From positions 1-64,000 of the forward strand of contig JAGALQ010000032.1 of the NCBI GenBank assembly GCA_017625095.1: DNA of 64,000 bases, given 5' to 3'. Of this stretch, positions 1 to 64,000 are shown piece after piece. The notes below the pieces were generated by a model that saw only the letters and a list, made by a program, of their open reading frames with translations, searched no databases and was not told where the DNA came from. Numbering within the stretch: the stretch's first letter is position 1; each line of letters begins with the position of its first letter. Position numbers and translations under genes: made by a program. This stretch comes from Clostridia bacterium. Lineage in GTDB: Bacteria > Bacillota > Clostridia > Oscillospirales > Acutalibacteraceae.

Positions 1-129
1 ACGCCTTCATGGGTATGGGACAACAGAAACGGTAACCTTCAAACATTGGAGGTTCGTGCATGGATGGACGAACTCGGTGTTCAAAAGAATTATGTTGCAA
101 AAGACGGTTCTCAGCTGATTCTGTTGTAA
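1..129 (+). CDS. C-terminal fragment of an unidentified protein (5' truncated by window edge)
   Basis: Frame 1 is open from the first base to a TAA at 127-129 and gives 42 residues rich in aromatic and charged residues (it begins TPSWVWDNRNGN and ends SQLILL). A strong hairpin terminator follows directly, which supports a real gene end. I do not recognise the family; the preceding sequence lies outside the window. Confidence 0.5.
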   Translation, partial: TPSWVWDNRNGNLQTLEVRAWMDELGVQKNYVAKDGSQLILL

Positions 130-157
130 TTATGCTGTAACAAATAAAAATCAAAAT

Positions 158-206
158 AAAAGCAAACAAGCCCGTTGACTCATTGTCAGTGGGCTTGTTT
201 GCTTTT
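158..206. terminator. Bidirectional hairpin terminator between convergent genes
   Basis: The arms at 160-173 (AAGCAAACAAGCCC) and 191-204 are perfect complements. An A-tract precedes and TTTTATT follows, so it can stop both the plus-strand gene ending at 129 and the minus-strand mannosidase ending at 205. Confidence 0.85.
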
Positions 207-2625
207 ATTCGGTTATCATACATTCGGTAACTTTTCCGTCAGGCATAATTCTGACAGTTTTGATTTCCTGCGGTTTCCAGCTCATTGAGAATTTTGTGTT
301 AAGAGCGGTGAAATCAACCGTAGCATCGGTTGCGGTGCCGTTTGTTTCAACAATACGCATGATGATACCGTTGCCGTTTTCTGCAGACTTGACTGAAGTG
401 ACAACAATATTTTCTTTATCAACGTCAAGTGCAGAATAAATCTGAGGTAGATTTCCGCCGTGGTGTGTTTCCTGATGTGTCTGAAGCGGATTGTTAAGAA
501 CTTCCGATGCTTTGAATAGTTCGGAATTGACCTTCTGAATATGAGGAACGATTTCATAGGTAAATTCCTGCTCGCCCTTATCAAGAAATTCCATTTCACC
601 GTCACGCATATGCTGACCGAAGTGGTCAAGGTATGCACAGCTTCGTGCAATCATCATACGCAGATCATTACCGATTGAACAGAAACTGTATTTGCCTGTG
701 TTCAGAAGTCCGAGACCCTTACCAGTTTCATCGCATATATCGCACCATGCGTGTGAAGGCTCTTCCTGACCGTTTGCATCCTTTTCAATAAAGCCATAAG
801 GCATGGAATATGTGACGGTTGAATTGTTTACATCCGCTTTGAACGAAAGCTTGACGGATTTATACTGCTCATCAAGCTCAAGAACTGTTCTGACTGTAAG
901 CTTATCGCTATCGTCATAAAGCGAGTAGTATCTTGTCAGTACGGAATTGCCGTATTTTACAACGGATTTGACGGTTACCCTGACAGGACCGTTTTCAACA
1001 ATCTCAAGAGTACCTTCGCCAAACTGACCTATATCAATATTATAATCAAAAACTCTGTGTCCCCATGTATCGTTGGCAAAATCGTCGCAAACAACTGCTC
1101 TGCCAAGCAGACCTTCGGCAAATTCGGTGTTGCTTTCTTTTAATATACAAGAAGAAACTGCACCTGTTTCTTTATCAAAAACAAATCTGACCTTACTGTT
1201 TTCAAGGCTGTTTTCTGTTGCAGTAAGATGTGACTCGAAGGATTTTTCATCGTTGTTTTCTTTGTGATAAAGATAATATACAGCGTAACCGTAAGCAGGA
1301 ACATCTGCTTCAAAAATGCACTTGTAAAGATGCTCACCGTCGGTATATGAAGCACGCACAAGCTGGAACGGGACTTCATTACCCTTTGAATCAAGAACCT
1401 TTGAAATGTACTGCGAACCGAACTGCGCAATAGATTTAACAGCAAAAGAATGAGGGTTAAACACAACCATTGGTGAGCCTTCGCCCTCTTTATACCACAT
1501 TCTGCCTCTCATTTCAGAATCGTCAGCGTCAAGAAAATCGGTAGTCTTGATTCTCCAAGTTATACGCTGTGCAGCAAAGGTGTTTACATCAAGAGCTGTT
1601 TCACGAGCGTAACCGTAAGAATTTTCTGCATCAAAATATGCTTCTTTTACTGAACAGCCAGCAAGGATATCGTGGAACTGATTGAACATAACCCGTTCCC
1701 ATGCGGCTTCAATCTGCTTGTTATGCAAAGCAGAACCCGTCATTATATTAGCAAGAACATCCAGTTTTTCAGCCGTTACAAGCTCTGTTTCTGCCCTGCG
1801 GTTGATGTTTTTAATTCTGCTGTTTGCGCTGTAGCAACCGCTTGCGTGGTGCTGCAAATCCTCGTTTACAAGCGGCATTTCAGTGCCCTGTGCTTCTTCA
1901 AAATAAGTATCGGGGGTGGAATATTTGAAATCACCGTTACAGATAAGCTTTTCAGCGTTTTTAAGGTGCTCCTTTGAAGGTCCGCCACCGTGATTACCGA
2001 CACCGAAAAGCACCATCATCGGCTGATTTTTGTTGTAATAGTGGTCAACAAGGCGCTGCTCGTGAACATCTCCGCCGTATCCGTCAGGAACACGGAAAGC
2101 ATTGATAACACTTCCGTCAGGGCTTTGCCAATAATGCAGATCATCAAACGGAAGATTAGGTTTTTCTGTACGGTTGTCAGGTCGCTGATAAATGTAATTG
2201 TCTATTCCTGATTTTTTCAGCAGCTGAGGCAACATACCGTTATGTCCGAATGAGTCAACATTGTATCCCGTTTTTACGATGAATCCGAAATTCTCTTTGA
2301 AAAACTTTTGTGAATAGAGCATGTGACGGCAGAATGCCTCACCCGACGGAATGTTGCAATCGGGTTGCACCCACATACCGCCAACAATTGCCCATCTGCC
2401 TTCTTTTACTCTTTGCTTTATTTCTTCGAACATTTCAGGCTCGTTGAGTTTTATCCATTTATAGTAGCTTGCACATGCACTTGTGAATGTGTAATCGGGA
2501 AATTCGTTCATTCTGTCAAGTGCGGAGCGAAAAGTGGATTTAACAAGCGACAGTCCTTCAGGGACACGCCATTGCCAGACGGGGTCAAGGTGAGCGTTTG
2601 CAATGAGGTGGAACTTTTTCTTCAT
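205..2625 (-). CDS. GH38 family alpha-mannosidase
   Basis: An 806-residue cytoplasmic glycosidase with no signal peptide. The N-terminus carries the GH38 zinc motif (AHLDPVWQW, with H12 and D14 as ligands). The nucleophile Asp lies in YNVDSFGHN (D124), and a second zinc His is in the FNQFHDILAG stretch near residue 310. The C-terminal half is the beta-rich domain of the family, and the length is normal. GH38 enzymes remove alpha-linked mannose from N-glycans or mannosyl glycerate-type substrates; which one applies here cannot be told from sequence. A GGAG-type site (plus-strand ctcc at 2633-2636) precedes the ATG at 2625. The SIS and ROK genes lie 29 bases upstream on the same strand and probably form one operon with it. 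Confidence 0.93.
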   Translation of the reverse strand: MKKKFHLIANAHLDPVWQWRVPEGLSLVKSTFRSALDRMNEFPDYTFTSACASYYKWIKLNEPEMFEEIKQRVKEGRWAIVGGMWVQPDCNIPSGEAFCRHMLYSQKFFKENFGFIVKTGYNVDSFGHNGMLPQLLKKSGIDNYIYQRPDNRTEKPNLPFDDLHYWQSPDGSVINAFRVPDGYGGDVHEQRLVDHYYNKNQPMMVLFGVGNHGGGPSKEHLKNAEKLICNGDFKYSTPDTYFEEAQGTEMPLVNEDLQHHASGCYSANSRIKNINRRAETELVTAEKLDVLANIMTGSALHNKQIEAAWERVMFNQFHDILAGCSVKEAYFDAENSYGYARETALDVNTFAAQRITWRIKTTDFLDADDSEMRGRMWYKEGEGSPMVVFNPHSFAVKSIAQFGSQYISKVLDSKGNEVPFQLVRASYTDGEHLYKCIFEADVPAYGYAVYYLYHKENNDEKSFESHLTATENSLENSKVRFVFDKETGAVSSCILKESNTEFAEGLLGRAVVCDDFANDTWGHRVFDYNIDIGQFGEGTLEIVENGPVRVTVKSVVKYGNSVLTRYYSLYDDSDKLTVRTVLELDEQYKSVKLSFKADVNNSTVTYSMPYGFIEKDANGQEEPSHAWCDICDETGKGLGLLNTGKYSFCSIGNDLRMMIARSCAYLDHFGQHMRDGEMEFLDKGEQEFTYEIVPHIQKVNSELFKASEVLNNPLQTHQETHHGGNLPQIYSALDVDKENIVVTSVKSAENGNGIIMRIVETNGTATDATVDFTALNTKFSMSWKPQEIKTVRIMPDGKVTECMITE

Positions 2626-2654
2626 CTTTCAATCTCCTTTTTATGAATTCATTT

Positions 2655-3248
2655 TTATTTTGAGAAAAAATGTTTTTCAAGAGATGCACACAGATAGTGA
2701 TAAACAGGCAAGTGATATTCCTGCACTTCATAAGTTTCGCAGCTCGGAACATTTATTGTAACATCGCACAGCTCCATCAATTTGCTTGGCTTTTCACCTG
2801 TCAAAGCAACGGTCTTTACGCCAAGTGATTTTGCAACGGTCAGGGCATTGATTATATTTGCAGAATTCCCTGAAGTTGAAATACCTATAACAAGATCATT
2901 TTTGCATGCGTATCCATATACAAGCTGTGCATACATCATCTCAGGATCTGCATCATTAACATAAGCGGAGAGCACGGATATCTGGCTTGGTAAAGATATT
3001 GCCGGTAAAGCTCCTTGCAAACCTTTGCGGAGTTCTTCCGGTATGCGTTCATCGGAAACAGGTCGCTTCAAATGAAAACCTTTCATGAGTTCGCCTACAA
3101 TATGTTCACAATCTGCCGCACTGCCCCCGTTGCCGCATATAAGTATCTTTCCGCCTTGTTCGTATGTTTTTATCATAAGTTCAAGAGTATTTTTAATTTT
3201 ACTCTCGCAGGACTTAAGAGCAGGATAGCGTACCATTAGCTTTTCCAT
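2655..3248 (-). CDS. SIS-domain sugar-phosphate isomerase, GmhA-like
   Basis: A 197-residue single SIS (sugar isomerase) domain protein. The phosphosugar-binding loops are visible: CGNGGSAADCEHIVGEL near residues 38-55 and ISTSGNSANI near 125. This arrangement matches GmhA/DiaA-type proteins, which act on sedoheptulose 7-phosphate or related ketose phosphates. It sits between a mannosidase and a ROK kinase, so an isomerase acting on released sugar phosphate is a reasonable inference, but a heptose pathway is not evident nearby. The start abuts the stop of the ROK gene (no gap), which indicates translational coupling. The substrate is unknown. Confidence 0.85.
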   Translation of the reverse strand: MEKLMVRYPALKSCESKIKNTLELMIKTYEQGGKILICGNGGSAADCEHIVGELMKGFHLKRPVSDERIPEELRKGLQGALPAISLPSQISVLSAYVNDADPEMMYAQLVYGYACKNDLVIGISTSGNSANIINALTVAKSLGVKTVALTGEKPSKLMELCDVTINVPSCETYEVQEYHLPVYHYLCASLEKHFFSK

Positions 3249-4205
3249 TCATATTTCTCCTTTTATTCCGCAAACCGCTACACACAAAGCAGCAACATCT
3301 CCAAGTGATTCACCAAGCTCTGCAGGAACTATTTTGCAAACATTGCGCGATTGAGGAAGAGTTTCTTTTGCAATAACCTTTTCCATTTCTGCTCGTAATA
3401 ATTCTTCGCTGCGTTGAAATATGCTTCCAAGAATTATCTTTTCGGGGTTGAGTATATCAATCAGCACTGAAAGACCTCGACCTAACATATGTGCACACTG
3501 CTTGTATACTTCCAATGCACTTTCATCGCCTAATATAGCGATATCAGCGATAGATTTGGCTGTTATTTCATCACCCGAAAAACTTACAGGATGGCCCATT
3601 TGTTGGTTTTCTTTTGCAATGGTTTTTCCTATTTGAGCTATACCGCCGCCGGAACAGAATCCTTCAAATGAACCTGCTTTTCCGTAACCGACCGGTCCAT
3701 AATCAGAAAGCCTTATATGACCTACTTCGCCTGCCATATCACAAGCACCGGTGTACAGTTTGCCATTCAAGATGAGTCCCGCACCAAGACCCGTGCCAAA
3801 AGTAAGAAATATCATATTCTGTGTCCCTCTTCCTGCTCCGAATTTCCATTCTGCAAGACTGCATGCATCTGCATCATTTCTTAAAAAGACAGGAACATTG
3901 AATTCGTTTTTTAGCACATCTACTATTTTAATATTATCCCATCCGGGAAGATTAGGCGGTGATTTTATTATTCCGTTTTTAGAGTCCAACGGGCCTCCGC
4001 AACTTATACCTATAGCATCACATTTGCCCATTGTTTTTGCAATTTTGATTATCTTATCAATAGTGTTTTTGCAATCCTTTGTTGGGACTTTTTCCTTTTG
4101 TATAACTTCACCCGCATCATTGCCCGAAACCACTGCGCATTTGGTTCCGCCAATGTCGATACCAATAAATTTAATAACTGACACCTCCTGTCTAATACGT
4201 TCCAT
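3249..4205 (-). CDS. ROK family sugar kinase
   Basis: A ROK (repressor, ORF, kinase) protein with no DNA-binding domain, so probably an enzyme. The ATP phosphate loop FIGIDIGGTKCA is near residues 13-24, the sugar-binding RNDADACSLAEWKFG near 110, and FGTGLGAGLI near 137. The zinc Cys cluster that most ROK kinases carry after the GEVGH motif (CxCGxxGCxE) is absent: the stretch reads GEVGHIRLSDYGPVGYGKAG with no cysteine. The ATG at 4205 has no ribosome site, whereas AGGAGG (plus-strand cctcct at 4184-4189) sits eight bases before an in-frame ATT at 4175-4173, so the true start is probably that ATT (residue I11). It heads the SIS-GH38 operon and likely phosphorylates mannose, N-acetylmannosamine or a similar sugar. 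Confidence 0.87.
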   Translation of the reverse strand: MERIRQEVSVIKFIGIDIGGTKCAVVSGNDAGEVIQKEKVPTKDCKNTIDKIIKIAKTMGKCDAIGISCGGPLDSKNGIIKSPPNLPGWDNIKIVDVLKNEFNVPVFLRNDADACSLAEWKFGAGRGTQNMIFLTFGTGLGAGLILNGKLYTGACDMAGEVGHIRLSDYGPVGYGKAGSFEGFCSGGGIAQIGKTIAKENQQMGHPVSFSGDEITAKSIADIAILGDESALEVYKQCAHMLGRGLSVLIDILNPEKIILGSIFQRSEELLRAEMEKVIAKETLPQSRNVCKIVPAELGESLGDVAALCVAVCGIKGEI

Positions 4206-4224
4206 TGATTATGATTTTATTATA
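4184..4224 (-). promoter_or_regulatory. -10 box and displaced ribosome site of the ROK-SIS-GH38 operon
   Basis: A TATAAT hexamer on the minus strand (plus 4219-4224) would place the transcription start close to the ATG at 4205, leaving no room for a ribosome site before it. AGGAGG at 4184-4189 lies downstream of that ATG. No good -35 is seen at 17 bases (ATGCAG), so activation by the divergent AraC regulator is plausible. Confidence 0.5.
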
Positions 4225-4317
4225 CTTTGCATGTCAGAATCCTGCATTGTCTTTTTTTGCCTTTGTATTGATTTTTATTATCAGACAAGTTAAAATAGAG
4301 CAAAAGGAAGTGGGCTT

Positions 4318-5097
4318 ATGCAGAAATATACAAAGAGCAGATTTATAGAAAACGGCTACCTCAGTGCAACCAAAAAGCAAGAAAACACTTTTATAGAAAC
4401 GCATTTTCACGATTTTTATGAGCTGGAGTTTATTGTTTCGGGCAACGGTACATATACGGTTGACGGAACCGAATATGAAATAGAACCGGGCAATTTGTTT
4501 TTCTTGACTCCGCTTGACTTTCACTATGTGGATATCAAGGATGCCGAACTTTATAATGTTATGTTCTCGGGCGATATCTGCAATCAGACTTTTCTGCAGA
4601 GCCTCACAAAAAACTCGCCGGTGTTTCTGAAAGTAAGCGGAGAAACCAAACTTTGCTTTGAAGTTTTGCTTAACGAACTCTGCAACAATATAAATGATAA
4701 GGATTTTTCCGAAATGTTGCTCAACGCCATTATTGCAAAACTTAAAAAGGAAACTTCAGATGACGAACCAATCAGGGAACTTTCCGCAATAAACAAAGCG
4801 GAGTTATATGTTCTCAACAATTTCAGAAATGAGCTTAAACTTGAAGATGTTGCCAACGAGGTTGCACTTGCACCCACATATTTTTCACGGCTATTCAAGG
4901 CAGAAAAAGGAATAAACTTCAAAGTTTATCTGAACAATATGCGCTTTGAATATGCAAAAAAACTGCTTGAGCACACAGACATGACCGTGCTGCAGATATG
5001 CACGGAATGCGGATTCAACGACTATCCGAATTTCATAAGACGTTTTAAACAACACACAGGATATTACCCTGTTCAATACAGAGAGTTGTTTGGATAA
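4318..5097 (+). CDS. AraC family transcriptional regulator with cupin N-domain
   Basis: 259 residues. The N-terminal half (about 1-120) has the AraC cupin pattern, with HFHDFYELEFIVSG and a YEIEPGNLFFLTP strand. The C-terminal 100 residues form the double helix-turn-helix: LEDVANEVALAPTYFSRLFK, then LQICTECGFNDYPNFIRRFK ending in TGYYPVQYRE. It is divergent from the ROK-SIS-GH38 operon across a 112-base gap, the usual place for a local sugar-responsive activator. AGGAAG precedes the ATG by about ten bases. The inducer is unknown but is probably a sugar released by the mannosidase. Confidence 0.92.
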   Translation: MQKYTKSRFIENGYLSATKKQENTFIETHFHDFYELEFIVSGNGTYTVDGTEYEIEPGNLFFLTPLDFHYVDIKDAELYNVMFSGDICNQTFLQSLTKNSPVFLKVSGETKLCFEVLLNELCNNINDKDFSEMLLNAIIAKLKKETSDDEPIRELSAINKAELYVLNNFRNELKLEDVANEVALAPTYFSRLFKAEKGINFKVYLNNMRFEYAKKLLEHTDMTVLQICTECGFNDYPNFIRRFKQHTGYYPVQYRELFG

Positions 5098-5283
5098 AAC
5101 TAATATATAATTGAATATTATAAACCTTTTAAAAACGAAAAAGAGCAAAAACCGATTTGGTAACTTAAATAATGCAATTTTTACAATCTTCAAAGTGCAG
5201 TCTAAACCGATAAAAATCACATATTTTCCGTTCAATTTTTCTTAAACGACAATACATAATAAAAACTAAATCCATTCGACAAA

Positions 5284-5321
5284 AGTTAATTCTTAACGGT
5301 TTAGAGCGATAAGAATTAACT
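5284..5321. repeat. Perfect 12-base inverted repeat
   Basis: Arms AGTTAATTCTTA (5284-5295) and its exact complement at 5310-5321 with a 14-base loop. No T-tract follows, so a terminator is unlikely; an operator or a hairpin near the island edge is possible. Confidence 0.55.
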
Positions 5322-5356
5322 AAAAACACCGTGTCTTGATAAAATAAAACTTTTTT

Positions 5357-5387
5357 GCCTTCCCGATTTTTAGGGAGGGCATTTTTT
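5357..5387 (+). terminator. Hairpin terminator after the AraC gene
   Basis: Arms GCCTTCCC (5357-5364) and GGGAGGGC (5373-5380, one G-T pair) are followed by ATTTTTT. Confidence 0.75.
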
Positions 5388-5450
5388 GATACCTAAAAAA
5401 TTGTGACGCCAATTCTGCCGTCGTCCTACAGATAACACGGAATAATTATT

Positions 5451-5484
5451 GTAATTGTGACGGCACTTTTGCCGTCACAATTAC
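5451..5484. repeat. Perfect 14-base inverted repeat at the start of the island
   Basis: GTAATTGTGACGGC (5451-5464) and its exact complement (5471-5484) flank a six-base loop. A partial copy (TTGTGACGCC) is at 5401-5410. It lies immediately before repeat array A and may be a terminator or part of a replication or transfer region. Confidence 0.6.
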
Positions 5485-5523
5485 ACTTTTTGAAAATTTC
5501 TTTTCGAAAAATCACCCCAATTT

Positions 5524-5990
5524 GCCTCTTCCCAGTGCAAACATAATGAGAGGACTTTTTGAATTCTTTGTAAATATTTCGGAATTAGGGCGTACAAATG
5601 TCTTCTCTCGGTGGGAATAAGTGAAGGTTTTTTTAAAACTCTTTGTAAACAATTCAGAATTTGGGTGTGCAAATGGCTTCTCCCAGTGGGAATAAGTGAA
5701 AGCTATTTTAAATTTTTTTGCAAAACACCCTACAAATTGCCCTCTCCCAGTGCATATATAGTGGAGGGTATTTTTAAAAAACTTTTTGAACTTTTCCGAA
5801 AACAGCGAATTTTGGGTGTCCATTTTGGGGGTGCTTGTTCAAATAAGTGAAGAGATATTTAAATTTTCTCTGAAAAATCACCCCAATTTGCCCTCTCCCA
5901 GTGCAAACATAATGAAGGGTAATTTTAAATTTTATGAAAACAGACTATACAAAACACCCTCTGAAATTCCAAATAAGTGAGAGAAGTTTT
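5524..5990. repeat. Repeat array A, degenerate direct repeats of about 75 bases
   Basis: A core CTCCCAGTG, then a purine-rich AATAAGTGA-like stretch and T/A runs ending in TTTGTAAA, recurs with cores near 5531, 5607, 5682, 5746 and 5897. Partial units lie near 5838 and 5970. Between cores are related TTCGGAATTTGGGTGTGCAAAT-like segments. Short open frames through it are low-complexity products of the repeat and have no ribosome sites. There is no gene from 5098 to 6228. Iteron-like origin or transfer DNA is the best guess. Confidence 0.65.
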
Positions 5991-6000
5991 TGCCCTTCAT

Positions 6001-6228
6001 CAAAAAAATAAGGAGTTGATGCCTATGATTTAGTACCAGCCGAAAGGCAAAACAAAACCACGGCTTTGTCCGTGGCATAAGTCTTAGCGAGCAATGGATT
6101 TGTGCATACAAATCCGCACGTTAGGGACTTCTCGCCTGCCGGCTCGGTCGGTGCTTTTGAATGCAAAATGCATTCAAAGGTCTCCACCGGAGACCCGCAC
6201 CCCTAAAACCCGCAGAAAGGAGGTAGAA
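6001..6228 (+). other. Hairpin-rich region, candidate oriT or leader of the mobilisation operon
   Basis: Three perfect inverted repeats lie in 120 bases: CCACGG (6058-6063 with 6070-6075), GGATTTGT (6096-6103 with 6108-6115) and TTTGAATGCA (6156-6165 with 6169-6178). A CACCCCTAAAACCC stretch lies at about 6199-6212, just before the RHH gene. Clustered hairpins just upstream of relaxosome-like RHH genes are typical of transfer origins, but no relaxase gene is present, so this is inference. Confidence 0.4.
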
Positions 6229-6564
6229 ATGAAATACACCAAAACAATATTCTTCTATCTGTACGATGAAGAATTAAATAACCTTGATGAAAAAGCAGAC
6301 TTGGCGGGAATAACTCGTTCGGAGTATGTTCGCAGATGTATCAATGAAACGGTTATGAAACCGACAGTTAATATTAACTATGTTGAATTTACCCGTGAAG
6401 CCACAGATATTATTGAACGCTTCAGAGTTGTTGCTGACCGTGCGTGGCACAGCAGAGTTCTTGATGTTCCGATGTTTCGGAAAGTTATTCAGGACACACA
6501 AATACTTATGACAAATATCAAAAATGAATTAATAAAGGAGATTAACCATGAGAAACAGAAATAA
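6229..6564 (+). CDS. Ribbon-helix-helix mobilisation-type accessory protein
   Basis: 111 residues starting at an ATG with a perfect AAAGGAGG site six bases upstream (6216-6223); the longer upstream reading has no support. The N-terminus shows a ribbon-helix-helix pattern, a short strand followed by LDEKADLAGITRSEYVRRCI, as in MobC-like relaxosome proteins and CopG-type regulators. The rest is helical. It is the first gene of a tightly overlapping set (RHH, second small DNA-binding-like protein, ParB, small protein, recombinase). The role in DNA processing or plasmid-like maintenance is inferred from context. Confidence 0.65.
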   Translation: MKYTKTIFFYLYDEELNNLDEKADLAGITRSEYVRRCINETVMKPTVNINYVEFTREATDIIERFRVVADRAWHSRVLDVPMFRKVIQDTQILMTNIKNELIKEINHEKQK

Positions 6565-6880
6565 CAGAATTGCAGTCAGAGTTACAAACAAGGAATTTGA
6601 CCGTATCAATGAAATGGTAAGTAAAAGTATATTCCCGAAAGAAAAGCTGATTCGACTTATCGTTACAGGTTATCCGATTCAAGAAAAACCTTCGGATGAT
6701 TGTATGCAGCTTGAACTTACCTTGGGTAAACTCGCAACAAATATGGGAGCTTTGCTTTTCCAAGGAACAGAGGCAAGCAACACTTCAGAACTTGTGTATG
6801 AAACATTGAATATTTTAATGAATGTAAATTATGTATCTTACGACATAAAACGTAAGAAAAAGAAAGGAGTCAAATTATGA
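6548..6880 (+). CDS. Small basic protein, mobilisation/RHH-like
   Basis: 110 residues, basic at both ends (begins MRNRNNRIAVRV and ends KRKKKKGVKL). The first 45 residues again look like a strand followed by two helices, as in RHH or MobC-type accessory proteins. The ATG lies inside the preceding gene (17-base overlap) behind AAAGGAG, so the two are translationally coupled. I do not recognise a named family. Location suggests a partner of the preceding RHH protein in DNA binding. Confidence 0.6.
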   Translation: MRNRNNRIAVRVTNKEFDRINEMVSKSIFPKEKLIRLIVTGYPIQEKPSDDCMQLELTLGKLATNMGALLFQGTEASNTSELVYETLNILMNVNYVSYDIKRKKKKGVKL

Positions 6881-7712
6881 AAATTGATAAAGTAAATATC
6901 AACAATCTTTTACCGTTTAATGAAAATCCTTACCGAATCCGTGAGGGTGAAGAGTTGGAATCGCTGCTTGACAGCATAAGTGAGAACGGGATAATCTCAC
7001 CCCTTGTTGTCAGACCTACGGAGGAGAAAGGCAAATACGAAGTCATATCGGGACACCGCAGATTACACGCTGCCCGAATGCTTAATCTTGAAACCGTTCC
7101 CGTTACAGTTTGTGATGTAAGTAGAGAAGAAGCAATGATTATGCTGGTTGACAGTAACCTGCACAGAGAACATATTTTACCGAGCGAAAAAGCAAATGCG
7201 TACAAGCTGAAACTTGATGCTATGAAAGCACAGGGCAAGAGGACAGATTTAACTTGTGGACAAGCTGTCTACAAGTCCAGAGAAAGCGTGTCCGACACCG
7301 ACAGCGGCAGGCAGGTACAAAGATATATCCGCCTGACTATGCTTATACCTGAACTGCTTAAAATGGTAGACGAAAACAAAATTGCGTTTTCCGTTGCAGT
7401 TGAACTGTCGTATCTTGATGATTCCAAACAGTATGAATTATTGGGAATAATTGAGGAAACAGAATGTACTCCGTCATATTCTCAAGCGAACAGAATGCGA
7501 AAGCTTTTCCAATCGGGAGAACTGACCGAAAACTCAATTAATAATATTATGAACGAAGAAAAAGCTAACCAAAAGCCGATGTTCAAGATGTCTATGGAGA
7601 AATTACAGAAATATTCTCCGAAATCTGATGAAAGACAGATGCAGGAGTTCATAATCAAGGCTTGTGAATACTATGCGAAGTATTTACAGAAAAAGAGAAA
7701 TCGGGAGGCAAG

Positions 7713-7716
<4 letters not shown>
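6877..7716 (+). CDS. ParB/RepB/Spo0J family partition protein
   Basis: 279 residues. The ParB N-domain is clear: a LLPFNENPYRIREGEELESL start, then IISPLVVRP, the VISGHRRLHAARML motif near 55-68 (the GHRR nucleotide-binding loop), and SNLHREHILPSEKANAY near 90-107. A helix-turn-helix region follows from about 140. The start overlaps the upstream gene by four bases (ATGA). There is no ParA next to it, as is common for orphan ParB genes in Firmicutes conjugative and mobilisable elements. It probably stabilises the element or acts as a regulator. Confidence 0.88.
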
Positions 7717-9627
<1,911 letters not shown>

Positions 9628-9634
9628 CAAAAAA

Positions 9635-9660
9635 GAGCAGGCTACAAACCTGCTCGATAC
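9635..9660 (+). terminator. Hairpin after the recombinase
   Basis: GAGCAGG (9635-9641) pairs with CCTGCTC (9649-9655) directly after the stop codon. The T-tract is weak, so termination is only likely. Confidence 0.5.
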
Positions 9661-9707
9661 ATAACAAATCATATTAAATTTAACTATGAGGAAATGCAAA
9701 AAAGAAA

Positions 9708-9740
9708 AGTGAGTGTTCACTTGTGTTATGAACACTCACT
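9708..9740. repeat. Perfect 12-base inverted repeat flanking array B
   Basis: AGTGAGTGTTCA (9708-9719) and its exact complement (9729-9740). A second inverted pair, GCAAAGATGG (9744-9753) and CCATCTTTGC (9783-9792), follows and overlaps the first unit of array B. Stacked inverted repeats beside direct repeats resemble a replication origin. Confidence 0.6.
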
Positions 9741-9777
9741 ATGGCAAAGATGGACGCTTTTGATACAGTAAAAATCC

Positions 9778-10050
9778 AAGTACCATCTTTGCACTTTTTT
9801 ACTTGTTTTTCCATTAACCAAGTACCATATCGGCATTTTTTTAACCGATTTTTTTCTTCGTCAAGTACCATATCGTCGTTTTTTGCGTACTTTCCGAAAA
9901 CAGCAAAAGTACCATATCGCCGTTTTTGAGTGCTTTCTAAAAGCAAAAAGTACCACATCGCCGTTTTTGCGTACTTTCCGAAAACATCAAAAGTACCACG
10001 CACCCGTTTTTGTAGGCTTTTTTAAAAAGCGAAGTACCACGGAGCGTATT
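9778..10050. repeat. Repeat array B, seven iteron-like units with about 42-base period
   Basis: The core AAGTACCATATCGCCG plus a T-run begins at 9778, 9820, 9863, 9907, 9948, 9991 and 10032. Spacing is 41-44 bases, i.e. four helical turns. Central units are best conserved and outer ones diverge. Spacer segments such as CGTACTTTCCGAAAACA also recur. There is no coding gene between 9628 and 10154. This is an iteron-type protein-binding array; no Rep gene is adjacent in the window. Confidence 0.75.
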
Positions 10051-10154
10051 TTAAACACAAATCATACAATTCGCTTTTATTCAGAATTAGATTTTCCAAT
10101 TATCGTCATATTCCCGGAGAAATATCGGAATAAAATATGTCCAAAAAACTTAAA

Positions 10155-11492
10155 TCAAACAATCAAAAAGCTGAGTTTAACGAAAGACTTAAGTGATTCA
10201 AGTCTTTTTTTAAAATCTTTTAAATTTGGGGTTCCCTCCATCAAGGAGTAAGCGTAAACTTTGTTGGGATAAATCATTGTAAAGTACCACAATATCATTT
10301 CAGGAACGCCAATTTTTCCATTAAGAATATATGTATCTGCTGAACCATAGGAAACCGGTGCATAACCGTATGAAATGTGAACATCAAAAATTTCCTTAAA
10401 AAACTCCTGTGTTTCATTTCTCAAATTAGTAAATTCACGAAAACCTTCTGCTTTCGATACAGTGATTTTTTTGTCAAAATCAATGACCGCGTCGTGATAC
10501 AGCATCACAAGCCATAACAGTTCTACACACATAACAGCATAATCGGGCTTTTCGTTAAAAACAAGTTTGTGCAACAACATTGCTTTCTCGATGATTTTAT
10601 CTTGATTTCGTGCATCAATTCCAACAAAAAGAGCTTTGAAGATTTCCTCTGTTGAGAACTTAATATCCAACAAATTTTCATCAAACAAGGAAAAATACTC
10701 AGGATACTTATTTATAAAGCTCTTATTTATTTCACCATTGTCCAGCGAAAGCTCGAAACTGATAAATTTTTTCAAATAATTATTCGTGATAGTTTTTTGA
10801 CCGAAAATGCATTCAACTGTATGCTCTAATTGCTTTTTATCAACCGCTAAAATAACTACTGTATTTTCCACACCATCAAACATATGGTGAAGTCGTTCAA
10901 GGACACGTATTGCATATTCCGGCAAACATCGGTCAAGTTCATCGACAACAATAACCAGAGTGCGGTCTTTTGCAATCTTATTAAATAATCCTCTGCATTT
11001 TTCTAATGTAACTTGAAATTCAAAATATTTATTATAGTTGTTTTTTTCTTTAATACGATTCTTGTGTCTTTGTTTCAAAGTGTTTTTTATTTCAACAGGA
11101 TTAAATCCGATTTTTGTTTTTAAAAGTTCTCCGGCAGCATCAAGAATTATCTCTTTGGCAGTTAACCATATTTCTTTATTTTCTCCGGATAATATATTGG
11201 TGTAGTTTTCTGCCGTATCCAACATTGCTGAAACAATAGCAATTGATGGTTCTTCATAATAATCATACTTCCAGCAATTATAATGAAAAACAAGATATTT
11301 ATCGATTGCCGAATCCTCATCTTGGTAATCCGCAATTCTTTTTTCGAACATATCAAGAACGAATGATTTACCGCAACCCCATTCCCCATTAATCGCAAAA
11401 GTGCATGACTTTTTGCTTTTAGACAATACATCTACAATATTAATTAAACGGTCAACAAACTGTTTTCTGTTTAATGTATCAATTATATTCAA
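10155..11492 (-). CDS. KAP family P-loop NTPase
   Basis: About 445 residues. Walker A GEWGCGKS is at residues 36-43 and Walker B LVIVVDELDRC near 190, followed by the KAP-type ERLHHMFDGVENTVVILAVD. I see no transmembrane insertion, unlike many KAP proteins, so it is probably cytoplasmic. The chosen TTG start (11492) has GGAGGTG eight bases upstream; another TTG lies at 11516 without such a site. It is the last gene of the minus-strand restriction operon, 34 bases after the second methyltransferase. KAP NTPases occur widely in phage-defence loci, so a defence role alongside the restriction enzyme is inferred, not shown. Confidence 0.82.
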   Translation of the reverse strand: MNIIDTLNRKQFVDRLINIVDVLSKSKKSCTFAINGEWGCGKSFVLDMFEKRIADYQDEDSAIDKYLVFHYNCWKYDYYEEPSIAIVSAMLDTAENYTNILSGENKEIWLTAKEIILDAAGELLKTKIGFNPVEIKNTLKQRHKNRIKEKNNYNKYFEFQVTLEKCRGLFNKIAKDRTLVIVVDELDRCLPEYAIRVLERLHHMFDGVENTVVILAVDKKQLEHTVECIFGQKTITNNYLKKFISFELSLDNGEINKSFINKYPEYFSLFDENLLDIKFSTEEIFKALFVGIDARNQDKIIEKAMLLHKLVFNEKPDYAVMCVELLWLVMLYHDAVIDFDKKITVSKAEGFREFTNLRNETQEFFKEIFDVHISYGYAPVSYGSADTYILNGKIGVPEMILWYFTMIYPNKVYAYSLMEGTPNLKDFKKRLESLKSFVKLSFLIV

Positions 11493-11526
11493 AAAGATTA
11501 CACCTCCGCTGCACAATACACATCAA

Positions 11527-12453
11527 TTATTTTGACAATTCAGCTATAATTTTCTTCACAATTGGCACCGAGACACTATTCCCTGCTTGCTTATACATAG
11601 AAGATTCGGGAATCTCAGAAAAACTGAATTCTTCAGGAAAGCCTTGCAGTGCAAGGCACTCGATTGGGGTAACATTTCGGATACCGAAATCATCTCGTAT
11701 ATACGGCACTCGATTTTTCCATGTACCCATATTTGCTTTTAGGGTAAAACATATTCCGTCTTTGCTTGACTGAATGCCGTAATCGGAGAAACGATAAATT
11801 TGATTGTTGTCCCTCATTGTATAATTTAGTTTTTTATATTTTTCAGAACCCTCGGCAAGATAGTATTTATCGTCAACTTTTTGAGTTCTGTCGATTATAT
11901 CGAAAATCCGTTTTTCAAGCTTACACTTTTCAGGAAACTTGAATTTATCACAAGCTTCTTTTGATTTAAATGCAACGATATATGTTCTTGTCCTATGCTG
12001 CGGAATTCCGTAATCGCAAGCATCTGCAACAAGATATCTGATGAAATAATCTCTGCTTGCAAGTTCGTTGTGGATAACATTGAAGGTTCTACCGTTATCG
12101 TGTTCCGTGAGATTTGCAACATTCTCCAGAAAAATAACAGGCGGTTGCAGTTCATCTGCAATTCGCATTATTTCAAAGAACAAGTTTCCTCTTGAATCTT
12201 TGAATCCCTTTTGGTTGCCGCAAACAGAGAATGGTTGGCACGGGAAACCAGCTGTCAGTACATCGACTTTTTCAAGTGCTTTCGCATCAAGATTCCTTAT
12301 ATCTCCCTCAATAAGTTTTGTATTCGGGAAATTGTACCTGTATGTTTTACAGGCATCCGGGTCAATTTCGTTTGCCCAAGCAACTTCAAATCCTGCCTGA
12401 ATAAATCCCAAATCAATACCGCCGATGCCTGAAAATAAACTTCCGATTTTCAT
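11527..12453 (-). CDS. DNA cytosine-5 methyltransferase (HpaII-system partner)
   Basis: 308 residues with all main C5-methyltransferase motifs: motif I LFSGIGGIDLGF (6-17), the catalytic loop GFPCQPFS with C72, ENV motif VI near 107, QHRTRTYIVAF motif VIII, LALQGFP motif IX, and QAGNSVSVPIV motif X. The target recognition part between VIII and IX is compact. The ATG overlaps the stop of the HpaII-type endonuclease by four bases, so it is co-translated. Expected to methylate the same site as the nuclease (CCGG if the HpaII assignment holds). A second cytosine methyltransferase lies upstream, which leaves the division of labour open. Confidence 0.92.
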   Translation of the reverse strand: MKIGSLFSGIGGIDLGFIQAGFEVAWANEIDPDACKTYRYNFPNTKLIEGDIRNLDAKALEKVDVLTAGFPCQPFSVCGNQKGFKDSRGNLFFEIMRIADELQPPVIFLENVANLTEHDNGRTFNVIHNELASRDYFIRYLVADACDYGIPQHRTRTYIVAFKSKEACDKFKFPEKCKLEKRIFDIIDRTQKVDDKYYLAEGSEKYKKLNYTMRDNNQIYRFSDYGIQSSKDGICFTLKANMGTWKNRVPYIRDDFGIRNVTPIECLALQGFPEEFSFSEIPESSMYKQAGNSVSVPIVKKIIAELSK

Positions 12454-13523
12454 ATAAATCTTATTTGTAAATTAAGTTTAAGATATGTTTTGCCGTTTCC
12501 TTTGTAGAGTGAAGCAAAACCGTGTCTGGTTGTTGAGCCTCTTTCATATCTTGTATTGTTCATCAAATATTCTTTGAAAAAATCTCTGTTGTAAATATGA
12601 TAAGCAAGAACATTACCTGCGGAAGTTACAACAATATATCCGCCGTTTGCTTCATCGTGACCGTCCCAAACAGTTGCGGGAGTCATGCCGAGAGCCGCAC
12701 AGCAAAGAAGTTCTTTGAACTTATATTCATAAAATCCGTTTGCGGGAAATCCGAGAGGATTGGATTCTTCAAGAGTATCGACAACTTCACGGCATTTGCC
12801 TAAGCCATCTCTGTAATGAACAACAAGTGACTCGGCAACAATTTCATGCAAACGACTGTCAATGAGCATAAGGTTGTTTGCAAAAGTATCACTGTTTACC
12901 TTAACGAACTTAACCGAAGATGCTTCACCGAAAATTCGATTCATTCTGTCTCGGATTTTTGTTTTTGTGTCGATTGCATTGATAGAATCAATTTGCTCGT
13001 CATCAAGACCTTCAACTTCATAAATAAAGTTTGTTGCGCCGGTTGCATTAATAAGTGTTGGTGCATTGCCTATTTCGGATTTGATGCTGAAACCGCAAAC
13101 GGGAGAATATCCTGTCTGAATGTCGTGAATCTGCATTGTGATATCCGTTTTGTCGCTTGAGGGTGCAGCAAGTCTGTCACAACCGATTTCTTTGAGAAAT
13201 TCTTCGCTCTGCTCTATTGCAAAAGCACGATTGCCGCCTTCGGTAATCTTATCGTACAGATAATCGGCTTCTTCGCAAAACTGATTTTGCGGATATGATT
13301 TGACAAGATTGTTGTTGAAATAAATGTCAATTTTTCTGTCCTGCGAATCAACCGTATATTCATATTTATGATTTTTAATTTCTTCACGAAGTATTTTCAG
13401 AATGGGGAAATACATATCGTCGATTTGCTCAAGATTTTCATTTGCGGCATAAATTCTGCCTTGAGCAAGCAAGCGAAGAAGAACGTATGCTTCGCTCCAT
13501 TCGCCTTTATTTCCCGTTATCAT
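12450..13523 (-). CDS. HpaII-type type II restriction endonuclease
   Basis: 357 residues, the same length as HpaII. The N-terminus GNKGEWSEAYVLLRLLAQGRI followed by YAANENLEQID matches the HpaII family pattern as I remember it. The nuclease-like core includes DSQDRKIDIYF and later VCGFSIKSEIG, whose D and ExK-like residues fit a restriction fold. HpaII cuts CCGG; the exact specificity here is inferred. It is sandwiched between two cytosine methyltransferase genes, with 17- and 4-base overlaps, which is what a type II restriction system needs for protection of host DNA. Confidence 0.85.
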   Translation of the reverse strand: MITGNKGEWSEAYVLLRLLAQGRIYAANENLEQIDDMYFPILKILREEIKNHKYEYTVDSQDRKIDIYFNNNLVKSYPQNQFCEEADYLYDKITEGGNRAFAIEQSEEFLKEIGCDRLAAPSSDKTDITMQIHDIQTGYSPVCGFSIKSEIGNAPTLINATGATNFIYEVEGLDDEQIDSINAIDTKTKIRDRMNRIFGEASSVKFVKVNSDTFANNLMLIDSRLHEIVAESLVVHYRDGLGKCREVVDTLEESNPLGFPANGFYEYKFKELLCCAALGMTPATVWDGHDEANGGYIVVTSAGNVLAYHIYNRDFFKEYLMNNTRYERGSTTRHGFASLYKGNGKTYLKLNLQIRFI

Positions 13524-14931
13524 TGTCCAACACCTCTTTGATTTTTTTAGCTATGGCTTCAATAACATTAACGGTTACGCTGTTGCCGAACTGATTGTAA
13601 AGATGAGTATCTGCAAGAGGAAGAACGAAATCGTCGGGAAAGCCTTGAAGTCTTGCCCATTCTCTCGGTGTCATTTTTCTGATACCTTCTTTATTGATTT
13701 CACCCTTGATATGTGTTGTGGGTGTAAGATCGGTCTGTCTGTTATCAATTACAAGATTTCTTTCTCTGCCCATACCGCCGCACACGATTGCACCGGCAAT
13801 ATCTTCCCAACCTCTGATTTCATATCCGAAGCCATTGCCCTTGGCTGCGTGACGAGCCTTGTGGTTTTTAAGTGTCTGAAGATATGTTTCACTCAAATAA
13901 TATTTTGCGGGAACGGGATTCTCTTCCATAATATCTTTGAGAACAGTATCGGGATTTGTGGGCTGAGGGAATCTGAACCAAGTTGAATCTATATCATCTC
14001 TGAATGCGACAATATAAATTCTTTCTCTGTTCTGAGGCACACCGAAATCTTTACTGTTGAGAATCCGATGATGAACGGTGTAACCGAGCTGTCTGAAAGT
14101 ATCACATATGATTTTGAATGTACGCCCCTTGTCATGTATAACAAGACCTTTTACATTTTCGCAGAAAATAACCTTCGGCTTGTGGTATTCACAAATTCTT
14201 GCAACATCAAGGAACAAGTTGCCTCTGCAAAGACCCTTGTAATTATCTTCAAAGCCTTTTCTCTGACCTGCCATACTGAATGCCTGACAAGGGAAACCTG
14301 CGAGGCAGATATCGAATTCGGGAACATCTTTTTCGTCAAATACGGTGATGTCTCCGGCAATTTCAAAATTATCGCTGAAATTAGCTTTGTATGTTTTTTG
14401 TGCGTTTTCATCCCATTCGCTGACGAAAACGGTTTCGATATTTTTGCCGAAAGCTCTGTCGAATCCCAAACGGATACCGCCAATACCGGCAAACAAATCT
14501 ATGGATTTATAGTTAGGCATATTTCCTTTAACCGCCTTTTCTATTCTGTCGGCACACTTACCGGGATTTTTCTTTATCTCTTTGCCCCAAAAACGCAGAA
14601 CGGTCCAACCGTCGGCTTCAAGCTTTTCGGTAACTTCTTTATCTCTCTGAATATTACGCTCAATTTTCGGAATCCAGAAATCCTGGTTTGATTTAAAATC
14701 CGCTTTTCTTTCTTCCCAATTATAACCGTGCCAAAATTCGCTATCGCAAAATACGGCAACCTTCTTTCCTATGAAGGCAATATCAGGCTTGCCGAAAACA
14801 TTTTTGACATTCTTACGATACCGTAAGCCTCGTGCCCACAGTTCTTTACGAAGAGCTATTTCAATTTTGGAGTCTTTATTCTTTACAGCCTGCATATTTC
14901 GGCGACGTTGTTCGGGAGTGTGTCTGTCCAA
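13507..14931 (-). CDS. Fusion of Vsr mismatch nickase and DNA cytosine-5 methyltransferase
   Basis: 474 residues from a TTG start at 14931 with GGGGAGA upstream; the longer reading to 15006 lacks a site. Residues 1-137 are a Vsr-type very-short-patch-repair endonuclease: HTPEQRRRNMQAVK, then GKPDIAF with the expected catalytic Asp (D50), FCDSEFWHGY near 61-70, and GWTVLRFWGKEI. Residues 138-474 are a complete C5 methyltransferase: DLFAGIGGIRLGF, catalytic GFPCQAFS (C215), ENV at 258-260, QNRERIYIVAF, ARLQGFP and QFGNSVTVNVI. The zinc Cys/His cluster of E. coli Vsr is not evident. Vsr nicks T:G mismatches left by deaminated 5-methylcytosine, so the two activities belong together. It is the first gene of the operon. 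Confidence 0.92.
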   Translation of the reverse strand: MDRHTPEQRRRNMQAVKNKDSKIEIALRKELWARGLRYRKNVKNVFGKPDIAFIGKKVAVFCDSEFWHGYNWEERKADFKSNQDFWIPKIERNIQRDKEVTEKLEADGWTVLRFWGKEIKKNPGKCADRIEKAVKGNMPNYKSIDLFAGIGGIRLGFDRAFGKNIETVFVSEWDENAQKTYKANFSDNFEIAGDITVFDEKDVPEFDICLAGFPCQAFSMAGQRKGFEDNYKGLCRGNLFLDVARICEYHKPKVIFCENVKGLVIHDKGRTFKIICDTFRQLGYTVHHRILNSKDFGVPQNRERIYIVAFRDDIDSTWFRFPQPTNPDTVLKDIMEENPVPAKYYLSETYLQTLKNHKARHAAKGNGFGYEIRGWEDIAGAIVCGGMGRERNLVIDNRQTDLTPTTHIKGEINKEGIRKMTPREWARLQGFPDDFVLPLADTHLYNQFGNSVTVNVIEAIAKKIKEVLDNDNGK

Positions 14932-14963
14932 GGCGAATCTCCCCTTATAAAATATTCTTAATA

Positions 14964-14992
14964 ATTTTATCATAATATGACGTAAAATGCAA
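14964..14992 (-). promoter_or_regulatory. Sigma-A-type promoter of the restriction operon
   Basis: On the minus strand, TTGCAT (plus 14987-14992), a 17-base spacer and TAAAAT (plus 14964-14969) stand 33 bases before the TTG start of the Vsr fusion. Confidence 0.6.
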
Positions 14993-15081
14993 CAAAGCTT
15001 TTGCAATTAAAAGTTCACAATTTGTTATCTGGACTTCCGAGCGGAGTGACGGTATAGTACCGTACTGCAAGGAGGTGAACT

Positions 15082-15360
15082 ATGAGAAGTATACTTGAAG
15101 AAATGTGGTACGGAAATCTGAATCCGCAGGAGCAAAGCACCGAGGGACACAAAGAAACACAGCGGTTACTCAGCTTAATGGGACGAAACCGTGATGAGCT
15201 ATGCAGCACCCTCACGGAAAGTCAAAAACTCACTTTGGAAAAATATGATGATTGTCTCAATGAGATGAACAGTATAATCGAGAGAGATATTTTTATTCAC
15301 GCTTTCAGTCTCGGCGGAAAAATTATGCTTGAAGTGTTAACCGACCGCATAAAAGATTAA
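15082..15360 (+). CDS. DUF6809-like small protein
   Basis: 92 residues. The pattern MRSILEEMWYGNLNPQEQ, a central helical stretch with LTESQKLTLEKYDD, and a C-terminal FIHAFSLGGKIMLEVL matches the small helical proteins grouped as DUF6809 in Firmicutes, which are frequent in mobile islands (from memory). Function unknown. AAGGAGGTG lies five to six bases before the ATG. A short inverted repeat CGGTATAGTACCG (15049-15061) lies just upstream and may be an operator. A terminator follows. Confidence 0.7.
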   Translation: MRSILEEMWYGNLNPQEQSTEGHKETQRLLSLMGRNRDELCSTLTESQKLTLEKYDDCLNEMNSIIERDIFIHAFSLGGKIMLEVLTDRIKD

Positions 15361-15380
15361 TACAACCTCAACAGAAAATG

Positions 15381-15409
15381 CCGTTGCAAATTTTGCAGCG
15401 GTGTTTTTA
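15381..15409 (+). terminator. Hairpin terminator after the DUF6809-like gene
   Basis: CCGTTGCA (15381-15388) pairs with TGCAGCGG (15394-15401, one G-T pair), followed by TGTTTTTAT. Confidence 0.65.
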
Positions 15410-15426
15410 TGTTTTATATAAAAATA

Positions 15427-15455
15427 TTTACATCAACCTTATTATGCGTTAAAAT
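15427..15455 (+). promoter_or_regulatory. Promoter of the HNH-like gene
   Basis: TTTACA (15427-15432), 17-base spacer, TAAAAT (15450-15455), 26 bases before the ATG at 15482; the ribosome site AAGGAG is at about 15471. Confidence 0.6.
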
Positions 15456-15481
15456 AAATTATCAAACAATAAGGAGCAAGT

Positions 15482-16297
15482 ATGAGTAATAATCATTACG
15501 GAAAGTGTGCGTTGTGTCGCCAATATGCAAAATTAAGCTTTGAACATATTCCACCCGAAGCCGCTTTTAATTCAACACCAGCAAAACCTGTCAGGGGTGA
15601 CAAACTGTTTTCCAAAGGTGAGCGTATGCCATGGGACGTATCTGGTTTAAGGTATGAGAATCTCCAACAAGGTATGGGAAGGTACAGTCTCTGTGAACCC
15701 TGTAATAATAAAACCGGTTCATGGTATGGAAATGATTATATAAGCATAGCTCATATTATACATCATTTTTTTGCTAAAAAACCTTTCTCAAATCCAACAG
15801 GAGTCGAAATAAGAGAAATATATCCGCTTCGTTTTATCAAACAAGTTGTTTCAATGTTCTGTTCAATCAACAGTAATATTGATACAGTAATGTGCGAACT
15901 CAGAGACTTTGTGCTAAACAAAGACAAAGTTGGAATTGACAAAAACAAATATAAAATCTGTATGTATTTTACGGAAAGCAATTTCGTTAAATATGCACCA
16001 TTATCTGTTTTGGCAAAATTTGATGATTCTGGAAGCGAAGCTATAGCTGTTTCAGAAATTACAGCTTACCCGTTAGGCTTTATTCTTTATTTTGACCCAA
16101 CGGATTCATATAAGTATGACGGTGTGGATATAACATCATTTGCTGATTACGGTTATGATTGTTCCGCAACCATACAGTTACCCTTCATCGTCAAAGAAAT
16201 GAACGATATTTTTCCTGCACATTTTCGTTCAAGAGAGGAAATCGAAAAATGCGTAGAAGAGAACAAAAAATGGGCAGAAGACAATATCGGTGAATAA
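15482..16297 (+). CDS. HNH-nuclease-like zinc protein, cargo of the island
   Basis: 271 residues. The N-terminal 85 residues have an HNH-like layout: CALCRQ, then LSFEHIPPEAAFN, then LCEPCNNKTG. The two CxxC pairs would hold a structural zinc, and the EH and N residues fit the ββα-metal site, so a nuclease is likely. The remaining 185 residues are unrecognised and contain aromatic-rich strands. It has its own promoter and lies convergent with a truncated recombinase, five bases from its stop. Placement beside a restriction operon suggests defence or a selfish nuclease; this is inference. Confidence 0.65.
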   Translation: MSNNHYGKCALCRQYAKLSFEHIPPEAAFNSTPAKPVRGDKLFSKGERMPWDVSGLRYENLQQGMGRYSLCEPCNNKTGSWYGNDYISIAHIIHHFFAKKPFSNPTGVEIREIYPLRFIKQVVSMFCSINSNIDTVMCELRDFVLNKDKVGIDKNKYKICMYFTESNFVKYAPLSVLAKFDDSGSEAIAVSEITAYPLGFILYFDPTDSYKYDGVDITSFADYGYDCSATIQLPFIVKEMNDIFPAHFRSREEIEKCVEENKKWAEDNIGE

Positions 16298-16302
16298 TGT
16301 AT

Positions 16303-17160
16303 TTACAGTATAGACTCATGATGATTTTCGATTAAATATTGCGGATACTCGCCTTTGTTTGGTCGGCGTTTTTTCGTGAAGAGTTCATCCACAAATGTCT
16401 TCTGAAGTAATACATCGCCGCGGTACTTTTCGTTGTTCAGAATCAGGCGTATTGTTTCTATGCCCCAGACATCTTTGCCTCGGGGTGATTTGATGCCGAG
16501 TTCAGATAACCTTTTCGATATACCTCGCAAAGATACACCTTGCTCACGCCAACTATAAATGTTTCTTATAACCTCGGCTTCAGGTTCATAAACCTCTAAT
16601 TTACCGTTGCTGTCTTTGCGGTAACCGTAACACTCTGCATCAGCGAATTTTGATGAGCCTTCTGTAAAACGAGCACGGATACCCCAACGGGTATTATAAC
16701 TTTTCTCTTCGCTTTCGTGCTGAAACATAGACTCTTGCACCGTCATCATTACTGTTGCATTCAAGTCACTGATATAAATGTTTTCAACCTCGAAAAACAC
16801 TTCAACATTTAATGCTTTCAGTTCATCACAGGATTTGAGAAATTGTACTGTATTTCTGCCGAGCCTGCTGATTGATTTTATAAGAATCAAATCAATTTTA
16901 CCGTTGCGGCAATCTTGCATCAAATCTTGGAATCCGAGCATTTTCTTATTGTTAAGACCCGAGGCGGTATCGGCATATATGCCAACGAACTGCCAACAGG
17001 GTTTCGATTTTATAAGATTCTCATAATACTCCTGTTGGGTTTCCAGACTGCGGATCTGTATTTCCTGATCGGTACTGACACGGCAATATGCCGCTACCCT
17101 TTTGTATAACCGCCGCTTAAATTCAAAGTGTCTATTTGCCGGAATAATTTCAACATTCAT
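16303..17160 (-). pseudogene. Serine recombinase truncated at its C-terminus
   Basis: 285 residues from an ATG with AAGGAGG upstream. The resolvase domain is intact (RVAAYCRVSTDQE with the nucleophile Ser, then KSISRLGRNTVQFL). The Recombinase domain runs through GVSLRGISKRLSELGIKSPRG and ends at ENHHESIL. Family members continue another 200 or more residues (zinc ribbon and coiled coil), which are missing: the frame stops at 16303, where sequence of the HNH gene's 3' end begins. Probably inactive, or at best altered in DNA binding. It is downstream of the small recombinase-domain gene in one transcript. Confidence 0.8.
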
Positions 17161-17246
17161 AACGGAGACCTCCTTTTATTCTCTATGTATTACCATAGAT
17201 TTTTGAAAAAGAAAATCCCTTTTTTATTTTTCTGCGTTATGCCCAA

Positions 17247-17579
17247 TTATTTCTTGCGATACTTGGTGTTTTTGGCTTTGATTTCCTGCGCCGCATCAAA
17301 ATCATCCTTCGTAATAATCTGCGGATAATCATCCGTACCGACATAAACGGGGTTGGAAAGTATGTTGGAAATAATCTGCTTTCCCCATACAATCTTGTTG
17401 CGGGGCGAGCATATTTTTAATTCCTGCAAAGATTCGGAAATATCCGATAAGCTGTTGTTGTTCAGATACAGATGAAAAATCCATTTTATTGCAGCCGCCT
17501 GAGCGTCATATATTTCATATGAATCCTTGCCGCACTTGTAGCCGAAATATAAATTCTGAGCTGTGAAATTTGATGCCAT
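17247..17579 (-). CDS. Small stand-alone Recombinase-domain protein
   Basis: 110 residues with no catalytic resolvase domain. It contains only the Recombinase DNA-binding part: YFGYKCGKDSYEIYDAQAA, then SLSDISESLQELKICSPR and the ISNILSNPVYVGTDDYPQI signature, ending IKAKNTKYRKK. It has its own AAAGGAGG site and promoter, so it is not simply a broken leftover; small partners like this precede large serine recombinases in other Clostridia elements (recollection). Likely an accessory or directionality factor. The next gene downstream is the truncated recombinase, 86 bases away. Confidence 0.65.
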   Translation of the reverse strand: MASNFTAQNLYFGYKCGKDSYEIYDAQAAAIKWIFHLYLNNNSLSDISESLQELKICSPRNKIVWGKQIISNILSNPVYVGTDDYPQIITKDDFDAAQEIKAKNTKYRKK

Positions 17580-17605
17580 ATTTATTCCTCCTTTTAAACA
17601 GCATG

Positions 17606-17641
17606 GTTATATCAACAAAACTTTATAAGAACAAATGTTCG
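17606..17641 (-). promoter_or_regulatory. Promoter of the recombinase pair overlapped by a LexA-like box
   Basis: On the minus strand, TTGTTC (plus 17629-17634), 17-base spacer and TATAAC (plus 17606-17611). The plus-strand sequence AGAACAAATGTTCG (17628-17641) matches the Gram-positive LexA box CGAAC-N4-GTTCG except for one outer base and covers the -35, so repression by LexA and SOS induction are plausible. Confidence 0.5.
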
Positions 17642-17760
17642 TATAAATAATAATATTTTCAGATAAAAATGTCAATATAAAATTCACATAAAACTTCATA
17701 CCAAAAGAAAAAATGATGCAAAAATCAGATTTTTACCATCTTACTAAAAAATAGACAAAT

Positions 17761-17945
17761 CATACGATTTATAGTTTTCGGAAGTCAAAACATACGATTT
17801 GATTGTTTTTTCGGAAGTCAAAACATACGATTTGATTGTTTTTTCGGAAGTCAAAACATACGATTTGATTGTTTTTTAGAGTCAAATCATACGATTTGAT
17901 TGTTTTCAATAGTCGAAACATACGATTTGCCTGTTTTGTACTAAA
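17761..17945. repeat. Repeat array C, six iteron-like units with 30-33-base period
   Basis: The core CATACGATTTGATTG and a T-run ending in CGGAAGTC starts at 17761, 17791, 17824, 17857, 17888 and 17919. Units two to four are almost identical. The spacing is about three helical turns. It lies in the 17580-18105 gap, where no gene is seen. Its sequence is unrelated to arrays A and B apart from the T-runs. Likely an initiator-binding iteron array. Confidence 0.75.
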
Positions 17946-18070
17946 ACCGTACATCCTTGGCAGATAGACAAATGGACAAACAAAAAGCACCAAAACAGCA
18001 TAAAATAGCTATTTTAGTGCCACATTAGAATAATAATCATTAAAAATTAACGTTTTTATTCCAATAAAGA

Positions 18071-18100
18071 ACGAACTGAACTTAATTGCTTAAGTCCAGT
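18071..18100 (-). terminator. Hairpin terminator after tRNA-Leu
   Basis: Read on the minus strand, ACTGGACTTAA and TTAAGTTCAGT pair over 11 bases (one G-U) around GCAA, six bases after the CCA end, followed by TCGTTCTTTATT. Confidence 0.6.
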
Positions 18101-18105
18101 CGTCG

Positions 18106-18192
18106 TGGTGCGGGTAACAGGACTTGAACCTGCACAGCCTTGCAACTATTAGAACCTGAATCTAACGCGTCTGCCAATTCCGCCATACCCGC
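18106..18192 (-). tRNA. tRNA-Leu, anticodon CAG, CCA encoded
   Basis: On the minus strand the acceptor strands GCGGGTA and TACCCGC pair, the D-loop reads GGAATTGGCAGACGCG, the anticodon stem-loop TTAGATTCAGGTTCTAA exposes CAG, a long variable arm follows, and the T-arm has GGTTCAAGTCC. The acceptor ends in A plus an encoded CCA (plus 18106-18108). The long variable arm and D-arm are those of leucine tRNA. Confidence 0.93.
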
Positions 18193-18304
18193 ATATTAAC
18201 TTGTTTTGTGGTACGGCAGCCGCGTTTCGCGTGACTCTTGCGGTGCCCAAAATCGTTTGCTCGCTGTACACTCGCACGATTTTGACCGCTGCGCCTTTCC
18301 TTAT

Positions 18305-18330
18305 CCTCGCTTCATCCGCCACAGGCGGCG
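18305..18330 (-). repeat. 26-base intergenic hairpin repeat, copy 1
   Basis: On the minus strand the segment with core GCCGCCTGTGGCGGATGAAG recurs at 22342-22367 on the plus strand with one difference. It contains the small hairpin CCGCC-TGT-GGCGG. It lies in a 317-base gap (18193-18509) with no gene. Confidence 0.7.
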
Positions 18331-18342
18331 CTCGGACGGAAA

Positions 18343-18375
18343 CTGCCAATTCCACCATACCCGCATATTAACTTG
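18343..18375 (-). repeat. Duplicated 5' fragment of tRNA-Leu
   Basis: A 33-base segment matches 18171-18203 (the tRNA-Leu 5' end plus its leader) with one difference. It covers about the first 22 bases of the tRNA and then breaks off into unrelated sequence with hairpins (such as AAAATCGT paired with ACGATTTT). It is a decayed second tRNA-Leu or a recombination scar. Confidence 0.75.
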
Positions 18376-18447
18376 CAATGCTGAATAACAGCATTAGATA
18401 TTCTAATTCAAAAAAGTGTTTTTGTCAATAGATACGCGAAAAATTAG

Positions 18448-18476
18448 TTGAACAAACTTGAATGCTATGCTACAAT
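18448..18476 (+). promoter_or_regulatory. Promoter of the beta-helix/acetyltransferase pair
   Basis: TTGAAC (18448-18453), 17-base spacer, TACAAT (18471-18476), 33 bases before the ATG at 18510. Confidence 0.65.
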
Positions 18477-18509
18477 GTATATAACATTATATCGGAAAGG
18501 GCGAACTTT

Positions 18510-20663
18510 ATGAGTGCATTTTTTGCAAAGGTTGTTGCTTTTTTTGCTTCGATCGCAACTTTGTTCAGCGCAATGTTTTGTCAGCCGACAATTGTGCCCG
18601 AATATCCCGAGGTTGATACATACGAAAAAACAGTATTTGATGAGGGCGAATTTGTAATGAATTCATACGACCTTGTTGTATCTCCTTACGGTGATGACGG
18701 CAATGACGGCTCGCTCGAAAATCCGCTCAGAACCGTTGCTGCAGCCAAAGAGAGGCTGAAAGATCTTGCAGGCTCTGACTGCGATACGGTAACCGTATGG
18801 ATTCGTGAGGGTACGTATCTTATTGAAGAAACGCTTACCTTCGATTCGTCGGATTACAGCAACGTTGTTTACCGCTCATATCCTGATGAGAAGGTTGTTT
18901 TTACAGGCTCAAAAGAAATCGGCGGCAGTTGGAGTGAAACTGTAATCAACGGTGTGAATGCGTTTGTTACCGATATGCCGGTTGAAAGTGAAGCAGACTA
19001 TTTCCGCTCGCTGTTTAAGGATGGTAATAGGCTTCCGCGTTCGAATTATCCTAAACAGGGTGTGTTTAAGGTTGCGGACCCTCTTGAGGGTGAAGGTGTG
19101 CCCTCTGAGTGGTCACCCGAATTCTTTACTCATACGGTAGCCTTCGGTGCACATACCAAAGACCTGCTCGATTTTGCAAACCCGCGTGATATTGACGTAA
19201 GGCTTATGCATTTCTGGTGCGATGAGCTTTTGCCTGTGCGCTGTGTCGATATGTCTACAGGCAGAGTTGAAACGTCAAAGATTTCGTCAATGACCATACG
19301 AGTTGATGATAATTACGTGTTTGAAAACGTAAAAGAGGCACTTGCTCTGCCCGGCGAATGGTACCTTGACCGTGCCGAGGGTAAGCTTTACTATATACCG
19401 CAGGACGGTGACACGGTAGAAAACACGGTGCTTTTTGCAGGTGGCTGTGAGCAGCTTATCACAATGAACGGTGCACAGCACGTTTCGTTCCGAGGTATTG
19501 ATTTTGAAAACACCGATTGGGACCGTATTGACGGTGTTTTCTTCGGCAAGGATATGTTTGCTTCTCACCCTGCGCACGAGTATATCGAGTACGGTGGTTT
19601 GCATCCGCAGGCAGCTTACGAAATTCCTGCTGCGATTTGTGTTGAATCATCAGACGGTATTGATTTCATCGATTGCCGTTTTGAAAACATCTCATATACA
19701 GCAATCAAATTCGATAAGGCTTCCAAAAACTGTGATGTAACAGCCTGTCGCTTTAACGAAATCGGTGCGAATGCTGTGTATATCCACGGCGATTTTGTTG
19801 TGCCTGCAACTACGCAGAATATCAACGTAACCGATTGCCATATCAGTAATTACGGCAGAATTTTCAATAATGCTATCGGTGTCTTGCTCACCAACGCTAT
19901 AGACTGCGATATAACGGACAATGAGATTCATGACGGATGGTATACAGGCGTTTCCGTCGGTTGGAGCTGGGGCTATGCTCCCAACCCGACAAACAATATC
20001 AAAATCTGTAACAACCTAATCTACAATATCGGTAATGGCTGGCTTTCCGATATGGGCGGCATTTATACGCTCGGTGTTCAGCCCGATACGGTTATCAGCG
20101 GTAACGTAATTTATAACGTCGGCTGTGACGAAGGCGCATACGGCTATGGCGGCTGGGGTATTTACCTCGATGAAGGCTCAAGCGGTATGCTTGTTGAGAA
20201 TAACCTTGTTTATGATTGCTCGTCGCAGACTTTCCACCAGCATTACGGCGAGGATAACGTGGTGCGCAACAATATCTTTGCTTTCGGCGGCGAAGGTGCG
20301 TTCATAATCAGCAGACACGAGGAACACAATTCACTTTTCCTCAAAAACAATATTCTTGTCACCGATAACTCAATGATGTATGCCCGTACGATAGAGTCTG
20401 ATTGGTTTGTTGATGACAGCAACCTTTACTGGGACTATAAAAACGGCGGCAACGTAACTTCAGGCTACTCAATGGCGTGGACTGACAGAAAGAGCATTCC
20501 GCTGATGGTGGCAAGAGGCTATTACAATAATGCTGTTTTTGCGGATCCGCTCTTTAAGGATGCCGCTAACCGCGATTTTACTCTTGCAACAAACAGCCCT
20601 GCGCTTGATGCAAGCTTCGTGCCGTGGGAGTACAATGCGGGCACAAAAACTCTTTTAGATTGA
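18510..20663 (+). CDS. Secreted right-handed parallel beta-helix protein, probable polysaccharide-active enzyme
   Basis: 717 residues from the ATG at 18510, which has GGAAAGGGCG upstream; the longer reading from 18462 is unsupported. A hydrophobic N-terminus (about 1-24) is a signal peptide or anchor. [19 protein letters not shown] opens a beta-helix fold, and the middle has repeated N-rich turns. The stretch from [14 protein letters not shown] to MGGIYTLG and then [11 protein letters not shown] is characteristic of beta-helix glycosidase-like proteins (GH120/GH141-type, assigned from memory and not certain). It probably acts on a host or plant glycan outside the cell. A sugar acetyltransferase follows after 13 bases in the same operon. 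Confidence 0.75.
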
Positions 20664-20676
20664 ACGGAGTGTTGAT

Positions 20677-21297
20677 ATGACTCAGCGTGAAAGACGCGAC
20701 AAAGCACTTGCCTATAAAATTGACGGTGAACTGATGGCTGAGGTGCTTGAAGCCAGAGCAAAAGCACACGCTTATAATCAGGTTGACCCGAGAGATACCG
20801 AAAAGCTCAGCGAGCTTATAACCGATCTGCTTGGCGGTACGGGCAAAAATTGCACGGTCTGCCAGCCGTTTCATGTCGATTACGGCAGTAACATTTTTGT
20901 CGGTGATAATTTCTTTGCAAATTATAACTGCATGATTCTTGACGTCGGCAAGGTTACGGTCGGTGATAACGTAATGCTCGCACCCAATGTCGCGATATAT
21001 ACCGCAGGTCATCCCGTTCATCACGAAGCACGCAACTCTCACTATGAATACGGCATTCCCGTAACAATCGGCAGCAACGTATGGGTAGGGGGTAACAGCG
21101 TTATTCTGCCCGGTGTGACGGTAGGGGATAATACCGTTATCGGTGCAGGCAGTGTTGTCACAAAGGATATTCCGTCGGGTGTTATTGCTGCAGGCAATCC
21201 TTGCAGAGTGATACGCGAGATAACCGATGAAGATAAAAAATATTACTTTAAAAACCGTGAATTTGATGAAGAAGCGATGAAAGAAATTTACGGATAA
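20677..21297 (+). CDS. Sugar O-acetyltransferase, maltose/galactoside acetyltransferase family
   Basis: 206 residues. The N-terminal helical domain ([18 protein letters not shown]) typical of Maa/LacA proteins precedes a left-handed beta-helix of hexapeptide repeats ([34 protein letters not shown], then [19 protein letters not shown]). The catalytic His is in TAGHPVH, and the acetyl-CoA end is [16 protein letters not shown]. Family enzymes transfer acetyl from acetyl-CoA to sugar hydroxyls. It is probably cytoplasmic and co-transcribed with the beta-helix protein. A terminator follows. Confidence 0.92.
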
Positions 21298-21312
21298 AAT
21301 ATGTTCAGCTTT

Positions 21313-21343
21313 AAGCGCTTGTTGGTGACAGCAAGCGCTTTTT
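21313..21343 (+). terminator. Hairpin terminator
   Basis: AAGCGCTTG (21313-21321) pairs exactly with CAAGCGCTT (21332-21340), followed by TTT. Confidence 0.8.
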
Positions 21344-21441
21344 CCATTATTTGTGCGTTGACGGTGAGAGTTGTCGGATGTTAGTATTTGTTTGTCGAAC
21401 GAAAGAGTTTCGCACAAATCAATAAGGAAAGGATCATGTAA

Positions 21442-22152
21442 ATGAACATCAGAAAGTTTCTTGCGGTTTTAGTTGCGGCGGCAATGTGCTTTTCGCTGTG
21501 TGTGACAGCTTATGCTGTCAACGGTGCTCAGAGGGCACCAGAGGAAAACGTAACGAATGAAAGCACAACTGTCGAAGACTCAACCGTCGAAGAATCAACT
21601 TCAGAAGAGGTAAGCGAAGAACCCTCGTCAGAGGAAGCTTCTTCTGAAGAAAACTCAACAGAAGAGGACGCATCGGAAGAAAATTCACCCTCCGAAGAAT
21701 CATCTCAGGCACCCGATGAGGATGACGTAATAGCTCTTATTATCAATCTCCTCGGCAAGATTGACCTTGAAGAGGTCAAGGATGCTCTCAACGATATCAA
21801 TGAGGCACTCGGACTTCCGAGAATCGAGACCTTTATGGATATCCCGGCATACGCAGATGCACTTTACGAAAAGCTTGAGGAAATGGGCCTTGGCTATGCG
21901 GACATCATCAACGGTATCACCTCGAGTGATCTTCTCGACTGGCTCAACGACCTTCTTTTCGGTGGCGGGTCATCCTCCAAACCCGCGACAACCGTTCCGT
22001 CAGGCGGTAACAACAACAGCGATAAGGACGAAGAAAGCTTTATACCCGATACGGGTGCGACCCTTGGCGCAGCAGCTGCCGCAGTTGCAGTGCTCGGCGG
22101 TTCAGGCGGACTTGCACTCTTCCTTCGCAAACGCAATAATGACGAAGAATAA
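21442..22152 (+). CDS. Ser/Glu-rich surface protein with sortase-like anchor
   Basis: 236 residues. Signal peptide at about 1-26 (ending VTAYAV). Residues 40-92 are a low-complexity run of Ser, Glu, Thr and Val. A helical region (DVIALIINLLGKIDLEEV) and a second one follow. The C-terminus shows a cell-wall sorting layout: IPDTG, then an Ala/Gly-rich hydrophobic stretch and RKRNNDEE. IPDTG is a variant of the LPxTG motif. Probably displayed on the wall as a stalk or adhesin-like protein; function unknown. Strong GGAAAGGAT-type site; terminator downstream. Confidence 0.75.
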   Translation: MNIRKFLAVLVAAAMCFSLCVTAYAVNGAQRAPEENVTNESTTVEDSTVEESTSEEVSEEPSSEEASSEENSTEEDASEENSPSEESSQAPDEDDVIALIINLLGKIDLEEVKDALNDINEALGLPRIETFMDIPAYADALYEKLEEMGLGYADIINGITSSDLLDWLNDLLFGGGSSSKPATTVPSGGNNNSDKDEESFIPDTGATLGAAAAAVAVLGGSGGLALFLRKRNNDEE

Positions 22153-22185
22153 ATAAAAGGTCAAATAAACTGAGTGAACGTGATG

Positions 22186-22224
22186 ACACCGCAGTTCCGT
22201 TTTTACGGGGTTGCGGTGTTTTTA
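22186..22224 (+). terminator. Hairpin terminator
   Basis: ACACCGCA (22186-22193) pairs exactly with TGCGGTGT (22212-22219), followed by TTTTAT. Confidence 0.75.
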
Positions 22225-22315
22225 TGCGTTGTGCGGTTATATTCCGTTTGTTGGATTATATCACAATTCTCCGTCGTTTTCTTGCGAAAATGCCATCTCC
22301 TTATAAAGGCGATTT

Positions 22316-22499
22316 TGTCATTCTGGGGCGAAGCACCGAAACGCCGCCTGTGGCGGATGAAGTGAGGTGCTGAGAGGAAGAAACAAGGATCAGTGCCGAC
22401 GCTCCAAGGAAGGCAATGCGACTATGTTTCTGAAGGGTTATTAGCGAAGAATCTTTTTCGGACGACCGATTGCCGTCCCTACATTTGTTCAGGATGACA
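22316..22499. mobile_element. MITE-like non-coding repeat element
   Basis: 184 bases bounded by imperfect terminal inverted repeats TGTCATTCTG (22316-22325) and CAGGATGACA (22490-22499), with the internal sequence AAGAATCTTTTTCGG and no coding gene. TGTCATTCTG-type ends are common in dispersed bacterial repeats. It carries copy 2 of the 26-base hairpin repeat (22342-22367). Confidence 0.5.
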
Positions 22500-22508
22500 A
22501 TATAAAAA

Positions 22509-22625
22509 CCTCCTTTTGCAAGGAGGTGGCGCGGCGCAAGCCGTGACGGAGGATTGTGTGAAATATTTCGCAACCCTCAGTCTTTGCCTTGCGGCAAATC
22601 CGGCTCCCTTCAAAGGGAGCTTTGG
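22509..22625. repeat. GC-rich intergenic hairpin repeat
   Basis: CCTCCTT (22509-22515) and AAGGAGG (22520-22526) form a tight hairpin, followed by a GACGGAGGATTGTGTG segment and by GGCTCCCTTCAAAGGGAGC. Such CCTCC/GGAGG elements are abundant between genes in gut Clostridia (general knowledge). With the MITE-like element they fill the 22153-22775 gap; no gene is seen. Confidence 0.5.
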
Positions 22626-22775
22626 CTACCGTTTAGTGTAATGTATCCAAAAAACAGAATATTTTTTGTGCTGTTGGACAAATGAAATTCCTTTATTTAT
22701 AAGTGAAATTATGATAAAATATTTTTTATACAAAATTATCCGTGAGTTTTATGCTTTCGGGGAGGTAAAAAAACT

Positions 22776-25700
22776 ATGAAAAAAACGTTCATAAAAATTT
22801 TATCCGTTGTGCTTTGCGCCGTGATGGTGCTGGGCGCTGCGCCGCTCGGCGGATTGGTCGGGCTTGATTTGCCGAGTCTTTTCGATTTCAAAGCCGAGGC
22901 AGCAACACACAGCGGCACCTGCGGCGATAACCTGACGTGGTCGCTTGACACAAGCATCGGTGTACTCAATATCACCGGTACGGGTACGATGTCTGATTGG
23001 TCAACGCCATCAGATATACCGTGGCATTCTTCTCGTGATGATATCAAAACAGTCAATATCGCAAGCGGCGTAATAACCATCGGTGATGGTGCGTTCTATA
23101 GTTGCAACAGCCTTATAAGCGCAACAATCCCTGACAGCGTAACAACCATCGGTGATTTTGCGTTTGAGGGTTGCAGCAGCCTTACAAGTATAACAATCCC
23201 TGACAGCGTAACAACCATCGGTGATGGTGCGTTCTATGATTGCTACGGACTTACAAGTATCACTGTAGACAAAAACAACAAAATCTATTCGAGCGACAGC
23301 TATGATGTGCTGTTTAATAAGGCTAAAACAACACTTATTCAATATCCTATCGGCAACACAAGAACAAGCTACACAATCCCCGACAGCGTAACAAGCATAG
23401 GCTCTTATGCGTTCCAAAATTGCTCGAGCCTTACGAGCGTCACAATCGGCAACAGCGTAACAACCATCGGTTATTCTGCGTTCTATTATTGCAGTAGCCT
23501 TACAAACATAACAATACCCGACAGCGTAACAACCATCGGTAATTATGCGTTCTATTATTGCAAAAGCCTCACAAGCGTAACAATCGGTAACAGCGTAACA
23601 ACCATCGGTAATTATGCGTTCCAAAATTGCTCGAGCCTTACGAGCGTCACAATCGGCAACAGCGTAACAACCATCGATGATGATGCGTTCAGTTATTGCT
23701 ACAGCCTCACAAGCGTAACAATTCCTGACAGCGTAATAACCATCGGTGATGATGCGTTCTTTGGTTGCGCCAGCCTCACAAGCGTAACAATCCCCGACAG
23801 CGTTACAACCATCGGTGAAGGCGCGTTCTTTTTTTGTGACAGCCTTAAAAGCATAACCGTAGATGAAAACAACAAACATTATTCAAGCGACAGTTATGGA
23901 GTTTTGTTTAATAAAGATAAAACTACGCTTATTCAATATCCTATCGGTAACACAAGAACAAGCTATACAATTCCCGACAGCGTAACAACAATCGGTGATG
24001 GAGCGTTCTATGGTTGCAAGAGTCTCACAAGCGTAACAATCTGCAACAGCGTTACAACCATCGGTTATTCTGCGTTTTCTGAGTGCGACAGCCTCACAAG
24101 CGTAACAATCTGCAACAGCGTTACAACCATCGGTTATTGGGCGTTCGAAAATTGCGACAGACTCACGGATGTATACTATACCGGTACTCAAGAGCAGTGG
24201 AAGGGAATCTCAATCGGTTCTGATAATTCACCATTGACCTCTGCCACGATTCATTATAATTATGTACCGGAAGTGCCCGATACGCCATCAAACCCTGAAA
24301 GCGAAAGAAAAACAAGAGTTATAGTAAACAAGGGTGCGTTAAATTATTTTGTCGGTGAGGATATAGTATTAATTGTAACCGAAGAAGAAAGCAGCGGATA
24401 TTATACACCTGATAAAATTACTTTAACAAATTCTGATGACAGTGTTACGGTTCTTGAAAACATCTATAGCTATAGCCAGTTCAAAGGACTGAGCAAGTTT
24501 TCGGATTTCGATGTTCCGACAGAATACAGAAACTCAAAATTTATAGTTATGACGGCAAAAAAGTCAGGAATGACAGCTGTCACTATAAACGATGATACAA
24601 CAAAAGATACATATACATTTCCGATTAATGTTTCTGTTGATGACTATGTAAATCTCAGAGCAAATCAAATAAAAACTTATGATTATAAAATCCCTCAGCT
24701 GCTGGTTAACGATACATATAATGCGTACTATAACGGAATGTATGTGGCTGATTTTTCATATAAAAAGGTTTCAGGCGGCTGGAACTTTGATATGAATATA
24801 TATAACCAGACATATGTGAATGGTGTTGTTGAGGTTTATGATAATACAGGCAATTTGGTCAAGGTTGAAATAATTGATAAATATGAGGGCACCGGAACAG
24901 GCATTCTTGAAACCTTGAGTACAGGTTGGAGCATGATTACAGAAGCTTTTAAGGGCGATAGTTTTTCGTTCAGAGGGGTATCTTTTTCGAAAGAAACCAA
25001 AATCAAAGATTTGTTTGTACCTCAGGATGGCTTTGTAAGAATAACAAATGACTCTGCAGTTTCAACAACCTGCTTTGTACTGAATCTTTTCGATTTGGTT
25101 TTAACAGGCGGCTCATTAATAAAAGATATAAAGAGTTTTAGTGAATTAGAGACAGAAGAAATAAAAAGAGAACTTCTTGGCAGATTTGTTGCAAATGAAT
25201 ACTATTTGAAAACAGCAAGTAAATTCCAGGAGAAATTAACTGAAAAGGTTTTTGAAAATATATCCGAAGCTACTTTGTCAACGGTAGTAGCTACTCTGTC
25301 GGGAGAAGCCGAAAACTTGCTTATGGATATCGATTTGAATTTTGATGATGTTGTAAAAACGGCACTCGGGACAGCAGCAGGTATCGGTGAAGGAATACTT
25401 ACCCAATATGCAGGTGTTTTCGGCTACAGTCTGGCAGTGATTTTTACTGCACAAAAGGTATGTAACTATATCGTGCAACTCGACCATTGGAAAGACACTG
25501 CCGGAAACGGAAATCCGTTTGGTTTTGTCACACCTCTTGCATCAAGTAACAACGCAACCGTTTACAGCGGTGACGGCATAGGCGTTGATACTAACGGAAA
25601 CGCACCAACAGACATAATAGTGCAAACATATAAAGTGCTGAAAGATACTATTACCATAGAACTTTCTACAGGTGAGATTCTCAGTGACTATGTTGCATAT

Positions 25701-26492
25701 GATATTTCTTTGGTAAAAGACGGCAAAGTGGTTCAACCCAATGGAACCGTAACGGTTCATATTCCTTTCCCTGCGGAATTTGAAGGTTCAAAAATACAGA
25801 TAATTCGTGAAAACGAAGATGGCAGTTGGAGCTTGATTGACAGCACAGTAGAAAAAGGAATAATAACTTTTGAGGTGAATCATTTTTGTTTGTTTGTTAT
25901 TGCACCGGTTGAAAGTACTGCAGTTACATATACATTGTCATACAACGCAAACGGTGGTTTTGGTGCTCCATCAAGTCAAGCCGGTTCTGCAAGCTACAGT
26001 ACAAGCAGTACAAAGCCTGTGCGAAGTGGCTATATCTTCCTTGGATGGTCAAAGAGCAGCATTGCAACATCCGCGTCATATCAGCCGGGTGATAAAATAA
26101 CACTTTCAGAAAACACAGTACTTTATGCAGTGTGGCAAAAAGAAAAATACAACAGCACGGTCAGCATAACAAACAACAATGCTTCAAGAACAATTAATTA
26201 TGGTGATGTACTTCGTCTTACTGCAATAACAACCGATATGCCTTCAGACGCAAAGATATATTGGTTTGTTGACGGCATAAAGAAGGGTGAAGGTGAAACA
26301 TTCGATCTTACATTCGAAAGCGGAACCAAAACCGTTGAGGTCAAGCTCGTTGACTCAAATGACGATATTCTCGAAAATACAAGCGGAAATGAGATTATGT
26401 ATTCCATGAAAGTAACTGTTAACGCCAATTTCTGGCAGAAGATTGTTTCGTTCTTCAAAAACCTGTTCAGAATGAACAGAATCATTTATTAA
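22776..26492 (+). CDS. BspA-like leucine-rich repeat surface protein (LRR_5 type)
   Basis: 1238 residues. Signal peptide at about 1-42. From about residue 105 to 470 there are more than a dozen 23-residue LRR_5 repeats of the form SLTSVTIPDSVTTIG-x-AFxxC, interrupted twice by near-identical blocks containing NNKxYSSDSY, VLFNK and LIQYPIGNTRTSY. The middle (500-1040) is unrecognised and contains a region of helices and an IgG-like section. Near 1050-1120 is an InlB/Flg_new-type repeat (YTLSYNANGGFG to LYAVWQ). It ends with an amphipathic FWQKIVSFFKNLFRMN tail. Members of the family are surface adhesins. The DNA of the repeats is itself nearly identical (23090-24180), so repeat number can change by recombination. 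Confidence 0.9.
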   Translation: MKKTFIKILSVVLCAVMVLGAAPLGGLVGLDLPSLFDFKAEAATHSGTCGDNLTWSLDTSIGVLNITGTGTMSDWSTPSDIPWHSSRDDIKTVNIASGVITIGDGAFYSCNSLISATIPDSVTTIGDFAFEGCSSLTSITIPDSVTTIGDGAFYDCYGLTSITVDKNNKIYSSDSYDVLFNKAKTTLIQYPIGNTRTSYTIPDSVTSIGSYAFQNCSSLTSVTIGNSVTTIGYSAFYYCSSLTNITIPDSVTTIGNYAFYYCKSLTSVTIGNSVTTIGNYAFQNCSSLTSVTIGNSVTTIDDDAFSYCYSLTSVTIPDSVITIGDDAFFGCASLTSVTIPDSVTTIGEGAFFFCDSLKSITVDENNKHYSSDSYGVLFNKDKTTLIQYPIGNTRTSYTIPDSVTTIGDGAFYGCKSLTSVTICNSVTTIGYSAFSECDSLTSVTICNSVTTIGYWAFENCDRLTDVYYTGTQEQWKGISIGSDNSPLTSATIHYNYVPEVPDTPSNPESERKTRVIVNKGALNYFVGEDIVLIVTEEESSGYYTPDKITLTNSDDSVTVLENIYSYSQFKGLSKFSDFDVPTEYRNSKFIVMTAKKSGMTAVTINDDTTKDTYTFPINVSVDDYVNLRANQIKTYDYKIPQLLVNDTYNAYYNGMYVADFSYKKVSGGWNFDMNIYNQTYVNGVVEVYDNTGNLVKVEIIDKYEGTGTGILETLSTGWSMITEAFKGDSFSFRGVSFSKETKIKDLFVPQDGFVRITNDSAVSTTCFVLNLFDLVLTGGSLIKDIKSFSELETEEIKRELLGRFVANEYYLKTASKFQEKLTEKVFENISEATLSTVVATLSGEAENLLMDIDLNFDDVVKTALGTAAGIGEGILTQYAGVFGYSLAVIFTAQKVCNYIVQLDHWKDTAGNGNPFGFVTPLASSNNATVYSGDGIGVDTNGNAPTDIIVQTYKVLKDTITIELSTGEILSDYVAYDISLVKDGKVVQPNGTVTVHIPFPAEFEGSKIQIIRENEDGSWSLIDSTVEKGIITFEVNHFCLFVIAPVESTAVTYTLSYNANGGFGAPSSQAGSASYSTSSTKPVRSGYIFLGWSKSSIATSASYQPGDKITLSENTVLYAVWQKEKYNSTVSITNNNASRTINYGDVLRLTAITTDMPSDAKIYWFVDGIKKGEGETFDLTFESGTKTVEVKLVDSNDDILENTSGNEIMYSMKVTVNANFWQKIVSFFKNLFRMNRIIY

Positions 26493-26508
26493 AATAGGCG
26501 AAAAATCA

Positions 26509-26548
26509 ACAGCGCCCGACTTGATAACTCAGGTCGGGTGCTGTATTT
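26509..26548 (+). terminator. Hairpin terminator after the LRR gene
   Basis: The arms ACAGCGCCCGACTTGA and TCAGGTCGGGTGCTGT (26509-26544) pair with one mismatch, followed by ATTTTAT. Confidence 0.75.
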
Positions 26549-26556
26549 TATACAAA

Positions 26557-26714
26557 GGTCAAAGAAGGTCAAAATTTTAGAAAAATGAAGAAAAACAGAG
26601 ATAATAGGAGCTAATTTTAAAAATCAGCGAAAATTAAAAACATTTGACCTTTATTGACCTTTGACGGGAAGGTCAAATTTGACTATAATACAATCAAGGT
26701 CAAAGAAAGTCAAA
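26557..26714 (+). promoter_or_regulatory. CtsR operators and sigma-A promoter of the ctsR operon
   Basis: The promoter is TTGACG (26661-26666), 17-base spacer, TATAAT (26684-26689). CtsR-type boxes (GGTCAAA-N3-GGTCAAA) occur at 26557-26573 and, in reverse, at 26643-26659. A half-box lies at 26671-26677 between the -35 and -10. Another near-perfect box lies at 26698-26714, just after the expected start of transcription. This is autoregulation of the class III heat-shock operon. Confidence 0.9.
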
Positions 26715-26740
26715 GTCAAACCCGAAAGGAAGTGAGCGAA

Positions 26741-27190
26741 GTGAGTATCAGCAACACTATCGCACAGCTTATTATGGATATGCTTGAAGCGGACGGCAGT
26801 GCCGAGATGCAGCGAAACGAGCTTGCGCAGACGGTCGGCTGCGTACCCAGCCAGATAAACTACGTCATTGCCTCACGCTTCACACCCGAGCAGGGATATA
26901 TTGTCGAAAGCAGGCGAGGCGGCGGCGGTTATATCCGCATAACCCGTGCAACCCACAGCACACCCGGCGCGCTTGTAATGCACGTTGTGAATCACATCGG
27001 TGCATCGATTGATGAAAAGACTGCACGTGCGCATATAATCAATCTTGTAAATGCAGACATAATTTCAAAGCAGACAGCAAAAATTATGTTGGCGGCGGTG
27101 CTCGACGGCTGCTACCGCGAATTGCCGCCACAGCAGAGAGATAAAGTCAGAGCGGCGGTATTTAAACAGATGCTGCTGCAAACCATATAA
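26741..27190 (+). CDS. ctsR: Class III heat-shock repressor CtsR
   Basis: 149 residues from a GTG at 26741 with AAAGGAAG about eight bases upstream; an earlier GTG at 26732 overlaps that site, and the reading from 26654 would run through the operators. The winged helix-turn-helix is conserved: VGCVPSQINYVIASRFTPEQGYIVESRRGGGGYIRI, whose glycine-rich wing (about 66-75) recognises the operator. The C-terminal domain binds McsB and senses arginine phosphorylation in Bacillus. First gene of ctsR-mcsA-mcsB-clpC and repressed by its own product through the operators upstream. Confidence 0.96.
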   Translation: MSISNTIAQLIMDMLEADGSAEMQRNELAQTVGCVPSQINYVIASRFTPEQGYIVESRRGGGGYIRITRATHSTPGALVMHVVNHIGASIDEKTARAHIINLVNADIISKQTAKIMLAAVLDGCYRELPPQQRDKVRAAVFKQMLLQTI

Positions 27191-27218
27191 TTGATGATAA
27201 ATAAGGAGGAGTATAACT

Positions 27219-27734
27219 ATGGTATGTCAGAATTGCGGAAAAGTTCAGGCGACAACTCACATCAAGCGTGTTGTCAACGGTGACACAACAGAGCATCATC
27301 TTTGCTCACAGTGTGCAGGAGAGCTCGGTTACACGGATATGTTTTCGGGCTTTGCACCCCTGAGTCTGAGTGATTTCTTTGGTGATCTGCTCGGTGATGT
27401 CAACAGAAAGGCTATCGGCACAAAGGTCGTGCGCTGCCCTAAATGCGGCAACTCATTCAACGATATTGTGCGTGATAGCCAGGTTGGCTGTGCCGAATGC
27501 TACAGAGTTTTCTTTGATAAGCTCGCACCCTCGCTTGAACGTATTCACGGCAGGGCAGTGCACTCAGGTAAAAAGATTGAAACCGTGCACGAGGAAAAAG
27601 CCGAGCCGACAAAAGAGGAGCGCATTGCACAGCTCAGAGCTAAGCTCGGTGAAGCAGTCGAAAAGCAGGAGTTTGAGCTTGCTGCTAAGCTCCGCGATGA
27701 AATCAGAGATATAGAAGGAGGCGAAAACGCATGA
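27219..27734 (+). CDS. mcsA: McsA, zinc activator of the protein arginine kinase
   Basis: 171 residues. Four CxxC pairs (C3/C6, C29/C32, C73/C76, C91/C94) form two zinc-binding modules. The C-terminus (about 137-170) is a UVR motif, AQLRAKLGEAVEKQEFELAA followed by KLRDEI. McsA stimulates McsB and helps it reach CtsR and ClpC. The stop overlaps the mcsB start (ATGA). The TAAGGAGGA site is strong. Confidence 0.94.
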   Translation: MVCQNCGKVQATTHIKRVVNGDTTEHHLCSQCAGELGYTDMFSGFAPLSLSDFFGDLLGDVNRKAIGTKVVRCPKCGNSFNDIVRDSQVGCAECYRVFFDKLAPSLERIHGRAVHSGKKIETVHEEKAEPTKEERIAQLRAKLGEAVEKQEFELAAKLRDEIRDIEGGENA

Positions 27735-28735
27735 GCAAATGGTATATAGGCAGCGGCGAAAAAAGCGAGGTTGTTGTCAGCACACGAATCAGACTTGCAA
27801 GAAACCTTGAAGAATATCCTTTCCCCTCAAAACTCAATGCTGCAGGCAAAAAGCAGGTCAATGAGCTTGTGCGTGATGCACTTCTCGGCGGCTGCGATGA
27901 GGATTTAAGCTATATCGAAATGGAGAGCCTTACAAGAGCGCAGGCAATTTCTCTTGCAGAAAGACACCTGATTAGTCCCGAGTTTGCAAGCTCCGTCAGC
28001 GGAAGAGCGCTTCTGCTTTCAGAGGATGAATCCGTCAGCATTATGCTTTGTGAAGAGGATCACATAAGGCTTCAGGTTATGGAGTCGGGTCTTGCGCTCG
28101 ACAGCGCATATAAACGTGCTGACAGCCTCGATAATGCGGTTGCGTCAAAGCTTCAGCTGGCTTTTGATGAGCGTATAGGCTTTCTTACACAGTGCCCGAC
28201 AAACCTCGGCACAGCGATGAGAGCATCAGTTATGCTTCATCTGCCGGGTCTTGGCAAGAGCGGTCAGATAACCAAAATTGCCGCAACCGTTTCAAAGCTC
28301 GGTCTTATAATCCGCGGCGCATACGGTGAAGGTTCATCTCCCAGCGGAGATATGTATCAGCTGAGCAATCAGGTAACACTCGGTATCAGCGAAGAAACAG
28401 CACTCAACAATCTCAAATCAATCGCACAGCAGCTTGTAGCTCAGGAGCTTGCAATAAGAGAGCAGATGCTCAGAAATCCCGTATGGGAGGATAAGATTTT
28501 CAGAGCACTGGGCATACTGAGAAGTGCAAGGCTTCTCAGCGGAGAAGAGTTTATGCAGCTCGCTTCCCTTGTCCGTCTCGGTGCGGCTCAGGGAATAATT
28601 GAGGTCAGTATGGAAAAACTCAACGAGCTGATGGTAGATATGCAGCCTGCAACGATAAATGCAAGGGAGGGCAGGAATCTTGATGCGGCTCAGCGTGATG
28701 AACTGAGAGCAAAGGCTGTAAGAGAGGCTTTATAA
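27731..28735 (+). CDS. mcsB: McsB, protein arginine kinase
   Basis: 334 residues of the phosphagen-kinase catalytic domain. Diagnostic stretches are STRIRLARNLEEYPFP near 18-33, a SIMLCEEDHIRLQVM segment near 98-112, and FLTQCPTNLGTAMRASVMLH near 150-170, whose Cys-Pro-Thr-Asn-Leu-Gly-Thr is the catalytic loop. It phosphorylates arginine on CtsR and on damaged proteins, marking them for ClpCP. The length is close to other McsB proteins. Coupled to mcsA by a four-base overlap. Confidence 0.95.
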   Translation: MSKWYIGSGEKSEVVVSTRIRLARNLEEYPFPSKLNAAGKKQVNELVRDALLGGCDEDLSYIEMESLTRAQAISLAERHLISPEFASSVSGRALLLSEDESVSIMLCEEDHIRLQVMESGLALDSAYKRADSLDNAVASKLQLAFDERIGFLTQCPTNLGTAMRASVMLHLPGLGKSGQITKIAATVSKLGLIIRGAYGEGSSPSGDMYQLSNQVTLGISEETALNNLKSIAQQLVAQELAIREQMLRNPVWEDKIFRALGILRSARLLSGEEFMQLASLVRLGAAQGIIEVSMEKLNELMVDMQPATINAREGRNLDAAQRDELRAKAVREAL

Positions 28736-28769
28736 TATCATAACTTTGTGGAAGGAGTAATGATTTTAT

Positions 28770-31223
28770 ATGTATAAGTTTACAGGTTTTACGGAAAAAG
28801 CAAACACAGCGCTTAACAGCGCAATTCAGACAGCGGAAGGTATGGGTCACACTTATGTCGGCAGTGAGCATCTGCTCGCAGGTCTGCTCAACAGTGACGG
28901 CGGCGTAGCCTGCCTTGCACTCAATGCAAGGGGCATAACATCGAAGGATGTTGAGAATGTGCTCAGGTCAACTGTCGGTATCGGCACACCTACGGTGCTT
29001 GTACCGGATGATTTCACACCGCGTCTTAAATACATCGTCGAGCTTGCGATTGCTGCAGCACGGTCGATGGGTCACAGCTACACAGGCACAGAGCATCTGC
29101 TCATGTCACTTTTAAAGGAAGGTTCAAACTGCGCGGTAAGCATTCTCAGTAAACTCGGTGTATCGGCATCCGATGTACTCAGCGATGTTGTCAAGGCTGT
29201 CAGCGGCAATACTGACGGCAGACAGCATAAGGAAAAGCCGGGCGAGAAATCGGGCAAATCCGCAACGCCCACTCTCGACCAGTTCGGCAGGGAGCTTACG
29301 GCACTTGCAGTGCAGAATAAAATTGACCCTGTAATCGGCAGAGAGAAAGAAATTGAGCGTGTCATTCAGATTCTTTCGCGCAGAACAAAAAACAATCCCT
29401 GCCTTATCGGCGAACCGGGTGTAGGTAAAACCGCCATTGCCGAAGGCCTTGCGCTTAAAATTGCCGCAGGTGAAGTGCCTGAAACACTCAGCGGCAAGCG
29501 CATTGTTTCACTTGACCTTACGGGTATGGTAGCAGGCACAAAATACAGAGGTGACTTTGAAGAGCGCATAAAAACAGCTCTTGAAGAAGTTACAAAATGC
29601 GGTGACGTAATCCTTTTTATTGACGAGCTGCATACACTTATCGGTGCAGGCTCTGCAGAGGGCGCGGTTGATGCCGCAAACATTCTCAAACCCTCACTTG
29701 CAAGGGGTGAGCTTCAGGTGATCGGCGCAACAACGCTCGAGGAATACCGTAAGCACATCGAGAAGGATGCCGCACTTGAAAGAAGATTTCAGCCTGTCAC
29801 CGTAGGTGAGCCGAGCGAGGAAGAAGCGGTTGAAATTCTCAGGGGTCTTCGCGATAAATACGAGGCACACCACAAGGTGAAGATAACGGATGAGGCGATT
29901 GTGGCGGCTGTAAAAATGTCAACACGCTATATCGGCGACAGATTTCTGCCTGATAAAGCAATTGACCTGGTTGATGAAGCGGCATCGCGTGTAAGGCTTC
30001 GTGCCTTTACAACTCCGCCCGATCTCAAGGCTCTTGAAGAAAAGATAAAATCGCTCTCGGATGAGCTTTCGTCTGCAGTGAATTCGCAGGATTTTGAGCG
30101 TGCGGCAACCCTGCGTGACGAAAAGCGCTCGCTTGAAATCAATCTTCGAGAGGAAAAAGAAAGCTGGCAGCAAAGAAGCTCAAGTACGGCAGGGGAGGTA
30201 ACCTCAAACGAGATTGCGCAGATTGTTGCAGGCTGGACGGGTATTCCCGTTGCCGAGCTGACTCAGGAGGAAAGCCACAGACTGCTCAATATGGAGTCGG
30301 AGCTTCACGAGCGCATTGTCGGTCAGGATGAAGCTGTCAAGGCAGTGTCACGTGCAATCCGCAGAAGCAGGGTAGGTCTTAAAGATCCGAAGCGACCGAC
30401 GGGCTCGTTTATCTTCCTTGGTCCGACAGGTGTAGGTAAAACAGAGCTTTGCAAATCACTTGCCGCAGCTATGTTCGGCGATGAAAACGCAATGATAAGG
30501 CTCGATATGTCAGAGTATATGGAAAAGCACACGGTGTCCCGTCTTGTCGGCTCACCTCCCGGTTATGTCGGCTATGATGAGGGCGGTCAGCTTACCGAGC
30601 GTGTGCGCCGCAAGCCCTATTCCGTTCTGCTCTTTGACGAAATAGAAAAGGCGCATTCTGACGTGTTCAATATGCTTCTGCAGATTCTTGATGACGGCAT
30701 TCTGACCGATTCACAGGGCAGGAAGGTCGACTTTAAAAACTGCATTATTATTATGACATCAAACATCGGTGCAAAGCAGATTGCGGGCAGCGGCTCTGCC
30801 TCACTTGGCTTCGGCAGTGAAAAGGGTGGCTCAATGAGCGATGAGAAAATCAGGGAAGCCGTTATGGGCGAACTTAAAAATGCATTTCGCCCCGAGTTCC
30901 TCAACAGAGTTGATGACATAATTGTCTTCCGCAAACTTCAGAAGGATGACATTGTTGAAATCGCAAAACGTATGCTTGTCAACCTCAAGCAGCGCGTTGC
31001 AACACTTGAAATCAACATTGACTTTGATGATGAGGCTGTCAGCAAAATAGCAGATGCAGGCTTTGATCCCGTATACGGAGCAAGACCTCTGCGCAGAGCG
31101 ATTCAGTCGCAGATTGAAGATAAACTCTCTGAAGAAATGCTTGAGGGAAAAATTGTCACAGGTGACAGCTGTGTATGTAAAGTGGTTGACAACGAGTTCG
31201 TTTTTGAGAAAAAAGCAGCTTGA
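28770..31223 (+). CDS. clpC: ClpC, AAA+ unfoldase of the ClpCP protease
   Basis: 817 residues. Two Clp_N repeats (about 1-145), AAA-1 with GEPGVGKTA near 213 and [17 protein letters not shown], a middle coiled coil with a UVR-like stretch ([17 protein letters not shown]), and AAA-2 with [11 protein letters not shown] near 550 and [14 protein letters not shown]. The LGF tripeptide for ClpP docking occurs in [12 protein letters not shown] near 680. No specialised C-terminal extension. Last gene of the operon; a bidirectional terminator follows. Confidence 0.96.
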
Positions 31224-31235
31224 ATAAACAGAAAA

Positions 31236-31268
31236 GCCCGACAGATTTTTCGTCTGTCGGGCATAATT
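31236..31268. terminator. Bidirectional terminator between clpC and hslO
   Basis: GCCCGACAGA (31236-31245) pairs exactly with TCTGTCGGGC (31253-31262), with A-rich sequence before and TAATTTTT after. Confidence 0.85.
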
Positions 31269-31282
31269 TTTATGAGAATTTA

Positions 31283-32158
31283 TTATTCGGTTGCCTTTTT
31301 GCTCAGCGCGAGCAACTCGCTGCCTGTAAAGCTGTATACCTTGTCACAGAAATGGCAGGTGACTTCCGTCTTTTCGTCTTTTGCCATATCCTCAAGCTCT
31401 GCTTTTCCCGTGCTGATGAGTGCTGCTTCAACTCTTCCTCTCGAACAGTTGCAGCGGTATTCGGGTGCGCTTTCGTCAAGCACGTCAAGCTCAAACTCGG
31501 GCAGTGCACGCTGACAGATTTCTTCAAGAGTCATACCTGCGGAAAGCATCTGCGTGAATGAAGGCAGGTCCTGAAGTCCGCGCTCAACGGCATCAATTGT
31601 TTCTTCGCTTGTGAAAGGAAGAAGCTGAATCAGAAATCCGCCTGCTGCCTTGATTGAAAGGTCGGGGTTGACGAGCACACCGAGCGCACATACTGTCGGA
31701 GTCTGCTCGCTGACTGCGTAGTAGCTTGTGATATCCTCTGCAATTTCGCCTGATACAAGCTGAATCTGCGCAATGTACGGTTCCTTGAGACCGAGGTCTT
31801 TCATAACCGTGAGCGAACCGTTGCCGATCGCACCCGAAACATCAAGCTTACCCTTGTTGTTGAGCGGAATCTCAACAACGGGGTTTGCAACGTAGCCTCT
31901 GCAGTTGCCTTCGCTGTCCGAAACTGCAATTATTGAACCTGCAGGACCGTCGCCGTTGATTCTGAGTGTGAGCGTATCGTCCTTACCCTTGAGCATATCG
32001 CCCATCATTGATGCGGCTGCAAGAAGTCTGCCGAGTGCCGCGGATGTGACCGCTGAAGTCTGATGAATCTGCTGTGCTTTTTCTGCAATATCCGTTGCGT
32101 CAACTGCAATTGCAATAACTTCACCTGTTGTGGAGATTGTTCTGATTATTCTTCCCAT
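31283..32158 (-). CDS. hslO: Hsp33, redox-regulated holdase chaperone
   Basis: 291 residues. The N-terminal domain starts with GRIIRTISTTGEVIAIAVDA. The C-terminal zinc switch is present as CNC near 233-235 and CHFC near 266-269; these four cysteines hold zinc when reduced and form disulfides under oxidative stress, opening the chaperone. It starts directly at the stop of the methyltransferase gene, in the order yerC-like, methyltransferase, hslO on the minus strand. Length normal. Confidence 0.95.
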   Translation of the reverse strand: MGRIIRTISTTGEVIAIAVDATDIAEKAQQIHQTSAVTSAALGRLLAAASMMGDMLKGKDDTLTLRINGDGPAGSIIAVSDSEGNCRGYVANPVVEIPLNNKGKLDVSGAIGNGSLTVMKDLGLKEPYIAQIQLVSGEIAEDITSYYAVSEQTPTVCALGVLVNPDLSIKAAGGFLIQLLPFTSEETIDAVERGLQDLPSFTQMLSAGMTLEEICQRALPEFELDVLDESAPEYRCNCSRGRVEAALISTGKAELEDMAKDEKTEVTCHFCDKVYSFTGSELLALSKKATE

Positions 32159-32905
32159 TTATATTTTCCTCGCAACTATAAATAATCTTTCGGAGTTTTC
32201 TTTCGGCTCTTCACGGCTCAGTTCATCATAAACGGCTGCCGTTTCAAAGCCTGCTTTGCCGAGCATTTCTTTGATTAAGCTCAGCGGATATGCGCGCTCG
32301 CAAAAGCTTTCCTGCATACGCTCGTATACGCCGTCGTCAATCTGCTCGAATATATCAAGGTCGATCTGTACTGTGTCGGTTGATTTGTCAAGCGAATTCT
32401 GCCAGACACAGTACACGTCGTCCGTTTCATAGACAAACGTGTTGTCTGCAAGTATCTCGCGGTGCTTATATACGGTGTTGACATCAAAAATAAACACACC
32501 GCCGGGCTCTGTAAAGAGGGAAACCTTGTCGAACGTTGTCTGCACATCTGCTGCATCTGTCAGATGGTTAACACTGTCGAGTGTGCATATTGCAGCGTTT
32601 ATCGTGCCGTACAGATCAAGCTGCTGCATCGGCTGACACAAAAACAGAATGCTTCTGTCGATTTCGTATGCGTTGTTCATTGCAACGCTCAGCATATCTG
32701 CGCTTGCGTCAACGCCGATAACCTCGAATCCTTTTTTTGACATCTCAATGCTAAGCGTGCCTGTACCGCAGGCAAGGTCAAGCAAAATGCCGCCCTTGAT
32801 ACCGTTTTCGGCAAGCAGGTCGGCAATGTAATCAGCTCGGGCGGTATAATTAACATTTTCGGTCAGCGTGTCATAAACAGAGGAGAAAAATCCGTAACCG
32901 CTCAT
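32159..32905 (-). CDS. Class I SAM-dependent methyltransferase
   Basis: 248 residues from an ATG at 32905, one base after the stop of the YerC-like gene; the longer reading extends into that gene. SAM motif I is ILLDLACGTGTLSIEMSKKG, followed by an acidic VIGVDASADML. The core matches the Methyltransf_25 type. N-terminal SGYGFFSSVYDTLTENV is typical of the small-molecule methyltransferases found beside hslO in Clostridia. The substrate is unknown. Confidence 0.85.
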   Translation of the reverse strand: MSGYGFFSSVYDTLTENVNYTARADYIADLLAENGIKGGILLDLACGTGTLSIEMSKKGFEVIGVDASADMLSVAMNNAYEIDRSILFLCQPMQQLDLYGTINAAICTLDSVNHLTDAADVQTTFDKVSLFTEPGGVFIFDVNTVYKHREILADNTFVYETDDVYCVWQNSLDKSTDTVQIDLDIFEQIDDGVYERMQESFCERAYPLSLIKEMLGKAGFETAAVYDELSREEPKENSERLFIVARKI

Positions 32906-32906
32906 A

Positions 32907-33209
32907 TTATTCTTCGCTCTTTTTTGCAAGGCGGTTGAATATTTCTTCATAACCGTTGCAACCGTATATGAGTGAGCGGTTAACACGACTGATTGTGGCG
33001 GTGCTGGCTCCCGTGTCCTTGACTATTTCGCTGTATACTCTCTTATCGCGGAGCATCTTTGCTACAACAAGGCGCTGTGACATTGACTTAAGCTCGGTCA
33101 TTGTGCAAAGGTCTTCAAAGAAATCGTAGCCTTCGTCAAGTGAGCGAAGCTCAAGAATAGCCTCGATAAGGAATTTTATGTTGTCGTCTTCTCTGATATT
33201 GTGGGGCAT
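32907..33209 (-). CDS. YerC/YecD family TrpR-like regulator
   Basis: 100 residues from the ATG at 33209, which has GGGAGG seven to eight bases upstream; a TTG at 33224 lies before that site. The TrpR-like helix-turn-helix is seen in LCTMTELKSMSQRLVVAKML and in VKDTGASTATISRVNRSLIYG. YerC proteins are small DNA-binding proteins of Firmicutes with an unclear regulon. First gene of a three-gene operon with the methyltransferase and hslO. Confidence 0.88.
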   Translation of the reverse strand: MPHNIREDDNIKFLIEAILELRSLDEGYDFFEDLCTMTELKSMSQRLVVAKMLRDKRVYSEIVKDTGASTATISRVNRSLIYGCNGYEEIFNRLAKKSEE

Positions 33210-33240
33210 AGTGATACCTCCCAAATAATTGTTCTAAATA

Positions 33241-33269
33241 ATTCTACCACAAACTAATAATAAAATCAA
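33241..33269 (-). promoter_or_regulatory. Promoter of the yerC-like/methyltransferase/hslO operon
   Basis: Minus-strand TTGATT (plus 33264-33269), 17-base spacer, TAGAAT (plus 33241-33246), about 31 bases before the ATG. Confidence 0.65.
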
Positions 33270-33324
33270 CAGAGTATTTTAAAAATTCACAGTGCTAAAG
33301 CGGAAAACAGAAAACATCTTTTGC

Positions 33325-33353
33325 TTGACATTAATTGGTTCGTATTATATAAT
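33325..33353 (+). promoter_or_regulatory. Consensus sigma-A promoter of greA-lysS
   Basis: TTGACA (33325-33330), a 17-base spacer and TATAAT (33348-33353) match the consensus at every position; the greA ATG is 50 bases downstream. Confidence 0.9.
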
Positions 33354-33403
33354 ATTATGAATCTTTAAACGAAGAATTATATTTTGAAAGGATTGACCTA
33401 TAA

Positions 33404-33865
33404 ATGGCACAGGAATTTACCAGAGAAGGTTATGAAAAACTCGCGCAGGAACTTGAATATCTCAAAACCGAAGGCAGAAACAAAGCTGCTGAAGACATTA
33501 AAGAGGCTCGTTCACACGGTGACCTTTCAGAAAACGCAGAATATGATGAGGCGATGAACGACCAGGGCCGTCTCGAAGCACGTATCACAGAGCTTGAAGG
33601 TATCCTCAAGGATGCTATCATTATCAGTGAGTCTGCAGCAGGTACTGTTCACGTCGGCTCCGTTATCACACTCAAAGACCTCGATGACGGTGAGGAAGAC
33701 GATTACGTTATCCTCGGCGAAAACGAGTCAGCAACAGACGAAAACTATATCTCAGCCGAATCTCCCGCAGGCAAATCAATTATGGGCAAGGTTCCCGGTG
33801 ATGTTGTTCAGGTTGAAGCACCCGGCGGCTCTATCAGCTACGAGATTGTTAAGATTATAAAGTAA
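33404..33865 (+). CDS. greA: Transcription elongation factor GreA
   Basis: 153 residues. The N-terminal coiled coil (EFTREGYEKLAQELEYLKTE, then ARSHGDLSENAEYDEAMNDQG) carries the acidic tip residues that enter the RNA polymerase secondary channel and stimulate cleavage of backtracked RNA. The C-terminal FKBP-like domain begins near 85 (GSVITLKDLDDGEED) and includes ISAESPAGKSIMGK. Length normal. A GAAAGGA site lies upstream, and lysS follows after 23 bases. Confidence 0.96.
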   Translation: MAQEFTREGYEKLAQELEYLKTEGRNKAAEDIKEARSHGDLSENAEYDEAMNDQGRLEARITELEGILKDAIIISESAAGTVHVGSVITLKDLDDGEEDDYVILGENESATDENYISAESPAGKSIMGKVPGDVVQVEAPGGSISYEIVKIIK

Positions 33866-33888
33866 TCACTTTTGAGAGGATAATCAAA

Positions 33889-35400
33889 ATGGCAGAAGAA
33901 AATTTAAACGTAACTCCTGTTGAGGAAGTTGAAGAGGTAAGCACAAACGAACAGCGTGCAATCCGCCTTGAAAAGCTTGAAGCACTCCAGCAGGCAGGCA
34001 AAGATCCGTTTGAAATAACACTCGCAGAGCAGACAATTACAGCTGCCGAAATCAATGAAAGATTTGAGGAGCTTGAAAACTCTGAGGTTACAATCTGCGG
34101 CCGTATTATGACTTGGCGTGATATGGGTAAGGCAAACTTTATCGATATCCGCGACCGTTCTGACCGTATGCAGATTTATGTCCGTATCAACGATATCGGC
34201 GAAGAGAGCTTTGCAGAGTTCAAAAAGTGGGATATCGGCGATATTGTTGAGGTCAAGGGTTTTGTCTTCCGCACACGCAGAGGCGAAATCTCCGTTCACG
34301 CTCAGCAGATCCGCCTTCTCTCCAAGTCACTTCTTCCTCTTGCAGAGAAATATCACGGTCTGACCGATACAGATACACGCTACCGTCAGCGTTACCTCGA
34401 CCTTATTATGAATCCCGAGGTCAAGGACACATTCTACAAGCGCTCAGCAATCCTGCGCGCAATCCGTAAGTATCTTGACGGCGAGAACTTCATCGAGGTT
34501 GAAACTCCCATTCTTGTCAGCAACGCAGGCGGTGCAGCTGCAAGACCCTTTATGACTCACCACAACGCACTTGATGAGGACTTCAAGCTCAGAATTTCTC
34601 TTGAGCTTTATCTCAAGCGCCTTATCGTCGGCGGTATGGAGCGCGTTTATGAAATCGGCAGAGTTTTCCGTAACGAGGGTTGCGATACAAGACACAATCC
34701 CGAGTTCACACTTATGGAGCTCTACCAGGCATACACAGACTATAACGGTATGATGGATCTCACAGAGAATCTTTACCGCTATGTCGCCCAGGAAGTTCTC
34801 GGCACAACAAAGGTTACCTACAACGGTGTTGAGATGGATCTCGGCAAGCCCTTCGAGCGTATCACAATGGTTGATGCTGTCAAGAAGTATGCAGGTGTTG
34901 ACTGGAACGAGGTCGAAACTCTTGAGGATGCACGTGCGCTTGCAGACAAGCACCACGTTGAATACGAGAAGCGCCACGGTAAGGGCGATATCCTTGCACT
35001 CTTCTTTGAGGAGTACGCAGAAGAGCACCTTATCCAGCCTACATTTGTTACCGATCACCCGATCGAGATTTCTCCGCTTACCAAGAAAAAGCCCGGCAAT
35101 CCCGATTATGTTGAGCGTTTCGAGTTCTTTATGAACGGCTGGGAGATGGCAAACGCTTACTCCGAGCTTAACGATCCGATTGATCAGAGAGAGCGTTTTA
35201 AAGCTCAGGAAGCTCTTCTTGCTCAGGGCGACGATGAGGCTAACACAACCGATGAGGATTTCCTCACAGCTCTCGAGTACGGTATGCCTCCCACGGGCGG
35301 TATCGGCTTCGGTATTGACAGAATGTGTATGCTCCTTACCGATTCCTCCGCTATCCGCGACGTTCTCCTCTTCCCCACAATGAAGAGCCTCGACAAATAA
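33889..35400 (+). CDS. lysS: Lysyl-tRNA synthetase, class II
   Basis: 503 residues. The N-terminal OB anticodon-binding domain (residues 65-150; VTICGRIMTWRDMGKANFID) is followed by class II motif 1 (FIEVETPILVSNAGGAAARP), motif 2 (YEIGRVFRNEGCDTRHNPEF) and motif 3 (PPTGGIGFGIDRMCMLL) near the C-terminus. It charges tRNA-Lys. Co-transcribed with greA, an arrangement common in Firmicutes. No T-box or lysine riboswitch is seen upstream. Confidence 0.97.
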   Translation: MAEENLNVTPVEEVEEVSTNEQRAIRLEKLEALQQAGKDPFEITLAEQTITAAEINERFEELENSEVTICGRIMTWRDMGKANFIDIRDRSDRMQIYVRINDIGEESFAEFKKWDIGDIVEVKGFVFRTRRGEISVHAQQIRLLSKSLLPLAEKYHGLTDTDTRYRQRYLDLIMNPEVKDTFYKRSAILRAIRKYLDGENFIEVETPILVSNAGGAAARPFMTHHNALDEDFKLRISLELYLKRLIVGGMERVYEIGRVFRNEGCDTRHNPEFTLMELYQAYTDYNGMMDLTENLYRYVAQEVLGTTKVTYNGVEMDLGKPFERITMVDAVKKYAGVDWNEVETLEDARALADKHHVEYEKRHGKGDILALFFEEYAEEHLIQPTFVTDHPIEISPLTKKKPGNPDYVERFEFFMNGWEMANAYSELNDPIDQRERFKAQEALLAQGDDEANTTDEDFLTALEYGMPPTGGIGFGIDRMCMLLTDSSAIRDVLLFPTMKSLDK

Positions 35401-35501
35401 CCCTGAGCTGTTTCAACGGTTTCGGGACTTTTGTCAATCAGAATAAAGCGAATTTACCACAGTTTTTCAAAAAACCACGAAAAACAGATAATAAAGCAAC
35501 A

Positions 35502-35534
35502 AAATCCTGCTCGTTTTCCGGGCAGGATTTTTTG
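35502..35534 (+). terminator. Terminator of the greA-lysS operon
   Basis: AAATCCTGC (35502-35510) pairs exactly with GCAGGATTT (35522-35530), followed by TTTTG. Confidence 0.8.
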
Positions 35535-35808
35535 TATCTTAAATTGAATATCGTGTGCACAAATGCTTGATTTTTATTTCACCAAAGCTTCAATGCGCTG
35601 AGCTATCAGCTCTTCAAATGCCGCAAATATTCTTTATATCAACGCAAACAGCAAATTTGTAAAAAACAAGAAAAGTGTAAAATGGTTTTATCAGAAACAA
35701 AGCGCCAGGGTTCGCAGCCTTGGTGCTTCGTTATATATCATCAGCTATGTTGTTTTATTCGGACTATATTTATGCTCCGACACAATAATTATTGAAAAAA
35801 GTAAAAAA

Positions 35809-35846
35809 CATTTAAAGACGTCAGATTGTTCTGCTGTCTTTAAATG
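35809..35846. repeat. Perfect 11-base inverted repeat in a gene-free stretch
   Basis: CATTTAAAGAC (35809-35819) and its exact complement (35836-35846). It lies in the 35401-35986 gap, where I see no gene besides the lysS terminator. Confidence 0.5.
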
Positions 35847-35986
35847 TTGCAAAATCACTAGATTTCTGTTGAAATATGTAACACAAAACAGTATGAAACA
35901 AGAGACATAGGTCAATTTTGTTTATTATCCGTTTTTACGGGACTTGTTTTTTGAAACTGATGATTTATCTGAGTTCGGATTGTTTT

Positions 35987-37324
35987 TTATATCATAGAAA
36001 AAAGAGTTTTGAAGAAGGAAAAAATCGCAGTAAAAACATTGACATCCGAATCGGTTGTGTTGTCGTTTACCGTAAATGAATCAATGGTTTCGTCCGTATC
36101 GGTGCGATAGGTTGTGCCAATAATAGCATCGTCGGTAAAAGTAAATGCTGTGTATGTGGGAACACGCACATCAAAGGCAGAAACAGTAAACGAAGCGGTT
36201 GATTCGGGAAGCGGGTCATAGTTGCTGCCCGAAGCCGAAGAGGACTGAACATATACCGTACCTTCGCCTTCTGTTACTTTGCCTGCGAACATAGTGTCTG
36301 TGCGTGAATAGAAGTGGTCGTGTCCGCTCAGGCACAGGTCTATATCGTACAAATCATAGAGTGATGAAAAGAAAAGTCGTTCTTCTGAAAAATCGTCGTC
36401 ACTCAACGAAGCTGAATAAGGGTTGTGGTGCATTGTGACGACGCGCCACTTGGTGTCGGGATAAGCATGGGTAGCTTCACGCAGAACTTTTGCGGTATCA
36501 AACATAAAGTTATTATTAGAGTTGATTGTAATAAAAAGTGCATCGCCGTAGGTGTAATAATATCCCGTTCCTGCTTCACTCGGCATAAGCTCGTCAACCT
36601 CGTTCGGGTTGTTGAAAATATCTCCGTAAAGCGTAGAATCATCATCGTGGTTGCCGATAGTGTTGGCAACAGGCAGATAACGTAATGCTTCGGGAGAAAG
36701 ATAAGCCTTCATCTGAACAAGGCTGTCAGGTGACTGAAATTGATCGCCGCCCGAAATGGCAAAAGCGGCATTCGGGTAAGCTGTAAGCATCTTATCAACT
36801 GTATAATTCCATCCGCAGGTGTCGCGGATAAGTATTTCATCAAGTGTTTCGTCACCTGAACGTCCGATTTGTGCATCGGAAACATAGAGAACTGTGAAAT
36901 CATCCGTCGGCTGAACAGTAAACGGTTGTGCCCCGCTCCATACACCGTTTTCAGTGTATGAATAGTAATAGATTTTGCCTTGCTCAAGTCCCGCTACGGT
37001 AACCTTGTTTGACCTGAGGTTTCCGATAGCATCGGCAGTGATAACCTTAAAAGCTTCAGCGTCAGACATATCTCTGTTTTCCGAAACCGAAAAAGCGGGA
37101 TTATTGTCTGACGAATCTGACAGCCACGCAAAACGAAGCTCGCCTGCTTCTGCACCGGGTGTAACGGAAATCACAGTGTCATCAGCCTGTATCTGTGACC
37201 ATCTCGGTGAAAAGGCTGTAAGCACTTCGTCACCGTACGCAAAGCCCGGCTCGGCAAAAGCCGTAATGCTCATAATAAGTGTAAGGACAAGAATGAACGA
37301 TATTGTTTTGATGGTTTTCCTCAT
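35987..37324 (-). CDS. Secreted purple-acid-phosphatase-like metallophosphoesterase
   Basis: 445 residues from an ATG at 37324 with GGAGG upstream. Signal peptide at about 1-24 (ending ITAFA). A fibronectin-like N-domain with WLSDSSDNNPAFSVSEN precedes the phosphoesterase core: VSDAQIG near 143, SGGDQF, GNHDDD, then MHHNPYSAS and the C-terminal SGHDHFYSR. These are the metal ligands of the calcineurin-like fold; the substrate may be a phosphomonoester outside the cell. The C-terminus ends in an amphipathic FTAIFSFFKTLFSMI tail that resembles the tail of the LRR protein at 22776-26492. Confidence 0.88.
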   Translation of the reverse strand: MRKTIKTISFILVLTLIMSITAFAEPGFAYGDEVLTAFSPRWSQIQADDTVISVTPGAEAGELRFAWLSDSSDNNPAFSVSENRDMSDAEAFKVITADAIGNLRSNKVTVAGLEQGKIYYYSYTENGVWSGAQPFTVQPTDDFTVLYVSDAQIGRSGDETLDEILIRDTCGWNYTVDKMLTAYPNAAFAISGGDQFQSPDSLVQMKAYLSPEALRYLPVANTIGNHDDDSTLYGDIFNNPNEVDELMPSEAGTGYYYTYGDALFITINSNNNFMFDTAKVLREATHAYPDTKWRVVTMHHNPYSASLSDDDFSEERLFFSSLYDLYDIDLCLSGHDHFYSRTDTMFAGKVTEGEGTVYVQSSSASGSNYDPLPESTASFTVSAFDVRVPTYTAFTFTDDAIIGTTYRTDTDETIDSFTVNDNTTDSDVNVFTAIFSFFKTLFSMI

Positions 37325-37478
37325 ATTGATTCCTCCAATTCTATACCTATAATTTAATACCAAAGCGGAAATTTGTCAACGGAGTAATATATTATTAAAA
37401 TAGGGTTTTATATTGCAAATTGTGATAATTTTTTAACATAATATCTTTAACAAACAGGAATTTTCAGGAAATGGTATT

Positions 37479-37636
37479 ATGAAAAACAGGACAGCTGCAC
37501 CAGATGATATTGAAAAAATAGCAGAAGTATATGTGAAAAAACACAGAGTAACTTATAACGGGCTGTGGAATATACCTTCGATATCGAAACAATGCCTGAG
37601 GGCAATCAGATTCTCGGACAGATAAAAACAGATTGA
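37479..37636 (+). pseudogene. Remnant of a GNAT-type acetyltransferase gene
   Basis: The ATG at 37479 opens 48 codons (MKNRTAAPDDIEKIAEVYVK, then VTYNGLW) matching the usual start of GNAT acetyltransferases, and then stops at 37625. A second frame in the overlap continues as EYTFDIETMPEGNQILGQIK to 37636. Most of the gene is missing. It lies in the 37325-37746 gap. Confidence 0.45.
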
Positions 37637-37659
37637 CGAATATTTTAGTTAAATCAATA

Positions 37660-37688
37660 TTGAAACACGATTATTCAAATGCTATAAT
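37660..37688 (+). promoter_or_regulatory. Promoter of the GH92-GH110-like operon
   Basis: TTGAAA (37660-37665), 17-base spacer, TATAAT (37683-37688), 58 bases before the ATG at 37747. Confidence 0.75.
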
Positions 37689-37746
37689 ATATCAAAATAT
37701 TTTGTGTTATGATTAATCTGTTGAAGGGTTTAAAACAGGTGATTTT

Positions 37747-39975
37747 ATGTGCAAGGTAAAATATGTTGACACAATGATTGGCACCGTTGCCGACGGTCAG
37801 GAAGAAAGCTTTCACGGCGGCGGAAAAACATATCCCGGAGCTGCTGTTCCGGGCGGTATGGTGCAGCTGTCACCGGATACGGTAACGGGCGGTGACAACG
37901 GCAGCGGCTACAACTATTGCGATAATACGATTGAAGGTTTCAGCTTCAACCATATGAGCGGCATAGGTTGGTACGGTGATCTGGGCAATATTCAGATTAT
38001 GCCTGTTACAGGTGAAACGGATCTGAGGAGCGGCAGCAACAGCCACGTTGAATTCAAAAAGGGTACAAGAGGCTGGAAATCTGAATTTTCTCATGACAGT
38101 GAAAAAACAGAGGCAGGATATTACTCTGTAAAGTTAGACCGTTACAATATTCTGGCTCAGGCAACAGCGAATATTCACAGCGGTATATTGAGCTTTACAT
38201 ATCCGCAAAGCGAAAACGCGAAGGTTATAATGAATTTTTCTCGCAGAATCGGCGGCAAAGCAGATTTTGAAGAGATTAAAATTGTTAACGAAAATACAGT
38301 TGAAGGTAAAATCATATGCACACCGAAGGGCGGCGGCTTCGGTCACGGCCATGCAGGAATTTCTTACGATTTGTATTTTACCTGTGAGCTTTCCGAAACA
38401 CCCGAAAAGATGCAATTCTTTTCAAATGAAGAAATGCAGGTTGAAGGTAAAAAAGAGTTTTGTCACGAGGATGTCGGATTGCTTGTGGATTTCGGCAAAA
38501 ATCTTACCGAGCCGCTTAAGATTAAATGCGGTATTTCTTATACAAGTCTTGACGGCGCGAGAATGAATCTGAAGGCTGAAATTCCCGATTTTGATTTTGA
38601 ATTTCAAAGAAAAAATGCTCAGTCTTTATGGGAACAAGCCTTCGGTGTTGCGGATGTCGAAGGCAGTAACGAAACGGATCTGAAGCTTTTCTATACCTGC
38701 CTTTATCACGCGCTTCTGGACCCGAGAGTTTCTGCGGATGTTGACGGCAGCTTTTCTTTGAACGGAAAAAATGTGAAGGATGACAGCTACACTCATCGCA
38801 CGGTGTTCAGCGGTTGGGATGTTTACAGAAGTGAATTTCCGCTTCTGGCGATTATCCGACCCGATATCGTTAACGATGAGGTCAGTTCGCTTTTGAAAAT
38901 AGCGGAGACTAAAGGCGTTTCATATCCGCGATGGGAGCTTCTGTGTCTTGATACGAGCTCTATGGTAGGTGACCCCGGGCTTCTTGTTGTTGCCGACGCA
39001 TACCTCAAAAATATCAGAAATTATGATACGGAAAAAGCATATAAAATCGGTCTTGCTTCAAGCAAATGCGAAAAAGAGTTGTTCAATAAGCCGTTTCATT
39101 CTTTGAGACCCGATTGTGAACAGTATCTGAAAAATGCTTTTGTTCCCGAAAAGCTGAGTGATACTTTAGAGTTTTTACTTGCAGATTATACAATGTACCT
39201 TTTTGCAAAAGAAAAAGGCGACAAAGAAAACGAAGAATACTTTTTAAACCGTGTGAAAAAATATGCTGAAAACTATGATGAAAAGCTCGGATTTATGGCA
39301 CCGCGAAAAGAAAACGGTGAATTTGTTTTTGAAGAAAATGAATATGATGACGACGGATGTGTTGAGAGCAACGTTTTTCAACAGTCGTGGTTTGTGCCTT
39401 ACGATGTTATCGGTCTGAGCAAACTTTTTGGCGAAGAAAGAACAGTTGAGCTTCTTGAAAGATTTTTTGAAAAAGCTGATCTTTCAAAGCTCTGGAACGA
39501 TGATTACAACCATTCAAACGAGCCTTGCCATAACATCACACATTATTTTAATATTTTGGGTCTTCCTCACCGCACACAGTACTGGACTCGCAGAGTTCAG
39601 AAGGAAGCATACAGAACAGGCGCATACGGCTTCTGTGGCAATGAGGATGTAGGTCAGCTTTCTGCGTGGTATGTACTGTCCTGCCTCGGCTTTGCTCAGG
39701 TTTGTGTCGGTCAGCAGGATTATCACATCAACACGCCACTGTTCAGGAAGGCGACAGTTAAATTGAACAGAAATTATCATTCCTGTGCGAATGCTGACAC
39801 ATTAACCGTGGTTTGTGACAAAGATCCCCTTGAGTATCCTTATATCAAAAAAGTTGAGTTTAACGGAGAGCTGATAAAAAGACCGTATTTATCTTATTTT
39901 GAAATAACATCCGGCGGCACTTTGAAGTTTGAGCTTTCAGAAGAGCCTGTTACGGATTGTTTTGAAGAACAATGA
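37747..39975 (+). CDS. GH92 family alpha-mannosidase
   Basis: 742 residues with GH92 signatures from the first residues: KYVDTMIGTVADGQ, GAAVPGGMVQLSPDT near 34-48 and FSFNHMSGIGWYGDLGNIQI near 72-91. The C-terminal catalytic stretch is GNEDVGQLSAWYVLSCLGF near 635-653, with the general acid and base carboxylates. GH92 enzymes are calcium-dependent exo-alpha-mannosidases acting on N-glycans. There is no signal peptide, so it should work in the cytoplasm on imported oligosaccharides. AGGTG-type ribosome site; a beta-helix protein follows after 18 bases. Confidence 0.94.
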   Translation: MCKVKYVDTMIGTVADGQEESFHGGGKTYPGAAVPGGMVQLSPDTVTGGDNGSGYNYCDNTIEGFSFNHMSGIGWYGDLGNIQIMPVTGETDLRSGSNSHVEFKKGTRGWKSEFSHDSEKTEAGYYSVKLDRYNILAQATANIHSGILSFTYPQSENAKVIMNFSRRIGGKADFEEIKIVNENTVEGKIICTPKGGGFGHGHAGISYDLYFTCELSETPEKMQFFSNEEMQVEGKKEFCHEDVGLLVDFGKNLTEPLKIKCGISYTSLDGARMNLKAEIPDFDFEFQRKNAQSLWEQAFGVADVEGSNETDLKLFYTCLYHALLDPRVSADVDGSFSLNGKNVKDDSYTHRTVFSGWDVYRSEFPLLAIIRPDIVNDEVSSLLKIAETKGVSYPRWELLCLDTSSMVGDPGLLVVADAYLKNIRNYDTEKAYKIGLASSKCEKELFNKPFHSLRPDCEQYLKNAFVPEKLSDTLEFLLADYTMYLFAKEKGDKENEEYFLNRVKKYAENYDEKLGFMAPRKENGEFVFEENEYDDDGCVESNVFQQSWFVPYDVIGLSKLFGEERTVELLERFFEKADLSKLWNDDYNHSNEPCHNITHYFNILGLPHRTQYWTRRVQKEAYRTGAYGFCGNEDVGQLSAWYVLSCLGFAQVCVGQQDYHINTPLFRKATVKLNRNYHSCANADTLTVVCDKDPLEYPYIKKVEFNGELIKRPYLSYFEITSGGTLKFELSEEPVTDCFEEQ

Positions 39976-39993
39976 TTTTACGAGGGTGATTTT

Positions 39994-41853
39994 ATGCTGC
40001 TGAAACTGATTTCATTTATTGCTTCAATATTGCTGTTGTTCGCTTCTGCTCCGACACTTCCCGATAAGCCCGATGTGCTGGTTGAAGAGCTTGATAATTT
40101 AAGCGAAAACAGATCGGCAGATGAGATAAACGGAGCGAACGGAACAAGGTTTTATATTCAGCGACCCAGGGAAGAAAAGATGAACGCAGTAAATGCGTCG
40201 GATTTCGGACTTTCTGAAGAAAACGAAGATAATTTTTCTGCCTTTCAGTCTGCGCTCAATTATTGCGCCGCGCATCCGCGGACAAAGCTCGTTATTGATA
40301 AGGGCACTTATTATTTCAGGAGTACAAACGGTCTTGATGCAAACAACTGCACCGATTTGCTGATTGAAGGCAATGACGCGACATTTGTTTTCTCTGTGAC
40401 TGATTATCGGTTTTTTATCAGAAACAGTGACTGCGTTGAAATACGTAATCTCAATGTTGATTGGAACTGGAAAGAAAGTCCGCTGGCTTCGGTTGTCACC
40501 GTTCAGAACAGCAATGCGGATACCAATACTCTTGACCTTGTTTTCAAAGATGCGGAATACTGTGATGAAAACTGCAGACTGATGGCGATTACTCAGTGTG
40601 ACCCCGAAACCTATACCTTCGGTGCAAAATATTCGTCAAAAGAGGTTTATATTTATCAGGATGCTGCAAACATAAAATCCGTTGAGAAGATTTCAGACAA
40701 CACACTGCGTGTTGTTCATAACGGCTGTATGGATAATTTTGAAAACGGCGAAACATATATCCTCAGGCACTATGTTTACAACGGTACTGTTTTCAATCTG
40801 CGCGATTACAGCAAGAACATAACCTTTGATAACGTCAATATTTACTCAAGCTCGGGCATGGCTTATATCTGCGAAGGCAACAGTTCGCATTTCCAGATTA
40901 TCAACAGCTTTATCGGGGTTGATCCGGAACAAAAGGATAAGCGCTGTGTGTCCGTAACTGCTGACGCGATTCATATTGTCAACACCGACGGTTGCTTTAA
41001 TATTTCGGGCTGTGACATAAGCGGAATGGGTGATGACGCCATTAATGTTCACGATGGTCTCGGCTATGTTTCTGAGCTGAACGGTAATACGCTTACGCTG
41101 ATTGCCTCTGCAATGCGACTTGAAGCAGGCGATACTCTTGCGTTCAAGAACAGTAAATTTGAAAATACAGATCTGACTGCAAAGATTGTTTCTGTCAAGG
41201 ATCTTGACTGGATAACAAAAGAGGTTATTGTTGAGAGTCTGCCCGAAGTTGTTACGACAGGCTGGACCGCATACAACACGGAATGCAACAGCGGCAATTA
41301 TGTTATTTCGAACAATTATTTCCACGAAAACAGAGCGCGAGGATTGCTTCTCCAGTCCTCAAACGGACTGTGCGAAAATAACCGATTCTATAAAACAATG
41401 TCTCAGGCAATAAAGGTTGTTATGGATATTGAACCGACTCTCTGGCAGGAGGGTACGGGCGTTGATAATCTGGTAATCCGCAACAATACCTTTGAAAAGT
41501 GCAACTACAGTGACTGGGGCTGTGTGATTGAAATCGGTACCAATATTGCAGGCAGGTCTGCCGAAACGGCTGTTTTTTCAAACATTGAAATCAGCTCAAA
41601 CAGTTTTAAAGATATACCGTCAACGCTTATGAGAACAAACAATGTTAACGGCCTCGTTTTTGCTGATAACATAGTTGATACAGGCGATTGTTTTGACAGT
41701 GTATCGGTGCAGGGCAGACTTTGGTTCGGCGAATACTGTTCAAACGTAACCTATACTGACAATGTTTTTGTCAACAGCGGATTTTTACGGTATAAAGAAA
41801 TTGCTCAATCAGACAGCGTCGGTGTCTGGGCGCAGATTAATTCTCAGCTTTGA
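39994..41853 (+). CDS. Secreted beta-helix glycosidase, GH110-like
   Basis: 619 residues. Signal peptide at about 1-25 (LISFIASILLLFASA). A pectate-lyase-like beta-helix begins with NFSAFQSALNYCAAHP and IDKGTYYFRS. The central GCDISGMGDDAINVHDGLGY, YFHENRARGLLLQSSNG and IKVVMDIEPTLWQEGTGVDN stretches resemble the GH110 alpha-1,3-galactosidase fold (assigned from memory). If so, it would remove terminal galactose from B-type antigens. Co-transcribed with the GH92 gene after 18 bases, which fits stepwise host-glycan breakdown. Other beta-helix hydrolases are possible. Confidence 0.65.
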   Translation: MLLKLISFIASILLLFASAPTLPDKPDVLVEELDNLSENRSADEINGANGTRFYIQRPREEKMNAVNASDFGLSEENEDNFSAFQSALNYCAAHPRTKLVIDKGTYYFRSTNGLDANNCTDLLIEGNDATFVFSVTDYRFFIRNSDCVEIRNLNVDWNWKESPLASVVTVQNSNADTNTLDLVFKDAEYCDENCRLMAITQCDPETYTFGAKYSSKEVYIYQDAANIKSVEKISDNTLRVVHNGCMDNFENGETYILRHYVYNGTVFNLRDYSKNITFDNVNIYSSSGMAYICEGNSSHFQIINSFIGVDPEQKDKRCVSVTADAIHIVNTDGCFNISGCDISGMGDDAINVHDGLGYVSELNGNTLTLIASAMRLEAGDTLAFKNSKFENTDLTAKIVSVKDLDWITKEVIVESLPEVVTTGWTAYNTECNSGNYVISNNYFHENRARGLLLQSSNGLCENNRFYKTMSQAIKVVMDIEPTLWQEGTGVDNLVIRNNTFEKCNYSDWGCVIEIGTNIAGRSAETAVFSNIEISSNSFKDIPSTLMRTNNVNGLVFADNIVDTGDCFDSVSVQGRLWFGEYCSNVTYTDNVFVNSGFLRYKEIAQSDSVGVWAQINSQL

Positions 41854-41987
41854 ACTGAGCGCGGAAATAATCAATCTGTAACCGATTTTTTGGTGTTGCA
41901 TCCTCATAAGAATGTGTATTCTTTTGAACTCATATTTAATGATATTGACACGAATTAAGTGAAAATAGTAAAACAGGGTGATGAACT

Positions 41988-43328
41988 GTGAAAAAGATTT
42001 TAAAGGCAATCGGAAAAACAATAGGCATTATTCTCGGCACAGTGCTTTCTGTTTTGGTGATATGCTGTGTTGCAACTCTCGGTTGGGGTGCGGTTCAGGC
42101 TTCAAGGGGCAGCGTGACCGAAGCAATGCCCGAAACTCCTGCTGATTTCAAACCTGCGGTTCGGTTTGTTGCTTTCACTGACACGCATAATGAAAACGAA
42201 AACGTTGCTGACGCAATTGATACCGCATACGCGCTGTTTGATAACGATTCGGTTTATCAGGGTGTTGATGCCTTTTTCGGACTCGGAGACTTCTCGAGTA
42301 TCGGTACAGAGCCTGATTATGAGGCTTATGCCGACACGCTCAGAGAGCATATCCGCGAAGAAACCGTCTGCATCAACGTGCTCGGCAACCACGAATTTAA
42401 AACAGATAACTATAACGAGCTTTTCAAAAAGCATTTCGGTTATGATCCCAATACGGTTACCGAGATAAACGGCTTCACTTTTATAGCTTTCTCAGGTGAG
42501 CGTTCGCTGACAGAGTGGACCTTCACTCCGGGCAGCCTTAAGTGGCTCAGCGATGAGATTCATAAGGCTGAAAAAACGGCAGGGGACAGACCGGTTTTTG
42601 TTTTTCAGCATCCTCATCCCTTCGGCACGGTTTACGGCAGCTCAATCTGGTGCACGCCTCAGCTTAATCCGGTTTTTGCCGGACATAATAAGGTGATCAA
42701 TTTCTCGGGTCACTCACATTTTCCGATGAATGACCCGAGGAGCATCAATCAGACAACGTATACGTCTGTCGGTGTCGGTGCAATGGCAAGATTCGAGCTT
42801 GATAAAGACTATATTGTCGGTCAGCATCCCGAAAGGTATGAAGATGCCGCACAGTTCTGTGTTGTTGAAGCGGATAATGACGGAAGTGTCAGAATCAGGG
42901 GTTACGACCTTTTATCCGATACGTTCTTCTGCGAGTATTACATCGATGATATAAACAATGAATCTGCTTACGCATATACATATAAGAATATGAAAGCACA
43001 CGATAAGGCTCCCGTTTTCGGCAGTGAAGTATCAGCTTCTGCAGTGACGGATGATAACGGTGACTACCGTGTATCGTTTACACACGCCAAAGCCGCTGAC
43101 GGATATATCGTGCATGAGTATAAGGTATCAATCTCCGATGAAAGTGGAAAAGAAATTTACAAGGATAATGTAATTTCCGATTACTATATTGTTGATAAAA
43201 TTGATACAATGGGTTTTACGGTTGCAAAAGATCTGCTCGAAAAAGGCAGAACATATTCGCTCACCGTAACCGCGGAAAGCGCATACCACCTTTATTCCGA
43301 GCCGATAACAATGAGCTTTACAGTATAA
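41988..43328 (+). CDS. Membrane-anchored metallophosphoesterase
   Basis: 446 residues. One N-terminal membrane segment (about 11-38) anchors it outside. The calcineurin-like core shows AFTDTHNENEN near 61, a GLGDFSSIG segment, LGNHEF near 128, FQHPHPFGT near 210 and NFSGHSHFP near 240, i.e. the full set of metal ligands. A C-terminal domain from about 335 looks fibronectin-like. The phosphate substrate is unknown. It follows the GH110-like gene by 134 bases with no clear terminator between them. A terminator follows. Confidence 0.87.
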   Translation: MKKILKAIGKTIGIILGTVLSVLVICCVATLGWGAVQASRGSVTEAMPETPADFKPAVRFVAFTDTHNENENVADAIDTAYALFDNDSVYQGVDAFFGLGDFSSIGTEPDYEAYADTLREHIREETVCINVLGNHEFKTDNYNELFKKHFGYDPNTVTEINGFTFIAFSGERSLTEWTFTPGSLKWLSDEIHKAEKTAGDRPVFVFQHPHPFGTVYGSSIWCTPQLNPVFAGHNKVINFSGHSHFPMNDPRSINQTTYTSVGVGAMARFELDKDYIVGQHPERYEDAAQFCVVEADNDGSVRIRGYDLLSDTFFCEYYIDDINNESAYAYTYKNMKAHDKAPVFGSEVSASAVTDDNGDYRVSFTHAKAADGYIVHEYKVSISDESGKEIYKDNVISDYYIVDKIDTMGFTVAKDLLEKGRTYSLTVTAESAYHLYSEPITMSFTV

Positions 43329-43341
43329 TAAAAATAACAAA

Positions 43342-43378
43342 ACAGCCGCAATCCTTTTAAAGATTGCGGCTGTAAATT
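43342..43378. terminator. Bidirectional terminator between convergent genes
   Basis: ACAGCCGCAATC (43342-43353) pairs exactly with GATTGCGGCTGT (43362-43373), followed by AAATTTTA. Confidence 0.85.
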
Positions 43379-43387
43379 TTACAGGTT

Positions 43388-45145
43388 TCAGAATTTACTG
43401 TAGATCTTATTTACAGTGCGGTTGAGTTTCTTGAGAATTTCTGTAAATGCGTTTTCGATTGCGGTAGGTGATTCGTCAGGAATTACGCCTGCGTTGACGA
43501 GTGCTTTTTCAAGCTCTGCGTCTGCTGCGTTCCAGGCTGCCTGGTCAACGATTGTTTCACCGAGAAGTGCGTTGACCTTGGCGACTGCTGCTTCAACTGC
43601 GGCGATGTTTTCTGCGCTGATGCCGCTCTTGTCGGCAGCGTTCCAGGCTTCGATGTTGTCGCGTGCGTTGAAGGTGAGTCTGCCCTCGTTGAACTGCGGG
43701 AATGCGGGGTTGGAGTAAACGTCGTGCATATTGTTGTCTGCCATAGCTTTGATTGCAAGAGTGAGGGCAACGTCATTCTGCGGAAGCTGCTCGTGTGCCT
43801 GAGCCTTGAAGTACCAGGTTGTGCAGGGGAGCAGACCTGTTGTTGCGTCTACAACACCGTCGGGTGAAAGGTGATTGTGCTCGGGGTTACTGCAGTATGT
43901 GCCGACAGCCTTGTAACCCTCGCCGAGTGTTGTGCCGAGGTCTGCAAAGGTTGCACCCATTGCGGGGGATTCGGCGTGAATAACACGGTCAGCGTTCTTT
44001 GTCTTGTAGTTTTTGCAGAGCGGGAAGAGAGGAACGTCGTAGCAAGCTAGGTTGAATACCTCACAACCTGAATCGCGAAGTTCGAAAAGGTTCTCTTCAA
44101 AGTTTGCTCTTGCGTTCATAAAGTATTCAACATCTGCGAGGATGCCCTTGAGCTCGTCTTTGCCCTCAAGCCACTTTGCCTTTGCCTCTTTGTAATATGC
44201 GTCGGGGCAGAGAGCCCAGAGCATTGTTGTGCGGACGGCTGCAACATCTACAAGACCTTCTGCAAGGCCGCCGAGAGCTGATTTGAGAACGTCGTCGGGA
44301 AGAATGCGCAGCACCATATTGAGCAGATATGCAAGGTATGTATCACCGAGGAGAGTTACAAGAAGCTCTTCGTAAAGAGTGTTATCATCATAAAAAACGC
44401 TGAGGTTGCCTGTATAAAGGTCACCGATGATGTCAGAACCGTCAATTGCGGGAATTACAAAAACCATTTTCTTGATAAGCTCATAATCTTCGGGATACAT
44501 CTCAAGGTAGTTTACCGCGATTGTACCGCCAAGGCTGATATGGCAGAGCTTAACCTTGCCGTTGGGTGATTTGGGAAGAACGACATCGTGGATGTAGTGG
44601 TGAAGCTTTTTGGTTTCGTGCATAACGTCGCCGAGTGAATCGTAACCGAAGTAATAAACGTCATCTTCGCCGACTATCTGGCTGAGCTCCTGAATGGGAA
44701 GGAAGTTATAATACTCTGCCTTTACAGCTTCGGGCAGTTCGCTCATAGGCATTTCATAGCAGGGAGTTACGATGTTTTGGATATATTTGCCGTTGTTGTC
44801 TTTTTCGATAAGCTTAAGTGCGTTGTATGTGCCCTCGCGCATAGCTTGGGTCAGACCGATATCGTGTCTTGTGACGATTGAAGCGAGCATATTCGGCAGA
44901 GCGCGCTTGAGGAGCGGCATAACATCAATTTCGAGCGGCCAGCCTGTGACATAGCCTGTTTCGTCGGGCACCCAGTTGCCGTTTTCGTCAACAAGGTATG
45001 TGTTGTTCTGGCTCATACCGTGTACGATAATAACCGGTGTTTCGGTATCGTAGTCGGCAACATATTCAGGCTCAGCTGCAAATGCTGTGAATGAAAGCAG
45101 CGTTGCGAGAACAAGGCAGATACTTATTACTCTTCTGAATTTCAT
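43388..45145 (-). CDS. Secreted alpha/beta hydrolase (esterase/lipase-like)
   Basis: 585 residues from an ATG at 45145 with AAAGGGGA upstream. Signal peptide at about 1-23 (LATLLSFTAFA). The alpha/beta hydrolase core starts with VIIVHGMSQNNTYLV; the nucleophile elbow is CHISLGGTIAVNYL (SxG with the Ser as nucleophile). A late D and AHEQLP could complete the triad. Residues from about 500 form a FIVAR-like helical segment (AAVEAAVAKVNALLGE). An ester-bond substrate is likely; specificity unknown. The C-terminus IEN-FTEILKKLNRTVNKIY is a helical tail. Confidence 0.75.
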   Translation of the reverse strand: MKFRRVISICLVLATLLSFTAFAAEPEYVADYDTETPVIIVHGMSQNNTYLVDENGNWVPDETGYVTGWPLEIDVMPLLKRALPNMLASIVTRHDIGLTQAMREGTYNALKLIEKDNNGKYIQNIVTPCYEMPMSELPEAVKAEYYNFLPIQELSQIVGEDDVYYFGYDSLGDVMHETKKLHHYIHDVVLPKSPNGKVKLCHISLGGTIAVNYLEMYPEDYELIKKMVFVIPAIDGSDIIGDLYTGNLSVFYDDNTLYEELLVTLLGDTYLAYLLNMVLRILPDDVLKSALGGLAEGLVDVAAVRTTMLWALCPDAYYKEAKAKWLEGKDELKGILADVEYFMNARANFEENLFELRDSGCEVFNLACYDVPLFPLCKNYKTKNADRVIHAESPAMGATFADLGTTLGEGYKAVGTYCSNPEHNHLSPDGVVDATTGLLPCTTWYFKAQAHEQLPQNDVALTLAIKAMADNNMHDVYSNPAFPQFNEGRLTFNARDNIEAWNAADKSGISAENIAAVEAAVAKVNALLGETIVDQAAWNAADAELEKALVNAGVIPDESPTAIENAFTEILKKLNRTVNKIYSKF

Positions 45146-45281
45146 AATGTTTGTCCCCTTTGTGTTTGATATTAAGAATTCTACCAAATAAATGCAGAAA
45201 ACTCAATGCGATTATATAACAAGGTTTAGGTCTTATTTTTGGTTAAATATACGAAACGGATTTATTATAGAAGAAAAACAG

Positions 45282-45311
45282 TTGAAAAAAGTGTTGTACT
45301 TGTTGTAGAAT
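45282..45311 (+). promoter_or_regulatory. Promoter of the dehydrogenase gene
   Basis: TTGAAA (45282-45287), 18-base spacer, TAGAAT (45306-45311), 67 bases before the ATG. Confidence 0.5.
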
Positions 45312-45378
45312 ATAACCGTAATATCTCGAAATTGCCGACGGTTAAGATTTTACATAGCGAAAGCGAGAAAAGTTAAAA

Positions 45379-46374
45379 ATGAAAATTGCTCTTTTCGGTA
45401 CAAAGCGTTCTTTGTTTTCCAAGGCTTATACACCCGAGGTGCTTAAAAAACTCGGTGAATACGGTGAGCTTTCGGAGATGATAGACAGAAATAACCTCGA
45501 TGAAAATGCAGCATTTCTTGCGGACTGTGAAGTTGCGTTTTCAACCTGGGGAATGCCTCGGTTTACAAAAGAAGAAATAGCAAAATATATGCCGGAACTC
45601 AAAGCGGTTTTTTATTCGGCAGGTACCGTTCAGTATTTTGCAAGACCTTTTCTTGAAAGCGGTGTGAGGGTGTTCAGCGCATTTGCGGCAAACGCGGTGC
45701 CCGTTGCCGAATATACCTTTGCGCAGATAACTCTTGCGGCAAAAGGCTATTTTCAGGCTGAAAAGTACTATCGTGCTTTGCTGCCCTACTCGTTCAGATT
45801 TGCACAGTTATCTGTCGGTAATTTCGGCTGTAAGGTCGGTCTTGTCGGTCTGGGTGCAATCGGAAAAATGGTTGCCGAAAGGCTCAAGGCGCTTGATGTT
45901 GAGGTTTATGCGTGCGATCCGTTTGTTCCCGAAGAAACCGCAAAAGAGCTCGGCGTAAAGCTTGTTGATATGGAAACGCTTTTCCGTGAGTGTGACGTTA
46001 TCAGCAACCATCTTGCAAACAAACCCGAGCTTGAAAATATTTTCAACCGTAAGCTTTTCAGGCTGATGAAAAAGCGTTCGGCATTTATCAATACCGGCAG
46101 GGGAGCGCAGGTTGCGGAATATCAGCTTGCATTATCTCTTTTGCTTCATCCGTCAAGAACCTTTGTTGCTGACGTTCTCAAGCACGAGAGCTTTCCTTAT
46201 ATTAATCCGCTTTTCTGGTGTCCTAACGCGATTCTCACACCTCATATTGCAGGCAGTATGGGCAAAGAGCCGCAAAGAATGGCTTACTATATGATGGAAG
46301 AAATGGACAGAATGCTTGCCGATGAGCCCGTAAAATACGAGGTTACTCTTGAATCCCTCGAAAGGATGGCATAA
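45379..46374 (+). CDS. D-isomer-specific 2-hydroxyacid dehydrogenase family protein
   Basis: 331 residues. NAD-binding Rossmann motif GLGAIG at 157-162 with the following acidic stretch EVYACDPF. The catalytic residues of the family are visible: Arg in INTGRGAQVAE (R241), a Glu near 270 and His in LTPHIAGS (H289). The substrate loop NKPELENIF differs from the usual LTPET. Family enzymes reduce 2-keto acids to D-2-hydroxy acids or similar; the substrate is not clear. A DNA glycosylase gene follows after 42 bases. Confidence 0.88.
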   Translation: MKIALFGTKRSLFSKAYTPEVLKKLGEYGELSEMIDRNNLDENAAFLADCEVAFSTWGMPRFTKEEIAKYMPELKAVFYSAGTVQYFARPFLESGVRVFSAFAANAVPVAEYTFAQITLAAKGYFQAEKYYRALLPYSFRFAQLSVGNFGCKVGLVGLGAIGKMVAERLKALDVEVYACDPFVPEETAKELGVKLVDMETLFRECDVISNHLANKPELENIFNRKLFRLMKKRSAFINTGRGAQVAEYQLALSLLLHPSRTFVADVLKHESFPYINPLFWCPNAILTPHIAGSMGKEPQRMAYYMMEEMDRMLADEPVKYEVTLESLERMA

Positions 46375-46416
46375 GGTTGCTTGCCAACTGAAATGGAGAA
46401 TAAAGGAGGTAATAAT

Positions 46417-46902
46417 ATGCCGCAGCATCCTTTTCCGCCACTGTATGACAGCAATTCAAAGGTGCTCATTCTCGGCAGCTTTCCGTCGGTAAAATCACGG
46501 GAGCAGATGTTCTTCTACGGACATCCGCAGAACAGATTCTGGAAAGTGGTTTCTGCCGTTATGTGTGCCGAAACGCCCGTGAGTGTTGAGCAGAAGAAAA
46601 GCTTTCTTCTTTCTAACCGCATTGCGTTATGGGATATTATTGCTTACTGTGATATAACAGGCAGCTCAGACAGCTCAATCAAAAACGTGGTGGCAAACGA
46701 CCTGACCGAGATACTTGAAAACGCAGACATAAAACAGATTTTTGTCAACGGCAAAACAGCTGAAAAGTATTATAACAAATATATCCGTGATACAATCGGC
46801 AGAGAGGCGATTTGCCTGCCCTCGACTTCGCCTGCAAATGCAGGGTGGAGTGTGCAAAGACTTGTTGAAGCCTGGGAAATAATAAAGAAAAGTCTTGAGT
46901 GA
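46417..46902 (+). CDS. DNA-deoxyinosine glycosylase-like uracil-DNA glycosylase superfamily protein
   Basis: 161 residues from an ATG at 46417 with AAAGGAGG upstream; a TTG at 46381 precedes that site. The UDG fold motifs are VLILGSFPSVKSREQMFFYG followed by NRFWKVVSAVM near 17-47, and a C-terminal LPSTSPANAGWS near 136-147. This pattern is that of the hypoxanthine/deoxyinosine glycosylases (UDG family 6). It would excise deaminated adenine or uracil mismatches. Probably co-transcribed with the dehydrogenase gene. Confidence 0.82.
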   Translation: MPQHPFPPLYDSNSKVLILGSFPSVKSREQMFFYGHPQNRFWKVVSAVMCAETPVSVEQKKSFLLSNRIALWDIIAYCDITGSSDSSIKNVVANDLTEILENADIKQIFVNGKTAEKYYNKYIRDTIGREAICLPSTSPANAGWSVQRLVEAWEIIKKSLE

Positions 46903-46933
46903 AAAGTATCCGCAAAAACAGTGATTTTGATTG

Positions 46934-46977
46934 AAAACGGCTTAATCGGAAAAATTAACCGATCAAGCCGTTTTTAT
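46934..46977. terminator. Terminator between convergent genes
   Basis: AAACGGCTTAATCGG and CCGATCAAGCCGTTT pair with one mismatch around an eight- to nine-base loop, followed by TTATATC; it overlaps the end of the XRE gene. Confidence 0.75.
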
Positions 46978-47558
46978 ATCTTCTTTTTCATCAGACCGTG
47001 CCTGTTGCAGTAAATACAGAGATATCCTCTGCCGCGAAGCTGAAGCCGCGTCTGAGCGTTGCCTTCGGGGTAGAGCTTGACAAACTGCAATCTGTCGGAG
47101 GTTACATACGCAATAAATGATATGAAATGTGATTTTGTCATATCGTGATTGACGGTGATAAAGCTTTCGTCTTCAACGTGTTCAATCGTTATTTCGTGTG
47201 CCTCATCTGTTTCATCTGCTTCAAGCGGTGGCAGACTGATTCCGCAGCAGCTTATTACCGCATCGCCTGTTGAGCGGATTACGTTGCCGCAAACGGGGCA
47301 GACATAAAACTTTGAGCGTAGTATGTTTGATGAGGTGTTTTTGTTCCTAACCGTGTCACCTGACATAAGCTCCATCACCGAAACGCCGAGCGCTTTGCTC
47401 AGCGGCTCGATAAGTGTTATGTCAGGCAGACCTTTTGCCGTTTCCCATTTTGATACGGCTTTGCTGCCGACACCTATCATATCTCCAAGCTGATTCTGTG
47501 TGATTCCTTTTGCTTCGCGCAAGCGTTTGATTGTTGCGCCCGTTATATAATTATCCAT
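46974..47558 (-). CDS. XRE-type regulator fused to a superoxide-reductase-like (desulfoferrodoxin) domain
   Basis: 194 residues. Residues 8-66 are an HTH_XRE domain (IKRLREAKGITQNQLGDMIG, then KAVSKWETAKGLPD). Residues 85-110 form a desulforedoxin-type site CPVCGNV...SCCGISLP with C87, C90, C104 and C105. Residues 115-190 have the superoxide-reductase iron-site layout: H121, H138, H144 (NHDMTKSHF) and C184/H187 in YCNRHGLM. That is four His and one Cys, the same set as in desulfoferrodoxin. So it probably binds iron and may sense or detoxify superoxide while binding DNA. Promoter and divergent macro-domain gene are 120 bases away. Confidence 0.8.
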   Translation of the reverse strand: MDNYITGATIKRLREAKGITQNQLGDMIGVGSKAVSKWETAKGLPDITLIEPLSKALGVSVMELMSGDTVRNKNTSSNILRSKFYVCPVCGNVIRSTGDAVISCCGISLPPLEADETDEAHEITIEHVEDESFITVNHDMTKSHFISFIAYVTSDRLQFVKLYPEGNAQTRLQLRGRGYLCIYCNRHGLMKKKI

Positions 47559-47584
47559 AGCAGATTCTCCTTTGTTTAATTCAT

Positions 47585-47658
47585 ATTATAAATCATACCG
47601 CAGAAACGTTCAACCTACGCTCCGTGGAGTTGAAACGAAGAAAAAACTGTGATATAGT
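47585..47658. promoter_or_regulatory. Divergent promoters between XRE-SOR and macro-domain genes
   Basis: Minus strand: TTGAAC (plus 47608-47613), 17-base spacer, TATAAT (plus 47585-47590). Plus strand: TTGAAA (47630-47635), 17-base spacer, TATAGT (47653-47658). The two -35 boxes are only 16 bases apart, so one bound regulator could control both. Confidence 0.75.
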
Positions 47659-47677
47659 GATAAAAAGAGGTGATTAT

Positions 47678-48727
47678 ATGCCGCTTAAAATTATCCGTCA
47701 GGATATAACTAAAATGAAGGTTGATGCCATTGTCAACACCACCAACGAAGAAATGGTCGGCTGCAGCGGTGTTGACTATGCCGTGCATACCGCCGCAGGA
47801 CCGGAGCTTGACAAAGAATGTCAGCGTATTGCTCCGCTCGGGCTCGGTGCAGCAAAGATAACAAAAGCGTATAACCTTGATGCGAAATATATAATCCACA
47901 CTTCGGGCCCGATATGGCAGGGGGGCTTGGCAGGTGAGAGCATAATTTTAAAATCCTGCTACCTCGAATCATTAAAGCTTGCAGTTGAAAGCGGCTGTGA
48001 ATCCGTTGCTTTCCCGCTTATATCTGCAGGTGCTTACGGCTACCCGAAGGATAAGGTGCTGAAGTTTGCAATTCAGGTTATAACTGACTTCCTGTTTGAG
48101 CACGAGCTTATGGTCTATCTCTGTGTTTTTGACCGCAGCTCATACGAATTCAGCAAAGAGCTTTTTGATGAAATCAGCGAGTTTATTGACGACGGTTATG
48201 CGGCAAGGAAAAAAGCCGGATCAGGCTTCACCCTGAGGTTTAATGATTTTGCTGCTGCCCGCTCCTGCGAAGCTCAGGCAGAGGAAATCGCTGAAACGTC
48301 TGAAATGATGACCGTTTGCGCCTGCGCACCTGCACCCGAAAACAGTGTCGAAAGTAAGAGCCTTGAAGAATATATGAAGGCGATGGACAAATCCTTTGCG
48401 TATAAGCTTTTTGATTATATCGATGCAAAGGGTATGACAGATGTTGAGTGCTATAAAAAAGCCAACATAGACAAAAAGACCTTCTCAAAAATAAAGTGCA
48501 ATCCCGATACATATAAGCCTTCAAAGCAGACTGCTGTTGCCTTTGCAGTTGCGCTTGAACTTACTCTCGACGAAACGCAGGATTTATTATCGTCAGCAGG
48601 TCTTACCCTCTCACGCAGCTTTGTGTTCGATAAAATTATACGCTACTTTATACAAAAGGGCGTTTACGATGTTTTTGTGATAAACGAAGCACTGTTTGAG
48701 TTTGATCAGGTGCTTCTCGGATGCTGA
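47678..48727 (+). CDS. Macro-domain protein with C-terminal HTH-like domain
   Basis: 349 residues from the ATG at 47678 with AGAGGTG upstream. The macro domain (about 1-170) has IIRQDITKMKVDAIVNTTNE, GCSGVDYAVHTAAGPEL, YIIHTSGPIW and FPLISAGAYGYP, an ADP-ribose-binding layout. After a linker, residues from about 235 (SLEEYMKAMDKSFAYKLFDY followed by the YKKANIDKKTFSKIK stretch) form a helical domain resembling a lambda-repressor-like fold and ending in NEALFEFDQ. Similar macro plus helical-domain proteins occur in Firmicutes. Likely binds ADP-ribose or its derivatives and possibly DNA. The CPBP gene begins 14 bases after its stop. Confidence 0.85.
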   Translation: MPLKIIRQDITKMKVDAIVNTTNEEMVGCSGVDYAVHTAAGPELDKECQRIAPLGLGAAKITKAYNLDAKYIIHTSGPIWQGGLAGESIILKSCYLESLKLAVESGCESVAFPLISAGAYGYPKDKVLKFAIQVITDFLFEHELMVYLCVFDRSSYEFSKELFDEISEFIDDGYAARKKAGSGFTLRFNDFAAARSCEAQAEEIAETSEMMTVCACAPAPENSVESKSLEEYMKAMDKSFAYKLFDYIDAKGMTDVECYKKANIDKKTFSKIKCNPDTYKPSKQTAVAFAVALELTLDETQDLLSSAGLTLSRSFVFDKIIRYFIQKGVYDVFVINEALFEFDQVLLGC

Positions 48728-48741
48728 TACGGAGAAAAAAT

Positions 48742-49470
48742 ATGTTTAAAAGATTTTTTGAAAAATATGAAACCCTTATGTGCATACTTCTGATTGTGCT
48801 TTACATTGTCATAAATGCGTTCTGTGTAAACAGCTTCGGCAGCAATGATTACAGAAGTGCGCTGATAAATACGGCTTTTTCTGCCGTGCTGATTATTATT
48901 GCCGTCAGCCTTAAAAGGGTATCTTATTACGGACTGACAAAACCGCAGAATACGAAAAAGTTTTTGTATTTTATTCCGCTTGTGCTTATAGTTTCCGTAA
49001 ATCTCTGGACGGGAATCAATATAAGCCAAACAGCGGCACAAATACTTGCACACACGTTGGTTATGTTCAACGTCGGTTTTGCCGAAGAAATTATCTTCCG
49101 CGGTTTTCTTTTCAAAATGATGGAAAAGGATAACGTAAAAACAGCTGTTATTGTAAGCTCACTGACTTTCGGTATAGGACATATAGTCAATCTGTTCAAC
49201 GGCAACGAGCTTGTGCCGACGTTACTTCAGGTGTGCTATGCAACGTCAATCGGTTATCTTTTTGTGGTTATATTCCGCAAAAGCAAATCGTTGATTCCTT
49301 GTATAGCTGCACACGCACTCAATAATTCTCTGTCAGTTTTCATTGAGAAAAACACATTATCGGTTTATCTGATACCTGTTTTTCTTATTGTTGCGCCGCT
49401 TCTGTACGCGGTTTATATCAACAAAACCGTAAAAGAACAAAAGTCGCCTGACGAGCGACCAAATGAATAA
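48742..49470 (+). CDS. CPBP family intramembrane metalloprotease
   Basis: 242 residues with about seven hydrophobic segments. The Abi/CAAX motifs are GFAEEIIFRGFLF (motif 1, EExxxR), FGIGHIVN (FxxxH) and HALNNS (motif 3, HxxxN). ATG at 48742 with CGGAGA upstream; an earlier ATG at 48721 overlaps the macro gene. Functions in the family range from prenyl-protein processing to bacteriocin self-immunity. Probably in the same transcript as the macro-domain gene, followed by a terminator. Confidence 0.85.
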   Translation: MFKRFFEKYETLMCILLIVLYIVINAFCVNSFGSNDYRSALINTAFSAVLIIIAVSLKRVSYYGLTKPQNTKKFLYFIPLVLIVSVNLWTGINISQTAAQILAHTLVMFNVGFAEEIIFRGFLFKMMEKDNVKTAVIVSSLTFGIGHIVNLFNGNELVPTLLQVCYATSIGYLFVVIFRKSKSLIPCIAAHALNNSLSVFIEKNTLSVYLIPVFLIVAPLLYAVYINKTVKEQKSPDERPNE

Positions 49471-49486
49471 AACTGATTGCTATAAT

Positions 49487-49528
49487 GTGGTTGTAAGGTG
49501 AAACAAAGCCTTACAGCCACAATTTTTA
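49487..49528 (+). terminator. Hairpin terminator before the VWA gene
   Basis: GTGGTTGTAAGG (49487-49498) pairs with CCTTACAGCCAC (49509-49520, one G-U), followed by AATTTTTAT. Confidence 0.75.
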
Positions 49529-49547
49529 TAGTAAGGAGTTTTGAATT

Positions 49548-50213
49548 ATGAAAGAAAAAATCAGAAACAACATCACGGAGCTTGTATTTATCATTGACAG
49601 AAGCGGCTCAATGGCAGGACTTGAAGCGGACACAATCGGCGGCTTCAACGCTATGATTGAAAAGCAGAAAAAGCAGGACGGTAAGTGCTATGTTTCAACC
49701 GTACTGTTCAGTAATGATTCCGTGGTCGTTCACGACAGAGTAAGTCTTAATGAAATCAGAGCCATGACAGCTGATGATTATCTTGTCGGCGGATGCACCG
49801 CACTTATTGATGCAATAGGCTCGGCAATACATCACATCGGTAACGTGCACAAGTATGCAAGAGAAGAGGATGTGCCCGAAAACACAATGTTTGTTATCAC
49901 AACCGACGGTATGGAAAACGCAAGCCGCAAATATTCAAGCGATAAGGTCAAGGCTATGATTGAGCGGCAAAAAGAAAAATACGGCTGGGAGTTTCTCTTT
50001 ATCGGTGCTAATATCGACGCTGTTGAAACTGCGGCAAGATACGGTATCGGTGCAGACAGAGCGGTAAACTATAACGCCGATAAAGAGGGCACGAACATTG
50101 TATATGAAGCTGTTGCGAATGCTGCTTGCCGTATGCGTGCGAGTGTTCCGCTCGATGAAAGCTGGAGCAGGAGAATCAATGAGGATTATGAGAGAAGAGG
50201 CAAAAATCAGTAA
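49548..50213 (+). CDS. Von Willebrand factor A domain protein
   Basis: 221 residues consisting of one cytoplasmic VWA domain. The metal-binding MIDAS motif is DRSGSMAG near 18-25, with the further Thr in GGCTALID and Asp in ITTDGMEN. Such stand-alone VWA proteins accompany macro-domain and tellurite/stress-type operons in Firmicutes (general knowledge). Its partners are unknown; the macro and CPBP genes lie upstream, separated by a terminator. AAGGAG site eight bases before the ATG; a convergent terminator follows. Confidence 0.85.
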   Translation: MKEKIRNNITELVFIIDRSGSMAGLEADTIGGFNAMIEKQKKQDGKCYVSTVLFSNDSVVVHDRVSLNEIRAMTADDYLVGGCTALIDAIGSAIHHIGNVHKYAREEDVPENTMFVITTDGMENASRKYSSDKVKAMIERQKEKYGWEFLFIGANIDAVETAARYGIGADRAVNYNADKEGTNIVYEAVANAACRMRASVPLDESWSRRINEDYERRGKNQ

Positions 50214-50220
50214 CAGAAAA

Positions 50221-50250
50221 GAGCCGTGAAGGGGCGACTTCCACGGCTCT
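50221..50250. terminator. Bidirectional terminator between VWA and GTPase genes
   Basis: GAGCCGTG (50221-50228) pairs with CACGGCTC (50242-50249). Confidence 0.7.
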
Positions 50251-50256
50251 CGCTAT

Positions 50257-52185
50257 TTATTTTATATGTCGCATTGCGTCTACGTCATACCATTTGACTT
50301 CGAAGCCTGCACCGTGTGAGCAGAATACAGAAGAAGAGGTGTTTTCCATATCTCTTTCTTTTTCATAGCCTATGCTGTCAATTACAGATTGAGCATTGTG
50401 GCAGGGTCTGTATCCGCACTCACGCATTGTGATTATGCCCTTCCCCGATGTGTAAGACACAACCTCTTCGGGGTAATTCATAAACTCCGATACAGGACCC
50501 GTACCTTTGATTATTGCCTGTGTTTCGGTCATTTCGGGCGGGTCAAGTTCACCGCAGAGCCTTTGGATATCGGAAATTGCTCTGCCCATACAGTTTATCG
50601 GCACACGCAGTGTGAATGAGTAGTAAGGCTCAAGCAGGATGTTGTCTGCCTTTTCGAGACCTTGTCTTATTGCTCTGTATGTTGCTTCGCGGAAGTCGCC
50701 ACCCTCTGTGTGCTTGAGGTGTGAACGACCTGCAGTGAGTGTGATTTTAACGTCAGTCAGCGGCGAGCCTGTAAGTATGCCGAGATGCTCTTTCTCCGCT
50801 ATGTGGGTGAGGATAAGGTGCTGGAAATTTGAATCAAGCGTTTCAAGGCTGCATTCATTTTCAATTGTTATGCCGCTGTTCCTATCTGCTGGGTCAATGC
50901 GAAGCTGCGTTTCCGCATAGTGCCTGAGCGGCTCGTAGTGTCCGTAGCCCATAACCGGTGCCGCTACGGTTTCTTTATAGAGGATTCTGCACGGACCGAA
51001 ATCAATATCCATACCGAATCGTTCTTTGGTAAGGGCTTTGAGTATCTCAAGCTGAATCCTGCCCATTACGCGTATCTGTATCTGCTCTTCATCGGCACAG
51101 TGCATTATGTGCACGGAAAGCTCGGGCAATTCTTCGCCTATAATGCTGATGCGTTTATATGCCGAGTGTATGTCTGTTGAGTCACAGATTATGACCTGAG
51201 CCGAGAGAAGGGGATTGAGTCTGGGCCTTGTGTTGTCTGTCACTCCGTCAGCGTCAATGCTTTCGCCTGCGGATACCGATGAAAGTCCCGTTACCGCACA
51301 AACACTGCCTGCCGAAACCTCTCTTACCGCTTCGGTTTTTTCACCCGAATATATTCTTACAGTGTCAATCTTTTCTTCCCCGACAGCCATTTTAACGCTA
51401 AGCATTCCGCCCGTAACTTTCAGAAAAGATACTCTGTTGCCCTGAGAATCATGCAGGATTTTGTAAACCTTTGCGCTGAAATCTTCGCCGTATTCTTTGT
51501 ATAGTGTGTATTTGCCCAGTCCGTTAATAAGGCTGTCCACACCTGTGTTTTGCAGTGCCGAGCCAAAATAGCAGGGGAAGAGCTCTCGCTTTGCAACAGC
51601 TTTTGCGATTTCGCTTTCTGCAAATTCTTCCGTTACGCATCCTTCAAGAAATGCTTCAAGCAGCTTTTCGCTTATTAATGAAATCTCTTCGTCAAAGCTG
51701 CTCTTCTCCTGCGTAAAGTCGATGCATCCTGCACTGAAACGCTTTTTCATATCTTCAAGCAGCTGTGCTTTGTCAAATCCGTTACGGTCGGTTTTGTTGA
51801 CAAAAATAAAAGTGGGTATGCTGTATTCTTCAAGTAAACTCCATATTGTTTCCGTGTGGCTTTGTATGCCGCTTATGCCGTCTATTACAAGCACGGCATA
51901 GTCCAGAACACCGAGCGTTCTCTCCATCTCTGCGGAAAAATCCACGTGTCCGGGTGTGTCGGCAAGGGTAAAGTTTCTGCCGTTTACCGTGAACGGATTC
52001 TGCTTTGAAAAAATCGTGATTCCGCGGCTTCTCTCAAGCTCGTGTGAATCAAAGTGAGAGTCTTTTTTATCAACACGGCCGAGCCGACGAATTGCTCCTG
52101 TCTGATAAAGGAGGGCTTCCGTCAGCGTTGTTTTGCCCGCATCAACGTGGGCGAGTATTCCGATTACGCTTTCATTTGCAAGCAT
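50257..52185 (-). CDS. Tet(M)-like ribosomal protection/EF-G-type translational GTPase
   Basis: 642 residues. G-domain: G1 AHVDAGKTTLTE (12-23), G3 LADTPGHVDFSAE near 73, G4 VNKTDRNG near 129. Domains II-V follow, with the EF-G-like FREATYRAIRQGLEKADNIL and the C-terminal TMRECGYRPCHN stretch where Tet(M) contacts the decoding centre. It has the length of Tet(M)/Tet(O) but ends in SSVFCSHGAGFEVKWYD, the tail of chromosomal relatives not proven to give resistance. No attenuator leader or mobile genes are seen beside it, so the role could be translational housekeeping. Tetracycline resistance is possible but unproven. Confidence 0.88.
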   Translation of the reverse strand: MLANESVIGILAHVDAGKTTLTEALLYQTGAIRRLGRVDKKDSHFDSHELERSRGITIFSKQNPFTVNGRNFTLADTPGHVDFSAEMERTLGVLDYAVLVIDGISGIQSHTETIWSLLEEYSIPTFIFVNKTDRNGFDKAQLLEDMKKRFSAGCIDFTQEKSSFDEEISLISEKLLEAFLEGCVTEEFAESEIAKAVAKRELFPCYFGSALQNTGVDSLINGLGKYTLYKEYGEDFSAKVYKILHDSQGNRVSFLKVTGGMLSVKMAVGEEKIDTVRIYSGEKTEAVREVSAGSVCAVTGLSSVSAGESIDADGVTDNTRPRLNPLLSAQVIICDSTDIHSAYKRISIIGEELPELSVHIMHCADEEQIQIRVMGRIQLEILKALTKERFGMDIDFGPCRILYKETVAAPVMGYGHYEPLRHYAETQLRIDPADRNSGITIENECSLETLDSNFQHLILTHIAEKEHLGILTGSPLTDVKITLTAGRSHLKHTEGGDFREATYRAIRQGLEKADNILLEPYYSFTLRVPINCMGRAISDIQRLCGELDPPEMTETQAIIKGTGPVSEFMNYPEEVVSYTSGKGIITMRECGYRPCHNAQSVIDSIGYEKERDMENTSSSVFCSHGAGFEVKWYDVDAMRHIK

Positions 52186-52211
52186 ATGGTTACCTCTGCT
52201 GTATCAACATT

Positions 52212-52237
52212 AAAAGGGTCTGATCACAGACCCTTTT
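52212..52237 (-). terminator. Terminator after the AI-2E gene
   Basis: AAAAGGGTCTG (52212-52222) pairs exactly with CAGACCCTTTT (52227-52237) around ATCA. Confidence 0.75.
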
Positions 52238-52239
52238 GC

Positions 52240-53379
52240 TTATTCTTTCGTTTCAACCGATACGGATGTTTTTTCATCGGGAGTGTTTATATAAGCCTTC
52301 AGCAGTTTGTATGCTGCTGCGGCAAGAGGCACGCCGATAAGCATACCGCCTATGCCCAGAACTCCTCCGCCGACTGTTACGGCTGCAAGTACCCATATTC
52401 CCGGCAGGCCGAGCGATTTGCCGACAACCTTCGGGTAGATGAGGTTGCCCTCAATCTGCTGGAGAATGATGACGAAAATGATAAATATAAGTGCTTTGAC
52501 GGGACTTTCCATAAGTATGAGGAATGCGCCGACACCTGCGCCGATAAGACCGCCGACAATCGGTATGAGAGCGGTAAAGCCCATAAGTGCGCCTATCATC
52601 GGTGCATAGGGGATCTGCAGAATAAGCATACCAAGCATACAAAGCACACCGAGTATGACAGCCTCCGTGCACTGACCTACGATAAAGTCGTGAAAACAGT
52701 CACTGATCTCAGCCCATACGTAATTGATTTTAGTCACCTTGTTTTCGGGCACAAAACGGTTGATAAGGCGCTTGAACTGTGCGATAAGCTTGTCTTTTTC
52801 GATAAGGAGATAGAGCGCGAAAATGATGCCGATTACGAGGTTGGTAACGCCCGAGAATACCGACGAAACGGCAGTGAACGCGATGTTTACTGCGCCGCCG
52901 AGACCTGTGCTTACGGCAGAGACAATATCGCCTATACGTGATTGCCAGTCGATATCGGTGAGCTTCTGTATTATGTCATCGGGCACAATGCCGATTTCTT
53001 TGAGCTTTGGTACAACTCTTTCAATTGCGGCAGGTACCTCGTCTATGAGCATCATAATACATTTAGTAAGCTGCGGCGCAATAAGTCCGATTATCAGTGC
53101 AACAATTCCGAGTAAGGTTATCAGTGCGCCAGCCAGACATACGGGACGGCGGGTTTTTGCCGCGAGTTTCTTCTTCAATTTTGTGAAGTAGTGCCGCTCA
53201 TAAAAGCTCATCAGTATATTCAGCGTATATGCAACGGCAAGACCGATGGCAATGGGCATTGCGGCAGAAATTATCTTTGCAATCAGTGCGGAAATATTGC
53301 CCCAGTAGTGAATGCACAGATAGACGGCAAGCACTATGGCGGCAAGCTTTATTACCGACTTCCATTTGATTTTCAGCAT
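52240..53379 (-). CDS. AI-2E family transporter (PerM-like)
   Basis: 379 residues from an ATG at 53379 with AAAGGATG upstream. About seven to eight membrane segments (YLCIHYWGNI start, then IGLAVAYTLNILMSF, and C-terminal GLPGIWVLAAVTVGGGVLG). The conserved C-terminal QIPYAPMIGALMGFTALIPI and QQIEGNLIYPKVVGKSLGLP stretches mark the AI-2E/UPF0118 family. Members are proposed exporters, for example of quorum signals or as Na+/H+ antiporters; the substrate here is unknown. It stands alone between the GTPase and the ABC gene. Confidence 0.88.
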   Translation of the reverse strand: MLKIKWKSVIKLAAIVLAVYLCIHYWGNISALIAKIISAAMPIAIGLAVAYTLNILMSFYERHYFTKLKKKLAAKTRRPVCLAGALITLLGIVALIIGLIAPQLTKCIMMLIDEVPAAIERVVPKLKEIGIVPDDIIQKLTDIDWQSRIGDIVSAVSTGLGGAVNIAFTAVSSVFSGVTNLVIGIIFALYLLIEKDKLIAQFKRLINRFVPENKVTKINYVWAEISDCFHDFIVGQCTEAVILGVLCMLGMLILQIPYAPMIGALMGFTALIPIVGGLIGAGVGAFLILMESPVKALIFIIFVIILQQIEGNLIYPKVVGKSLGLPGIWVLAAVTVGGGVLGIGGMLIGVPLAAAAYKLLKAYINTPDEKTSVSVETKE

Positions 53380-53472
53380 TGTTTTTACACATCCTTTAAA
53401 GGTTGTTGTATGAATATTATTATATAAGTAAGTTCGCTTGTTGTAAAGTGTTAGCAAAATTAAAATAAATAT

Positions 53473-53501
53473 TTTACAAAACAGATATAAAGTTGTATAA
53501 T
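53473..53501 (+). promoter_or_regulatory. Promoter of the MacB-like ABC gene
   Basis: TTTACA (53473-53478), 17-base spacer, TATAAT (53496-53501), 96 bases before the chosen ATG. Confidence 0.65.
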
Positions 53502-53596
53502 AAAGATTATATTGGAAAAATATGTGTATCGGCAAAGGAAGATCAGATGGGCTTAAAAGCAGCCCGGTCTATCCTGATACAGAAAAAGGAGCAGAG

Positions 53597-56533
53597 ATGT
53601 TAGAACTTAAGAATATAAAAAAGTCATATCTTTCAGGTCTGAACAAGGTGCACGCTCTGGACGGTGTCAGCATAAATTTCCGCGATAATGAGTTTGTTGC
53701 AATTCTCGGTCCGTCGGGCTCGGGTAAGACAACACTGCTTAATATTATCGGCGGACTTGACCGTTACGATTCGGGCGACCTTGTTATAAATTCACGCTCA
53801 ACCAAGGAATACGGCGATAAGGATTGGGACGGTTACCGCAACCATTCGGTAGGCTTTGTTTTTCAGAATTATAATCTCATACCGCATCAGAACGTGCTTG
53901 CTAACGTTGAGCTTGCTCTTACGCTTTCGGGTGTCAGCAAAAAGGAAAGACGCAGAAAAGCCAAAAGCGTGCTCAGAAAAGTCGGCCTTTCCGATCAGCT
54001 CCACAAGAAGCCGAATCAGCTTTCGGGCGGTCAGATGCAGCGTGTTGCAATAGCACGTGCGCTCGTCAACGATCCCGACATACTTCTGGCAGACGAGCCG
54101 ACAGGTGCACTCGATTCAAAGACAAGCGTTCAGATAATGGAGCTCATCCGTGAGATTTCAAAGGACAGGCTTGTTATTATGGTAACCCATAACCCCAAGA
54201 TTGCAAAGGAGTTTGCAAGCCGTATCATAAGAATAAAGGACGGTATGATACGCAAGGACTCAGACCCGTTTGAGCCTGAGATGTATGAGGGCTATGTAAG
54301 ACCGAAAAAAATAAAAAAGACTTCAAAAAAGGGTAATGCGCCGAGAGCTTCAATGAGCCTTAGTACCGCTCTTTTTCTGAGCTTTAATAATCTTCTGACC
54401 AAAAAAGGCAGAACGCTGATAACTTCTTTTGCAGGCAGTATCGGTATTATTGGCATTGCGCTTATTCTTTCGCTTTCAAACGGTATGCAGACTTATATTG
54501 ATTCTATCGAGCGCGGTGCCCTTGCATCGTATCCGATTACGATTGAAAGCGAGAGCTTTGACCTGACACAGATACTCAGCAGTGCAAGCAGCTCTTTCAA
54601 TCAGAATATTGCGGCGCACGGTAAAGACAAGATTTATAAGCGGCCGATGCTGCAGAATTCTGTTGACGATTTTGAGATGAAGATGCAGCAGAACGATCTG
54701 AGAAAGTTCAAGGAATTTATTGAGCTTAATACCGAAACCTTCGCTCCGCTTTGCAGTGATATCAAGTACGGCTACGATGTTGATCTTCAGATTTTCAAAG
54801 CCGACACAACGGGCGGAGTTTCAAGAGTGCGTCCGAATGATTCGCTTGATGCTCTCGGACTTACAACAAAAACAGATGTCTGGGAAGAGATTATAGGAGA
54901 TTCCAAGATGTTAAACAGCCAGTATGAAATTCTGGCAGGTCGCTGGCCCGAAAATTTCAACGAGCTTGTGCTTTTCCTTGATGATAACAACGAGATTGAT
55001 GATGTGACACTCTACGCACTCGGACTTGCGGACGTTAACGAACTTGAGCAAAAAGCTCAGACCGCACAGGAAGAAGAGAGCGATGAGCCGATAGAACTCG
55101 AAAGCTATGATTATGAAGAGTTTCTTGACCTCTCATTCAAAATTCTGCCGCCGACAGCATATTATCAGAAATCAGGCGGCAAATGGAATGATATGAGCAA
55201 GAATGAAGCTTTTATGAAAAAGGCTGTTGATTCTGCTCAGGAAATCAAGATTGTTGCAATTGCCCGTCCCAGAATTACCGCTCAGTCAACCGCCTCTGCA
55301 GGTGCTGTCGGCTATATGAGCGGATTGACGGATTATGTAATGAAAGCTGCCAATGACAGCGAAATCGTAAAAGCTCAGAAAGCAAATCCGAAGGTCGATG
55401 TTTTCACGGGTCTCAAATTTAAAAATACATCCGCAGGTGCATCTGTTTCACCGACGGCATCTCTCGTTTCAATGCCGAGTGTTGAATTTGCCGCAAAAGT
55501 TAACCCGACACCCGGAATAACCTACGTTGAAAACTCTTTCGGTGAATATGAGGTTATGACCGAGGATGAGATATATGCGTATATTGAGGAGAATTATAAG
55601 GGCGAAGAAAAAGACTTTATGAATGAGTTTGTCAGCCTTATTCTCAAGGATATACTCACCGCTTCCGATAAGCAAAAGCTCACGACCTATATGGATAAAA
55701 TTCTTGAAGGCAGCGATATGGACAGTGAAACTTTCATAAAGTACCTTAAAATTATGAGCAAGGATATGAAATTGCAGCTTGTTTCCGCTGTTATAATTTC
55801 TGCGCAGAGTCAGCAGAGTATAAAAATACCCGAAAAAGATAAGCTGCAAAACGGAGGTTCCTCATCTTCATCCTCAAAGCCCGAAAAAGAAAAGGAAAAG
55901 TTTTCTTCCTCAACCTATGAAGAAAATCTCGGTATCCTCGGTGCGGCAGATATAGGTAACCCGTCAACAATTTCTATTTATCCCAAAGATCTTCAGGCGA
56001 AAGAAAGCCTTACAAATATAATTGATAAATATAACGCCAAATATCTGAAAGACGGTAAAGAGGAATATACGATTTCATATACCGATTACGTCAATCTTGT
56101 TATGAGCTCGGTTACTCAGGTTATTGATATGGTAACCTATGCACTGATTGCTTTTGTTGCAATTTCTCTTATCGTTTCTTCAATAATGATAGGAATTATC
56201 ACTTATATTTCCGTTCTTGAGCGTACGAAAGAAATCGGTATTCTTCGCTCAATCGGTGCATCCAAGAAGGATATATCGCGCGTGTTCAATTCAGAGACAA
56301 TTATTGTCGGTCTGACGTCGGGCGTGATAGGTGTGCTGATGACGGTACTGTTGAATATACCGATAAACTTAATTGTCAAAGCACTTGCGGGTATACCAAA
56401 GCTTGCCTCACTGCCTTTCTTCGGTGCGGTAGCGCTTGTTGTTATAAGCGTCGTGCTCACACTTGTTGCAGGCTTTATTCCTGCAAGAGTCGCGGCAAAA
56501 CGTGACCCCGTTGTAGCACTCAGAAGTGAATAA
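53597..56533 (+). CDS. MacB-like ABC transporter, ATPase fused to FtsX-type permease
   Basis: 978 residues from the ATG at 53597 with AAAGGAG upstream (a longer reading starts at 53522). The ATPase domain (about 1-225) has Walker A GPSGSGKTT, signature LSGGQMQRVAIARAL and Walker B ILLADEPTGALDS. The permease begins with one membrane segment (LITSFAGSIGIIGIALILSL) near 275, then a large extracellular domain to about 850 and three C-terminal membrane segments (ALIAFVAISLIVSS and others) typical of FtsX/MacB. It probably exports a peptide, lipid or antimicrobial using the mechanotransmission scheme of MacB; the substrate is unknown. No separate periplasmic partner is seen. Confidence 0.9.
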   Translation: MLELKNIKKSYLSGLNKVHALDGVSINFRDNEFVAILGPSGSGKTTLLNIIGGLDRYDSGDLVINSRSTKEYGDKDWDGYRNHSVGFVFQNYNLIPHQNVLANVELALTLSGVSKKERRRKAKSVLRKVGLSDQLHKKPNQLSGGQMQRVAIARALVNDPDILLADEPTGALDSKTSVQIMELIREISKDRLVIMVTHNPKIAKEFASRIIRIKDGMIRKDSDPFEPEMYEGYVRPKKIKKTSKKGNAPRASMSLSTALFLSFNNLLTKKGRTLITSFAGSIGIIGIALILSLSNGMQTYIDSIERGALASYPITIESESFDLTQILSSASSSFNQNIAAHGKDKIYKRPMLQNSVDDFEMKMQQNDLRKFKEFIELNTETFAPLCSDIKYGYDVDLQIFKADTTGGVSRVRPNDSLDALGLTTKTDVWEEIIGDSKMLNSQYEILAGRWPENFNELVLFLDDNNEIDDVTLYALGLADVNELEQKAQTAQEEESDEPIELESYDYEEFLDLSFKILPPTAYYQKSGGKWNDMSKNEAFMKKAVDSAQEIKIVAIARPRITAQSTASAGAVGYMSGLTDYVMKAANDSEIVKAQKANPKVDVFTGLKFKNTSAGASVSPTASLVSMPSVEFAAKVNPTPGITYVENSFGEYEVMTEDEIYAYIEENYKGEEKDFMNEFVSLILKDILTASDKQKLTTYMDKILEGSDMDSETFIKYLKIMSKDMKLQLVSAVIISAQSQQSIKIPEKDKLQNGGSSSSSSKPEKEKEKFSSSTYEENLGILGAADIGNPSTISIYPKDLQAKESLTNIIDKYNAKYLKDGKEEYTISYTDYVNLVMSSVTQVIDMVTYALIAFVAISLIVSSIMIGIITYISVLERTKEIGILRSIGASKKDISRVFNSETIIVGLTSGVIGVLMTVLLNIPINLIVKALAGIPKLASLPFFGAVALVVISVVLTLVAGFIPARVAAKRDPVVALRSE

Positions 56534-56540
56534 AAATTCA

Positions 56541-56565
56541 AGCCCACCTTTAAGGTGGGCTTTTG
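56541..56565. terminator. Bidirectional terminator between convergent genes
   Basis: AGCCCACC (56541-56548) pairs with GGTGGGCT (56554-56561), followed by TTTG. Confidence 0.8.
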
Positions 56566-56573
56566 ATTTTATA

Positions 56574-58025
56574 TTACTTATGGTTTTTGACGTAGTGCTT
56601 ATAGAATTTAACGCAGTGTGCAACTTCGTCTACGCCTATGCTTTCGTTAGCTGCGTGCATTGCTGCAAGCTGCTCGTTGCTCATCTTGATCGGGCAGAAA
56701 CGCAGGCAGTTGTCTGCGACAGCCTCGTAGTGACGGCAGTCCGTACCGCCTGTCATAAGATAGGGAATAACACCTGCATCGGGGTAACACTCGTTGATGC
56801 ATTTTGTAAGATACTTGAATTCTTCACCCTTGTAATCAACGCAGTTTGAAGCGCTTCTTGCGTGGATAACCTCAAGCTCGAGCTCATACTTGTCTGCGTA
56901 TTTCTGAAGCACTGCAAGTGACTGCTCGGCATTCTGATGGGGAGAGGGACGGAGGTTGCAGACTACGTAAGCCTCTGTGGGGATAACGTTGGGTGTCTGT
57001 GAGCCTTCTGCCATTGTGCAGGCAAACGTTGTCTTGACAAATGCTTTGCACATCGGGCTGACAACGGGAAGAACCTTTGTAAGAAGTCCCTTGAACAGCC
57101 ACATATTGCCCAGAACCATTCTCAGCGGGAAGCCGAGATAGGGAGCAGCTTCTTTGAGCATTGCGTATACGGGACCTGAAATTTCAGCTTTGAAGGGCTG
57201 ATCTTTTTCGATATCGGCAACAAACTTTGCAAGCCTTGTCATAGGTGTGTTTTTGGGAGGTGTCGAAGAGTGACCGCCCTTGCCGCTTGCCTTGATCTTG
57301 ACGTCGATATAGCCTTTTTCGAGTATACCGATTGCGGCACACCAGCCGTCCATTGTCGGAAGCTGACCCTTGAGGATTGCACCGCCCTCGTCCATTGCTA
57401 CATCAAGTCTGACGCCCTTTGATTTGAGGTGTTCAACAAGCATCGGAGCGCCGCCGCCTGAAATTTCTTCGTCAACTGCGGTTGCAAGGTAAATGTCGCA
57501 AGGCGGCTCAAAGCCTTCTGCGAGAAGTTCCTCAATAGCCTGGAACTCTGAAAATACGGTTGATTTGCAGTCCATCGAGCCTCTGCCGTGGATGTTGCCG
57601 TCAGCAATCTCACCTGAGAAGGGGTCTCTTGTCCAGGTGGGCTCGTCTGCCGTAACAACGTCCTGGTGACCCATAAGGAGTATGCCCTTTCTTTTGGGGT
57701 CCTTGCCGGGCCAGCGGAAAAGAAGATTGCCTTCAATTTCGGTGCATTCGAGCTTTTCGAAAATGAGAGGGAAGTTTTTCTTCATTACTTCATGGAGCTT
57801 GTAAAACTGAGTCAGGTCTGTGTTGCCGCGAAGTGAAATTGTCGGAACTTTTATCATTTCGCTGAGCTTTTCTGCATAGTCCTGAGCTTCTTCCTTTGTG
57901 GGGTTGATTGCGGGCTTGCTTGTGTTAGGCTTAGCCTTTATCATAACTGCTTTGACAGCGGCTATGACAATCAGAAGCACGATAAGACCAAGCACACAGA
58001 GAAGAGCTGTTACTATCGGATTCAT
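56574..58025 (-). CDS. M20 family metallopeptidase/amidohydrolase
   Basis: 483 residues from an ATG at 58025 with GGAGG upstream; a TTG at 58043 lies before it. An N-terminal hydrophobic segment (ALLCVLGLIVLLIVIAAVKA) looks like an anchor. Zinc ligands: the His in LLMGHQDVVTAD, the Asp in GRGSMDCKS, the Glu pair in TAVDEEISGGGA and the Glu/His region near the C-terminus (GGTDCRHYEA). The dimerisation domain begins with IDVKIKASGKGGHSS. Family enzymes remove amino acids from peptides or acyl groups. The substrate is unknown. Last gene before the convergent terminator. Confidence 0.88.
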   Translation of the reverse strand: MNPIVTALLCVLGLIVLLIVIAAVKAVMIKAKPNTSKPAINPTKEEAQDYAEKLSEMIKVPTISLRGNTDLTQFYKLHEVMKKNFPLIFEKLECTEIEGNLLFRWPGKDPKRKGILLMGHQDVVTADEPTWTRDPFSGEIADGNIHGRGSMDCKSTVFSEFQAIEELLAEGFEPPCDIYLATAVDEEISGGGAPMLVEHLKSKGVRLDVAMDEGGAILKGQLPTMDGWCAAIGILEKGYIDVKIKASGKGGHSSTPPKNTPMTRLAKFVADIEKDQPFKAEISGPVYAMLKEAAPYLGFPLRMVLGNMWLFKGLLTKVLPVVSPMCKAFVKTTFACTMAEGSQTPNVIPTEAYVVCNLRPSPHQNAEQSLAVLQKYADKYELELEVIHARSASNCVDYKGEEFKYLTKCINECYPDAGVIPYLMTGGTDCRHYEAVADNCLRFCPIKMSNEQLAAMHAANESIGVDEVAHCVKFYKHYVKNHK

Positions 58026-58104
58026 AATGATATCCTCCTTCAAGGATTTGAATTTTTACGCAAAACAGTATAACACAAAAAGCTTAATAAGTAAACAATA
58101 AAAT

Positions 58105-58129
58105 AAGCGATCTGCCGGGCAGACCGCTT
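58105..58129 (-). terminator. Terminator after the YhhN-type gene
   Basis: Arms AAGCGATCTGCC (58105-58116) and GGCAGACCGCTT (58118-58129) pair with one mismatch; T-rich sequence follows on the minus strand. Confidence 0.65.
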
Positions 58130-58134
58130 TGATG

Positions 58135-58881
58135 TTAACCAAAAAATAAAACCGTAAACGCAAGACAAACCTGCGCAGGGAAGTATGTAACGATGTTGAT
58201 AATCTTCAGTCCGAATTTTTTGTAGCGCGTATCGAATGAAATCAGCGCAAGTATCGAATCGGACGCCAGGAAGCACACTCCGCCGATAATCAGAAGCAGT
58301 GAAGGCATCAGCATATTCTGCGGATTGCTGACAGCAAGTCTGACTGCAAGCGAGCAGGCTTTTATCATCATCAGTGTTACTGCAAATCCGTAGATTACGC
58401 CGGGTATTGCCATTATGCCGAATCTGATCTTTTTTGCAAGGCATACCGCAAAATAGGCGAGAATGTACACAATGACAAACGCAACCTCCCACCACGAAAC
58501 GGCAGGTACGTCGGGGAAGAAATTTTTCTGAACGTGAATGTATGCAAGGCAGTAAAAGATGTGCGCAACCATAAAGAAAAACATTCCGATAATAAAAAAC
58601 TTTTTTGTGGGTTTTGGAATGTGGAGGTTCAGGTCTCCTATCCAGGAATTGCACAGACCGATAAACATCAGCGTCGAATAAGGGCTGAAACCGCCTTGAG
58701 CAACGGTAAGCGTGAGCGCAAGCAGTATATAAGCTGAAGCGCACACCATCTTGTAACACAGCGAATGCCAGTTCTTCAGCGGCCACATTTTTTTCAGATA
58801 AAGCGGCACAAATATCAGCTCAACTGCAATGAGTACAGAGCAAACAAAACAGGTGGTTGAAGTCAATGCTTGCATCTCCAT
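58135..58881 (-). CDS. YhhN family membrane protein (lysoplasmalogenase-like)
   Basis: 248 residues with about eight hydrophobic segments (CFVCSVLIAVELIFVPLYL first, then GMFFFMVAHIFYCLAYI and others). The conserved acidic-in-membrane SWIGDLNL and the FLASDSILALISF segments fit the YhhN/TMEM86 family, lysoplasmalogenases in animals and partly uncharacterised in bacteria. The overlapping longer frame at 58040-58786 is a shadow. It precedes the peptidase gene on the minus strand, with a terminator between them; the upstream beta-lactamase-type gene ends 13 bases before it. Confidence 0.75.
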   Translation of the reverse strand: MEMQALTSTTCFVCSVLIAVELIFVPLYLKKMWPLKNWHSLCYKMVCASAYILLALTLTVAQGGFSPYSTLMFIGLCNSWIGDLNLHIPKPTKKFFIIGMFFFMVAHIFYCLAYIHVQKNFFPDVPAVSWWEVAFVIVYILAYFAVCLAKKIRFGIMAIPGVIYGFAVTLMMIKACSLAVRLAVSNPQNMLMPSLLLIIGGVCFLASDSILALISFDTRYKKFGLKIINIVTYFPAQVCLAFTVLFFG

Positions 58882-58894
58882 TCTTTCAGAATCG

Positions 58895-60472
58895 TTACCG
58901 TAGCTTTCCGTGGTATGTTGTGTCTATAAGTTTGTATGCGTTGAGCATCATCAATCTGATAACCGACTGAGGTACCTGACCTGCCATAGAATTCTGCACG
59001 GTCGGCTCAAGCCTTTCGCAAAGAAAACTGAGCGACGGCGATGATGACGGCTCCACGGTGACGGAACTACCTTTAAACTTGAAACGTAATATTCTCTGCC
59101 CGATTGTCTCAAGCAGTCGTATATGCACTTCGAGAACGTTTTTGCCGGTCCACGCTGCGGCTGAATATGCTGTGTATTTCAGCCTTCCGAGTGTGACTCT
59201 GCTCATCCTCGGCGTGCCGTCAAGTCCGATATGTATTATGTTGCTGTCGTCGCCCTCGGTCCAGTACATTGTGCATTCATCGTCGTAGAATTTAAACCTG
59301 ATATTGTCCATGGGACCGCCCTTGTTTGCCGACATATATACGGCAGGTAGGGTGAGTATGCTCAGCGGAAAGCCGAGATAAGAGGGCATGGGATGTTGGA
59401 TGAGTTTTATTGTTTTTGAAGAAATGAGTTTTTCAAGGTCAGCGTGACGCTCGGATGCGCTTATTTCTTCAAGCGGTTTGAATAAGGGTATCTCTTCTTC
59501 TGTAGGTGAATCGCCGTCAAAAAATGCATCGGGGAAAAACTGATTTATGTAGCCGATTGCTTTTTCTTCGTTAATTTCGTTGTTTGTTGAAACGACAACG
59601 GCGTCATAGTTTCTGTATCCGATAGCAAACTGCGAGAACATACCGTCAAATCTGAACGAGTTATCATCGCAGTCACAGCCCCAGATGAAGTAACCGTATC
59701 CCTGCTCCGGAGCGTTTCTGATACCCTTGGTTATGTTTTGTGAAGAAATTTTTGTCCATTCCCTCGGGATAACCTGTCTGCCCTCAAAAACACCGTTGTT
59801 GAGATAACACAGTGCAATTTTTGCGAGGTCCTCGGTTTTAAGGAAAAGACCCCAGCCGCCGGTCTCGACACCTGTCGGGTCACATTCCCATTGGTAGCTT
59901 GTTATTCCGAGCGGCTCATAAAGCCTCGGTCTGAGATATTCTGTTACCGATGTGCCGCATACTCTTGATATCATTGCGGCAACACAGTATGAATTTTCGT
60001 TGATATAGCTCCAGCCTTCACCGGGTTTGTAGCTTTGTTTGGTGTTAATAAAGTCGCGTACCCAGTATTTTGATGTCTTGTCTGCGATCAGGCTCACGTT
60101 TTTGCCTGCTGTCATTGTCATCAGCGTGTGGAGCGTGATGTTTTCAAGGTCTTCGTCAGGTTTGGACGGACGCAACTCAGGAAAAACGTCGATGAGTTTG
60201 GTGTTCGGTGTAAGCAACCATTCGTCAACTGCATAGCCTGCGGCGATTGCAACAATGCTTTTGCTTACGGAATACAGAGTGTGAGGAGTATCTGCCGAAT
60301 AAGGTGCGCGCCATGCTTCGTACGCAACTTTTCCGTGGCGGATGATCATAAATGAATGGTTTTCAACACCGTTTTCTTCGCATATGCGCACGAACGCTGC
60401 GATTGCTGCGGAAGAAACGCCTACATCCTCAGGCTTGGCAGCCCGCGGTAAAGCATAACTGAGATTGACCAT
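58895..60472 (-). CDS. Serine hydrolase of the beta-lactamase/PBP-like class C family
   Basis: 525 residues. The SxxK motif is SVSK (S68-K71) in TLYSVSKSIVAIA, and the second YxN motif is YIN (Y156-N158) in GWSYINENSYCVA. No clear signal peptide is seen, so it is probably cytoplasmic or non-classically secreted. The long C-terminal domain (about 340-525) is beta-rich and has no clear family. The family includes esterases, D-aminopeptidases and beta-lactamases; function is unclear. AGAGGAGAGG site upstream. Confidence 0.85.
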   Translation of the reverse strand: MVNLSYALPRAAKPEDVGVSSAAIAAFVRICEENGVENHSFMIIRHGKVAYEAWRAPYSADTPHTLYSVSKSIVAIAAGYAVDEWLLTPNTKLIDVFPELRPSKPDEDLENITLHTLMTMTAGKNVSLIADKTSKYWVRDFINTKQSYKPGEGWSYINENSYCVAAMISRVCGTSVTEYLRPRLYEPLGITSYQWECDPTGVETGGWGLFLKTEDLAKIALCYLNNGVFEGRQVIPREWTKISSQNITKGIRNAPEQGYGYFIWGCDCDDNSFRFDGMFSQFAIGYRNYDAVVVSTNNEINEEKAIGYINQFFPDAFFDGDSPTEEEIPLFKPLEEISASERHADLEKLISSKTIKLIQHPMPSYLGFPLSILTLPAVYMSANKGGPMDNIRFKFYDDECTMYWTEGDDSNIIHIGLDGTPRMSRVTLGRLKYTAYSAAAWTGKNVLEVHIRLLETIGQRILRFKFKGSSVTVEPSSSPSLSFLCERLEPTVQNSMAGQVPQSVIRLMMLNAYKLIDTTYHGKLR

Positions 60473-60509
60473 AATATCCTCTCCTCTTATTAAATTTGCT
60501 GTGGGTGTC

Positions 60510-61511
60510 TTATGCTTTCTTTGCCCAGCGTTTTCTGAAGAAAATCTGCCAGCTCAGCACAAGCGCAACACCAAAGACAGCCCAGGCAATTCTGGCGGGG
60601 GTGAACTTAAGGTCACCCTTGAGCTGTGAACCGTCCTGGATTGTAATGTTTTCAACAGCTTCATCAAGCACTGTGCGTGCATCTGCCATAGCATAAGTTG
60701 CAGAGCTGCCGTCGCTGAGCAGAGCCTGAGCGGCTTCAAGAGCTGACGTATAGTCCGCAACTCGGTTGGGTGAGCAACCCTGTGTTGATGTTGCAAGTGC
60801 GGCTTTTACACTTGATTCCAGCTTCTGACGTTCTGAGTTGTTTGATGTAAGGTATGCTGCAAAATCAGCAGGGTAAGCTGTTTCGATTACTGTGTAGCCT
60901 CTGGCAACAAGGTCGTCCCAGCTTCTTGCACTGTCCGTTCTTTTTGCACTTCTTGTTGAATCTGCAAAAGAGAACATACCTTCAACACACTTTTTATCAA
61001 AAAATGACGTGACAGTATTGTGGAGTATAACGCCATCCTGATTATTTGTCTGCATCTGCACAATGGCACCGTCGCCTTGCTTTGAGTACTTCGAAATAAC
61101 AGAAAGAGCAATGGGGTATATGTTGCCTTTGTAATAACCTATAAGCTTGACATTTTTGCCGTCAGCCCACTTTAAAACGCTTGATGCACCGTCATTAATG
61201 CGAAAATAAACGTTGCTGTCTGGAACGATAGCGGAGTATTTCTCGTCAGCCTGCTCAACGCTGTCAGTGTCAACGATAAGCGCTGTTTTGCTGCCGCTGA
61301 GAGCAGATGCAGCTTCATTTAAGTTTATGTTGCTGCTGACGGATACGAAATCGGCACCTGCCGCAACAGCTGTCCTTATATCTTCAACGCTTTTGCAAAA
61401 CACTGAAAATCTGATGCTCTGCTGAGCAGGCTGCTCAGCAGAGGCAGTAAAGGAGAATAAGCAGATTGCCGCAACGGCAACGAGAATAATTGCCTTAAAA
61501 TACTTATGCAT
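60510..61511 (-). CDS. Membrane-anchored protein with a degenerate GDPD-like TIM barrel
   Basis: 333 residues. Signal peptide at about 1-25 (LFSFTASA). Residues 30-230 resemble glycerophosphodiester phosphodiesterases: AVAAGADFVSVSSNINLN at the start and WDDLVARGYTVIETAYP near 210 at the end. The His and Glu residues that do catalysis in that family are not evident, so it may be an inactive or divergent member. A C-terminal membrane segment (IAWAVFGVALVLSWQIFF) is followed by positive charges, an anchored layout. It lies in the run of minus-strand genes after the ABC pair. Confidence 0.6.
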   Translation of the reverse strand: MHKYFKAIILVAVAAICLFSFTASAEQPAQQSIRFSVFCKSVEDIRTAVAAGADFVSVSSNINLNEAASALSGSKTALIVDTDSVEQADEKYSAIVPDSNVYFRINDGASSVLKWADGKNVKLIGYYKGNIYPIALSVISKYSKQGDGAIVQMQTNNQDGVILHNTVTSFFDKKCVEGMFSFADSTRSAKRTDSARSWDDLVARGYTVIETAYPADFAAYLTSNNSERQKLESSVKAALATSTQGCSPNRVADYTSALEAAQALLSDGSSATYAMADARTVLDEAVENITIQDGSQLKGDLKFTPARIAWAVFGVALVLSWQIFFRKRWAKKA

Positions 61512-61523
61512 AATCTCTCCGAT

Positions 61524-62333
61524 TTATCTAAGATTGATTTTGTGCTTCATAAACCATGAGCTCATTACAAAGAAAATAACTGTTGTAACAAGCGTGAATA
61601 TTATGTCGCCGATACCGAATGCAAGACCTGAAGTCTGCTCCATAGTCTGGAACACAAGTGACATACCCGAAAGCTCAATTTTGAGTGTAAGGGGAATGAA
61701 TGCTTTGAGCAATGTGCTGATAACGGTAGTTATCGCGAATGTTGTAAGGAAAATGACGATTGTTGAACCCATTCCCATTTTCTGGAAGGGGCGTACGTTT
61801 GAGAGGGAAACCGAGAAGTAAATCTCTGAAACAAGGAAGATAATCTGAAGGAAAAAGTATGAAACAAAGAAAGCTATAATTCCGATAATTGTACCTGCAT
61901 CAGGGATTTCCATAATTGTAGAGAGGAAAATTCTGACCATCACAACCTGCTCATCATCAATCTGGCTTGCAGCATATCCGTACACACCTGCAAAAATGCC
62001 GATAAGTACGAGGTAGCTGAGTAATATCCAGAGGAATGAGCATAAAGCTTTTGCGAAAAGGAGCTGTCCGCTTGTGACAGGTAGTGTGAAGGTCAGATAA
62101 CCCTGGTCGCGGAACATGGATTTGTTGAAGTTGTTGATAACGGAAATAAGTGTAACAGCTAAGATGGCGATTCCGACAAGAGCTACACCTATAATTGAGA
62201 TGATAGCCAGCCAGAGGATTTCAAAAGCAAATGCAATTGCAAGAAGACCTAATATTGCTGCTGTTACGATATAGATGGGGGCAATTGAATGAATGCCTGC
62301 CTTAAGTTCATTTTTTATAAGCTTACCAACCAA
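61524..62333 (-). CDS. ABC-2 type transporter permease
   Basis: 269 residues with about six membrane segments (GLLAIAFAFEILWLAIISII near 30 and VTTVIFFVMSSWF near the end). It starts with the cytoplasmic VGKLIKNELKAG stretch seen in ABC-2 permeases. Its ATG lies inside the end of the ATPase gene (11-base overlap), so the two form one transporter. The substrate is unknown. Confidence 0.82.
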   Translation of the reverse strand: MVGKLIKNELKAGIHSIAPIYIVTAAILGLLAIAFAFEILWLAIISIIGVALVGIAILAVTLISVINNFNKSMFRDQGYLTFTLPVTSGQLLFAKALCSFLWILLSYLVLIGIFAGVYGYAASQIDDEQVVMVRIFLSTIMEIPDAGTIIGIIAFFVSYFFLQIIFLVSEIYFSVSLSNVRPFQKMGMGSTIVIFLTTFAITTVISTLLKAFIPLTLKIELSGMSLVFQTMEQTSGLAFGIGDIIFTLVTTVIFFVMSSWFMKHKINLR

Positions 62334-63024
62334 AGCTGAACACCTCCTTGAAGATATCTTCTACGCTTTTACCGCTGTTTGCAATCTCATCAATGCTTGC
62401 ATCAAGCCTGACCTGTCCGTTGCCGATCATAAGAACGGAGTCAAAAATACGTTCAACGTCGTTGATAAGATGTGTGGAGATAAGAACGGTTGCTTTGTCT
62501 GCGTAGTTGTTCATAATGACGTCAAGTATTGCGCTTCTTGTTGCGGGGTCAACGCCGCCGAGAGGCTCGTCAAGGCAGTAGAGCTTTGATGCGCGGCTCA
62601 TAACGATGAGAAGCTGAAGCTTTTCCTGCATACCTTTTGACATCGTTTTGATCTTCTGGTTGGGATCAAGACGGAAACGGTTGAGCATTTCCGTAGCTTT
62701 CACCTTGTCAAAGTCGGCAAAGAAATCGTTAAAATAGTCGATGGCATCCTTTGCCTTCATCCATTCTGCGAGGTAAGTGCGCTCAGGCAGATATGCCGTT
62801 ATCGATTTGGTGTAGACGCCGGGTGCCTGACCGTCGATAAGCACTGTGCCCTCGTAATCGTGGATAAGACCTGTGAGAATTTTGATGAGTGAAGTCTTAC
62901 CGCAACCGTTGGGACCGAGCAGTCCGATAACCTGACCCTGATCGTAGCTCAGGTCGAGTCCGCTAAGAACTTCATTACGGCCATAGGACTTTCTGAGACC
63001 TTTGACCTCAATGATTTTGCTCAT
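62323..63024 (-). CDS. ABC transporter ATP-binding protein
   Basis: 233 residues. Walker A GLLGPNGCGKTSLIK near 35-49; the signature MSKGMQEKLQLL near 135 departs from the usual LSGGQ, as in many ABC-2 ATPases; Walker B LYCLDEPLGGVDP near 155. It pairs with the overlapping permease gene downstream. The start overlaps the AI-2E gene stop by four bases. GGAAGGAAC site upstream. Confidence 0.92.
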   Translation of the reverse strand: MSKIIEVKGLRKSYGRNEVLSGLDLSYDQGQVIGLLGPNGCGKTSLIKILTGLIHDYEGTVLIDGQAPGVYTKSITAYLPERTYLAEWMKAKDAIDYFNDFFADFDKVKATEMLNRFRLDPNQKIKTMSKGMQEKLQLLIVMSRASKLYCLDEPLGGVDPATRSAILDVIMNNYADKATVLISTHLINDVERIFDSVLMIGNGQVRLDASIDEIANSGKSVEDIFKEVFSFGW

Positions 63025-64000
63025 TTTTTGTTCCTTCCTTTCGTGTTCTTTTTGAGCTTTAATTTTGGCAGTTTAAGTTCGACGGATGAAGTGCCTTCTT
63101 CTGTGATTTGCCGTGATGTTTTCCACAGATGAATAACACCGTCGTCGTTCAAAACTTTTATAATCGTAATCGTCAGCGGCAGGATGAATATACCGAGCAC
63201 GCCGAAGATTTTGATGCCGAGATACATACAGATAAGCGTTACAATCGGTGGCAGACCAAGCTGACCTGCAACAAGCTTAGGCTCAATATACTGCCTGAGT
63301 ACGGTGATTATAGCGTAAATCACAAACAGACCGATGCCGAGACCGACGCGGTTTGTGAACAGGGAAATAAATCCCCAGGGAATCAGGATTGTGCCTGAAC
63401 CGAGTATCGGGAAGATATCGATAAGCGCAATTCCGAACGCAATGAGAAACTTGTAGTTGCCGCTGTGCAGCCCTAACAAATCGAGCACGGTCATACCGAT
63501 CAACAGTTCGGTAAACGTGATGCAGATAATGATAAGATACGCTTTTGCCATTTTGCCGAGTGTGCTCAGTGTAAGGTTTTTTGTTTTTGTCAATGCATCT
63601 CTTTTGCTAGCAGGAAGCTGACGCTTGATAAATCCGACTATACGGTCATAATCGGCGGTCATAAAGCAACAGGCAATAAAGAAAATGACAATTGAGATCA
63701 GAAAACTCGGAACCTTACTTGCCGTGCTGATAACTCCTGAGAGGGGGGCTATTATGCTGGAAAAGTCAAGGCTGAGTCCGCTTGCGGTACTGTCAGCAGT
63801 ATGCGCCGAATTTTCCGTGAAAGATTGTGACAGAGAATCAAACAACTCGCTTACTGAAGTTGAAAGTGTTGTTTCAATCGCTTCCGGCAGATGTGATAAA
63901 ACACGCAGCACCCAGGCTTCAGCTGCGTTTATAAAGTCGGGTATGCTTTTAAAAGACGTTCTGAGTGTTTCTGCAAAGCCTTTCAGTTCAGAAAAGATTG
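63021..64000 (-). CDS. AI-2E family transporter, sporulation YtvI-like (N-terminus outside window)
   Basis: The frame is open to the right edge of the window, giving 325 residues of the C-terminal part. Membrane segments include FLISIVIFFIACCFMTADYD, then FLIAFGIALIDIFPILGSG and VTLICMYLGIKIFG. The family signature RQYIEPKLVAGQLGLPPIVT is present. In spore-forming Clostridia YtvI-type members are sporulation proteins; the name is inferred. First known gene of the ABC-containing run. Confidence 0.8.
   Translation of the reverse strand, partial: IFSELKGFAETLRTSFKSIPDFINAAEAWVLRVLSHLPEAIETTLSTSVSELFDSLSQSFTENSAHTADSTASGLSLDFSSIIAPLSGVISTASKVPSFLISIVIFFIACCFMTADYDRIVGFIKRQLPASKRDALTKTKNLTLSTLGKMAKAYLIIICITFTELLIGMTVLDLLGLHSGNYKFLIAFGIALIDIFPILGSGTILIPWGFISLFTNRVGLGIGLFVIYAIITVLRQYIEPKLVAGQLGLPPIVTLICMYLGIKIFGVLGIFILPLTITIIKVLNDDGVIHLWKTSRQITEEGTSSVELKLPKLKLKKNTKGRNKK

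Follow-up and report, generated by a model that had tools for sequence, protein, structure and literature searches.

The window, i.e., the whole stretch of 64,000 nucleotides analyzed in this study (contig JAGALQ010000032.1 of assembly GCA_017625095.1), contains a gene for a protein in which an XRE-type helix-turn-helix (HTH) is followed by a desulforedoxin-type C4 site and a superoxide reductase (SOR)-like domain (Table 1). Upstream, the fusion gene and the gene of a macro-domain protein have a divergent promoter region in common; the long C-terminal part of the macro-domain protein is without a Pfam match. At its other end, the fusion gene lies tail to tail with a gene for a DNA-deoxyinosine glycosylase (46381-46902, + strand; NCBIfam TIGR04274, 142.7 bits, cut-off 80). 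Beyond the macro-domain gene, 50257-52185 (- strand) encodes a translation GTPase of the ribosomal-protection/EF-G kind. Its score was 417 bits, well under the curated tetracycline resistance cut-off of 775 bits, and resistance is therefore not implied. The host of the fusion protein is probably a gut anaerobe.

Table 1. Features of the fusion gene, its upstream region and the divergent gene.
Feature	Coordinates	Strand	Basis
CDS of the HTH-Dx-SOR fusion protein, 194 aa	46974..47558	-	ORF list, ATG start
XRE/HTH_3 domain, residues 10-64	47367..47531	-	Pfam HTH_3, E 3.3e-13, cut-off passed
Desulforedoxin-type C4 site, residues 84-106 (C87, C90, C104, C105)	47241..47309	-	Weak Pfam Desulfoferrod_N match
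SOR-like beta-rich domain, residues 114-193 (H121, H138, H144, C184, H187; A120)	46980..47219	-	Pfam, profile, model
Predicted fusion-gene promoter: -35 TTGAAC, 17 nt, -10 TATAAT	47585..47613	-	
Operator-like motif TCCACGGAGCGTAGGTTG, which overlaps the -35 box; the arms of its dyad, CCACG-N3-CGTAG, differ by a single mismatch	47611..47628	-	
Predicted divergent macro-domain-gene promoter: -35 TTGAAA, 17 nt, TATAGT; starts 2 nt past the dyad	47630..47658	+	
Divergent macro-domain protein gene	47678..48727	+	Pfam Macro, E 2.2e-36

Domains of the Fusion Protein and Its Known Class

A preliminary description of this locus had placed an XRE HTH, a C4 site and a desulfoferrodoxin-like centre in one 194-residue protein, and both domains are real as judged by Pfam and by a profile match to the desulfoferrodoxin 2ji2. 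In addition to the HTH_3 match, Pfam Desulfoferrodox (PF01880) matched residues 134-192 with 23.4 bits, just above its cut-off of 22.2, while the Desulfoferrod_N match at residues 84-106 scored 13.7 bits, under the cut-off of 23. NCBIfam dfx_rbo also stayed under its cut-off (40.2 against 146.9 bits). Among the PDB chains matched by phmmer were those of desulfoferrodoxin and of the P22 C2 repressor. With a profile of 59 relatives (alignment A1, whose rows were hand-picked from 81), residues 81-191 aligned with 2ji2 at an E value of 2.9e-13, and the Cys/His ligands were in register. The AlphaFold2 model, for which the family alignment was the input, had a mean pLDDT of 89.1 and a pTM of 0.60, at which the mutual placement of the domains is uncertain. 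The modelled helices were at residues 3-17, 21-28, 32-39, 47-57, and 61-66, the linker of residues 71-80 was less certain (mean pLDDT 62), and the beta-rich part extended from residue 83 to 193 with its strands within 114-193.

Similar in sequence to the XRE repressors P22 C2 (1adr, 2r1j) and SinR, the fusion protein possesses an HTH_3-type domain. Such repressors act at small dyad operators, and no metal site is known in their C-terminal parts. Similar to desulfoferrodoxin, the 2Fe SOR (1dfx, 2ji1-3, and 1vzg-i), the fusion protein combines a C4 site with the residues of an Fe(His)4(Cys)-type centre, whose HX5H and CX2H motifs are H138-X5-H144 and C184-X2-H187. Different from the fusion protein, however, desulfoferrodoxin has no HTH, carries a Lys before the first His ligand and, in the alignment, has three more residues before that Lys. 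All nine ligands named in the preliminary description, C87, C90, C104, C105, H121, H138, H144, C184, and H187, were found at the numbers first given; for the four His and one Cys of the SOR centre, this concerns the residues in the sequence and not their geometry.

The architecture is already known. In SORGOdb (2011), a class HTH-Dx-SOR was named for 19 proteins with an N-terminal helix-turn-helix before a Dx-SOR module (PMC3116461). The protein studied here has the same domain order, on which its identity with that class rests. The SORGOdb patterns are CX2CX15CC for centre I and HX5H plus CX2H for centre II (PMC3116461), whereas the C4 spacing of the fusion protein is C-X2-C-X13-CC and X13 was found in 136 of 141 fusion rows, two of which are copies of the window. 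The SORGOdb passages on the class give no function, operator or experiment (PMC3116461). The initial statement that no characterised example was known agrees with our full-text searches of open-licence papers, in whose matching passages no characterised HTH-Dx-SOR member was found, although the architecture already had its name. TrtA of Treponema denticola, an XRE protein linked to the way in which this anaerobe responds to oxygen, was considered as a characterised homolog and rejected, as it has 104 amino acid residues and no desulfoferrodoxin part is reported for it in the passages concerned (PMC12724145). The other open-licence papers with both desulfoferrodoxin and helix-turn-helix did not describe the fusion in the passages that contain these terms, and neither did PMC10294975.

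Distribution of the Family and Conservation of the Metal-Binding Residues

In a scan of named genomes, at least 575 stretches encoded a relative at E <= 1e-3, counted irrespective of whether both domains were seen. The best 80 of these relatives matched at least residues 20-188 and came mostly from Clostridia MAGs, many from ruminant guts, with one from Treponema ruminis. Given this number of relatives and the extent of their matches, the fusion architecture is not a product of chance, as judged from sequence. The search for homologs with both domains that had been proposed at the outset was also carried out among 293 genomes of the class. At E <= 1e-25, 59 genomes had a match, of which 55 encoded the fusion, in one case split into two pieces, and four its C-terminal part without HTH.

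The tree of the Dx-SOR part included 99 of 165 rows after thinning and was built from 115 columns, with 29 of its 96 inner forks drawn open. In this tree, the 75 fusions and the HTH-less L141 and L142 were on one branch (support 100/100). Beside that branch, under a midpoint root, was L144, a Dx-SOR that has no HTH and keeps EKH (99/82). This topology fits a single origin of the fusion, with one putative gain of the HTH followed by two losses.

The genome of the window also carries a canonical Dx-SOR with lysine. A separate SOR was counted in 42 of the 55 fusion genomes, the window's own included, vs. 138 of the other 238 (Fisher p 0.014), and the remaining 13 fusion genomes showed none by PF01880. 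These numbers start from 184 PF01880-positive genomes, minus four that encode a fusion or an HTH-less relative and whose sole match was a weak one (E about 1e-4); the separateness of strongly matching SOR genes was judged from E values, not place by place. Because 42 of the 55 fusion genomes also carry a separate SOR, the fusion mostly appears to be an addition to the normal SOR enzyme rather than a substitute for it.

For residue counts, the fusions were thinned at 90% identity and the two rows that are the window itself (L002 and L003) were left out, which gave 128 fusions. L011 (84 amino acid residues before a stop) and L101 (22 residues) were dropped before counting, and 30 loci (L161-L190) were left out of the alignment and of the operator test. 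The counts of 141 rows, 97 loci and 96 upstream regions used elsewhere include L002 and L003, and some genomes seem to be present in both collections. C87, C90, C104, and H138 were invariant in the 128 fusions, and position 105 had C in 118 of them and H in the other 10. The other SOR ligands were present in 117 (H121), 123 (H144), 123 (C184), and 109 fusions (H187, which was D in 13). From the retention of every ligand, the preliminary description had suggested bound iron, and it had named homologs without these residues as evidence to the contrary. All five SOR ligands were kept in 103 of the 128 fusions, while 25 lacked at least one, so that the contrary case occurs in a minority. The losses were scattered across several branches of the tree, in which HTH and C4 stayed, and were frequent in a second fusion branch (rows L133-L160). 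In one clade (L016, L118, L128, L129, L130, and L142), the last of the four C4-site cysteines was replaced by His and, jointly with it, the last SOR His by Asp.

This pattern bears on the possibility that the C4 site is the essential sensor or a structural metal site (iron, zinc or redox) and that the SOR centre is a relic under loss. The four C4 positions were conserved throughout, with C or H at the last one, and H121, H144, C184, and H187 were lost in several lineages, both of which speak for this possibility. Most of the family, including the clade of the window, however, kept the five SOR ligands over a long divergence, for which drift would be insufficient. We therefore regard a relic SOR centre as improbable.

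The residue before the first His ligand differed between fusions and true SORs. In the protein of the window, A120 occupies the lysine position before H121, and among the 128 fusions, Lys was found there in only four. In comparison, Lys was present in 22 of 24 HTH-less genes (L001, L141-144 and 19 hand-picked Dx-SORs), the two exceptions being L141 and L142. Moreover, the alignment showed three residues fewer before the lysine position in the fusions than in true Dx-SORs. H121 and H138 were spaced by 17 in 139 of 141 fusion rows vs. 20 in 21 of 24 HTH-less rows. The claim of a complete SOR site thus holds for the five iron ligands but not for the typical active-site lysine, which is replaced by Ala. 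The lysine next to the first His ligand helps SOR catalysis. Some natural SORs work without that lysine, so its loss does not exclude activity.

The fusion protein could accordingly be foremost a working SOR enzyme, whose HTH merely sets its own dose and for which sensing is incidental. The five ligands kept in 103 fusions would be expected of an enzyme, as would the 13 fusion genomes that showed no separate SOR and a main target at its own promoter (see below). Nevertheless, the near absence of Lys, the shortened stretch before it and the separate SOR of the 42 other fusion genomes make this role unlikely.

An Operator-Like Dyad Upstream of the Fusion Genes

The upstream regions of the fusion genes shared a motif, TCYACG-N3-CGTAGGTTG, which was followed by a -10 box 20 nt later. 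At least 12 of 18 positions of this seed motif were matched in 94 of 96 upstream regions, two extra copies of the window included. In 87 of 88 distinct sites, the dyad was at the fixed distance of 20 nt from a -10 box whose first bases were conserved. The dyad has its outer arm outside the promoter. The region 47559-47677, which had been proposed as the DNA target, does contain this conserved dyad. A 6-bp inverted repeat in the same region, TTCAAC/GTTGAA, was rejected as the operator, as its halves are parts of two back-to-back -35 boxes, between which the dyad sits.

The second fusion branch often had TCTACGGAGCGTTxATTG at the same distance. A looser pattern that also fits this branch was scored in the 140 of 141 fusion upstream regions that were long enough. 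At least 11 of its 15 positions were matched in 106 of 128 fusion genes less than 90% identical and in 42 of 53 less than 70% identical. The same score was reached by 10 of 2800 shuffled upstream regions and by none of the 24 HTH-less SOR genes. The remaining 22 of the 128 fusion genes scored below 11, and nothing resembling the motif was found in the 130 nt upstream of L020, L149, L152, L154, L157, L158, and L159. L141 and L142, which have lost the HTH, were also without the motif, although these are two genes only. Comparison thus showed that the operator-like site goes with the HTH, and the conserved dyad at the own promoter in 106 non-redundant genes makes autoregulation of the fusion gene a well-supported prediction. 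Moreover, 19 of the 25 fusions without full SOR ligands still reached an operator score of at least 10 of 15. The SOR site therefore cannot be the sole need of the regulator, and DNA control appears to outlive the iron site where ligands are lost.

The genes next to the fusion gene were compared at 97 loci, three of which are copies of the window's locus and many of which have short flanks. The biggest genuine neighbour families covered 10, 7, and 6 loci; a further family of 13 loci overlaps the fusion gene on the opposite strand. The macro-domain gene belonged to no neighbour family of four or more loci. A local partner gene was therefore rejected as the conserved target, and the motif was not carried along by an inherited neighbour. 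As only 2 nt separate the dyad from the -35 box predicted for the macro-domain gene, this gene may be co-controlled by the dyad in its own genome, but the pairing was not seen conserved elsewhere among the 97 loci.

Searches of genome sequences pointed to few other sites. Within the window, the dyad in Table 1 was the only site with up to two mismatches. In the whole genome (2.46 Mb, 87% complete), the exact motif occurred once, before the fusion gene; there were no sites with one mismatch and ten with two, and the resulting 11 sites compare with 9 in a reversed-pattern control. A large regulon at such motif strength in this genome was rejected. Genome sets of 35, 23, and 16 were hand-chosen among the fusion genomes, the 16 partly for a motif already seen. 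At most one mismatch was found at 36 sites in 26 of the 35 genomes vs. 11 sites for the control, and nine of the 35 had no such site. Twenty-two of the 36 sites, including all 11 exact ones, were within 150 nt before the fusion gene, two were 760-828 nt upstream, and 12 were elsewhere, which is about the control level. The second-branch form with the -10 pattern gave 20 sites in 14 of the 16 genomes (control 5); when sorted by hand, 12 of them were just before the fusion gene, two some 440 nt upstream and six elsewhere. In L018, L119, L323, and L324 (genomes G034, G154, G263, and G229), the site was about 440-830 nt before the fusion gene vs. the usual distance of about 65 nt, as if a gene intervened. 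One of the six second-branch sites elsewhere, in genome G195 (L331, 1527-1544, - strand), matched the operator in full for a second time in that genome and was before a gene named by eye as chloramphenicol-acetyltransferase-like. Furthermore, sites with two mismatches exceeded the reversed-pattern control in G004, G005, and G008, and did likewise in G021, which showed no fusion. In view of the excess in G004, G005, and G008 and of the second strong site in G195, a weaker regulon may exist beyond the own promoter.

Own-promoter dyads were not restricted to the fusion. In G004, G005, G008, and G002, which are four genomes of the window's genus, an XRE protein of about 300 residues, likely membrane-bound as judged by eye, had a related dyad, CTAC-N5-GTAG, before its own -10 box (L318-L321), at a position like that of the fusion gene. 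A dyad at the own promoter thus seems to be a habit of such XRE proteins, which renders self-control of the fusion likely but not special.

The position of the dyad raises the question of the sign of regulation. With its centre some 43 nt ahead of the predicted start, the dyad would also fit an activator, in the manner of a class II activator site such as that of lambda CI at OR2. The fusion protein might thus activate itself and further genes with weaker sites, which together would form a small oxidative-stress regulon. The abutment of the dyad on the predicted -35 box of the macro-domain gene, the second strong site in G195 and the excess of two-mismatch sites in three genomes are in line with such activation. 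However, the conserved -35 TTG and the near-consensus -10 box point to a promoter that can do without an activator. In addition, the genome of the window had no one-mismatch site, its sites with up to two mismatches were near the control level, and a similar excess occurred in G021, in which no fusion was seen. An activator with such a regulon is therefore doubtful in our judgement.

Proposed Function of the Fusion Protein

On balance, the evidence favours, with somewhat better than even confidence, an autogenous regulator that is derived from SOR and probably responds to redox conditions. Its XRE domain, presumably as a dimer, would bind TCYACG-N3-CGTAGG over its own -35 box, and this dyad would be the main or the only target of the domain. 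As its effector part, the protein would use the C4 site together with the Fe(His)4(Cys)-type centre. DNA binding, and with it the protein level, would change when superoxide or oxygen oxidises the ferrous centre or when the metal is lost. Because the site overlaps the conserved -35 TTG, we lean to self-repression that would be relieved on oxidation. For this regulator, we infer DNA binding itself, a dimeric state, bound iron, with metal at the C4 site as well as at the SOR centre, the signal to which it responds, the direction of its effect on transcription and some residual superoxide scavenging.

SoxR and PerR are metal-containing DNA-binding regulators that answer oxidants and control regulons. 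Different from them, the fusion protein has an unrelated fold and unrelated metal sites, and its clear site is only at its own promoter. To our knowledge, gut anaerobes are mostly without SoxR, and we know of few regulators that might sense superoxide itself. In contrast to the architecture, which was known, four points are new here: the candidate operator, the predicted control of almost a single target, the absence of the lysine, and an iron site that has been lost repeatedly.

A more specific proposal, which we offer tentatively and with less confidence than autogenous regulation as such, is a transcription factor dedicated to the response to superoxide or oxygen in strict anaerobes, with a SOR minus its catalytic lysine loop as the putative sensor. 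Such a factor would act at its own operator alone and thereby serve as a self-tuning superoxide sink, while side branches would have lost the iron site and kept the C4 site and self-control. If true, a SOR enzyme became a sensor. As the likely DNA target is now named, a single protein, its 18-bp site and a reporter suffice to test the sensor idea, and relatives whose iron site is complete, incomplete or lost provide a natural control series. The family in which an enzyme-derived iron site is paired with a DNA-binding domain probably comprises several hundred proteins.
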